A DNA stretch of 40,706 nucleotides from a virus. Shown here piece after piece: positions 1 to 40,706 of this stretch (the first letter of the stretch is position 1; every line of letters starts with the position of its first letter). Both the position numbers and the translations under genes were made by a program. The notes below the pieces were generated by a model. The model worked only from the letters and a program-made list of their open reading frames with translations. It was not told the DNA's origin and made no database searches. Where the stretch lies: positions 1 through 40,706 of IMG/VR virus record IMGVR_UViG_3300028829_005686. The stretch is one strand, 5' to 3'.

Positions 1-189
1 GACTCCGCGACTTATACCGCCGCGGATAGTAGTACCTTCTCGAGTGCTACTGCCACCGCTTCGCCCGGCCGCGCTTTGTTTTGATTCTCTTTCTTGTCCT
101 TGTATAAAGGATTTTAAAAGGGATGCTTGTTCGTCAGAGGAATCTTTTATCGATTCAAATATCGGCTTTAGGTCGTCTAAGGTTGCCAT
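1..189 (-). CDS. N-terminal fragment of probable tape-measure or baseplate-hub protein (runs off the left edge)
   Basis: The reading frame starts with ATG at 189 and stays open for 63 codons to base 1, so only the N-terminus is present. It begins MATLDDLKPIFESIKDSSDE, an acidic helical stretch, followed by a Ser/Gly/Thr/Arg-rich low-complexity segment. No domain can be recognised. It starts 4 bases after the stop of the 56-residue ORF, in the same leftward transcription unit as the gp26-like gene. In tailed phages the gene just downstream of the two tail-assembly chaperone ORFs is normally the tape measure, and in T4 relatives gp29 combines hub and tape-measure roles, so this is the most likely identity. 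That is inference from position only. Confidence 0.55.
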   Translation of the reverse strand, partial: MATLDDLKPIFESIKDSSDEQASLLKSFIQGQERESKQSAAGRSGGSSTREGTTIRGGISRGV

Positions 190-193
190 TTAA

Positions 194-364
194 CTACTTC
201 CTGTTTTTTTCTTCCATCTTTTCGAGATAATCTATCAACATATCATAATACAGGTCTCTTTCAAAAGGCATTAAGTTTTCCAAATCAGTTAACGAGTACT
301 TGTGATGTTGAACCATACCAAATAATTTTTGATAATAAACCATTAGGTTTATATGATTCAACAT
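194..364 (-). CDS. Small baseplate-hub / tail-assembly chaperone-like protein (56 aa)
   Basis: The frame runs ATG at 364 to TAG at 196-194 and encodes 56 residues. It contains the stretch LENLMPFERDLYYDMLIDYL. A small ORF with a similar MPFERDLY motif commonly follows the gp26-like gene in T4-type phages and is sometimes annotated as a gp51-like hub assembly factor. The start overlaps the gp26-like stop by one base (TAATG), which permits translational coupling. The -1 frame is also open upstream through a T-TTT-TTT heptamer at 376-370, so the peptide could alternatively be made as a C-terminal extension of the gp26-like protein, like the lambda G/GT tail chaperones. It is charged and helical with no membrane segment. 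Existence is well supported; function is inferred from position. Confidence 0.7.
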   Translation of the reverse strand: MLNHINLMVYYQKLFGMVQHHKYSLTDLENLMPFERDLYYDMLIDYLEKMEEKNRK

Positions 365-1065
365 TAGATAAAAAAACTTTGAGTTCCTTGTATCACAAAT
401 GTTTTCTCGTCACCTTTAGAATTTACATAAGGTACTTCGTGCCTTGCGGTTGGTATTGTATCAAAAAACTTTTTTATTTCGCGTAATGTGTCTGCATTTA
501 AACTTTCAATAAACTCATCTATTTCTTGTTTACTAAAATCTTTAAAATTATAAACTTGTTCTTCCGAAGCTAATTTATCCAAACAAGATAACAAAATTTC
601 AAATTGCTTTTCTTGAGAAGCTTCTGCATCCATCATCAAATCAAAGAAATCATCAATATGCGGATACTTTAAATATAACATATATTCATCGGATATTTTA
701 ACTTCGTCTTGATGATCTTCGTGTTTTTGTATTTCTACTTTCTTTAAGTCAAGTTCTACTTCTACCTGTTCTTCGGTATCAGGGTCAGTAATTTCAAACT
801 TAATGATATTATCAACTGAACGTGATCTAATATTTAGAATAATGTATTCCAAATCAAAAAGAGCAAGTTCATTTATATCAGCGCCAATAAGGCAATTATT
901 CACAATCTGTTTAATGGCAGTAATGATCTCTTTAGGATCTTCTGACTCTCTTGCCATTAACATAATCTTTTCTTCCTTTACGGTAAACGGGCGATATGTC
1001 GCCTTTTCACCTGTTGAGGGAATTTTCAATTCATATGTAGGCATATCAATCTTTGGTAGTGGCAT
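364..1065 (-). CDS. 26: gp26-like baseplate hub / tail assembly protein
   Basis: This 233-residue protein begins MPLPKIDMPTYELKIPSTGE and continues with YRPFTVKEEKIMLMA. That pattern is typical of the T4 baseplate hub subunit gp26 family (T4_baseplate), whose T4 member is about 208 residues. The middle is acidic, with repeated Glu/Asp/Lys clusters around residues 90-130, and the C-terminus is helical. It is part of the leftward unit gp4, gp2, gp54, gp26. The gene lies directly upstream of a 56-codon ORF and a probable tape-measure gene, the position held by tail-assembly chaperones in other tailed phages. A slippery heptamer lies two codons before the stop. The family call is confident. Whether the protein is a structural hub component or an assembly chaperone cannot be told from sequence. 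Confidence 0.8.
   Translation of the reverse strand: MPLPKIDMPTYELKIPSTGEKATYRPFTVKEEKIMLMARESEDPKEIITAIKQIVNNCLIGADINELALFDLEYIILNIRSRSVDNIIKFEITDPDTEEQVEVELDLKKVEIQKHEDHQDEVKISDEYMLYLKYPHIDDFFDLMMDAEASQEKQFEILLSCLDKLASEEQVYNFKDFSKQEIDEFIESLNADTLREIKKFFDTIPTARHEVPYVNSKGDEKTFVIQGTQSFFI
370..376 (-). promoter_or_regulatory. Candidate -1 ribosomal frameshift site (T-TTT-TTT)
   Basis: On the minus strand the gp26-like gene ends AGT-TTT-TTT-ATC-TAA. The seven T residues form a slippery heptamer in the correct X-XXY-YYZ register. After a -1 slip the ribosome reads TAT-CTA and then continues directly into the downstream 56-codon frame. The register and open -1 frame are seen in the sequence. Actual frameshifting is not shown, and no stimulatory hairpin was analysed. 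Confidence 0.45.
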
Positions 1066-1085
1066 TATATAATCTCCTTAATCAT

Positions 1086-1868
1086 TTAAAATTTTAATCC
1101 TGATCTTAGTTGTCCAAAGCCTGTATTTACATCATCAACTCTCGTCGAAACATTAGTATATAGGTTAAGAGCATCTTGTATATTTTGTGCTATACCAGTT
1201 TGGGCAATGAATTGTCCTGGTATACCATATCTATTTAATAGTCCTAAATATCCAGTTCCTCGAGCAAACCTTTCGGTCGGTGTTGCAGTGTTTGCACCAG
1301 AAACTTTCATATTAGAATACGCAAAGTTAATTGTTGACGTTGCGTAGGAATCGTTATCTGACCACGCAACATCAATACCGGATACTTGAGTTGGAAATGC
1401 GTCGTAGAAAGTATATTCATAGTGATAGCTTTGACTATCCGTAGAAAAATGTTTAATTGTTATAGTAGATGCGTAATCTTCTTTATAACCAATTTCATAT
1501 GGTAGCTGACCATTAACAGAAGAAAACGCGCCATCAGCGTAATTATAGTTAATAACTTTTTGCATCCATTGATGAAAGAACCGTATTACCATATGATCTG
1601 AGTCTAACATAAACGCCGCATTAAGTGGATCTGGGCTAACCGCCGTTGGTACCGTTTGTCTTACACCAAATGTATTTGGAAAATAGTCAGTCACCTGATA
1701 ATTAAGACCAGGGATTGTTACAGTTTGACAAAAAAATCTCAAATCTGAAACTTGCATACCATTATTTCTTCCAGGCCCATTTGCAATTTCAAAAACGTAC
1801 AAATTCTTACGAGCTGGTCCGCCGTACTTATTCATTGTACTTTTAAATTCGTTTATATTAAAGGGCAT
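1086..1868 (-). CDS. 54: gp54-like baseplate-tail tube initiator protein
   Basis: This 260-residue protein has an N-terminus (residues 1-45) with the segments KYGGPARKNLYVFEIANG and DLRFFCQTVTIPG, which resemble the tube-protein fold shared by T4 gp19, gp54 and gp48. At 260 residues it is longer than a typical gp19 major tube protein and close to gp54-type initiators. The core contains the FFHQWM and YTFYDAFPTQVSG segments found in this group. Tube initiators form the ring on top of the gp48 cap from which gp19 polymerises; a gp48-like gene lies divergently at 2998, which supports the pairing. A gp19-like tail tube protein is the main alternative, but the neighbours favour gp54. It starts 2 bases after the gp2-like stop, so translation is probably coupled. 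Confidence 0.62.
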   Translation of the reverse strand: MPFNINEFKSTMNKYGGPARKNLYVFEIANGPGRNNGMQVSDLRFFCQTVTIPGLNYQVTDYFPNTFGVRQTVPTAVSPDPLNAAFMLDSDHMVIRFFHQWMQKVINYNYADGAFSSVNGQLPYEIGYKEDYASTITIKHFSTDSQSYHYEYTFYDAFPTQVSGIDVAWSDNDSYATSTINFAYSNMKVSGANTATPTERFARGTGYLGLLNRYGIPGQFIAQTGIAQNIQDALNLYTNVSTRVDDVNTGFGQLRSGLKF

Positions 1869-1870
1869 AT

Positions 1871-2479
1871 TTAGCCACCTCTTATTATTTTTCTAGAGTC
1901 TTGCCATACTTTAGATCTTGATGATTTCTCAAATCGTTCGGTTGGTAAAAACAATGCGATATCCCATTCAGTAGGATTAACGTAAACAAGACGAGTTCTT
2001 AATTGGCTCGCAAGATAATGTTTTACACATGGTTTAAATTCTTTATATCTACTTGCACCATTTAAAATATTATAAGATAGTTTTACCTTTGTAGTTTCAT
2101 CATATCTTTCATTATTTGCAACATCATATATTGCGTCCATTAATTTTGCTCTCAACTGCGGTGGAAGATAATGTAAGTTAATTCCAAGTATGCCACCTTT
2201 TGCTCTATTTATTGGAAATATCAGTGGAAATCTATCATAATATGGTAATGTTTCTTTATGCTTAGGATCGTAGACAAACATATACATATTGCCTAATCTA
2301 AATCTATTTTCGTATCTTTCGCTTCCCATCTGGCGGATTAAACGGTTTTCATCAACTCCTGCACGCGCAACACCTTTTGCCTGATCGCGGTACCAGTTTC
2401 TAGCTTCCTGAGTTCTTGCAGGAATCTGTCCAGCTCGAACACCTTTTAAAAGCAAATCATCAAATACTTTTGCTGCCAT
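1871..2479 (-). CDS. 2: gp2-like DNA end-protector / head completion protein
   Basis: This 202-residue protein has a basic, Arg-rich N-terminus (residues 1-60) followed by a conserved-looking core: RLGNMYMFVYDPKHKETLPY, then YDRFPLIFPI and GINLHYLPPQLRAKLMDAIY. This core is familiar from T4-type structural gene clusters. The gene sits immediately next to the gp4-like gene, as gene 2 sits next to gene 4 (50) in T4. T4 gp2 binds packaged DNA ends and helps seal the head before tail joining; the basic N-terminus fits DNA contact. The protein is shorter than T4 gp2 (about 270 residues). The call rests on gene order and a remembered motif, so a different completion protein remains possible. Confidence 0.5.
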   Translation of the reverse strand: MAAKVFDDLLLKGVRAGQIPARTQEARNWYRDQAKGVARAGVDENRLIRQMGSERYENRFRLGNMYMFVYDPKHKETLPYYDRFPLIFPINRAKGGILGINLHYLPPQLRAKLMDAIYDVANNERYDETTKVKLSYNILNGASRYKEFKPCVKHYLASQLRTRLVYVNPTEWDIALFLPTERFEKSSRSKVWQDSRKIIRGG

Positions 2480-2935
2480 TTATTTAATTCCTAATTCGTA
2501 TTCTGTGTAAATTTGAAAATGCCATCCACGGTCTGTACAATAGTTTTGAGCTGCTTTCCATTTAGCTTCATTAATACCATATGTTTTTACCTCGTTGAGA
2601 TATCGCCTTGAGATGCGACCTTTTGGTGTATTTTTCTTTGCTCGGTCAGGTGGCCTTGTTTGTGCCTTTGGTTTTATTTCTATCATAATAGTTTCAGTCT
2701 TACCTTCAGGAGTCCTTTTTCGTAATACCACATCAGGAAAGTAACGATGATATCGGCCGTCTATCGGAGATACATATGGTACAACTACCTCTTCTGACTG
2801 CCACCACATTATATCAGGGTGAATATCTAAATACCTAAAAAATTTAAATTCCCATAGAGAACGGTATATAATTTTTGTAGGATCACCTTTATACTTTTCT
2901 GGATGTTTTGGTCTAAACCGTCCTTTGTACGCCAT
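2480..2935 (-). CDS. 4: gp4-like head completion protein
   Basis: This 151-residue protein opens MAYKGRFRPKHPEKYKGDPT followed by IIYRSLWEFKFFRYLD, a strong match to T4 gp4 (gp50/65), a head-completion protein of about 150 residues. The internal segments YFPDVVLR and IMIEIKPKAQT look like a PD-(D/E)xK nuclease core, with D at PDV and E-I-K as candidate metal ligands. T4 gp4 is needed to finish heads after DNA packaging and is thought to be nuclease-related. It is the first gene of the leftward operon and starts 42 bases downstream of a TATAAATA box on the minus strand. It ends one base before the gp2-like start. Length, motif and neighbours all agree. Confidence 0.85.
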   Translation of the reverse strand: MAYKGRFRPKHPEKYKGDPTKIIYRSLWEFKFFRYLDIHPDIMWWQSEEVVVPYVSPIDGRYHRYFPDVVLRKRTPEGKTETIMIEIKPKAQTRPPDRAKKNTPKGRISRRYLNEVKTYGINEAKWKAAQNYCTDRGWHFQIYTEYELGIK

Positions 2936-2951
2936 GTCACCTTGTTTTTAA

Positions 2952-2959
2952 TATAAATA
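2952..2959 (+). promoter_or_regulatory. T4-type late promoter box (TATAAATA), rightward
   Basis: An exact TATAAATA lies 38 bases before the gp48-like start codon and would drive the rightward baseplate unit. It lies only 17 bases from the opposing box at 2977-2984, and each box is downstream of the other's start site, so the two 5' leaders overlap. Confidence 0.7.
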
Positions 2960-2976
2960 GAATCAAACTTATATTG

Positions 2977-2984
2977 TATTTATA
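2977..2984 (-). promoter_or_regulatory. T4-type late promoter box (TATAAATA), leftward
   Basis: The plus strand reads TATTTATA, so the minus strand is an exact TATAAATA, the T4 late promoter -10 element recognised through gp55. It ends 41 bases before the gp4-like start codon and would drive the leftward unit gp4, gp2, gp54, gp26. Confidence 0.7.
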
Positions 2985-2997
2985 AAGGAATAACGTA

Positions 2998-3966
2998 ATG
3001 ACAGAGCGCCCAACAGACGTTATGAGGAGAAGTAGAAGACAAAACATTGATAGTGTTTTGCAGTTTCCTAGTAACCTAGGAGCGCATTCAATGATGTTAG
3101 TATTTAACAAGTACAAATATGTACCACCTGGTGATCCTGAAAGACAATTAAATAAAGTTGATGAGAGCACATATACTGCACAGCAGTTAGCAGGAAAAGA
3201 TACTATTCTTTTACCGCTTCCGGCAAATCTTAGAGACTCATATAATGTTAGAGTTCAAGGTTACGAGGCAGGCCTTGGGGGCGCAGCTGTAGGCACAATT
3301 GCATCAGAGTTTACTAATTCAGCGGATCTTAATCTGGCAGCGTTAAGATCTAGAGGAGGTGGCTTACTCGGGCGTTTGGGTTTAGAAACAGATGCAGTCA
3401 CGGATAGCGCGGGATCAGTGGCTGGCCGGGCTGCTGCATTTATTGGTAGAAAAGCTATAGATGCCTTTACTCCCAATGCAGGTAGAGCCGTTGACTCAGG
3501 TTTAGGTAATCTTATTAACCCCAAAGCTTCTTTATACTTTGATGGAATGAATTTAAAACAGCACGATTTTCAGTGGACACTTGCCCCAATGAAAGAAACC
3601 GAGTCTGATACTATACGGCAAATATCAGAAACGATAAAAAGAAATGTTTTACCTTCATACGCTAATGCATTAGGATTTAAAAGAGTTCTTCTAAATTATC
3701 CTAGTACTGTTGATATATTCTTTTTTGGCATAGACCAAAATTATTTTGTACATTATAAAACTTGTATGGTTCAAAGCTTTAATACAGAGTTTACACCACA
3801 GGGACAGGCAATACTTAAAGGCGGGAAACCCGCAGTACAAACGATTTCATTACAAATGATCGAAACGGATATACATACTTCTGAAGATTATGGCGGAAGC
3901 AGCGCTACGGAAGAACTCAAAGATATGTCAATACAAACGTACACACCCTCTATTCCAAATCCATAG
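2998..3966 (+). CDS. 48: gp48-like baseplate tail-tube cap protein
   Basis: This 322-residue protein is the first gene of the rightward unit, with an AAAGGAA ribosome site 7 bases before ATG. The N-terminus (residues 1-75) contains LVFNKYKYVPPG and TILLPLPANLRDSY. The middle, about residues 85-175, is an Ala/Gly-rich insertion. The C-terminal half carries QHDFQWTLAPM, TIRQISETIKRNVLPSY and MVQSFNTEFTPQGQ, the pattern of gp48/gp54-type tube proteins. T4 gp48 caps the central hub and nucleates the tail tube with gp54. It is followed after 9 bases by gp53, another baseplate gene. The family call is good; gp48 rather than gp54 is chosen from length and from the other tube-like gene in the minus-strand unit. 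Confidence 0.75.
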   Translation: MTERPTDVMRRSRRQNIDSVLQFPSNLGAHSMMLVFNKYKYVPPGDPERQLNKVDESTYTAQQLAGKDTILLPLPANLRDSYNVRVQGYEAGLGGAAVGTIASEFTNSADLNLAALRSRGGGLLGRLGLETDAVTDSAGSVAGRAAAFIGRKAIDAFTPNAGRAVDSGLGNLINPKASLYFDGMNLKQHDFQWTLAPMKETESDTIRQISETIKRNVLPSYANALGFKRVLLNYPSTVDIFFFGIDQNYFVHYKTCMVQSFNTEFTPQGQAILKGGKPAVQTISLQMIETDIHTSEDYGGSSATEELKDMSIQTYTPSIPNP

Positions 3967-3975
3967 GAACAAATA

Positions 3976-4356
3976 ATGGCAGAATATTTTTCAAAATTAC
4001 CAGAAATAAGTTATAATAATGTTCTTGTAAAGGATATTACGAAAAGAGTTAACTTTCTAAAACAAACAATAGATAATCCTTATGTATATTTACCATATAC
4101 AATAGAAGAAGGTGAACGGGCCGAAGATATTGCATTTCATTATTACGGCGACGCAAAGTATTCTTGGCTAGTATATCTTTCAAATAATATTGTTGATCCA
4201 TATAACGAATGGCCAATGGACGAATACACTTTTAGTCAATATTTGATTGATAGCTATAAAGAAAAAACAAACGGTAAAACTGGATATGATGTTATAGATT
4301 GGTCGCGTGATACTTCCCGTGAAGATAACATTGTATATTACTATAAAGAGGTATAA
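3976..4356 (+). CDS. 53: gp53 baseplate wedge protein
   Basis: This 126-residue protein contains YTIEEGERAEDIAFHYYGDA followed by YSWLVYLSNNIVDPYNEWP, the LysM-like core characteristic of T4 gp53. In T4, gp53 joins wedges to each other and to the hub during baseplate assembly. It begins MAEYFSKLPEISYNN, which also fits the family, but is shorter than T4 gp53 (196 residues), lacking the longer C-terminal part. It sits between gp48 and the hub genes. The next gene starts 2 bases after its stop, so the two are likely co-translated. Identity is confident. Confidence 0.9.
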   Translation: MAEYFSKLPEISYNNVLVKDITKRVNFLKQTIDNPYVYLPYTIEEGERAEDIAFHYYGDAKYSWLVYLSNNIVDPYNEWPMDEYTFSQYLIDSYKEKTNGKTGYDVIDWSRDTSREDNIVYYYKEV

Positions 4357-4358
4357 AA

Positions 4359-4610
4359 ATGGCAGTAGACCTTATTAAACTTTCTCCTGATAGTTTTAGA
4401 ACTATTTTTCTACGTAAAGAAGATAGGACTATACTAAGAACGGAAGCAGGTCGTAGAATAATTATTAAAAGAATTATTCCTGAAGAATGGCAAGCATATC
4501 GCGTATTTGAATATGAGCAGGCTCTTAATGATAATAAGAGAAATATTAAACTTATTGATAAGCAATACGTTCCGATAATCGAAAAACAAATCCAAGATAA
4601 ACTTAAATGA
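4359..4610 (+). CDS. Unknown small protein between gp53 and the hub (83 aa)
   Basis: I do not recognise this 83-residue protein. It starts 2 bases after gp53 and its stop overlaps the hub gene start by 4 bases (ATGA), so it is embedded in a translationally coupled baseplate operon. The first half is likely beta/alpha with KLSPDSFRTIFLRKEDRT and a basic patch (RRIIIKRIIPEEW). The second half, residues 46-83, is a charged helix with ALNDNKRNIKLIDK. No signal peptide or membrane segment is visible. Position suggests a baseplate component or assembly factor, but nothing in the residues proves that. Confidence 0.75.
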   Translation: MAVDLIKLSPDSFRTIFLRKEDRTILRTEAGRRIIIKRIIPEEWQAYRVFEYEQALNDNKRNIKLIDKQYVPIIEKQIQDKLK

Positions 4611-5917
4611 ATAACAGAGTAATCGCAGGACATTATGAGCTAGTTAAGGCTACTCTTACATCTTATGATGGCTTAAGCCAACCTTTAGATGGAGTGCTTT
4701 CACACATTTACATTACAGAATCTATAAACAATGATTGTTTAAGAGGAAGTGTAAAGATTTTAGATAAGATCGGTATTTTGGAAACTCTTCCTATTCGAGG
4801 AGAAGAAACTCTTGAAATGACATTATTAGATGTACTAGGAAATGAAAGATCCTACGTTATGTCTGTATATAAAGTCACTGGAGTTGAGACTACAACGACT
4901 AACGATGGTGTATCTTATACACTACACTTTATATCAAAGTCAAGATTTATTGCCAGCTTCCGCCGTATTATTGATACATATAATAATTCAATATCTGATA
5001 TTGTAGAAGATCTGTATGAAAAATATTATAACATTAATGATAATGAAAAAGAATTAATATTAGAAGACACGTTTGGAATCTTTAGGTGCATAATACCAAA
5101 CTATACTCCAATGCAAGCAATGAACTTTTTAGCTTCACGTGCATATAGTTTGAAAAGTCCATCCTGCTCTTTTAGATTTTTTGAAACTTACGATAATTAT
5201 CACTTTGTTTCCGACGAACAACTTATCCGTAAATTTACAGATAATCCTGATAATATAAAAGAATTCGCATATAGTGATGCTGTAGATAAATCAGGACAAA
5301 AAGATCTATATGGAGAACTTCAGAACATAACAGGATTATCCAATACAGATAGGGTGAACTCATTATCCGATCTTTTGGCGGGGGCATATCGTAGTCATAC
5401 TATTGAAATAGATCTTACAAGAAAAACAGTTACATTACCCACCAAAAATAAAAGTAGATCATATAATTACGAGGAAAAAAGTTATCGTTATCAATCAGTT
5501 TCAGGTGAAAAAGCAAAAGATGTATCAGATCCACACTCCGCAGAATTTATAAAAGACTTTTATACAGAAGAAGGTCAGAAAAGATATATTGTAATTAAAG
5601 ATTATGACTCTCTTGCGTTTGACCGACAATTAAAAGGAAACCAATTCTTACCTGAAATCGCAATGAATAGAACAGCATATAGACATGCTCTTAATAATAC
5701 TGCCTTAAATATTAGTATAAATGGAAGATTTGATATTAATGCTGGGGATATTATTCGAGTAAATATCCCACGGTTTATGTTTGCACCTGCACAAGGAAGC
5801 AACGTAAATGAACAGCTATCAGGCAATTATATTGTTCGTGATCTTCAACACTCTTTTGAACTGGATGTTCATACGATAAATCTTAAAATTCTAAAATATG
5901 AATGGGATATAAAATGA
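4607..5917 (+). CDS. 27: gp27-like baseplate hub protein
   Basis: This 436-residue protein shows YELVKATLTSYDGLSQPLDG near the start, then GSVKILDKIGILETLPIRGE, a beta-rich domain similar to the first barrel of gp27-type hubs. Further on are YTPMQAMNFLASRAYS (about residue 165) and FRFFETYDNYHFVS, widely conserved in tail hub proteins. The end, GDIIRVNIPRF and ending LKYEWDIK, fits the second barrel. gp27 forms the trimeric ring that connects tube to spike and binds gp5. The gene directly precedes and overlaps the gp5-like gene by 4 bases. T4 gp27 is 391 residues. Hub function is well supported by context and motif; sequence identity to T4 itself is probably low. Confidence 0.72.
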   Translation: MNNRVIAGHYELVKATLTSYDGLSQPLDGVLSHIYITESINNDCLRGSVKILDKIGILETLPIRGEETLEMTLLDVLGNERSYVMSVYKVTGVETTTTNDGVSYTLHFISKSRFIASFRRIIDTYNNSISDIVEDLYEKYYNINDNEKELILEDTFGIFRCIIPNYTPMQAMNFLASRAYSLKSPSCSFRFFETYDNYHFVSDEQLIRKFTDNPDNIKEFAYSDAVDKSGQKDLYGELQNITGLSNTDRVNSLSDLLAGAYRSHTIEIDLTRKTVTLPTKNKSRSYNYEEKSYRYQSVSGEKAKDVSDPHSAEFIKDFYTEEGQKRYIVIKDYDSLAFDRQLKGNQFLPEIAMNRTAYRHALNNTALNISINGRFDINAGDIIRVNIPRFMFAPAQGSNVNEQLSGNYIVRDLQHSFELDVHTINLKILKYEWDIK

Positions 5918-7896
5918 TGCAGGAAACAGGCATAGGAATAAAAGATCCGCTATTCTTTATAGGAGTTGTAGAAAATAATGTAGATGGCCGTTATGAAGGT
6001 AGAGTTCAGGTTCGTGCATTTGGAGTACATGGCACTGTAGAACAAGTTGCAACTAAAGATCTTCCGTGGGCACATCTTATTCACGGATCTTATGATCCTA
6101 ATGGTAATATTCCTCCATTAAACTCATTTGTGTTTGGGTTTTTTGTAGATGGCAGAGATGCACAGCAACCTATGATACTTGGTCTCATCCCAACACAAAT
6201 GACAGAGATTATAGATCCAACTGTGTCCGGGTGGGGTGTAATACCAAACGGTAAATCACCAGCTAGAGGATCAGAACCTGAAGATTATGGACAGCCACAA
6301 AATTCTAAACTTGCAAGAGGTGAGAATATTGATGAAACATATGTTCTCCTACAACAACTAAAAAGAATAAAAAATGTTAAGAATGCGCGTGGTGTTGATG
6401 AAGAAGAGACTACTTGGAGCGAGCCTGCACCAGAGTACAATACACGGTATCCTTTTAATAGAGTTATAGAAACTGACGCGCATGTAATTGAACTTGACGA
6501 TACAAAAGATTACGAAAGGTTTATGATATATCATAAAAAGAACGGCTCTTTTGTTCATATAGGTCCTTCAGGTACTACAACTCACAAAGCGTCAGATGAC
6601 AAATATGAGATGAATGAAAAGGCACAACACGTTTACGTTGGTGGAAAAAGTAATGTTACAATCGTAGGTGATAGTAGAGTTTATGTTCAAGGAAATAAGA
6701 TTGAAGAGATAAACGGTGATTACACTCAGATCATTCGAGGAAATCATTACATGGGTGTTGCTGGCCAAATGAATTTTAACTCAGGTGATGAAATACAATT
6801 AAGATCTGCAAAAGTAAGAATTGAGGCAAATGTTGAAGGCATTAACCTTAAAGGAGCCAAAAACTTAAGAATGGAAAGCGGCGGGTCAACTCATATTAAA
6901 TCTAATATTGGATTATTTCTCGAGTCAACAAACACAACAAATATTAAAGCAGGGGATAACATTTATCTTGATGCCGATAGTGGTATTATACACATAAACG
7001 CAAACACAGTGAATATAGATGATACGATTAGTATGGCAAATGGTGATGCAAAATCTGCAACTGCCGCAACCGCGCCAGAAGCAACTGAATTACCAGAACC
7101 TCCAGCAAAAGGTGTAAGTACTACACAGCATGTTAATACTCCTTCTAAAAGTGGTGGTGGATATGTATCACAGGATGACTCAACGCCATCTGAACAAACA
7201 CAGGTATCAGACACTCCTGCGGCAAGATCTATTACAGGCAGGGAAATAACAGAACCTATTGATATAAACAAACCTGAAGTAAAAGCAAGATTGGATGCAT
7301 TAAGAAACGATCCTGAATTTATGAGAGAATTTGAAGCAACTCTTAAAAAATTCCCAAATCTAACCGCGGATCAACTTTGGGGTACGATAGCCGGTGAAAG
7401 CGGAGGAGATCCAACGGCGAAAAATCCAAATGGATTATATGCAGGATTATTTCAATTAGGAGAAAGCACTGGATTAGATCCAGATGCTATAACACGTCTT
7501 TCTCCTGCGGAACAGATGTCACTATATAGAGGATATCTTGAATCAGGGAATTACGCAGGAGGTGATTTAGGAATGTATCAAGCTGCACCTGGAGTAGTTT
7601 CAAATTATGTTAGGAAAAACAACGGTAATTTGCCACCAAATAGTGTATTGCTGTATATTCCTAAACAATATACTGATGCACAAATACAAGCTTTACAAGA
7701 TGCAGGATATATTACAGATTACGCCAGCCGCGAATTTGGAAATGTTGTTCTTGCTCAAAATAGTGCAGGAGATAAAACTACAATTACTCCCGGTACCGTT
7801 TGGGTGGAATCTGTATCAGAGTATTTACAAAATCAAGGTATACCTGGCGTAATTTCTGTTGGTAAAGTAAATAGTTATTATAAGAAGTCTGTATAA
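5914..7896 (+). CDS. 5: gp5-like central spike protein with C-terminal lytic-transglycosylase-like domain
   Basis: I place the start at ATG 5914, whose ATGA overlaps the hub gene stop; an in-frame ATG at 5902 would add 4 residues. Residues about 10-105 form the gp5 OB-fold (FFIGVVENNVDGRYEGRVQV). Residues about 235-370 show octapeptide-like repeats (VYVQGNKIEEINGDY, YLDADSGIIHINANTVNI) of the triple beta-helix needle. A Pro/Thr/Ser-rich linker (about 370-450) leads to a C-terminal domain with GTIAGESGGDPTAKNPNGLY and AGLFQLGES, where E495 is the likely catalytic Glu of a lysozyme-superfamily transglycosylase. T4 gp5 instead carries its lysozyme between OB fold and needle. The protein should puncture the outer membrane and cut peptidoglycan at infection. 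Spike identity is firm; enzyme activity is inferred. Confidence 0.82.
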   Translation: MMQETGIGIKDPLFFIGVVENNVDGRYEGRVQVRAFGVHGTVEQVATKDLPWAHLIHGSYDPNGNIPPLNSFVFGFFVDGRDAQQPMILGLIPTQMTEIIDPTVSGWGVIPNGKSPARGSEPEDYGQPQNSKLARGENIDETYVLLQQLKRIKNVKNARGVDEEETTWSEPAPEYNTRYPFNRVIETDAHVIELDDTKDYERFMIYHKKNGSFVHIGPSGTTTHKASDDKYEMNEKAQHVYVGGKSNVTIVGDSRVYVQGNKIEEINGDYTQIIRGNHYMGVAGQMNFNSGDEIQLRSAKVRIEANVEGINLKGAKNLRMESGGSTHIKSNIGLFLESTNTTNIKAGDNIYLDADSGIIHINANTVNIDDTISMANGDAKSATAATAPEATELPEPPAKGVSTTQHVNTPSKSGGGYVSQDDSTPSEQTQVSDTPAARSITGREITEPIDINKPEVKARLDALRNDPEFMREFEATLKKFPNLTADQLWGTIAGESGGDPTAKNPNGLYAGLFQLGESTGLDPDAITRLSPAEQMSLYRGYLESGNYAGGDLGMYQAAPGVVSNYVRKNNGNLPPNSVLLYIPKQYTDAQIQALQDAGYITDYASREFGNVVLAQNSAGDKTTITPGTVWVESVSEYLQNQGIPGVISVGKVNSYYKKSV

Positions 7897-7914
7897 TGGA
7901 AATAGGAGAGCAAA

Positions 7915-9597
7915 ATGAGTACAAGTAATCTATGTCAAAAGTCGTCTCATGTTGTTCGTATTGGAACATCGTTTAAAGAAGAGCCTTTTAATGTTACGGA
8001 CATAGATCGCCCTCTAAGCGATTTAACACAACAATTTTTAACTGGTGTTACATTCGGAGAAAATTACAGCGATCCTATTACAACAGCCGTTAGAGAATAC
8101 GGAGAGGATAATTTTTATAAATCTGTCGCGGATATAAACACTTATTTTGTACGTGAAGACCTTAGAGCATTTGTAACCGATGAAGATACTCCTTTACTAA
8201 ATCAAAGAATACAAAGTGACTATGTATTCACACCAATTGAAATAGCAGAGTATATGAGAGAATTTGGATATACTCCAACAAGCCTTTCAAATCAAACACA
8301 AACCGTTTCAAATAAAATACCAAAAGAATTAGAAGCCTTCTATACTAAAAGCTTTACGAGTAGTTCCATGGGAAGTTTTTGTGGTTTATTACCTAATGTG
8401 TTTGGAGCTATCGGAGTATTTTTTACTGGATTAAACGCGGTTGCAGATCTCGTTAATAAGTTAAAAAACTTTTCTTTAAATTTTTCATTGATTGCGTTAA
8501 TAGATCAACTCAAGAGCAAAATTTTAAATGTTATTGATAAGAGTATAGAAAAAGTACAAAACGTAATAGAAAATGTTTCTATGGAAAACGTAATAAAACA
8601 AACGAATAAGTTTGCCAATGATGTAATCGGTAAAGAATTTGCAAGAGTTAAAGAAACGGCACAAAGTTTCTTTGATGGTACTGCCGTTGATGATTTTAAG
8701 TCAAAGATCAAAGCTCTTATTGATTACGCTGTTGGTATTTTCAAAAACCCTACGCTCGAAGAAATACAATATCTTATGTTTCGCTTTTGTGGATTTATAT
8801 CTCAAGTAGAACAAGGACTTGATGGATTAAAACAACCGGTTAACGATTATGTAAATGTTTACAATCAATCACAGGCTGCCTTAGCCGCGAGTAGCGCATA
8901 CAATACACTTCAAGCCATTAGGGCTGGTGCAATTCGTTATGATCAAGATAAAAGAGAAGAAGGTATAAATACAGGTATAGAAGTAGCGAAAAATAATAAA
9001 ACTGAATGGCAAGAACCAGTTTCGAGTCCTGAATATGAAAATATTACTAAATGGAATGATGGCGCAGGTGATAGTAAAATAGAATTTGCAATGTTTGACA
9101 AATACGAATGGCAAGGTTTAGATATAAGTGTAAGATCTAAACTTATGAGGGTACAAAAAGAATTTGGTAAACCGCTTGTAATACTAAAAGGCAGAACAAA
9201 TCGCCCTAGTCCTGAAGATTATGAAGATGTACATGATACTGGGAAAGCAATTGATTTAAGATGGGCTGGATATAATGTCTCAACGCGTGAAAAATTTATT
9301 GAAATTGCAATACGAAACGGGTTTGCCGGAATTGGTAGATATGTAGATTTCGTTCATATTAATGTTGGCTCTAGAAGAGAATGGAGCAATGGCTTAAGTC
9401 CAGACGATCCGTATTATCAATATTCATATGACCAAGATTATGAAGAACTATATGGTAGGGCAAACAAAGCTGAAGATGTACAAGTTCTGACGGGTGTTTA
9501 TAGTGGCAAATATAAGGATGGCGATATAGTATCGTTCCAAGGTAGTCAATACAGGGTAGATGAATTTGAAGAAACATACAATTTAGTTCCATTATGA
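7915..9597 (+). CDS. Baseplate-associated structural protein with C-terminal M15-type peptidase domain
   Basis: This 560-residue protein begins 18 bases after the spike gene with a clear AGGAG site. The N-terminal half is unrecognised: residues 1-130 are mixed, about 150-180 are Gly/Phe-rich and hydrophobic, and about 195-260 are amphipathic helix with heptad-like Ile/Val/Leu. The C-terminal part carries an M15 / VanY-like zinc peptidase signature: VHDTGKAIDLRW with H440 and D447, then GIGRYVDFVHINV with H481. Such D-Ala-D-Ala-type peptidases cut peptidoglycan stem peptides. After residue 500 there is a short beta-rich tail. Placement beside the spike suggests a second virion-borne wall hydrolase acting with the spike's transglycosylase-like domain. 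The fold is confident; the role in the virion is inference. Confidence 0.75.
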   Translation: MSTSNLCQKSSHVVRIGTSFKEEPFNVTDIDRPLSDLTQQFLTGVTFGENYSDPITTAVREYGEDNFYKSVADINTYFVREDLRAFVTDEDTPLLNQRIQSDYVFTPIEIAEYMREFGYTPTSLSNQTQTVSNKIPKELEAFYTKSFTSSSMGSFCGLLPNVFGAIGVFFTGLNAVADLVNKLKNFSLNFSLIALIDQLKSKILNVIDKSIEKVQNVIENVSMENVIKQTNKFANDVIGKEFARVKETAQSFFDGTAVDDFKSKIKALIDYAVGIFKNPTLEEIQYLMFRFCGFISQVEQGLDGLKQPVNDYVNVYNQSQAALAASSAYNTLQAIRAGAIRYDQDKREEGINTGIEVAKNNKTEWQEPVSSPEYENITKWNDGAGDSKIEFAMFDKYEWQGLDISVRSKLMRVQKEFGKPLVILKGRTNRPSPEDYEDVHDTGKAIDLRWAGYNVSTREKFIEIAIRNGFAGIGRYVDFVHINVGSRREWSNGLSPDDPYYQYSYDQDYEELYGRANKAEDVQVLTGVYSGKYKDGDIVSFQGSQYRVDEFEETYNLVPL

Positions 9598-9608
9598 TAG
9601 CAAAGTCA

Positions 9609-9616
9609 TATAAATA
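9609..9616 (+). promoter_or_regulatory. T4-type late promoter box (TATAAATA) before gp25
   Basis: An exact TATAAATA lies 25 bases before the gp25 start, in one of the few non-coding gaps of the region. An AAGGA ribosome site follows at 9629-9633. Confidence 0.7.
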
Positions 9617-9641
9617 CTTAGGTACAGCAAGGAAAAAATAG

Positions 9642-10058
9642 ATGGTAGTACAATTAGTTACACCACAGATTAAGAAGCAAAAGTTATATTCAGACTTTCA
9701 TAAAGATCTGTCTCTTAATCCTATTTCTGGTGATGTGGCGGTAAAGACAAATGAAGAAGCTGTAAAAGAATCTATTAAAAACTTAATTCTAACAGATCGC
9801 GGCGAACGTTTATTTCAACCATATATTGGTGGAAACGTTCGTGCCATGTTATTTGAAAATAATACACCAGCAACAATAAAATTACTTCAAGAACAAATTA
9901 AAGATACGATAAAGTTATACGAAAAGAGAGCCACCCTTGTAGATGTTGAAGTTACATCTGCGTTGGATGAAAGCACCATTCGTGTTTTAATATATTTTTA
10001 CATAAACAGTGTCGAACAACCAATATCACTTACAGTATTTCTCGAGAGGACTAGATAG
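9642..10058 (+). CDS. 25: gp25 baseplate wedge protein
   Basis: This 138-residue protein has the gp25/TssE/GpW core: DLSLNPISGDVAVKTNEEAV, then ILTDRGERLFQPYIGG and a later basic motif. The length matches T4 gp25 (132 residues). gp25 is a sheath-like wedge protein that initiates sheath assembly at the baseplate. The usual EPR motif of the family appears here as E94-K95-R96 (LYEKRATLVDVEV), a Pro-to-Lys change. The gp6 gene follows directly, its ATG adjoining the gp25 TAG, which is the conserved 25-6 order in marine T4-type phages. A late promoter box lies upstream. Confidence 0.92.
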   Translation: MVVQLVTPQIKKQKLYSDFHKDLSLNPISGDVAVKTNEEAVKESIKNLILTDRGERLFQPYIGGNVRAMLFENNTPATIKLLQEQIKDTIKLYEKRATLVDVEVTSALDESTIRVLIYFYINSVEQPISLTVFLERTR

Positions 10059-11846
10059 ATGGCAACTAAACCTATAAATGAACTAGATTTTACAGCCATT
10101 AAGCAGCAGTTCATTTCGCATTTACAAAACCAAACGCAGTTTAAAGACTACGATTTTACCGGTTCAAACATGAACGTTCTTCTTGATGTTCTTGCCTATA
10201 ATACGTATCAGAATAATTTCTATACGAATATGGCAATCAATGAAATGTTTCTTGACTCTGCGGTACTTAAAAATTCAACTGTTTCACACGCAAAAGAATT
10301 AAATTATTTACCAAGATCTCGCACTTCAGCAAAAGCTGTTGTTGCCTTAACTATCACGGATCCTACAGAGACTTCAAAGAACATAACTATTCCAAAGTAT
10401 ACTGAATTTACAGCTACTTATCAAGGAAACGCCTTTACTTTTATTACAAATAAAACATACATTGCAAGAAAGAACACAACAGGAACATTTGTTGCTACTG
10501 GTGTTGAAGTGTACGAAGGAGAAATCCTTACAAATTTTGAAAAGGATGGATTTTTCCTTGATGACGAAAACTTTCTCAGATGTAATCTCACAAACGATAA
10601 TATAGACACAAGTACTATTGAGGTTTTTGTAGATGACGAGGCAACCGAAGGTCAGAACCAATATTATTATACGGCTGACATATTTGGAGTTACTCCAACA
10701 AGCAAAGTATTTTACTTGTCTCCACATTTTGACGATCAGTATACTATATACTTTGGTAGGAATATATATGGAAAACAGCCTGAGCCTGATATTGATGTAA
10801 AGGTTCAATACAGAATAACGAGTGGAGCTGAAGCAAATGGCGCTTCAGGATTCTCAACGAGCTTTAGACAAAATGTTTCAGTCACAACTGTAAGTGCTGC
10901 GGCTGGCGGCGCCGAAAGAGAAAGCATAGATAGTATTAAATTCTTTGCTCCCAAGTCAATACAAATTCAAGAAAGAGCAGTTACAGCGAGTGACTATGAC
11001 GTTCTTTTAAGACAAAGATTTCCTGAGATACGCTCAGTTTCAGTATACGGTGGAGATGAATTAAGCCCACCGCAATATGGTAAGGTAGCTATTTCAGTTA
11101 ACCTACAAGGAGAAGGTGTTCTATCAGAAACAAACGAATATGAGTATGTAAGATATTTGGCAGACAAGAGTCCGCTTACTATTGAACCGATATTTGTTGA
11201 TCCTGAATTCTTGTATGTGGAAACTATTGTTGATGTAACTTATTCGAGAAAATTAACAAATAAATCTACACTTGAGCTCGAAGCATTAATAAGACAAGCT
11301 ATTCTTTCGTATAACTCTACAACATTAGATGATTTTGGTAAGACTCTTCGTTCGTCAAAACTTATCACTGCTATAGATGCATTAGATGAAAGCATACTAG
11401 GATCAGACCTTTGTGTTAATCCTATTATTGAATATGCACCTACATTAGATTTAACTTTAAACCCAAGCTTTAAGTTTAACGAGAAACTTGTAAAACCGTA
11501 TCCGTATCGGGCAACAACTGGATTTTCTGACTTTAAGCCTTCAATAGTAAGTTCAACATTTACATATTCTGGAATTATATCAAAGCTACAAGATGACGGC
11601 GATGGGAATATGAGAATTATCAATACGAGCGCCACAAACCCAGAAATTATTAATCCTTCTATAGGAACGGTAGATTATACTACCGGGGAAATTAAATTAA
11701 TTAACTTTGCAGTTGAAGCCTTTTCTGGATCTGCAATTAAAATATACGCCGCAACAAGTTCTTCAAATGTTACTGCTCCTAAGAGTAGGATTTTAACAAT
11801 AAGAGATGAAGATATTCTTATTAACTTTATAGAGTCCAAAGAATAA
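10059..11846 (+). CDS. 6: gp6 baseplate wedge protein
   Basis: This 595-residue protein opens ATKPINELDFTAIKQQF and continues with YDFTGSNMNVLLDVLAYNTY and LDSAVLKNSTVSHAKELNYL, a clear signature of T4 gp6 (baseplate J-like superfamily). T4 gp6 is 660 residues and forms the dimeric ring that ties wedges around the hub. The middle shows RAVTASDYDVLLRQRFPEI, also typical of baseplate-J proteins. It abuts gp25 and overlaps the next gene by one base (TAATG). Start is fixed by the preceding stop and the conserved N-terminus. Confidence 0.92.
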   Translation: MATKPINELDFTAIKQQFISHLQNQTQFKDYDFTGSNMNVLLDVLAYNTYQNNFYTNMAINEMFLDSAVLKNSTVSHAKELNYLPRSRTSAKAVVALTITDPTETSKNITIPKYTEFTATYQGNAFTFITNKTYIARKNTTGTFVATGVEVYEGEILTNFEKDGFFLDDENFLRCNLTNDNIDTSTIEVFVDDEATEGQNQYYYTADIFGVTPTSKVFYLSPHFDDQYTIYFGRNIYGKQPEPDIDVKVQYRITSGAEANGASGFSTSFRQNVSVTTVSAAAGGAERESIDSIKFFAPKSIQIQERAVTASDYDVLLRQRFPEIRSVSVYGGDELSPPQYGKVAISVNLQGEGVLSETNEYEYVRYLADKSPLTIEPIFVDPEFLYVETIVDVTYSRKLTNKSTLELEALIRQAILSYNSTTLDDFGKTLRSSKLITAIDALDESILGSDLCVNPIIEYAPTLDLTLNPSFKFNEKLVKPYPYRATTGFSDFKPSIVSSTFTYSGIISKLQDDGDGNMRIINTSATNPEIINPSIGTVDYTTGEIKLINFAVEAFSGSAIKIYAATSSSNVTAPKSRILTIRDEDILINFIESKE

Positions 11847-14098
11847 TGGCAATAGATAAATTAATTTCGTTTCACATTGAGAAACAATTTCCTGCGATAT
11901 ATCGTGAAGACGGTGCAGAGCTTGTTCAGTTTGTAAAAGAATATTATAAATTCTTAGAAACAAATACGAATCAGTCTTTATATAACGGTAGACGTATATA
12001 TGAATATCGTGATATTGATACGACACTTGAAAGAATGTTGTTATTTTTTAAAAATAAGTATCTATCAGATCTTTCTTTTAACGACACTACAGTTCGTATT
12101 ATTATAAAAAACATATTAGGATTATATCGCCGTAAAGGTACAAAGGATGGTTTGGAATTATTCTTTCAACTTTTTTACGATGAAACAATAAAGGTATATA
12201 ATCCTTCACGAGATATGCTTCGGCCGTCCGACTCTAAATGGAAAAAAGGTCGCTATCTTCAAATGTTCCCAAACGACGGGGTATTTACATCCACAAGAAA
12301 TGATCTTGAATATTCTTATCAAGACATTGTAGGAAAAAATATTATCGGAGAAGCTTCAAAGGCGAAAGCAGTCGTTGATAAAATTAACATAATCATTTTA
12401 AATAATTCTGTTATACCGATTGTGTTTATTAATGATATTACAGGTGACTTTATAGGACTAGAAGGAATTGTTAGTGTTATTGATGGTATACCTGTAAGAT
12501 TTGGCATTATAGATGGATCTTTATCCGCAATAGATGTTGATACAAAATTTAAAGGTACTCTTAATAATAATATAGGTGATATTGTTACCTTTAATAGTGT
12601 TTCCGAGTCAATAGGTGCTCGTGGATTAGTTACAGCCGTAACGGAAGAATTTACTGGAATTGTTGAATATGATGTATTAGATGGCGGATGGGGTTATTCT
12701 ACTGCCTCAACAAAACTACTAGTATCTAATCAAGTTATATTCATGGACAACACAGACTTAAATTTTACGCTTCTTGAAAGACTTGAAGACACAAACGGTA
12801 ATACTGGTGTTGTCATAGGACAAACCGATTTGCTCGTGGCAGTTAAAGCCGATGCCAACACAGAATTCTCGGATAGCTATGTTATATCAACTGTAGATCG
12901 TACTACTAACGTTACACTTAATTCACTATCCGGTTCAACGGCGATTAGGGTAGTTGAAAAAAATGAAACATCACCTGGTGATCTTTTCCCTGATACTTTG
13001 GATGCAAACGACGTTAAACTAGCCGAGATAACAAATACCGAAACAGTATCACTCATATTCGATGTGATAGGAGATTTTGTAAATGTCCCTCTTAATTCTT
13101 CGGATTATAATGCGGTGGGTCCGGCGGCGAAAGCGATGACTGGGACCGCATCCCCTGTCACTATAGCAACTCCACTTAATACCGCGTTTGATTTAAGCGC
13201 CGTGGATATTGGAACAATTGTAAGATTTGATAATATTAATCCTGGTACCGATTACGTTAATGATGTATTTTCATTGGCGTATGATACTCGGACCACATTG
13301 TTTGAAAGAAAACCGCAAGAAGTTACTCTACAAGATATTCCTGCTACATTAAATATTGGTGATGAAGTTACACAAGGATCGGTTAACGGTAAGGTCATTG
13401 CGATACAGGATACAACTATTACGATAATTCCGTTCTCGTATTATGGATTTAATTCTACTACGCCGGTTGTTTTCGGCGGTGAGAATTGGCCTATCGTTGG
13501 TCTTTCCACAAAGTTTGATTCTATTAACTTTGCAGGGTATAATGCTGATATAGAATCTATAACAAATTTTGGCGTAGGAAGAATTACTAATATTGATATT
13601 ATCGATTCAGGTTATGGTTATCGTCATAAAGAAGTTGTAGATGTAATAGATTCAACAGGAAGAACTGCAACAAGAGGCACGATATCGGCTCGAGCGCAAG
13701 GCTCAACTGGCGGATACTGGGCATCACTAGATTCTCATTTAAATGGATACACTAGCAAAAACGGCGCGCTGGAATATTTTGACTCAGGTAAACGTGTACA
13801 AGATAGTGAATATTATCAAGAGTATTCGTATGAAATTCAATCTAAACTTGATACAAGACAATATGAAGAAAACTTAAAAGAGATAACTCACGTAGCTGGT
13901 ACAAAGCTGTTTGGAAGATTTAACCTTGAAGATAATGTAGAGTCAAAAGCGGATATAGATCGAGTGCAAATAGTTGTAGACGGTGTACCATTACCGGTTG
14001 TACCAATTGGTACAACGGCTGAAGCTTCAATACGATATGTGACATCAGACACTAATAAAATAACAGCAGACGGATTTGTAGAAGGTCACGCCGAATAA
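11846..14098 (+). CDS. Large structural protein in the gp7 position, probable baseplate wedge
   Basis: This 750-residue protein begins with a helical domain (residues 1-125): FHIEKQFPAIYREDGAELVQ, FVKEYYKFLETN and GLYRRKGTKDGLELFFQLFY. This N-terminus is common in a protein following gp6 in marine T4-type phages. The rest, about 130-640, is a series of beta-rich segments with repeated Gly-Tyr-Gly and Asp-Gly turns (DGGWGYSTAST, DSGYGYRHKEVVD), like small Ig- or OB-like modules. The C-terminal part carries LFGRFNLEDNVESKADID. The gene holds the place of T4 gene 7, which encodes the largest wedge protein (1032 residues). gp7 identity is inferred from order, not from residues I can match. It overlaps gp6 by one base. 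Confidence 0.6.
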   Translation: MAIDKLISFHIEKQFPAIYREDGAELVQFVKEYYKFLETNTNQSLYNGRRIYEYRDIDTTLERMLLFFKNKYLSDLSFNDTTVRIIIKNILGLYRRKGTKDGLELFFQLFYDETIKVYNPSRDMLRPSDSKWKKGRYLQMFPNDGVFTSTRNDLEYSYQDIVGKNIIGEASKAKAVVDKINIIILNNSVIPIVFINDITGDFIGLEGIVSVIDGIPVRFGIIDGSLSAIDVDTKFKGTLNNNIGDIVTFNSVSESIGARGLVTAVTEEFTGIVEYDVLDGGWGYSTASTKLLVSNQVIFMDNTDLNFTLLERLEDTNGNTGVVIGQTDLLVAVKADANTEFSDSYVISTVDRTTNVTLNSLSGSTAIRVVEKNETSPGDLFPDTLDANDVKLAEITNTETVSLIFDVIGDFVNVPLNSSDYNAVGPAAKAMTGTASPVTIATPLNTAFDLSAVDIGTIVRFDNINPGTDYVNDVFSLAYDTRTTLFERKPQEVTLQDIPATLNIGDEVTQGSVNGKVIAIQDTTITIIPFSYYGFNSTTPVVFGGENWPIVGLSTKFDSINFAGYNADIESITNFGVGRITNIDIIDSGYGYRHKEVVDVIDSTGRTATRGTISARAQGSTGGYWASLDSHLNGYTSKNGALEYFDSGKRVQDSEYYQEYSYEIQSKLDTRQYEENLKEITHVAGTKLFGRFNLEDNVESKADIDRVQIVVDGVPLPVVPIGTTAEASIRYVTSDTNKITADGFVEGHAE

Positions 14099-14103
14099 CG
14101 GCA

Positions 14104-14111
14104 GATAAATA
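14104..14111 (+). promoter_or_regulatory. Late promoter-like box (GATAAATA)
   Basis: The box matches TATAAATA at 7 of 8 positions and lies 28 bases before the 207-residue fibre gene, in a 41-base gap. Confidence 0.45.
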
Positions 14112-14139
14112 AATCAAACTCTAAAACGAGAGAAGAGAT

Positions 14140-14763
14140 ATGGCAAAACAAACAATTAATATTGGTAGTGTCGCAAACGATGGCACCGGTGATCCATTAC
14201 GATCGGCTTTTGATAAAGTAAACGATAATTTTGATGAATTGTATGCAACTAGTACATTTTCAGGAAGTTATACCGATCTTACAAACAAACCATCCTCAAT
14301 AACAAGCTTTGGTATTACTGATGGAACCGCAGGTCATGTATTAACAACGGACGGGTCTGCAGGATTTACGTTTGCAAGTAAAACACCGACTAGAACATCT
14401 GTATCCGCAACAACAGCATCACTTGCTAACGACGCACAAGGTGCCTCGGATATTACAGGATTTAAATCTTATTCACTCATGTCTATTCAAACGGACCGAG
14501 CTGCGTGGGTAAGGTTATATACCACAACCGCGGCAAGAACTGCTGACACATCAAGAACACAAGGAGTAGATCCATCACCAAGCGCCGGGGTAATTGCAGA
14601 AGTAATTACATCAGGAGCCGCGACGGTAGCGTTTACTCCTGCAGTGTTAGGATTTAATAACGAGTCTACACCCACAACAGTAATACCTGCTTTAATTAAA
14701 AATCTCTCTGGATCAACTTCAGCTGTTGAAGTTACCTTGCAGATATTGCAATTGGAGAGCTAA
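14140..14763 (+). CDS. Short tail-fibre-like structural protein (207 aa)
   Basis: The first 35 residues, INIGSVANDGTGDPLRSAFD followed by KVNDNFDELY, form an attachment module found at the N-terminus of many phage fibre proteins. Residues 38-65 carry SGSYTDLTNKPSSITSFGIT and a THATDG-type repeat (HVLTTDGSAGFTF), typical of trimeric fibre shafts. The C-terminal 120 residues are Ser/Thr/Ala-rich and beta-rich and lack a known domain. The gene ends in TAA directly followed by the protease ATG. The most likely role is a small baseplate-attached fibre or a collar or whisker-like component. The module call is firm; the function of the C-terminal domain is unknown. Confidence 0.68.
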   Translation: MAKQTINIGSVANDGTGDPLRSAFDKVNDNFDELYATSTFSGSYTDLTNKPSSITSFGITDGTAGHVLTTDGSAGFTFASKTPTRTSVSATTASLANDAQGASDITGFKSYSLMSIQTDRAAWVRLYTTTAARTADTSRTQGVDPSPSAGVIAEVITSGAATVAFTPAVLGFNNESTPTTVIPALIKNLSGSTSAVEVTLQILQLES

Positions 14764-16596
14764 ATGAAAAAGGTTGCTAACGTTATTCTTATTGAAGGCA
14801 CTGATGAAGATGCATTTATAGCGTCTTTTGCAGATAACGAAAACGTTGAACTAAAAAACCCAATTCGCTCTATCCCAACACTTTTAACTATGAATGTTGA
14901 GGAGGACTATATTGATACTCTTAAAGAAAATGAAATGGTGTCAGACGTTGAAACTAACGATCATGATCCGATTCCTTTTGGTCTTACTTATGAAACACAA
15001 ACAGGAACTGTTGTAACAGAACGAACTGATATATTTACATCAAATAATAACGGGTTTTCTTATATGCCTTTACAGCTGTATGATGACGTTGACATACACC
15101 AGCAAACAGATATTATTGGGAACGACCCAGATGACGACGCAGATCAATTATCAAACGTAAATTATTATTCAGCGTTTTTTGGTAAGAATGTTGACTTTGT
15201 TGCTCTCGAGGTTGGGCCTGTAAGTTCATCATATAACAATTATCAGTCCGATCCGCATCCAGATTTTACGGACCCAGATAATCCAACTAACTCTAGATTT
15301 ATACCAACAGATTGGCCTGATCTTGAAGCACCTGCAAACAACCAAGCAACAAATGGAAATTATTTTACTAGTCATGGTATAGGAGTATTAAGTGCCGCGG
15401 CTGGTAGATATTGCGGATTTGCCAAAAAAGCAAATATGTATATGGTTTCTTTAGAAGGTGATGACAACAGTCCTATAGAGTGTATAAACGCAATCATTTC
15501 ATGGCATAATAGTAAACCAAATAATCCTGATACCGGTGTACCAAATCCAACAATAATGAATAATAGTTGGGGATATACTGTAGACCATTATTGGTTTATT
15601 GAAATTGATGATATTGATTCTATAGAAACACCGGCAGGCACTGTTAATAGGCCAGGTGCCTCTTGGGGTACAGATTTCAGCTCGTTTGTAGCCGCAAATA
15701 TTTTACCAAAGCGTTTAAGAAAACCTGATAATAGTTGGGCGTGGGTAATATCGTTTCCGTTAAACCCGACATATACTTCTTTAAAAACTGCTATGGATGC
15801 GGCATGGGATGCTGGGATTACAATTATAAATTCTGCAGGAAACGCTAGCGCGGTATATGCAAAGTCTGATGATCCTGAATTTAATAATCTTTGTAGGACG
15901 ACTGCAAATCCGCTTACCTATTATACAAGAAGCACAAATTCATTTAGTCAAATCACTTCAATAAATACGAATACGAGTACACAAGGAAATTTAGTTTGGT
16001 ATACACATCGCTTATACGGTCCTGCAGGATCTACAAGAGACAAAGCTATTGATGTTGCGGCTGGACAAAATTCTCAGAAGTATCCTATTCTTGACACTTA
16101 TTCTTCTAGGGGAAAAGGAGTTGATATAGTAGGAAAAGGTTCTGATAGTTATACTGCGTATCCTATATATACTATGGCTGACGGGAAGTGGGGTTATTTC
16201 GGTGGAACATCGTGTGCTGCTCCTAGCGTTGCAGGAAAGGCCGCTTGTGAAATGGAGAAATATTTTTATTATAACGGTAACTGGCCAACCCCAAATCAAG
16301 TAAAAGACATAATTGTAAATCAAGCCAAAAGTGAAGGCTATGGTGTTGAAAGTACTAATTGGTCTGCAGTGGGTAATCCTGATACTAATTTTGTGGTAAC
16401 AGAAGATGAAGATGGAGACATACTTGCAAAGGTTGAAGTTGGTATGGCAATAAATGGTGGTTTAGCATACTCAGATTTGGCAGGTACTACCGCCTTAAGG
16501 TCATTCTTTAATGCGCAAGGATTTAATAGATCAAATACTACAGGTTCCCGGCCAACAAGCGGCAGTGTATATCCTAGACCACGCATAAGAAGATAA
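14764..16596 (+). CDS. Subtilisin-like (S8) serine protease, virion-associated
   Basis: This 610-residue protein has an N-terminal about 68 residues (VANVILIEGTDEDAFIASFA) that resemble an inhibitor-I9-like propeptide. The catalytic domain spans about 130-530: SHGIGVLSAAAGR with H204, NNSWGYTVD, an oxyanion-type ITIINSAGN, and GYFGGTSCAAPSVAGKAA with S483. At the place of the catalytic Asp (normally in a DTG-like motif) the sequence reads VDFVALEVGP, giving E149. There is no secretion signal. It starts directly after the fibre gene's stop, suggesting coupled expression, and sits between fibre and baseplate genes, so processing of a virion protein or degradation of a host surface protein are possible roles. 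The C-terminal 70 residues are Ser/Arg-rich. The family call is strong; activity and target are unknown. Confidence 0.82.
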   Translation: MKKVANVILIEGTDEDAFIASFADNENVELKNPIRSIPTLLTMNVEEDYIDTLKENEMVSDVETNDHDPIPFGLTYETQTGTVVTERTDIFTSNNNGFSYMPLQLYDDVDIHQQTDIIGNDPDDDADQLSNVNYYSAFFGKNVDFVALEVGPVSSSYNNYQSDPHPDFTDPDNPTNSRFIPTDWPDLEAPANNQATNGNYFTSHGIGVLSAAAGRYCGFAKKANMYMVSLEGDDNSPIECINAIISWHNSKPNNPDTGVPNPTIMNNSWGYTVDHYWFIEIDDIDSIETPAGTVNRPGASWGTDFSSFVAANILPKRLRKPDNSWAWVISFPLNPTYTSLKTAMDAAWDAGITIINSAGNASAVYAKSDDPEFNNLCRTTANPLTYYTRSTNSFSQITSINTNTSTQGNLVWYTHRLYGPAGSTRDKAIDVAAGQNSQKYPILDTYSSRGKGVDIVGKGSDSYTAYPIYTMADGKWGYFGGTSCAAPSVAGKAACEMEKYFYYNGNWPTPNQVKDIIVNQAKSEGYGVESTNWSAVGNPDTNFVVTEDEDGDILAKVEVGMAINGGLAYSDLAGTTALRSFFNAQGFNRSNTTGSRPTSGSVYPRPRIRR

Positions 16597-16598
16597 TG

Positions 16599-16606
16599 AA
16601 TAAATA
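16599..16606 (+). promoter_or_regulatory. Late promoter-like box (AATAAATA)
   Basis: The box matches TATAAATA at 7 of 8 positions, lies 2 bases after the protease stop and 34 bases before the gp8-like gene. Confidence 0.45.
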
Positions 16607-16640
16607 TAAAAACAAATAAGAAAACGAACGAAGGTAAAAA

Positions 16641-18341
16641 ATGGCAACTATTGTAACAAGCAGTTATAGGACTGATTTAACACGCCTGTTCGTGAGCGAT
16701 GTGTCTACAAGTGATTATTACTTTTTCGTATCAAGCACGGCAAATACAAGCGTAAGCAATAGTCAGGAATCTAAAAGGCAATTTTTAGAAAAGACTTTGT
16801 TTGGTAAAAAGATAGATCCTGATGATGTTTTTTATATGACAAAAAACTATCCTTGGGAAATTAATAAAGTATATACGCAATACGATAACACCGCTGATTT
16901 AACAGACTTGCAATACTATGCTGTAGTATATCCTGAAAATAACCAAACAGGTGACTATAGAATATATAAATGCTTATTCAATAATTATGGTGCACAATCT
17001 ATAAACCCACCGAATTATAGCTCGTCCACACCAAATCAAATATACGAAATGCCTGACGGATATGTATGGAAGTATATGTACGAATTAAGTGAGACTGAAT
17101 TTGATAAGTATAACACAATTGGTTATATTCCAATTATTGAAGATACAAGTGCAAATACTGCAAGTGCAAATACTGCAGCGCCAACATCATCTTCAACAAG
17201 CACAATAGATCAAGTATTTGTTTTAAATCAAGAAACAAATAAAGGATACGAAAGTGTATCCGGTTCAATATATCAAGTTCTTCGTGGAACGGAAAATACA
17301 GTGTCACTTACTGGTCCTGCTGGTGCTTTTTCTGAAATTGAAAATTACTATTCAGGTTATAATCTTTATGTTACAAACAACTCCACTGGCGAGTCAAACA
17401 TTTATACTGTAAACACATATGTATGGGACGGGACAAATACAAGAGGAGTAATTACTCTTAATGAAGGTACACCAGCAGACGGTATTTTAACAAACTCCGC
17501 GAATTATCAATTAGCCCCTAAAGTGATTATATCCGGTAACGGATCCGGTGCAACGGCGATACCCAATATTGATACAAACGGTTCAGTTACAAGCATAAGA
17601 GTAATTAACCGCGGATCAGGATATACCGATGCAACAGCTATTATTTCAGATCCATATGCATTTGATCCAGACTCTATATCGTCACAAGATACAAGAGTCA
17701 CTTTAAAACCAGTTTTGTCTCCAAAAGGCGGTCATGGCGAAAATTTAGTTGACGAATTGGGTAGTAGGCATGCCATTACATTTATTGGTTTAGATAATTT
17801 TGATAATGATATTATACCAACATCAAATGATTTTGCGAGTGTTGGTATTGTCAAAAATCCAGAATTTAAAGTATTTCCAAATCCATCCGTATTTGATAAT
17901 AGAATAGAAATCATACTTGATGCCCATTCACTATCTGTAAACGATGTTATAACCCAAGTAGAAACTGCGAATACGTCAAGTGATTTTTATAACAAAACAA
18001 GATTCGCCGGAAAGGTGCATTCGGTCACAGGAGATGTAGTAAATCTTTGCGAGTACATGGGTCCATATCCAAACGATGCCCCTGATGTTGCCAATACAGA
18101 TTTTAGTGATATTTCACTTAAGATTAGTTTACCATTATTATCTCCGGACAGCGAAACTTTAGTGATAAATACAGATAACTCACCAGCATATCCTTCAGGT
18201 TATGACTCCTCAACCTACCCGGGATTTGCGCTTTCATCATATGTCCAAAGAACAGGCGAAGTTTTATATATGAACAATTTCGTTGCTGTTGCAAGAACAT
18301 CAAACTCAAAAGAACAGTTCAAAATACTTCTTGAATTTTAA
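16641..18341 (+). CDS. 8: gp8-like baseplate wedge protein
   Basis: This 566-residue protein has an N-terminal 160 residues with SSYRTDLTRLFVSDVSTSDY, DPDDVFYMTKNYPWEINKVY and MPDGYVWKYMYELSETEFDK. These motifs recur in the protein annotated as gp8 in cyanophage-type genomes. T4 gp8 is 334 residues and sits as a dimer in each wedge; this version is longer through a beta-rich insertion at about 175-330 with VINRGSGYTDATAIISD-type repeats. The C-terminus returns to the wedge-like pattern (LSVNDVITQVETANTSSDFY). It follows the gp6/gp7-position genes as in T4 (6-7-8), although a fibre gene and a protease intervene. A perfect 15-base tandem duplication at 17147-17176 encodes two SANTA units. Confidence 0.6.
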   Translation: MATIVTSSYRTDLTRLFVSDVSTSDYYFFVSSTANTSVSNSQESKRQFLEKTLFGKKIDPDDVFYMTKNYPWEINKVYTQYDNTADLTDLQYYAVVYPENNQTGDYRIYKCLFNNYGAQSINPPNYSSSTPNQIYEMPDGYVWKYMYELSETEFDKYNTIGYIPIIEDTSANTASANTAAPTSSSTSTIDQVFVLNQETNKGYESVSGSIYQVLRGTENTVSLTGPAGAFSEIENYYSGYNLYVTNNSTGESNIYTVNTYVWDGTNTRGVITLNEGTPADGILTNSANYQLAPKVIISGNGSGATAIPNIDTNGSVTSIRVINRGSGYTDATAIISDPYAFDPDSISSQDTRVTLKPVLSPKGGHGENLVDELGSRHAITFIGLDNFDNDIIPTSNDFASVGIVKNPEFKVFPNPSVFDNRIEIILDAHSLSVNDVITQVETANTSSDFYNKTRFAGKVHSVTGDVVNLCEYMGPYPNDAPDVANTDFSDISLKISLPLLSPDSETLVINTDNSPAYPSGYDSSTYPGFALSSYVQRTGEVLYMNNFVAVARTSNSKEQFKILLEF

Positions 18342-18353
18342 GGAACACACTAA

Positions 18354-21300
18354 ATGCCCATTAACAGAGACTTAAATGTTGATCCGTACTTTGATGATTA
18401 CGATTTAGAAAAACAGTTCTATAAAGTTCTGTTCAAACCTTCGTTCGCAGTACAGGCAAGAGAATTAACTCAGCTTCAAACTATTCTACAAAACCAGATA
18501 GAACAATTTGGAGATCATATCTTTAAAGAAGGCAGCATCATTAAAGGTGTTAACTTTACAGAATTGGATACCCTTAAATACGTGAAGGTTACCGATAAAG
18601 TTGGGTTTGATCCGACAGCTCTCGTCGGGTTTAAAGACACAGTAACTGTTGGAGCTGCAACGTATAAACGAGACAATTCGTACGAGCTTAGAGGCTCGGT
18701 ATCAGGAGTGACAGCAAGGGTTGTTGCAGCTACCCGTGGATTTGAAACACGAAATCCAGATCTAAATACTTTTTATATTGATTACACAAATACATCATCA
18801 GGAAACAAAACATTCCAGGCTGGTGAACTTATTAACATATATAAAATTAGTGAATATGAAGTTGGTTCAACAACAAATAAATCTGAGGCATTATCAGAAA
18901 CAATTAACGTCACAACCTTTTCTGGATCTGTTGGTACGTCATATGGAGTTCGTATCGCGCCTGGTATCATATTCCAAAAAGGTCATTTTCTGTATGCTGA
19001 AGAACAACTTGTAATCATATCAAAATATACAAATGTTCCTAATGATGTTTCTGTTGGGTTCGTAGTTCAAGAGAACGTTGTCAACGCATTCCAAGACTCA
19101 TCATTATATGATAATGCCAACGGTTCTTCTAATCAAAACGCACCTGGTGCTGATAGACTTAAACTCGTTCCTGTTCTTACAACTAAACCAACATCAGAAG
19201 CTGACGCTGATACCACATTCTTTACTCTTAAAAAATATGCTAACGGCAATGCAATACTTGTACGTGATGTGGCAGAGTATCATGCCCTTGGCGAAGAAAT
19301 GGCCCGTCGTACATTTGAAGAATCTGGTGATTATATTGTAAGCGATTTGAATACGAAAGTTATACGAAGAGATGGTAGTTTAAAAGCAGCCATTGGTAAG
19401 GGCGTTGCTTATGTAAAAGGTTATAGAGTTGAAAACCGAGCTGAGCTGTTTATTGATGTAGATGATATCGCGAATACATCTATAGACGAAAGAACAAACC
19501 AGGCGGTATCATTTAACTACGGGTCGTATTTGGATATAATTGCACCAAGCACAGGAAGCCCGGTTGGCGTAGTTAGTATAAACGATTTTTCTACTGTAAC
19601 GTTAAAAGATGAAGCTGTTAGTACAATAGGTACTGCTCGTGTGAGAAACGTAACAGATACCAAAGCCTTTATATTTGATGTAAGACTTATCCCAGGATCA
19701 AAAGTTAAAGATGTAGAACGAATTGTTGGATCTGATGGCGCCTTATATGTTGCCAATAATTCAACAATACAGGAAGCAAGCAACGGTTCAATGATTTTTG
19801 ATACCGGTCAAATTGGAATAAAAACAACAAGTAACCAGTCAATACCAGTTAGAGCGCATAAAGCTTTAACAGGACAATCTGGTACCACGGTAACTATTTC
19901 GCCTGCTAGCGGTGAAGATTTTAATTTAACAAACGATGATATATTATATGTTGATGATAATAATCTAAAGATAAATGTGTCAAGCGCTGGATTGAGTGGC
20001 TCAGACCTTCAAATTACCCTTGACAGTAGCACCACCGCGGCTGCAGATGTTTTCTACAATAAAAGAATTACGAACGGTACACCTTTTACAAAGGCTTCAG
20101 CAGATTTATATGTAAAATGCACATTTGCCGCGGCTGACGCTGCAAACCCAACGAAATATAATCTTGGGTTTCCTGATGTATATGAAATTACTTCCATTAC
20201 CGACTCAGGTGGCGCAGACGTTAAAAACAGTTTTAGATTAAGAACTAACCAAAGAGATAATTATTACGATCATTCTTATATAGAATATATACCAGGTCGA
20301 CCCGTTCCTGCTGATGGTTTAATGGTAGTTCGTATGAATGCATTTAAACTAAACGATACTACCGGTGATTATTTCTTTACCGTAGATAGTTATCCAACAG
20401 ATGTTGCAATGAACAAAATTCCTTTGTTTATATCTCAAGGTGGAAAATCATTTAATCCTAGAGACTGCCTTGACTTTAGGCCGTACGTTGAACCTGTTGG
20501 TGGGGCAAATTATACAAACGCTGCCGCATCAGGTACTGCGCCTACGGTAAGTAGCGCATCTACTGGTGTAAATTTAGCACCTTCCTTCAGCGCATCGTAT
20601 GATATACTTACTCCCGCCTTAAACCAATACGCGCAAATAGATTATGAATACTTTTTAAGTAGAACTGATATTGTTACTGCTGATACATATGGTAACTTCC
20701 AATTGGTAAAAGGCGCAGAATCTGAAAATCCAATTCCACAAAAAATTACTGGTGATCAGTTTAAAATTGCAGAAATTTTTATTCCTGGCAATCCTGCTCT
20801 TAGCCCAGAAGAAGCGCAGTCAACAAATCAAGAAAGATATTCTGTTAAAGTAGTTCCTAAAGGTATCAAATCTTATCGTATGAAAGATATTGAAAACATC
20901 GAAAGAAAAGTAGATGCATTAAAATATTACGTTCTTTTATCTGCCCTTGAGTCTGAAACACAAAATTTAAATATTACTGATGAAAATGGATTGACAAGAT
21001 TTAAGAATGGTATTATAGTAGATCCATTTAACGACTTGAGTATTGCAAATCTCAAAGACGTTGAATATAAAGCGGCTATTGACTTTGCCGAAAGATCTCT
21101 TACACCGGCTGTTAAAACTTACCCATTAAAGCTTAAATATAATACTTCTTCAAATGCAAGTATATTCCCTTCAACTGCGAATGCTAAAGTTGCAACTCTT
21201 TCAAGAAATACTGATATTTCAATTATTTCACAACCGTATGCAACTGAATTTAGAAACTGTGTAAGTAATTTCTATAACTATCGCGGTGTTGGAGTTCTGT

Positions 21301-23699
21301 CACCAGAATATGATAATGCTCCTGATACTGTTGGCGATCCACTTAATATAGATATAGATCTAACAACTCCTTTCCAAGAATTTGCGGCAGCAATTCAAGA
21401 ATTCCAACCAATGACTTCATTTGATCCTTCGCAAAGTTCTGTATTTAGTACAACAAACCAAGGAGGTAACGAAATCACACGATGGTCAGATCAGGTTACT
21501 TTCTTAGAGCCAAGCGGTCAAGTAACAAACTCAGCACCGATTGGTGACTTTGTTACAAACAGCAGGTTCCTTCCTTATATGAGAGCACGGGACGTAAGAA
21601 TTTATATGGGTGGCTTGCGACCTAATACGATACACTATTTCTATTTTGATGGAACCACTGTAGATAATTATATCACACCTGGTACTAATACCAATGATCC
21701 TGATTCAATACAAAGATATGGCGCCGCTGGTGCTACAGTTACATCTGATGCGAATGGTGTTATCAGGGCGATCTTCTCGTTACCTGCCGAAACATTCTTT
21801 GTTGGTGATAGACGGCTAGAAATTACAGACGTTAATTTATATTCCGCAATAGACGCCTCGGCTACTTCTTATGGCGAAGTTACATATCGAGCATACAACT
21901 TTTCTGTAGAAAGATCATCTTTTACTGCTACAACACGTACACCAGAAAGCATGACTACTACTCGTACTGTAACGGACAGGACTACAACAAGAAGAACTGG
22001 TGGTAAAGATCCAATTGCACAAACATTCTATATTAAGAAAGGTATGGGCCTTGGATCAGATACTATATTTGCATCAAAGCTTGATGTATACTTTAAAAGA
22101 AAAAGTACTATCAATGGTGTAAATGTTGAAGTAAGAGAAGTGGTTAACGGATACCCATCTAGCTATGTTGTTCCATTTTCAAAAGTTCAACTTACACCAT
22201 CACAAGTAAGTACTTCTGACGATGCATCTATCGCCACAACAATTAATTTTAAAGCACCAATCAGGCTCGATGTAGAAAAAGAATATGCATTCGTTGTTAT
22301 GCCTGCCGGGTCAGATCCGGATTATCTTATCTTTACCTCAAAGGTTGGCGGGACAAACCTTGTCCCAGGTGATAACTTTGGATCCGGTGTAATACAAGAC
22401 TGGGGTGACGGTGTTCTATTTACGTCAACAAATGGTGCTGCTTGGTATTCATATCAAGATGAAGATATTAAGTTTAATTTATATCGCCATAACTTTAACG
22501 TTTCTGCTGGTTCTGTTACACTCATTAATGACGATCATGAATTCTTAACAATAGGTTCAACAAATGGAGTATTTAATAGTGGTGAAATTGTATATAAAAC
22601 GGAAACAAAAGATGCTTCAACAAGTGCGACATTAAGTGTCGTAACAGGCAATACCCATCTTACAGGTACAGCGGTATCCTCAACGTATTCTGCTGGTGAT
22701 TTCGTATTACTCAATGATGGTTCAACAAATAAGCAAATCTTTAGTGTTATAAGTTCAAACTCAACGGTTGCGATTGCCGATAGACCCTCCGCATTTACTG
22801 ACAACGTCAATGCAACTCCAATCACTATTGGTAATTTGGTTCATTATGATAGAAACTATCCAGACTTCTTTATTCTCGAAGGATCGTCTGCAAATGCAAC
22901 AAGAAAGTTTGCAGCCGGTAATAGCATTATCGGATTTGATAGTACTGCAAACGCCGCAATCACAACGGTAGATGACGTTAACTTTAGTTATATGCAGCCA
23001 TTCATTAATAGGACAAACGATAGTGTAACAAGAACTCCAAGCCTGTCCGGTGAATTTGTAGATCCTGCCGTAACAACGAACACGTACACCAAAGAACTCG
23101 CGTTTGGCGAAAATACAACGTTCAGCCGTAAAGGTATGGTTGTGTTTAGTAAATCAAATGATGTAACGAGAGATAAAGGATTTAAGTTTACTGTATCCAT
23201 GACAAATGGTGGAAACGTTACATCTTCACCATTCATAGATCTTGAAACTGCCAACGTTCTTGCATATCAATATGACATCACAAACGTTTCTGCAACTACG
23301 TCAAAGTATATATCTAAAACGGTTGAATTGGTTGAAAACTTGGATGCAGAAGATCTTCAAGTATTTGTCACGGCATATAGGCCAGTTGGCACAAACGTTA
23401 AAGTATTCATTAAACCACAGGCGGCGGACGACCCGGCAACCTTTGAAACAAATAGCTGGATTGAGTTGGAAGTTACACAAGGTATAAACCAGTTCTCATC
23501 TGTTAGCAATCTAAATGATTTTAGAGAGTTTGTTTTTGCCGTACCGAGTTCAGCTAAAACAAACGGTATCATTTCATACACAAACGATATTGCAACATTT
23601 GAAGCTTATAGAAGGTTTGCAATTAAAATAGAATTGCATTCCGATAATATATACAAAGCGCCAAGGTTGCTTGATTACAGAGGGATAGCATTAACATGA
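18354..23699 (+). CDS. Giant DUF4815-type virion structural protein (1781 aa)
   Basis: The N-terminus reads NVDPYFDDYDLEKQFYKVLF then KPSFAVQARELTQLQTILQN and IEQFGDHIFKEGSIIKG, the signature of the DUF4815 family of cyanophage-type structural proteins. The domain likely covers about 1-580. Around residues 1200-1310 another recurrent segment appears: DPIAQTFYIKKGMGLGSDTI and VNVEVREVVNGYPS. The rest is Ser/Thr/Asn-rich and beta-rich. Its position after gp8 suggests a gp10-like baseplate or fibre-network component. It is the largest gene in the window. No enzyme motif is visible. The stop overlaps the next small ORF by 4 bases (ATGA). Confidence 0.8.
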   Translation: MPINRDLNVDPYFDDYDLEKQFYKVLFKPSFAVQARELTQLQTILQNQIEQFGDHIFKEGSIIKGVNFTELDTLKYVKVTDKVGFDPTALVGFKDTVTVGAATYKRDNSYELRGSVSGVTARVVAATRGFETRNPDLNTFYIDYTNTSSGNKTFQAGELINIYKISEYEVGSTTNKSEALSETINVTTFSGSVGTSYGVRIAPGIIFQKGHFLYAEEQLVIISKYTNVPNDVSVGFVVQENVVNAFQDSSLYDNANGSSNQNAPGADRLKLVPVLTTKPTSEADADTTFFTLKKYANGNAILVRDVAEYHALGEEMARRTFEESGDYIVSDLNTKVIRRDGSLKAAIGKGVAYVKGYRVENRAELFIDVDDIANTSIDERTNQAVSFNYGSYLDIIAPSTGSPVGVVSINDFSTVTLKDEAVSTIGTARVRNVTDTKAFIFDVRLIPGSKVKDVERIVGSDGALYVANNSTIQEASNGSMIFDTGQIGIKTTSNQSIPVRAHKALTGQSGTTVTISPASGEDFNLTNDDILYVDDNNLKINVSSAGLSGSDLQITLDSSTTAAADVFYNKRITNGTPFTKASADLYVKCTFAAADAANPTKYNLGFPDVYEITSITDSGGADVKNSFRLRTNQRDNYYDHSYIEYIPGRPVPADGLMVVRMNAFKLNDTTGDYFFTVDSYPTDVAMNKIPLFISQGGKSFNPRDCLDFRPYVEPVGGANYTNAAASGTAPTVSSASTGVNLAPSFSASYDILTPALNQYAQIDYEYFLSRTDIVTADTYGNFQLVKGAESENPIPQKITGDQFKIAEIFIPGNPALSPEEAQSTNQERYSVKVVPKGIKSYRMKDIENIERKVDALKYYVLLSALESETQNLNITDENGLTRFKNGIIVDPFNDLSIANLKDVEYKAAIDFAERSLTPAVKTYPLKLKYNTSSNASIFPSTANAKVATLSRNTDISIISQPYATEFRNCVSNFYNYRGVGVLSPEYDNAPDTVGDPLNIDIDLTTPFQEFAAAIQEFQPMTSFDPSQSSVFSTTNQGGNEITRWSDQVTFLEPSGQVTNSAPIGDFVTNSRFLPYMRARDVRIYMGGLRPNTIHYFYFDGTTVDNYITPGTNTNDPDSIQRYGAAGATVTSDANGVIRAIFSLPAETFFVGDRRLEITDVNLYSAIDASATSYGEVTYRAYNFSVERSSFTATTRTPESMTTTRTVTDRTTTRRTGGKDPIAQTFYIKKGMGLGSDTIFASKLDVYFKRKSTINGVNVEVREVVNGYPSSYVVPFSKVQLTPSQVSTSDDASIATTINFKAPIRLDVEKEYAFVVMPAGSDPDYLIFTSKVGGTNLVPGDNFGSGVIQDWGDGVLFTSTNGAAWYSYQDEDIKFNLYRHNFNVSAGSVTLINDDHEFLTIGSTNGVFNSGEIVYKTETKDASTSATLSVVTGNTHLTGTAVSSTYSAGDFVLLNDGSTNKQIFSVISSNSTVAIADRPSAFTDNVNATPITIGNLVHYDRNYPDFFILEGSSANATRKFAAGNSIIGFDSTANAAITTVDDVNFSYMQPFINRTNDSVTRTPSLSGEFVDPAVTTNTYTKELAFGENTTFSRKGMVVFSKSNDVTRDKGFKFTVSMTNGGNVTSSPFIDLETANVLAYQYDITNVSATTSKYISKTVELVENLDAEDLQVFVTAYRPVGTNVKVFIKPQAADDPATFETNSWIELEVTQGINQFSSVSNLNDFREFVFAVPSSAKTNGIISYTNDIATFEAYRRFAIKIELHSDNIYKAPRLLDYRGIALT

Positions 23700-23872
23700 T
23701 ACGGCAAAAAGAATCACAAGCTTTAGTAAATGATAACATTGCAGCGCTCAATAAATATAAAGTAGAAAGAGACAGAGTGAGAAAAATAGATCAACTTTCA
23801 AAAGAAGTAAGTGAATTAAAAGTTGTTCTTACGTCCGTTTGTAAAAAATTAGACAGCATAGAAAGCATTTAA
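23696..23872 (+). CDS. Small coiled-coil protein (58 aa)
   Basis: The frame from ATG 23696 to TAA 23870-23872 encodes 58 residues. It overlaps the DUF4815 gene by 4 bases (ATGA) and ends 3 bases before the next fibre gene, so it fills the whole gap and is probably translated by coupling. The sequence is almost all charged helix; the segment IDQLSKEVSELKVVLTSVCK has heptad spacing of Ile/Leu/Val. No family is recognised. Possible roles are a fibre-assembly helper or a small trimeric stalk. The gap, start overlap and composition support a real gene; its function is unknown. Confidence 0.65.
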   Translation: MIRQKESQALVNDNIAALNKYKVERDRVRKIDQLSKEVSELKVVLTSVCKKLDSIESI

Positions 23873-23875
23873 GAT

Positions 23876-25213
23876 ATGGCAAAGACTGGTATAAATCAGG
23901 TTACGACCGCCCAAACTTTTCAGACTTGGTTAGATAGAACTAATGAAATTGTAAACATTATAGGTTCTGACGCCATGACAGCATCTTCGCTTGGAGATAC
24001 CACAACGGGAAATGCAACTTTGGTCGGAGACTTTACCGCAAACACCGTAATAGCTGAAGATTTATTTAGGGCTGACAACATATCACCAAGAGATGGTTCT
24101 ACGGAGATAAGTGTTTCGGCACCAATAAATATAACTTCTTCCTTACAGAATGTTCATACACATACAAGTACGGCTGGCCCCAGAATTGTTCTTTCGTCAG
24201 GATCTGTAGTGTGGACAACCGGATTTTCAAATATAACAGATAACAGTTTTATTTTAAATACCGGTGCTGGGAACAATAAACTTGAGCTTACTACTACAGG
24301 TAATTTAACTACTGCAGGCAGCATTACTGCAGGTACTGGCGGTTTTATTGGAAACGTTACCGGTGACGTAAGTGGACAAGCAGGTACTGTTGCAGCGCTG
24401 ACAGGTAGAGATACAGATGATTTATCTGAAGGTACTACGAATTTATATTTTACAAACAACAGGGCAAGACTTGCACTAAGTGGAGGTGAAGGTGTAACTT
24501 ATGACTCTACAACAGGATCCATTTCTATTGGGCAACCAGTTGCGGCGTCGAGCATTGTAAATTTCCTCCAATTAAATGCCGTTAGGATACAAAATATTAA
24601 TCTTCCAAGTACAAATACCGCTTGGTTTAGTCAAACAAATATGACTTCCGGTTCAGGAGAATCAGGAACTAATGCTGCAAATTATGGAAGAATTTCTGTA
24701 GACGGTAGAGCGTTTATTCAGTTCCAACTTGGTTATAATCCAAACACAACGGATCCAAACGCGGCGGGCAACTCGGTGCCGGCAACACAAACTACATTTC
24801 TTGAAGGAGAAATGCAAATCAATGATGGCAACGTTGCTCCAACAAAGGCAAAACTTATTATTAACTCTTCAACCGCATCGGAAGGTAACATTTTTGCATC
24901 TGGTAATATTACAGCTTTTGCTACAATATCAGATATGCGCCGTAAGGAAAATATTGAACGTATTCCTGATGCGCTTGAAAAGGTATCACAGCTAGGTGGC
25001 TATACATTTAACTTTATTAATGATGATAGAAAAATGACTGGAGTAATTGCACAGGAGTTAGAGAAAGTATTACCTGAAGCAGTATACGAAACACAAGATC
25101 CTACTACCAATGAAGATATTAAAGCCGTTCATTATGGAAACGTAGTTGGTTTATTAATAGAAGCAATTAAAGATTTAAAAACTGAATTGGATGATTTAAA
25201 GAATGCCAGTTAG
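23876..25213 (+). CDS. Tail fibre with C-terminal S74 intramolecular chaperone
   Basis: Residues 1-40 form an attachment module (GINQVTTAQTFQTWLDRTNE). Residues 40-340 are Ser/Thr/Gly-rich beta repeats with NLYFTNNRARLALSGG, a common fibre shaft motif. The C-terminal about 95 residues are an intact S74 endosialidase-type chaperone: SDMRRKENIERIPDALEKV with S352 as candidate self-cleaving Ser, then GVIAQELEKVLPEAVYETQ and VVGLLIEAIKDLKTELDDL. S74 domains drive trimer folding and then cut themselves off. This intact copy is a useful comparison for the broken copy at 31942-32160. The next gene starts inside its last codons (11-base overlap). Confidence 0.85.
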   Translation: MAKTGINQVTTAQTFQTWLDRTNEIVNIIGSDAMTASSLGDTTTGNATLVGDFTANTVIAEDLFRADNISPRDGSTEISVSAPINITSSLQNVHTHTSTAGPRIVLSSGSVVWTTGFSNITDNSFILNTGAGNNKLELTTTGNLTTAGSITAGTGGFIGNVTGDVSGQAGTVAALTGRDTDDLSEGTTNLYFTNNRARLALSGGEGVTYDSTTGSISIGQPVAASSIVNFLQLNAVRIQNINLPSTNTAWFSQTNMTSGSGESGTNAANYGRISVDGRAFIQFQLGYNPNTTDPNAAGNSVPATQTTFLEGEMQINDGNVAPTKAKLIINSSTASEGNIFASGNITAFATISDMRRKENIERIPDALEKVSQLGGYTFNFINDDRKMTGVIAQELEKVLPEAVYETQDPTTNEDIKAVHYGNVVGLLIEAIKDLKTELDDLKNAS

Positions 25214-26183
25214 TACAGGCCAAGTAAGTTTTCAAGACATAGCAGACGAGTTCGGCGGAACTACACCACACACCCTTAGTGAATACTATCGTGGTAATGG
25301 ATTGGTAAACAGCTCAATTACAGAAATACCGTCTAGCGGATCACCAATTTCAGTTGGATCTTTTAGAGGCCTAAGCGCAGAAGTAACTATAACATTTACA
25401 ATAACCGGTGGCGGTGGTTGTGGAGGAAATGGATTTGATGATGGTAATGGCGGTGCCAGCTTTCGTCAAGGTACTGGCCTTGCGTCAGGAATAATGACAA
25501 AAAGTTCGTATGATACATTTATAAATTCACCGGCCGGAGATGATATTATTACTGGTAGCGCTAATAGCGATATTCCAGAAGCAAACTTTATTCAATCTGT
25601 TGGTGGACGTGCTCGTGGTGCCGGAGGTTTAGGTGGTATAAACGGTGGAGGTGGTAGCGAGGCTGCAGGCGCTGCAGGTGAAAGTACCGAGTTTGGTGCA
25701 GGTGGTGTAGGTGGTGGAAGAAATACCGCAGGCAGCCCACCCGTTTGGGGCAATTGGGGTGCGGCAGGCGGCGCTGGTGGTGGTGATGCTGATTCTTATT
25801 TCTTAAACTGGTTCGGCGGAATCATCAAAACTGACGACGCAGGATGGGCTGGTAGCCCAGGTAGTAGGGGAACAACTTATACGGATACCGCAATAATACA
25901 ACCAGGAGAGTATGCTGTGATTGCAGGTCGTGGTGGAGGCGGTCTCGGCGGCGGAAATTACGCAGGAGGTAGAGGCCAAAACGGTATTATTTCTTCATTA
26001 ACATTTTCAAACTTACCAGGAAAAAAGTTTCAATTTAGACCGCCACAACCAAGTTCGTCCGGTGGTACACAGGCATATCTTGATGCAAGGGTAACAACTT
26101 ACGTATCTTATTTCACACTTACCCCAACAAGTATAACATATGGTGGCGGCGCGAATAGTGGATGGATTGTAACTGATGTCTAA
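25203..26183 (+). CDS. Glycine-rich adhesin-like tail fibre protein
   Basis: This 326-residue protein begins with VSFQDIADEFGGTTPHTLSE followed by YYRGNGLV, a module seen at the N-terminus of many marine phage fibre proteins. From about residue 68 it becomes a long Gly-rich region with runs such as ITGGGGCGGNG, GAGGLGGINGGGGSEAAG and IAGRGGGGLGGG. Gly-rich loops of this kind form polyglycine sandwiches in receptor-binding adhesins such as the gp38-type tips of T-even relatives. Likely role: distal host-binding tip or part of a short fibre. It overlaps the S74 fibre gene by 11 bases upstream and the next gene by 8 bases downstream. Function is inferred from composition and context. Confidence 0.68.
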   Translation: MPVSTGQVSFQDIADEFGGTTPHTLSEYYRGNGLVNSSITEIPSSGSPISVGSFRGLSAEVTITFTITGGGGCGGNGFDDGNGGASFRQGTGLASGIMTKSSYDTFINSPAGDDIITGSANSDIPEANFIQSVGGRARGAGGLGGINGGGGSEAAGAAGESTEFGAGGVGGGRNTAGSPPVWGNWGAAGGAGGGDADSYFLNWFGGIIKTDDAGWAGSPGSRGTTYTDTAIIQPGEYAVIAGRGGGGLGGGNYAGGRGQNGIISSLTFSNLPGKKFQFRPPQPSSSGGTQAYLDARVTTYVSYFTLTPTSITYGGGANSGWIVTDV

Positions 26184-26754
26184 TGTAAATTTTAATATAT
26201 TTAACGGATACTATTCTTCTTTAGACAGTGCTCTTAAAATAATTCCTCATGAAAAAATTAGATCAATCATATTTAGTCGAAGACAGGATACTCATTCCGT
26301 ATGTTTACAGCTTCATCGTCAATCTGAGGAAGATGAAAAGACATTTGAAAAATTAATAGGTGTAGAACTTGATGAAGAGTTTTATGAAACCCCGCACGGT
26401 TGGGTTGGATCTCTTTATGTTGATTTAGAAAGTATAGGTACGTCACAATTAAGAATATATAAAGATCAAAGATTTGCTAAAACTGAGTTTTCATTAATAG
26501 GATATTATTTAGATGATAAAAATATTACAGGATATAAAACATATTCTATATATAGTTCAGATAATCCTGTGATAATAAAATATTATGATACAAATGATAA
26601 TTTAGTAGATACTCAAACGGAGTCTAGTGGAAGCTTTGAAGATTGGAATGGATCACAAGAATTATTTGATACTGTAGAAGAAAACAATTTAAAATATGTG
26701 TTTTCTAAAAAAGATACTAAAGATCAAGGATATTTTATTGTATCTACATCATAA
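26176..26754 (+). CDS. Unknown protein between fibre genes (192 aa)
   Basis: I do not recognise this protein. It starts within the last 8 bases of the Gly-rich fibre gene. It differs from its neighbours: charged and Tyr/Asp/Lys-rich rather than Ser/Thr/Gly-rich, with EEDEKTFEKLIGVELDEEFY and NPVIIKYYDTNDNLVDTQTE. It is likely alpha/beta, soluble, without signal peptide or membrane segment. Phage genes of this size next to an adhesin often encode fibre-assembly chaperones or tip attachments, but no residues support that here. It is followed by a late promoter box. Confidence 0.72.
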   Translation: MSNVNFNIFNGYYSSLDSALKIIPHEKIRSIIFSRRQDTHSVCLQLHRQSEEDEKTFEKLIGVELDEEFYETPHGWVGSLYVDLESIGTSQLRIYKDQRFAKTEFSLIGYYLDDKNITGYKTYSIYSSDNPVIIKYYDTNDNLVDTQTESSGSFEDWNGSQELFDTVEENNLKYVFSKKDTKDQGYFIVSTS

Positions 26755-26771
26755 AGCGGTTAATAAGCTTT

Positions 26772-26779
26772 TATAAATA
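26772..26779 (+). promoter_or_regulatory. T4-type late promoter box (TATAAATA) before the beta-helix fibre
   Basis: An exact TATAAATA lies 23 bases before the start of the 1070-residue fibre gene in a 48-base gap. Confidence 0.68.
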
Positions 26780-26802
26780 TAAGAAAAAGGGATTATGACA
26801 GA

Positions 26803-29800
26803 ATGTCAAAGATTTCAGAACTCGGGAAAATTTCCGGCGGCAACACAAAGTCAAAAGATTTATTTGTAACTGTTAACCTAGATCAAGGGGAAGACGGCAC
26901 AAAGAATATTACACGGTCGGAACTTGTTAATGCGATTGAACTTGAAGTTTTTGACCATATTAAGATAGATGGTGGGGACTATATTAAAAATGTCCCAATA
27001 GATAACGCATCTATCACAAATTCAACGTATTCTGCAGGAACGATTACAGACACTACGATCACAGATCCAAATATTAACGTAACGACTGCGTTTGAGCCAA
27101 AGATTGCGGATACTGATTATTTTTATTTAAAAGACGTTTCTACGGATAAGACCGTATCAATGACTTATTCGCAACTCTACAATGAGATTGCAACAACTTC
27201 CAAAAAAGCCAAAAAGATATACCTAAGTACAGATGGTAATGACGACGATCCTGGGAGCTATATGAAACCACTTGCAACTCTTGAAAAGGCCGTAGAAATG
27301 GCCAGGCAAGCAGCAAAGACTATTGCACCTGGTGTTCTAAACCGTCAAATAGTTCATATAACAGTTATGCCAGGAACTTATTATACTAACGGAAATCTTG
27401 CATTACCAGATTTTTGTTCTATGGTATCAGTATCTGGGCAATACACAACAACGATTGTTATGAATCCAGGATACGAAAATGAAAATTGTATTCTTCTCGG
27501 ATCAGGTTGTTATGTACAAGGATTTTCGTATTTTAACAGCGTTGTAGATAATTTTGATTATCCAACAAAAGGTTTTGCGTATTCATTTAGACCAGGCGCA
27601 AGAATTACAAGATCGCCATATGTAAGAGACTCAAGCCAGATTTCAAACTATTCTGAAAGAGAAATTCCGCCATTACTTAATCCGTTAAACAGTCGTGGCA
27701 CCATTGAAGATCTTGGTTTTGAAATTACTGTATCTGGTGTATCAGGCACGTTTGAAGTAGGCGATTACGTTGAAGCAAATAATGGTGTAACAGGTTATGT
27801 GTCAAGGGTTACGGAAATAGGCTCAGGTACAATATATATTCGTAATAATATTGGAGACTTGGAAGCCAATGCTCTTATCACATCTTCATCAGGTGGTACT
27901 GCAACAATTACAGCGGTAGGTGAAGAAGACTTTCCAAATAAAGAAGTTGGGCGCGGTGGCGGAATGATCTTAGCGGATCGTGCACTCGTAGATCAAGACT
28001 CTATCTTCCCATACATATTAGCTTTTGGTGCAACGCCTCGTACTCAAAACGGTCTCGGATATGTCGCAAAAAATGGTGCAGGTATTAATGGTATCTCTTC
28101 ACTATCCATCTTTTCAAGATGTGCATTCTATGCGTTAAATGGCGGACAAATTACCCTCAACAACTCAGGTACACAATTTGGTGATATCTCAATGAGGGCA
28201 AAAGGATCTACACCAGTATTTAATCCGCGTGAAACAACTGCAACTCTTGTTAAGAACGTAACTTTAGCAGATACAGTCGTCGCAGGTGCAAATGTTGTTA
28301 TAGATGATTTATGGGATTACTTATCAATTTCTCAAAGTTTTCAAACTTATAATTCTGCGAAATGTAGCAGGGACGTTGGTATAATACTCGACGGTGTAGG
28401 AAACGATCTTGTACTTGGTACAAATTACTGGGGTGTTTATAACGGTATTTCTTATAGAAGAGGTACCGCAAGTGTAGTGGTTGACCAACAACTTACAGAA
28501 ACAGCTGGTTCTATAGCGTATCTAAAATCATTGGTTGCCGATCTTGTTCCAAATTCAGAAAGTGTTACTAGAACAAACGCATCATTTGATGAAATTATAG
28601 ACATCCTTAATAACGGAACAACTTCGGTTGTTGCTCCTGGAGATGGTGTAGCTGATGCATTAACTTTCTCAAGTACTGGTAATACAAACTTTGATAAAGC
28701 TCGCACGCTTTTACTTGCAAATAAAGCTTTAATTACGAATGCAGTAATATCTTACATTACTACAAACTATCCGACTTTAACATATAACGAAACAAAGTGT
28801 AGAAGAGACGTAGGATATATTGTAGATGGGTTTGCCCACGATTTAAACTATAACTCAAATATAGCTTCTATTGATGTTGCGAAATCATACTTTGAAGGTA
28901 CGTCATCTCAACTGCCACTTGCTCAAAGAGAACCGTCTGCATCTGCCTATGATTATCTTGGTACTGTATGTTCGTCTATTGTTCAAGGTACATTTACTGG
29001 GCAAGATACAACTGGCGGCGTTGCAACTGCAACTGAAGGTGCTAAATGTATTACCCTCGCAAGTTTCATTGCCGATGTTGTCAGGGAAAACTCACTTCAG
29101 GAATTGCCCGGTGCAGAAGAGCCTGATACAACATGGGTATCTACAAGGTTTACAAATAGTCGTGAAGTAATAGATGAGAATAAAACCCTTTTACAAGGTG
29201 ATGTGATAGCATATATTAATAGTGAATATGATTTCTTAGATGAAGCACTTACAAGAAGTGATGCACTCAATCTTATTACTTCTATTACTAATGACTTCCG
29301 GGAAGGTGTACAGCAAGGTACTCGAATATTTGCTGCAGCATTATTTAACTACGAAGGTAAGCATGTATTCTCAGTATTTAATCCTACTACGGTTGGTTTA
29401 AAATACATTGGAAGCGCAGCAGGACCTGGAACTACAAACCTACCCGTAGGATCTACAGTTAACGTAAATGACGCATACATAGTGTATTCAAGTTCTACTA
29501 ATCTATACGACGGAACAATATACTATTGGAATGGCAGCGCATGGACATCTGATGGACAAAATGATGTTTCCTTACTCAACGCATTTACTAATTCTTGGGA
29601 TCGTATAAGAGATAAAATTAAATCAGAGTTTACCCTTACATCCGGTGAACAAGCAATGCTTGATGGTTTGATAGACGATGTTTTGATCGCCAGCACAAGA
29701 AACCCAAGAATATTAAATTTTGGTAGCTTGGTTGAAAGCCTTTCTCACCAATTTAATCTAGCGTCGGCTGGTGTTAACGTCAATGCCTTACCACTAAACT

Positions 29801-30015
29801 TTAGAAGACTTGGTGCTGCGGTTTCTGCAGCCACATCCGTTCTTCAAGAGTCAGGTGGTAGAGTTCGTTGGTCAGGCGCGGACGAATTAAATAACCAATA
29901 CTTCGCAAGAGGTCTAAGAATTAATGGTAGAACCGGTAGGATTGAAGGAAGACCGTTTACATCATCAGTTAGAAAATTAGCAAGAAGAGCATCTAATAGT
30001 AGGGCACAGATATGA
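26803..30015 (+). CDS. Large tail fibre with parallel beta-helix (pectate-lyase-like) domain
   Basis: This 1070-residue protein starts MSKISELGKISGGNTKSKDL, a common fibre attachment module. From about residue 137 a right-handed beta-helix begins: KKIYLSTDGNDDDPGSYMKP then LATLEKAVEMA and HITVMPGTYYTNGNLALPD, the pattern of phage proteins that stack rungs and often degrade surface polysaccharides. The segment continues with YVQGFSYFNSVVDNFDYP. Two similar copies of a Cys-Arg-Arg/Ser-Arg-Asp-Val-Gly motif occur (AKCSRDVGIILDGVGNDL near 520; TKCRRDVGYIVDGFAHDL near 665), suggesting an internal duplication. The C-terminus is basic (RKLARRASNSRAQI). Catalytic residues are not identifiable. The next gene starts in its last codons (4-base overlap). 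Confidence 0.78.
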   Translation: MSKISELGKISGGNTKSKDLFVTVNLDQGEDGTKNITRSELVNAIELEVFDHIKIDGGDYIKNVPIDNASITNSTYSAGTITDTTITDPNINVTTAFEPKIADTDYFYLKDVSTDKTVSMTYSQLYNEIATTSKKAKKIYLSTDGNDDDPGSYMKPLATLEKAVEMARQAAKTIAPGVLNRQIVHITVMPGTYYTNGNLALPDFCSMVSVSGQYTTTIVMNPGYENENCILLGSGCYVQGFSYFNSVVDNFDYPTKGFAYSFRPGARITRSPYVRDSSQISNYSEREIPPLLNPLNSRGTIEDLGFEITVSGVSGTFEVGDYVEANNGVTGYVSRVTEIGSGTIYIRNNIGDLEANALITSSSGGTATITAVGEEDFPNKEVGRGGGMILADRALVDQDSIFPYILAFGATPRTQNGLGYVAKNGAGINGISSLSIFSRCAFYALNGGQITLNNSGTQFGDISMRAKGSTPVFNPRETTATLVKNVTLADTVVAGANVVIDDLWDYLSISQSFQTYNSAKCSRDVGIILDGVGNDLVLGTNYWGVYNGISYRRGTASVVVDQQLTETAGSIAYLKSLVADLVPNSESVTRTNASFDEIIDILNNGTTSVVAPGDGVADALTFSSTGNTNFDKARTLLLANKALITNAVISYITTNYPTLTYNETKCRRDVGYIVDGFAHDLNYNSNIASIDVAKSYFEGTSSQLPLAQREPSASAYDYLGTVCSSIVQGTFTGQDTTGGVATATEGAKCITLASFIADVVRENSLQELPGAEEPDTTWVSTRFTNSREVIDENKTLLQGDVIAYINSEYDFLDEALTRSDALNLITSITNDFREGVQQGTRIFAAALFNYEGKHVFSVFNPTTVGLKYIGSAAGPGTTNLPVGSTVNVNDAYIVYSSSTNLYDGTIYYWNGSAWTSDGQNDVSLLNAFTNSWDRIRDKIKSEFTLTSGEQAMLDGLIDDVLIASTRNPRILNFGSLVESLSHQFNLASAGVNVNALPLNFRRLGAAVSAATSVLQESGGRVRWSGADELNNQYFARGLRINGRTGRIEGRPFTSSVRKLARRASNSRAQI

Positions 30016-30434
30016 CAACAACGATAACAACAAGTCAGGCACCTGACGCAAAACCTATAGGTCTTAGTACTGCACTTTATACAGCCTGGGCTACAATAAT
30101 AGAAGTACCTAATTATTCTATTCCTGAGCTTGTGTTTGGTGGAAGTAGAACAACAGTACCAGGAGTTGGTGAAATTATTAGTCCTTTAATAATTTCAAAT
30201 AGAGACACAAACACTGTAAACGTAAGCGTTAGGCTTTATCGAGCAGAGTCAAATACTTATTTTTATGTAGCAAACGAATTACCAGTACCAGCATATGATA
30301 TGTTACCGCTTCCTCTTAATGGTCAATTTATTGCACCTGGGGATACTTTAGACGTAAAAGCGTCTACAGATAATACGGTAGATGTAACAATATCGTACAC
30401 GGTTGGGCAAGCGGAGACGGATGATGTCGCTTAA
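30012..30434 (+). CDS. Small beta-rich virion structural protein (140 aa)
   Basis: This 140-residue protein reads like a beta-sandwich: SPLIISNRDTNTVNVSVRLY, then VANELPVPAYDMLPLPLNGQ and DNTVDVTISYTVGQAE. Similar small proteins recur beside fibre genes in marine T4-type phages and are annotated only as structural. It overlaps the beta-helix fibre by 4 bases (ATGA) and the collagen-like gene by about 11 bases, so it is tightly coupled to both. A connector or head-domain of the following fibre is plausible. No catalytic motif, signal or membrane segment is seen. Confidence 0.68.
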   Translation: MTTTITTSQAPDAKPIGLSTALYTAWATIIEVPNYSIPELVFGGSRTTVPGVGEIISPLIISNRDTNTVNVSVRLYRAESNTYFYVANELPVPAYDMLPLPLNGQFIAPGDTLDVKASTDNTVDVTISYTVGQAETDDVA

Positions 30435-32091
30435 ATCAGCTCGCGGTAGATCTGCGATAATAGGTCAAGGCTTTACACAAGCCACACCAATTTCATTAGA
30501 TCCTGTACCATACGAAGGAGCTGTTGTTTATTCTGACGATGCACTTCTTAGGTATTCTGATGGTGCACAATGGGTACAAATTAGCCCAGGTCCACAAGGT
30601 GTTCAGGGTATCCAAGGATCCTTTGGTACGCAAGGTACTCAAGGTCGCCAAGGCATTCAAGGAACTCAAGGAAGTCAAGGTATCCAAGGTATCCAAGGTG
30701 TTCAGGGTATCCAAGGTAACTTTGGACCTGCTATTCGTATTATTGGTGAAATAGAAGATGCGAGTGCAAATACGGATTCTGGTGATCTCGACGATTACTT
30801 ATCTTCAATTTTTTCATCAGCTGTTGTTGGTGATACAATTGTTGACCAAAACCTAGATGAATTGTGGGCATACGTTGGTAGTGGTGATTGGATTAACTTA
30901 GGTCCTTTCCGTGGGCAGCAAGGTGTTCAAGGTATTCAAGGTACTCAAGGTACTTCTGTCCAAGGTACTCAAGGTACTGCTATACAAGGTACAACAGGAT
31001 CACAAGGTATAACTGGTGAACAAGGTGTTCAAGGTATCCAAGGTACCCAAGGTAGACAGGGTATTCAAGGTATTACAGGATCTGGGTTTCAAGGTATTCA
31101 AGGTATTCAGGGTATTACTGGCGAACAGGGTACTCAGGGTACAACAGGACCACAAGGCATCCAAGGCATCCAAGGTATTCAAGGCCGTCAGGGCATCCAA
31201 GGTATCCAAGGTACTGACGGGTTTATCGGTGGCCAAGGTATTCAAGGTATCCAAGGTATTACTGGTACTGGTGAACAAGGTATTCAAGGTACTAACGGTA
31301 CACAGGGTACAACAGGTGCAGGTACACAAGGTGCAACCGGTACACAAGGTATACAAGGTACAGACGGTTTCGTTGGCGGTCAAGGTATCCAAGGTATTAC
31401 TGGTACTGGTGAACAGGGTATTCAAGGTCGTCAAGGTATTCAAGGCGGACCGGGCGCAGGATTCCAAGGTATTACAGGTGAGCAAGGTATTCAGGGTATT
31501 CAAGGTGGACCTGGTATCGGATCTCAAGGTACTACAGGTACTGTTGGAAGCCAAGGTATTCAAGGTATTCAAGGTGGACCTGGTATCGGATCTCAAGGTA
31601 CTGATGGAGGATCTGGCGCTCAAGGTATTCAAGGTATTCAAGGTGGACCTGGTATTGGATCTCAAGGTACCCAAGGTACTGATGGTACCGACGCCTCAGG
31701 TACACAAGGCCCTCAAGGTATTCAAGGTATCACTGGTTCCATAGGTCTTCAAGGTGGTGATGGCGGCGGAGGTGGTTCTGCATATGAGTTACAAGCCGCA
31801 AACGACACAACTACAAACTCTAACTTTTATCCAGTATTTGTAGGTGATACAGGATCACTACAAACTATTAAAGCGTCTGAATCAAAACTATATTTCAATC
31901 CTAACTCAGGAAGATTAAGCGCAACAGAATTTGGTTCTTTGTCTGATATTACAGTAAAGGATAATATTAATCCTATCCAAAATTCTATTAATATACTTAA
32001 ATCTATTGACACCGCAGAATTTACATGGAAACACACCGGTATTAAAAGCTATGGTGTTATTGCCCAACAATTAGAAGATGGTAGACAGTAA
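30424..32091 (+). CDS. Collagen-like tail fibre with C-terminally truncated S74 chaperone
   Basis: I choose ATG 30424, 7 bases after GGAG; an ATG at 30421 and a TTG at 30403 are alternatives. Residues 1-55 hold an attachment module (YEGAVVYSDDALLRYSDGAQ). Residues about 56-98 and 165-440 are Gly-X-Y collagen-like repeats dominated by GIQ and GTQ with few Pro. They are interrupted at about 100-160 by a globular insert (DLDDYLSSIFSSAVVGDTIV). Near the C-terminus an S74 chaperone starts (LSDITVKDNINPIQNSINIL, candidate S507) and reaches GVIAQQLE, but then ends after DGRQ. About half of an S74 domain is missing; related sequence resumes in the overlapping next ORF in the +1 frame. The length would otherwise be normal for a collagen-like fibre. 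Confidence 0.8.
   Translation: MSLKSARGRSAIIGQGFTQATPISLDPVPYEGAVVYSDDALLRYSDGAQWVQISPGPQGVQGIQGSFGTQGTQGRQGIQGTQGSQGIQGIQGVQGIQGNFGPAIRIIGEIEDASANTDSGDLDDYLSSIFSSAVVGDTIVDQNLDELWAYVGSGDWINLGPFRGQQGVQGIQGTQGTSVQGTQGTAIQGTTGSQGITGEQGVQGIQGTQGRQGIQGITGSGFQGIQGIQGITGEQGTQGTTGPQGIQGIQGIQGRQGIQGIQGTDGFIGGQGIQGIQGITGTGEQGIQGTNGTQGTTGAGTQGATGTQGIQGTDGFVGGQGIQGITGTGEQGIQGRQGIQGGPGAGFQGITGEQGIQGIQGGPGIGSQGTTGTVGSQGIQGIQGGPGIGSQGTDGGSGAQGIQGIQGGPGIGSQGTQGTDGTDASGTQGPQGIQGITGSIGLQGGDGGGGGSAYELQAANDTTTNSNFYPVFVGDTGSLQTIKASESKLYFNPNSGRLSATEFGSLSDITVKDNINPIQNSINILKSIDTAEFTWKHTGIKSYGVIAQQLEDGRQ
30592..31755 (+). repeat. Collagen-coding Gly-X-Y repeat tract
   Basis: The DNA is a degenerate 9- or 18-base repeat around CAAGGTATT, interrupted at about 30730-30900 by non-repetitive sequence. 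It encodes GIQ/GTQ triplets. Because the repeat spacing is a multiple of three, both other frames and the antisense strand also stay open for long stretches; those reading frames are shadows. Confidence 0.85.
31501..31670 (+). repeat. Three near-identical 69-base tandem units inside the collagen tract
   Basis: Units begin at 31501, 31570 and 31639, exactly 69 bases apart, each opening CAAGGTGGACCTGGTAT and continuing GGATCTCAAGGTAC. The first 33 bases of units one and two are identical; the middle of each unit varies. Each encodes a 23-residue block containing GGPGIGSQG. Confidence 0.8.
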
Positions 32092-33277
32092 TTACTATGC
32101 AGCGGACGAAATTACAGGTGAATCAAAACCGCTAAATCAAAGGTACGTTAAATATAATGAACTTGGGTTAGCAACCGATTCATTATGTAATACCTTATGG
32201 GCGTGGGGCTGGAATTGCTGTGGTGATAATATGATTAACACAGCTGGTAGTGGCGGTGATCCTACCGCACAGACAACTTGCCCAACTCAAGAAATTACGT
32301 CAAGCACAGTTTGGTGTCATGTAAGTGGCCATCGTTGCCATACCACTGCAATTAAAACCGATGGTACACTGTGGTCTGCAGGTCATAATGCACAAGGTGT
32401 TCTTGGCGATGGGACAACAGTAAATCATTCTTCACCAGTTCAAGAATTTTGTTCTTCAACGGATTGGTGTACATCGTCTCAAAATGGGTGGCTAACAACA
32501 CATGCAATTAAGGCAGATGGATCCTTGTGGTCATGGGGTCGTGGGGCAACAGGTGAATTTGCTAATAATTCTGTAGGAACGAATTGCTCGGCAGTGCAAG
32601 AATATACATCTTCGGAATGGTGTTATGTACACAGGACAGACTCTTCTTCGTTTGGAATTAAAACCGATAGTACTTTATGGGGATGGGGATGTAACGGAAC
32701 AAATGGGTTTTTAGGACTCAATAGTACTGGCGGCAATTACTCATCACCGGTTCAAGAATATACATCTTCGGCATGGACCGTCACGTCAGGATGGGGTAGT
32801 TTTGTTAGTGGTCTTAAAACTGACGGATCCATCTGGACATGGGGATGCGGTTGTGGATTGTACTTTGGTATTGGTTTATGCTTACCTATTGCGCGTTCTA
32901 GCCCAGTACAAGAAATTTGTTCCGCCGCAAATTGGTGTGATGTATCTTCTACATTATACGGTACATATGCTCTTAAGACAGACGGAACACTTTGGGGATG
33001 GGGTAGATATAATCCTAGCTCCGTTGATTCTTGTTCACCAGTTCAGGAAATAAATTCTCATACTAGTTGGTGTTTAGTCAATGGTGGCGTTGTACACGGC
33101 GGCGCGATTAAAACAGATGGTACTCTGTGGTCGTGGGGTGGTATTACAGGTACGGCCTCGATCGGAGATGGGCAAACTTGTAGCCGTGCTAGCCCAACAC
33201 AAGAATATTATTCTGCCACAAATTGGTATAAATACTCAGGAAAAACCTATGGCGCTATTGGATTAAGAATAGTCTAA
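32078..33277 (+). CDS. RCC1-repeat beta-propeller fibre protein 1 (399 aa)
   Basis: The ATG at 32078 lies inside the end of the collagen-fibre gene (14-base overlap, +1 frame). Residues 1-31 (MVDSNYYAADEITGES, then RYVKYNEL) look like the second half of an S74 chaperone rather than an RCC1 element. From about residue 41 there are seven RCC1 units, each with a W-G-type core: LWAWGWNCCG, LWSAGHNAQG, LWSWGRGATG, LWGWGCNGTN, IWTWGCGCGL, LWGWGRYNPS, LWSWGGITGT. Units are joined by SSPVQE and a TNWC-like element. Seven units equal one full seven-bladed propeller. The protein is unusually rich in Cys and Trp. A host-binding role is inferred from location among fibre genes; RCC1 folds generally mediate binding. 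Confidence 0.8.
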   Translation: MVDSNYYAADEITGESKPLNQRYVKYNELGLATDSLCNTLWAWGWNCCGDNMINTAGSGGDPTAQTTCPTQEITSSTVWCHVSGHRCHTTAIKTDGTLWSAGHNAQGVLGDGTTVNHSSPVQEFCSSTDWCTSSQNGWLTTHAIKADGSLWSWGRGATGEFANNSVGTNCSAVQEYTSSEWCYVHRTDSSSFGIKTDSTLWGWGCNGTNGFLGLNSTGGNYSSPVQEYTSSAWTVTSGWGSFVSGLKTDGSIWTWGCGCGLYFGIGLCLPIARSSPVQEICSAANWCDVSSTLYGTYALKTDGTLWGWGRYNPSSVDSCSPVQEINSHTSWCLVNGGVVHGGAIKTDGTLWSWGGITGTASIGDGQTCSRASPTQEYYSATNWYKYSGKTYGAIGLRIV

Positions 33278-33292
33278 CGAAGGAAGATAAAA

Positions 33293-33979
33293 ATGTTTGG
33301 TTTAATACATAATAATAAAATTGTAGTTGGCCCAAGGGATTGGAACAGGAGTTTCTTTTTAGACTATTTAAATAAGAATAGTTTAGACGCAGCTTCTTTA
33401 CCACCCACGGCTCCAACTGAAGGAATTACAACAGATGATTGGAAACTCCTTCCTGTTACAAGTACTTTAACTCCTATTATTAATAAAAAGTTTGAACAAT
33501 TAATAGGACCAGCTTGGACAATTAACACGGATAATATTACCGGTGAATATACAAAAAAGACACGTGATATTCATTTTATAAAAGGTGACTTAAAACAAGT
33601 TGTGGCTACAAATCGTTACGAAGCTGAAGTAAGTGGAATTGTTCATACGTTTAGTGATTTAGAACAAGTTAAAGTTTCTACAGGCAGAGATGATCGTAAC
33701 GTGTTTTCATCTTATTATATCTCTATGGCTGACGATGAAACTATATCGTTTAAGTTTAAAGATGGCGTGTTTAGAAATAGCATTACAAAAACTGAAGTTA
33801 AATCTATTGCAGACGGCGTAAAGGATCATGTAAAAGCTGTATTCTCCTGGGAAAGTGACAAGTTTGTAGAAATAGACGCCTGTGCAAATACAGCAGCACT
33901 TGAAGACGTTGAGCTACGGCATAGTTATCAAATTAGTAATGGAAATAATCCTGATGTTATAATAATAGGAACAGAATAA
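33293..33979 (+). CDS. DUF4376-like protein, possible fibre accessory or assembly protein
   Basis: This 228-residue protein begins MFGLIHNNKIVVGPRDWNRS. Residues about 100-200 contain YYISMADDETISFKFKDGVF followed by TKTEVKSIADGVKDHVKAVF and SWESDKFVEIDAC. This pattern, a short beta region and then a helix with HV-x-A-F-x-W-E, is typical of DUF4376 domains found next to phage fibre genes and sometimes fused to them. It has a good AAGGAAGA ribosome site and ends 2 bases before the next RCC1 gene. It is the only non-RCC1 gene between the first three propeller genes. Its role may be chaperoning or linking propellers to the baseplate; this is inference. Confidence 0.62.
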   Translation: MFGLIHNNKIVVGPRDWNRSFFLDYLNKNSLDAASLPPTAPTEGITTDDWKLLPVTSTLTPIINKKFEQLIGPAWTINTDNITGEYTKKTRDIHFIKGDLKQVVATNRYEAEVSGIVHTFSDLEQVKVSTGRDDRNVFSSYYISMADDETISFKFKDGVFRNSITKTEVKSIADGVKDHVKAVFSWESDKFVEIDACANTAALEDVELRHSYQISNGNNPDVIIIGTE

Positions 33980-33981
33980 AC

Positions 33982-35223
33982 ATGGTTACTCTTACATGTT
34001 TTTTTGAACAAAACACGGATCTTGGTCAAATTTATGTAGATCAAGATGATATAGAGGCGCGTGTACTTGACGGAACAATAGATCCTGCTTATTTAAGCAA
34101 AGAAGGACATGAAGCCTTAACAAAAAATACATTATGGGTAATGGGAGACCAAGGGGATACAGGGTGGGGAGACAGCTGCAGATATGCAACATCCACGTGT
34201 TCACCAAGAATAGGTCCTGAGCAAAATAATTCATGGGCAAAAGTTGCCGCTGGTGCCTGTCATGTTAACATAATTAAAACAGATGGTACTCTTTGGGCGT
34301 GGGGTCAGAATAATTGCGGTCAACTTGGTACATCAAATGTAATTAATACTTCATCACCAGTTCAAGAATTCTGCTCGGCATCAAATTGGGACTGTATCAT
34401 ATCACTTGCTTTTAACACTTCGGCACTTAAAGCCGACGGCAGTCTTTGGTTGTGGGGTGCTGGGACCGGCGGCAGGTTAGCAAATAACAGTCAAACTAGT
34501 GTAAGTAAACCAACACGTGAAGTGACTTCTTCAACGTGGATGTCAATTGGGGCGAATGCCGGTGGGCAAGCAAACTTTGGTGTAAAAACTAATGGCACTC
34601 TTTGGACATGGGGTTGCAACGGTTCTTATGGAAATATGGCAATTAATTGTTCTACAGGCACATGCCGACTCACACCAGTTCAAGTATCTTCTACGAGCTC
34701 TAATTGGTGTTTTGTAAGTCTAGCAAGAATAAATGCTAGTTCTGCAATTAAAACAGACGGTACTCTTTGGGCGTGGGGTCAAGGTGATAACGGGGCGATT
34801 GGTGATAATAATAATATAAACAGATCTTCACCTGTTCAAGAAGTTACAAATGGAACAGATTGGTGTTATTCAGCAGGTGGTAATGGCACAACTATTGCTT
34901 TAAAAAATGATGGTTCTTTCTGGGGATGGGGTATAAATGGTACTCGATTCGTTGTTGGAGCCGCGCCACAAACAACCTGTTTCTCGTCGCCGGTTCAAGA
35001 ATTTTCGCAATCTTATGGATGGTGTAAGGCCGATGCGTGTTATCACAACATGGCACTAAAAGTGGATGGAACACTTTGGGGATGGACCAATTTTCAACTA
35101 AGAGGCGAGCTTGGCGATGCGATGAGTGGAGGAGGATGTTCACCAACACAAGAATACCATAGTTTAACAACGTGGTGTGATATATCAGTAAGAGCTTGGG
35201 CAACATTCGCTATCAAAGGATAA
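33982..35223 (+). CDS. RCC1-repeat beta-propeller fibre protein 2 (413 aa)
   Basis: The N-terminal 45 residues (DLGQIYVDQDDIEARVLDGT) form a module not present in the other copies. Seven RCC1 units follow, with cores LWVMGDQGD, LWAWGQNNCGQLG, LWLWGAGTGGRL, LWTWGCNGSYG, LWAWGQGDNGAIG, FWGWGINGTRF and LWGWTNFQLRGELG. Between units lie SSPVQE and IKTDGTLW elements, near-identical to those of neighbouring copies in both protein and DNA. This is one complete propeller without extra C-terminal domain. It starts 2 bases after the DUF4376-like gene and ends 3 bases before propeller gene 3, so it belongs to one coupled unit. Receptor binding is the most likely role, not proven. Confidence 0.82.
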   Translation: MVTLTCFFEQNTDLGQIYVDQDDIEARVLDGTIDPAYLSKEGHEALTKNTLWVMGDQGDTGWGDSCRYATSTCSPRIGPEQNNSWAKVAAGACHVNIIKTDGTLWAWGQNNCGQLGTSNVINTSSPVQEFCSASNWDCIISLAFNTSALKADGSLWLWGAGTGGRLANNSQTSVSKPTREVTSSTWMSIGANAGGQANFGVKTNGTLWTWGCNGSYGNMAINCSTGTCRLTPVQVSSTSSNWCFVSLARINASSAIKTDGTLWAWGQGDNGAIGDNNNINRSSPVQEVTNGTDWCYSAGGNGTTIALKNDGSFWGWGINGTRFVVGAAPQTTCFSSPVQEFSQSYGWCKADACYHNMALKVDGTLWGWTNFQLRGELGDAMSGGGCSPTQEYHSLTTWCDISVRAWATFAIKG

Positions 35224-35226
35224 ACT

Positions 35227-36474
35227 ATGTCAGGATCATCAAACTTTAACAAAGCAACAAACGATTTAGACGAAATTTTTGCACCGCGAAATTGGTTTAA
35301 AACGACTGGATCCGAGCTATGCGGTATGGGAGAATGGCAAGCCGGTGAAATGGGCATTGGGATAAGTCAGGCAGGAAGCACCAGATCTTTAGTTCAAGAG
35401 TTTTGTTCCGCGACAAATTGGGCATCAGTATCACAAGGCAGAATACATACAGCAGGTCTTAAAGAAGACGGTACTTTATGGACATGGGGATATAACTTAT
35501 TTGGTGCGCTAGGTATTGGAAACACAAATTGTGCTGGATATGTAAATTCACCAGTACCAGAATATTGGAATGCAACAAACTGGTGCCACTTAATGGTAGG
35601 TGCATTTGAAGGTGGCGGCGTAAAAGCTGACGGCAGCCTTTGGATGTGGGGTAGAAATGAATACGGTGCTTTAGGTATAAATTCATCAACAGGAACGGAT
35701 GACGGCTGTGTATGCCCAGTTAGAGAAGTTACCACAGGTGAAAATTGGTTAACCGGTTGTATTGGATTTTCAAGCGTCAATGCTATTAAAACTGACGGTA
35801 CCATGTGGGGCTGGGGATATAATATGAATGGCGAGATTGCAACGAATCAGCAACCTACATGTTCACATTCTTCACCTGTTAGAGAAGCATCGTCAAGTAC
35901 AAATTGGTGTCAAGTTTCTAAAAGCGAATGGGCAAACGCAGGAGTAAAAAAAGATGGTACTCTTTGGGCGTGGGGTAGAAATTGTTGTGGCGCCGCAAAC
36001 TCACCAATCTCGATAACTAACGTTTCATCTCCAGTTCAAGAAGTTTCATCGAGTACAAATTGGTGTAAAGTTACAGTTGGTAATTCAACTTTACACGGTC
36101 TTAAAGAAGATAATACTTTGTGGGGATGGGGATATAACGAATGTGGTATGGTAGGAGATGGATGTCTATGTATTCCGGCCGTAGCCGTATCTAGCCCAGT
36201 GCAGGAATATTCTAGTAGTACAGATTGGGTTGACATTATGACTGGCGGTAGCAACGGTGCAGCAATAAAAGCAAATGGTACTATGTGGATATCTGGTGCA
36301 AACGACGTAGGACAGCTAGGTAAAGATACAACAACCCTTGCGCATCTATCATTTGGTTCGTATGGTGCTTCAAATAATTGGAAAGCCGTTGATCTTAATC
36401 GGTACGGAGTATCTTGTAAAAGATTATATGGAATTTTTTCAAACGATTGTTTAGACTTCACCATTCCAACTTAA
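35227..36474 (+). CDS. RCC1-repeat beta-propeller fibre protein 3 (415 aa)
   Basis: The short N-terminus (about 30 residues: SSNFNKATNDLDEIFAPRNW) differs from other copies. Seven units follow: LCGMGEWQAGEMG, LWTWGYNLFGALG, LWMWGRNEYGALG, MWGWGYNMNGEIA, LWAWGRNCCGAA, LWGWGYNECGMVG and MWISGANDVGQLG. The inter-unit elements SSPVQE, SSTNWC and KTDGT recur. A 33-base stretch at 36034-36066 is identical to 40257-40289 in propeller gene 5. The last residues (RLYGIFSNDCLDFTIPT) form a short C-terminal cap. The gene's stop overlaps a late-promoter-like box for the Mrp gene. The fold is confident; target unknown. Confidence 0.82.
   Translation: MSGSSNFNKATNDLDEIFAPRNWFKTTGSELCGMGEWQAGEMGIGISQAGSTRSLVQEFCSATNWASVSQGRIHTAGLKEDGTLWTWGYNLFGALGIGNTNCAGYVNSPVPEYWNATNWCHLMVGAFEGGGVKADGSLWMWGRNEYGALGINSSTGTDDGCVCPVREVTTGENWLTGCIGFSSVNAIKTDGTMWGWGYNMNGEIATNQQPTCSHSSPVREASSSTNWCQVSKSEWANAGVKKDGTLWAWGRNCCGAANSPISITNVSSPVQEVSSSTNWCKVTVGNSTLHGLKEDNTLWGWGYNECGMVGDGCLCIPAVAVSSPVQEYSSSTDWVDIMTGGSNGAAIKANGTMWISGANDVGQLGKDTTTLAHLSFGSYGASNNWKAVDLNRYGVSCKRLYGIFSNDCLDFTIPT
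36034..36066 (+). repeat. 33-base exact direct repeat shared with 40257-40289
   Basis: The segment starts GTTCAAGAAGTTTCATCGAG and ends AATTGGTGT; the copy at 40257-40289 is identical. It encodes VQEVSSSTNWC, the linker between propeller blades. Flanks differ, so identity is sharply bounded. It could act as a recombination site between propeller genes 3 and 5. Confidence 0.85.
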
Positions 36475-36480
36475 TAAATA
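36473..36480 (+). promoter_or_regulatory. Late promoter-like box (AATAAATA) before the Mrp-like gene
   Basis: The box matches TATAAATA at 7 of 8 positions, overlaps the stop of propeller gene 3 and lies 37 bases before ATG 36518. A TATAAT hexamer at 36491-36496 has no clear -35 partner. Confidence 0.45.
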
Positions 36481-36517
36481 ATAGTGTTATTATAATATGT
36501 AAGGAGTGAAAAGTATT

Positions 36518-37345
36518 ATGCTATACAAATCTAAACTTGGGATGGAAAACGTAAAAAACGTTATCCTTGTTTCTTCAGGAAAAGGTGGTGTAGGCAAATC
36601 CACCACAGCTGCTAATATTGCAGCTTCTCTTTCTCTTTTAGGTAATAAAGTTGGAATGCTTGACGCGGACATTTATGGTCCGAGCCAATTTATGATGTTC
36701 GGATTAGAAGACGGCTCTCCTATTACCATATCTGAAAATGGATCCTGGATAGAACCGTTTAATTCTTATAATATTAAAATCACCTCAATTGCAAGTAGAG
36801 TAAAACAAGGACAAGCTTTGTCTTGGCGCGGTCCTATGGCTGCAATGGTTTTACAGCAAATGCTATTTGAAACAAATTGGGGAGAAGTAGATTATCTTAT
36901 TGTAGATATGCCACCGGGCACCGGCGACATTCAAATTGCAATGTGTGATAAAGTACCTAACGCAAAAGTTTTAATCGTAACAACACCACAAGATGTTGCA
37001 TTGATTGATTGCAAAAAAGGTATAGATATATTCCGTTCAAAGGATATTAATATTTTAGGTATTGTAGAAAATATGAGTGTTCACATTTGTAGCAACTGTG
37101 GTCATATGGATCATATCTTTGGTGAAGACGGTGCAAAAAAACTAGAAGAAGAATACGACGCAACAGTAATCGGACGAATACCATTAAATACATCTATACG
37201 AATAGATTCCGATAATGGTATGCCGATTACTTTAAAAGATAAAGACGGTCCTATAGGAACAGTTTATAAATCAATTGCAGAAGAAATAATGAAGGAGTGT
37301 ATAGAAGATGTCGAACAGGACGATGGTGAAACTGATCCACGCTGA
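36518..37345 (+). CDS. mrp: Mrp/NBP35-family Fe-S cluster carrier P-loop ATPase
   Basis: I choose ATG 36518, 11 bases after AGGAG; a GTG at 36506 overlaps the ribosome site and is unlikely. The 275-residue protein has the deviant Walker A motif SSGKGGVGKSTTAANIA (K22 and K27), then MLDADIYGPSQFMMFG and YLIVDMPPGTGD, hallmarks of Mrp/ApbC/NBP35. The metal-binding C-S-N-C is at C191-C194. It lacks the N-terminal MIP18/DUF59 domain of many bacterial Mrp proteins. Mrp proteins carry and deliver [4Fe-4S] clusters as dimers. In this phage it could support host Fe-S metabolism or mature a phage enzyme. The downstream kinase-fusion gene overlaps it by 38 bases, so the two are co-translated. Family call is strong; role in the phage is unknown. 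Confidence 0.9.
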   Translation: MLYKSKLGMENVKNVILVSSGKGGVGKSTTAANIAASLSLLGNKVGMLDADIYGPSQFMMFGLEDGSPITISENGSWIEPFNSYNIKITSIASRVKQGQALSWRGPMAAMVLQQMLFETNWGEVDYLIVDMPPGTGDIQIAMCDKVPNAKVLIVTTPQDVALIDCKKGIDIFRSKDINILGIVENMSVHICSNCGHMDHIFGEDGAKKLEEEYDATVIGRIPLNTSIRIDSDNGMPITLKDKDGPIGTVYKSIAEEIMKECIEDVEQDDGETDPR

Positions 37346-38252
37346 TGGGTTTTATTCTGAAGAAGAAGCTAGAAAATTTAAATACATTGTAGGAGATCTT
37401 AGTTATACAGAAAAAAGCTATGGATATGAAATACAAGGGTTTAATATGATACAACGCGGACTCGAGCCTGTATTTAGTCGAGTCCTTGGCGAAAAAATTA
37501 TTATAGATCAAAATAGATCTGGATTATTCCGTAGGCCAAAACAATTTGTTCACTTTGAGGATTTTGAAACTCTTGATGAATGGTGCTTTGTTATTGCTCT
37601 TGAAAAAACTACATTTAACATGTTTCATCATTTAAAAGATGGTATTGGAGAAAGCGGAGAAGTAGACTCAAAGTCAGCACTAGACGGATACGAATACAAT
37701 TATCGAAATCTTATGGAATGGAATATTGAAACTAACGTTGTGTTAGAGGAAAACCAAGGTGTGTTCTTTAGACCATGGATGTTCCATTCTCTTGATGAAG
37801 GTAAATTAGTTCAATATTATCGTCTTATTGCAGATCGGTCTCTTCGTATTCTTATAATGGGGCGCCCAGGTCAAGGTAAAACTGATCTGGCAAAACAGCT
37901 TCAAGAAGCTTTACCAGAGAGCCTGTATATTAACTCAGAAGAAGAAAGAGTTAAAGCAAAGGATATAGATTACAGTATTGATGGCCAATCCAGACACACG
38001 TATAGGGTTCTAGAGATAGCTAGAAAGAACCGTTCAGATAACATTATTATTGATATGAGTTGTCCTCTTGAAGACAGTAGGGATATTTTAAATCCTGATG
38101 TTGTTATATGGCTGGATACGAAAAAGGATAGTGGAAATAAAGAGTGGGAAGAACAATTTGAACCACCGAAACTATATGATCTAAAATTTAAAACAATAGA
38201 TGAAGACACAATACCTGATATTGTTGAAAAGGTAAAAACAAAAAGATTATAA
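37308..38252 (+). CDS. Fusion of an unknown double-psi/cupin-like N-domain with a C-terminal P-loop (APS-kinase-like) kinase
   Basis: The start at 37308 has an AAGGAG site within the end of the Mrp-like gene. Residues 1-178 are unrecognised; they have alternating beta segments with FNMFHHLKDGIGESGEVD and FFRPWMFHSLDEGKLVQYYR, a His-containing pattern compatible with a cupin or 2-oxoglutarate-oxygenase-like barrel, although I cannot identify a full metal triad. Residues 179-314 form a small kinase: ILIMGRPGQGKTDLAKQLQE (Walker A, G185-T192), NIIIDMSCPLED and RDILNPDVVIWLDTKKDS, then FEPPKLYDLKF. This layout resembles adenylylsulfate-kinase-like domains seen in T4-type marine phages. The substrate may be sulfate, a sugar or a protein. 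Kinase fold fairly firm; N-domain and substrate uncertain. Confidence 0.72.
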   Translation: MSNRTMVKLIHADGFYSEEEARKFKYIVGDLSYTEKSYGYEIQGFNMIQRGLEPVFSRVLGEKIIIDQNRSGLFRRPKQFVHFEDFETLDEWCFVIALEKTTFNMFHHLKDGIGESGEVDSKSALDGYEYNYRNLMEWNIETNVVLEENQGVFFRPWMFHSLDEGKLVQYYRLIADRSLRILIMGRPGQGKTDLAKQLQEALPESLYINSEEERVKAKDIDYSIDGQSRHTYRVLEIARKNRSDNIIIDMSCPLEDSRDILNPDVVIWLDTKKDSGNKEWEEQFEPPKLYDLKFKTIDEDTIPDIVEKVKTKRL

Positions 38253-38255
38253 ATA
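38248..38255 (+). promoter_or_regulatory. T4-type late promoter box (TATAAATA) before the 81-residue fibre gene
   Basis: An exact TATAAATA overlaps the stop codon of the kinase-fusion gene and lies 40 bases before ATG 38296. It would drive the mini-fibre and propeller genes 4 and 5. Confidence 0.68.
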
Positions 38256-38295
38256 GTATCGTTAGCCGAGTATCCAATAAAGAAAGGACGCGAAG

Positions 38296-38541
38296 ATGGC
38301 GATTAAGATTCAAGGCACTACCATCATTAATGACGAGACGGCTTTCGTCTCTCTGGCTGGGACTGGAGCCCTTAAGCTTCCAGTTGGTACCTCTGCGGAA
38401 CGGGACACAATAACCGCTGCGGCTGGTATGATAAGATTTAGCAGTACAGATTCAGCGTTAGAAGCGTATGATGGATCGGCATGGGCCGGTGTCGGCGGGG
38501 CAGACGAGTACGCAAGAACAATTGCATTACTAGGTCTATAA
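38296..38541 (+). CDS. Mini tail-fibre module protein (81 aa)
   Basis: This 81-residue protein contains the fibre attachment module LKLPVGTSAERDTITAAAGM followed by IRFSSTDSALEAYDGSAWAG, found at the end of many phage tail fibres. Here it stands alone with only a short N-terminal beta segment (MAIKIQGTTIINDETAFVSL). The DNA is visibly richer in G and C than neighbouring genes, which may reflect recent acquisition or a conserved module. It has an exact late promoter upstream and propeller gene 4 begins 3 bases downstream. It may form a small adaptor to which the propeller proteins attach. Confidence 0.75.
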   Translation: MAIKIQGTTIINDETAFVSLAGTGALKLPVGTSAERDTITAAAGMIRFSSTDSALEAYDGSAWAGVGGADEYARTIALLGL

Positions 38542-38544
38542 ATT

Positions 38545-39924
38545 ATGCCCATAAGCAATTCTTGTATTCAAGCAAATGCAAACGCTCTTATTGGTGCGGC
38601 TACTACCCGTCAGCTTGCACAAGTGTCAGGCCTACTTACTGAAAATTCAACATATTCTGTTGCGTGCATTGCTGCATTGCCTTCCGCAAGTGATAACCAA
38701 GGAAGACTGATTTACGTTACTGATATTAGTGCGTATCGTTATTCGGATGGGGACTCGTGGTCAAATTGTTATGACACCACTTGTCGTGTAGCATTAAGAC
38801 AACTTTTTGGCTGGGGTTGGGACGCATGCGGTAATTTAGGAAATGGAATTTGCCCTAGTTACGCATGGAGCAGTGAAGTTCGAGAACAATGTTCTGCAAC
38901 AAATTGGTGCCTCATTACAAACGCTTCTTGCGTAACCTCAGCTATTAAGACTGACGGCACCCTTTGGAGATGGGGCAGATACGTCCCTAATGGGTCAGGC
39001 ATGTCTGCTTCTCCAATCCAAGAGCAGAATTCAAGCACAAACTGGTGTTTTGCACGTCAAGGTGGTGGTGGGAATGGGCATGCCCATGGCATTAAGACTG
39101 ATGGTACCATGTGGGGTTGGGGCTATAATGATGACGGGCAACTCGCTACCAACTTAGTAAATCTTTATACTACTTGTACCACCCCAGTTCAAGAGATTAC
39201 TTCTTCAACTAATTGGATTAATACTGCTATAGGAAGCAATCACAGCGCCGGTGTCAAATCTGATGGTACGTTTTGGAGTTGGGGCGGGGATAATAGCGCA
39301 GGAGTATTGGGTATAAATTCAACTGCGATTAGTAAATATTCTTCACCAGTTCAAGAAATTACATCAAGTACAAATTGGTGTTATGCTAGTGCTGGAAACG
39401 CTTTTACTTCCGGTTTAAAAACTGATGGTACATTATGGTCTATGGGAATACACCTATATGGAACATTAGGAACCGGGTGTGCTAATAGCGTATCAGCATC
39501 ATCACCGACGCAAGAATTTTGTTCAGCTACGAATTGGAGTAAACTATCTTCTTCAGGGTCAGGCACAAATAACCAAAGCGCAATTAAAACAGATGGAACA
39601 TTATGGAACTGGGGAAATAATACTTATGGAATGTTAGCAATAGGATCTGGCTCTGGATCGGTTTGCTCCGCTAAACAGGAATTTTGTTCTGCGACAAACT
39701 GGTGCTTTACAGACGTAGGTAAAAAACATACAGCAGCAATTAAAACTGATGGCAGTTTGTGGATGTGGGGTGAAGCACAATACGGAAATATACAAAGAGC
39801 ATCCAACGCGTGTACACCGATCCAAGAACAAAACTTAGGAACTAGTTGGTGTACGGCCACTGCAGGATTAAGTTCTACTTTAGCTATTAAGCAAATTATT
39901 AAAGGTTTTAATACACCATCATGA
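38545..39924 (+). CDS. RCC1-repeat beta-propeller fibre protein 4 (459 aa)
   Basis: The N-terminal 90 residues include a fibre-type module, AALPSASDNQGRLIYVTDIS followed by AYRYSDGDSWSN, related to the one in propeller protein 5 and to the collagen-fibre N-terminus. Seven RCC1 units follow: LFGWGWDACGNLG, LWRWGRYVPNG, MWGWGYNDDGQLA, FWSWGGDNSAGVLG, LWSMGIHLYGTLG, LWNWGNNTYGMLA and LWMWGEAQYGNIQ. Inter-unit SSPVQE and SATNWC elements match the other copies. The stop overlaps the next propeller gene's start by 4 bases (ATGA). It is the longest complete copy because of its N-terminal adaptor. Confidence 0.82.
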   Translation: MPISNSCIQANANALIGAATTRQLAQVSGLLTENSTYSVACIAALPSASDNQGRLIYVTDISAYRYSDGDSWSNCYDTTCRVALRQLFGWGWDACGNLGNGICPSYAWSSEVREQCSATNWCLITNASCVTSAIKTDGTLWRWGRYVPNGSGMSASPIQEQNSSTNWCFARQGGGGNGHAHGIKTDGTMWGWGYNDDGQLATNLVNLYTTCTTPVQEITSSTNWINTAIGSNHSAGVKSDGTFWSWGGDNSAGVLGINSTAISKYSSPVQEITSSTNWCYASAGNAFTSGLKTDGTLWSMGIHLYGTLGTGCANSVSASSPTQEFCSATNWSKLSSSGSGTNNQSAIKTDGTLWNWGNNTYGMLAIGSGSGSVCSAKQEFCSATNWCFTDVGKKHTAAIKTDGSLWMWGEAQYGNIQRASNACTPIQEQNLGTSWCTATAGLSSTLAIKQIIKGFNTPS

Positions 39925-40706
39925 GCACAAACATTCATAACATAGAACTCACAATAATGAATAAAATGAGTAGTGCTTCTACTGAAATTGAGCTGCTCGA
40001 ATACTCAAAGATGTTAAAGCAAATTAAAGCTGGAGTTGTACACACCGTTAGCACATATAACAGTTTACCGACCGCTTCAGGATCAGTTGGTCATCTGTAT
40101 TATGTTACGGATGAAGAAACAATATATTGGGCAAACAGTTTCGGATGGTTTACGTTACCAACTACATCAACTTCTACACTTTTAGTTATGGGAGGTGATT
40201 ATAATAATACTGTACCAGACGGTGTCTATACTTGGCCTGCGAATATTTCGTCTCCTGTTCAAGAAGTTTCATCGAGTACAAATTGGTGTCAAGTAAGTTA
40301 TGGCGGTTCTTTTTCAGGTGGTGGGGTTAAAACAGATGGATCATTATATGTATGGGGCGGATACAGCGGATACAACATTGATGCTCAGCCTAATGAAAAT
40401 TTCAATGCTGCAACCGGTAGTGCTATAAAAAAATATACAGGTTCTATCGACTGGGCTAAAGTTGATTATAGCGGTAATACCGCCACCGCATTAAAAACAA
40501 ACGGTGAAGTTTGGAGCTGGGGGCATAACTGTTGTGGCAATTTTGGAAATAATGCAGCTTTAACTGGTGGTAATAGAACCCCTCAGCAAGAAATTACTTC
40601 ATCAACATGGACTGCTGTATGTAGGGCTAATTCCCTATCAGTGGCTGGAATAAAGTCAGATGGAACTATCTGGGGATTTGGGAATGGTACGAGTGGTGGT
40701 TGGGGT
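39921..40706 (+). CDS. RCC1-repeat beta-propeller fibre protein 5 (partial, runs off right edge)
   Basis: The frame is open from ATG 39921 for 262 codons to the last base, with no stop in the window. Residues 1-45 are a charged helix (MNKMSSASTEIELLEYSKML), then the adaptor YNSLPTASGSVGHLYYVTDE and TIYWANSFGWF. RCC1 units follow; four cores are visible before the edge: LLVMGGDYNNT, LYVWGGYSGYN, VWSWGHNCCGNFG and IWGFGNGTSGG. If it follows the other copies, three more blades lie outside the window. It shares a 33-base exact repeat with propeller gene 3. Confidence 0.78.
   Translation, partial: MSTNIHNIELTIMNKMSSASTEIELLEYSKMLKQIKAGVVHTVSTYNSLPTASGSVGHLYYVTDEETIYWANSFGWFTLPTTSTSTLLVMGGDYNNTVPDGVYTWPANISSPVQEVSSSTNWCQVSYGGSFSGGGVKTDGSLYVWGGYSGYNIDAQPNENFNAATGSAIKKYTGSIDWAKVDYSGNTATALKTNGEVWSWGHNCCGNFGNNAALTGGNRTPQQEITSSTWTAVCRANSLSVAGIKSDGTIWGFGNGTSGGWG
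40257..40289 (+). repeat. 33-base exact direct repeat, second copy
   Basis: This copy is identical to 36034-36066 and encodes the same blade linker in propeller gene 5. The two copies are 4,223 bases apart in the same orientation. Confidence 0.85.

Follow-up and report, generated by a model that had tools for sequence, protein, structure and literature searches.

The window, that is, the whole stretch of DNA analyzed here, is the 40,706-base virus record IMGVR_UViG_3300028829_005686 (38% G+C), a partial record of an uncultivated virus lineage that carries T4-type tail genes. The following features are found at its beginning:

1..189, minus strand: putative tape-measure gene, N-terminal 63 codons, cut by the record end (from relatives and position)
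194..364, minus strand: 56-codon ORF, gp51 C-terminal domain (TAC-C), reached via a predicted -1 frameshift (phrog_634, hhalign)
194..1065, minus strand: predicted -1 frameshift fusion (TAC-NC), 290 aa (open -1 frame, T4 gp51 alignment)
307..316, minus strand: 3' arm of the downstream RNA stem, ATGGTTCAAC, pairing with 353-362
353..362, minus strand: 5' arm of the downstream RNA stem, GTTGAATCAT (window fold z=-5.2, covariation)
364..1065, minus strand: gp26-like gene, putative short tail assembly chaperone form (TAC-N), 233 aa (PF12322, phrog_150)
370..376, minus strand: slippery heptamer T TTT TTT in the 0-frame register (sequence)
385..389, minus strand: AAGGA, Shine-Dalgarno-like site (anti-SD duplex energy)

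The gp26-like ORF (364-1065, minus strand) closes with ACT CAA AGT TTT TTT ATC TAA TG, in which the heptamer (376-370) keeps the X XXY YYZ register and is followed by the single codon ATC and the stop codon TAA (366-364). The initial annotation had reported the exact slippery register, which stands, and a position two codons before the stop, which is correct for the second TTT only, the heptamer lying one codon before it. Its further observation, that the -1 frame runs on through TAT-CTA-ATG into the 56-codon ORF, was confirmed in the window sequence: from the heptamer the frame reads TTT TTT TAT CTA ATG into the ORF at 194-364 with no intervening stop, and it stays open between a point 43 nt before the 0-frame stop and +170. 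The predicted fusion junction peptide, in its window form, is GTQSFFYLMLNHINL. Among the 31 non-overlapping listed ORFs of the window that were scanned (each at least 80 aa), only one other in-frame TTTTTTN is present, at a distance of 405 codons from its stop; within 10 codons of a stop there is no further T6 heptamer.

On the plus strand, the baseplate-hub block of the window includes a 560-aa protein (7915-9597) with a C-terminal peptidase match (phrog_25247). Four RCC1-like phrog matches ('regulator of chromosome condensation') are located in the tail-fibre region (32078-33277, 33982-35223, 35227-36474, and 38545-39924, plus strand), and these proteins are possibly beta-propeller fibre or adhesin proteins. 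The RCC1-like cluster is adjoined by matches to a ParA-like partition protein (36506-37345, phrog_164) and a kinase (37308-38252, phrog_10255), also on the plus strand.

The gp26-like protein matches the Pfam family PF12322 (T4_baseplate, E=1.3e-59) and phrog_150 (baseplate hub, E=1.3e-62). The 56-aa ORF matches phrog_634, the baseplate hub assembly catalyst gp51 (E=4.1e-19), over positions 59-113 of the 121 in the profile, which is its C-terminal half, and the C-terminus of T4 gp51 is recovered with hhalign (probability 97%, E=9e-11). In a full-length profile comparison, the predicted frameshift product aligns with T4 gp51 at E=3.8e-21, colinearly and unbroken across the slip junction. T4 has two separate, divergent genes, 26 (208 aa) and 51 (249 aa), whose products are related (BLAST E=2e-6, profiles E=9e-17); T4 gp51 shows PF12322 over residues 1-201 and phrog_634 over 147-246. 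Judged from these alignments, T4 gp51 is evidently an in-frame fusion of a gp26-type domain with the gp51 C-terminal domain, and T4 gp26 corresponds to the short form. The two-domain fusion and the colinear junction thus indicate that T4 uses two genes for what the window phage encodes as both forms at one locus. In the window, a partial record, there is a single gp26 match with the 56-aa partner in its -1 frame, and the T-even arrangement (separate gp26 and full-length gp51, no slippery site) was not found there. The proposal of the initial annotation that the gp26-like protein and its partner are the T4-type equivalent of the lambda G/GT pair is therefore supported, with the partner identified as the gp51 C-terminal domain and T4 gp51 as the natural fusion.

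The AlphaFold model of gp26 has a mean pLDDT of 87, and that of the T4-type gp51 a pLDDT of 81, with a helical C-terminal domain of lower confidence. In BFVD both models match gp26/gp51-type proteins of many phages. With Foldseek no PDB entry was matched at E<=0.001; the HK97 tail assembly chaperone gp13 (2OB9) came third (E=1.7, probability 0.21). In a tree of the domain common to T4 gp26 and gp51, a grouping of both, as a single duplication would produce, was not rejected (p=0.48), and long branches meet.

A gp26 relative was detected by tblastn in 626 phage records, and scans of viral contigs supplied the loci L001-L080 and L095-L197. T TTT TTN is present in register at 183 of 183 non-T-even gp26 loci (a set that includes a few duplicate records), with protein identity down to about 22%, and no relative that keeps both ORFs has lost the T-run or its register, the loss named as refuting in the initial annotation; the window thus shares with these relatives an in-register heptamer ahead of the TAC-N stop. 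The heptamer lies within a complete ORF in 182 of the 183. The exception is the gp26 gene of L189 (2034-2732), 99% identical to that of HTVC008M, in which the heptamer itself is intact and an internal stop occurs near residue 163, due to either a sequencing error or a defective copy. Every named phage that was inspected directly has the heptamer (KVP40, Aeh1, Mendera, P10VF, HTVC008M, P-SSM2, S-PM2, MED4-213, S-CRM01, Syn30, and Vibrio D482), in the form T TTT TTC or T TTT TTT, and T TTT TTG in P10VF. The stop codon follows 0, 1, 2, 3 or 8 codons after the heptamer across the non-T-even loci, which points to a drifting stop behind a fixed heptamer; the downstream start codon and the protein sequence also vary around the invariant heptamer.

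The window AAGGA is located 8 nt upstream of the heptamer and 20 nt upstream of the ATG at 364, with an anti-SD duplex energy of -5.4 kcal/mol. At -4 kcal/mol or stronger, anti-SD pairing is found in 62% of 55 representatives that share less than 80% identity, compared with 8% of in-frame background positions, and the signal peaks 6-9 nt upstream of the heptamer. A Gly codon conserved at this position may account for part of the signal. In the SLNDFF clade the SD-like site is absent.

Downstream, the 60 nt beginning 3 nt past the heptamer were folded. In respect to dinucleotide shuffles the mean z over 54 sequences is -2.7 (-5.2 for the window), and in respect to synonymous-codon resampling of the same protein the mean z is -2.4, which indicates that the structure exceeds what the coding requires. 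For the window alone the synonymous-codon test gives a modest z of -2.25, with 4% of resamples folding as well, and in some relatives (L093, L197, L086, and L024) no downstream structure was seen in this test. The window and SLNDFF clades share a 10-bp stem, formed between +8 to +17 and +54 to +63 after the heptamer, with a 7-nt spacer and a 36-nt loop. In a gapless alignment of 45 relatives, collected with the window protein as the query (the most divergent hairpins, L061 and L062, lie outside it), the stem positions pair in 84% of cells, compared with 20-44% when the partner is slid. Changes on both sides occur in 27 cells, where 12 are expected, with a covariation score of 0.245 compared with 0.168 (each 0/500 shuffles, relatedness partly corrected); counted separately within the two clades, the double changes number 10 (3.4 expected) in one and 12 (4.5 expected) in the other (0/1000 shuffles). 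The pair +9/+62 is an example in which both sides are synonymous, Leu CTG being accompanied by Gln CAG, or Leu TTG by Gln CAA. RNAalifold on the mixed 45-sequence alignment returned no consensus pairs, and the named stem was tested instead. The P-SSM2-like cyanophages have, instead of this stem, a short hairpin from +6 to +36, with a synonymous-codon z between -3.6 and -5 in most members; covariation is uninformative here because the sequence is nearly invariant.

The upstream SD-like site and the covarying downstream stem fit stimulators of slippage. The E. coli dnaX frameshift uses an upstream SD-like element and a downstream stem as stimulators, at an A AAA AAG heptamer and with a truncated, not extended, product; the stimulator pair is the same as in the window, whereas the heptamer and the type of product differ. 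We lean, with some reserve, toward the reading that the two stimulators drive slippage and that their form has been exchanged between lineages around a constant heptamer: the window and SLNDFF clades have the long-range stem with its 36-nt loop, and the P-SSM2-like cyanophages the short hairpin together with a strong SD site. A strong SD site seemed to be present wherever a stem was missing, but this hint did not reach significance (p=0.07).

The initial annotation had offered reinitiation at the TAATG overlap as an alternative or second route, in which the 56-aa ORF would be a separate gene translated by coupled reinitiation at the ATG at 364. The overlap is present in the window, and an ATG occurs within the first 16 codons after the slip in 27 of the 55 representatives. 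The other 28 have no ATG there, and 16 of the 55 have no ATG, GTG or TTG either, so that reinitiation is not the conserved route. In addition, the -1 peptide FF[YR][LI]x[LM] right after the slip is conserved among phages upstream of any start codon, the spacing of the AAGGA to the ATG is beyond that of a normal Shine-Dalgarno site, and the invariant heptamer would be left unexplained. We consider it quite improbable that reinitiation accounts for the locus as a whole; in the window only, it may serve as an extra, minor route.

Slippage at the heptamer also has to be weighed against a second explanation, in which the T-run is kept merely through the two Phe residues and A+T-rich codons. The genome is A+T-rich, and the T-even gp26 proteins often retain the FF residues as well. 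In these, however, the residues are encoded as GAG TTC TTT, and the heptamer is found in 0 of 23 T-even gp26 or gp51 ORFs; the T-even genes can be regarded as a natural control, since keeping the protein motif evidently does not in itself call for the heptamer. Codon usage points in the same direction: the first Phe codon is TTT in 55 of 55 representatives, compared with 71% of the Phe codons elsewhere in those genes, and the codon preceding the Phe pair (Asp, Ser, Thr or Asn) ends in T in all 55, compared with 36-75% elsewhere. The chance of the heptamer under codon usage alone is ~1e-19 if the 55 representatives are treated as independent, which they strictly are not. This second explanation also leaves the conservation of the -1 frame and the RNA stem unaccounted for. 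On these counts the window heptamer is evidently not a product of chance, and codon bias is an even less probable explanation than reinitiation. A broken single gene, caused by a sequencing or assembly error in the 7-T homopolymer (a common site of such errors), was rejected as having practically no likelihood, since the two-frame arrangement is present in 183 loci from many assemblies and recurs in the finished genomes of KVP40, Aeh1, P-SSM2, S-PM2, and HTVC008M.

The identification of the gene starting at 189 as the tape measure, proposed in the initial annotation, is supported by position and by relatives rather than by the window itself, where the gene is cut after 63 codons. The close relative L002 has the same N-terminus, with an ORF open for at least 501 aa, and a gene of about 500-870 aa lies directly downstream in L002 and other relatives (572-868 aa in the others). 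Matches of the downstream gene to tape-measure families are weak to moderate (moderate in L018, L022, and HTVC008M), and they are absent in several other relatives. In HTVC008M the downstream gene is annotated as a putative tape measure, with one small ORF in between. There is thus good positional support for a putative tape-measure gene. In the SLNDFF clade, the putative tape-measure gene downstream of gp51 in L042 (3881-6484) contains a Peptidase_M15 domain.

From the in-register heptamer and its conservation, the open -1 frame, the gp26/gp51 homology, and the covarying stem, all of them read from sequence, we hold it very probable that this is a tail assembly chaperone locus of a T4-like phage, with a short form and a long form made by stimulated slippage, serving the tape measure. 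Most ribosomes would stop at the TAA (366-364), giving the 233-aa short form (gp26, TAC-N), whereas a fraction would slip by -1 at the two Phe codons of T-TTT-TTT and continue through the gp51 domain to give the 290-aa TAC-NC. The upstream SD-like site and the stem 7 nt downstream probably aid this step. The short and long forms would then assist the folding or assembly of the tape-measure protein, whose gene follows immediately, as in lambda G/GT. We infer the occurrence of slippage, its rate, and the chaperone action from these features.

Frameshifting is reportedly conserved in several groups of T4-like phages, and T4 itself is said to use genes 26 and 51. Both T4 proteins are listed as hub assembly chaperones in a review of the T4 tail (PMC3004832). 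The tail assembly chaperones of T4-like phages were identified by Vladimirov, Gautam and Davidson (2022, Virology 566:9-15, PMID 34826709), a work cited in PRFect (PMC10885494) for T4-like phages with a short gene and a fused long gene, and in PMC12846349 for poly-T slippery sequences in the TAC-N genes of T4-like phages. As these citing passages present it, frameshifted T4-like chaperones are an already published idea, and both the genes and the short and long forms are those predicted for the window. To this picture the present analysis adds the covarying stem, the SD-like site, and the synonymous-constraint test, of which the first two may be new details. Full-text literature searches returned no direct report of a gp26/gp51 or cyanophage frameshift.

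Compared with lambda G/GT and the conserved tail-gene frameshift (Levin et al. 1993; Xu, Hendrix and Duda 2004), the window locus would have a similar -1 slip near the gene end, upstream of the putative tape measure, and by analogy a similar pair of short and long chaperones; it differs in the T TTT TTN slippery site, and the HK97 gp13 fold match is not significant. The chaperones of the Vandenendeviridae and Andersonviridae (phage Adele, PMC12846349) also have a -1 slip, located at a poly-T stretch of the TAC-N gene that precedes the tape measure, but the motif is GTTTTT and the phage families are different. The T4 gp26/gp51 pair has the same short/long domain architecture as the window, but is encoded by two divergently transcribed genes with no slippery heptamer.

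In several relatives (L093, Syn30; L087, HTVC008M; L091, MED4-213; L084, Aeh1), the gp51 region either lacks an annotation or has one that begins at an internal start, because the junction offers it no separate start codon; Syn30 is of the former kind and HTVC008M of the latter. The slippage route offers an explanation for gp51 genes that, in many cyanophages, are short, have no start codon or went unannotated, and such a 'gp51 gene' is predicted to have no expression of its own. The covarying stem presents a ready reporter target for the slippage rate. In general, a large and diverse set of T4-like phages outside the T-evens would make their chaperone pair by slippage, T4 gp51 being the same long form, hard-wired into one gene.
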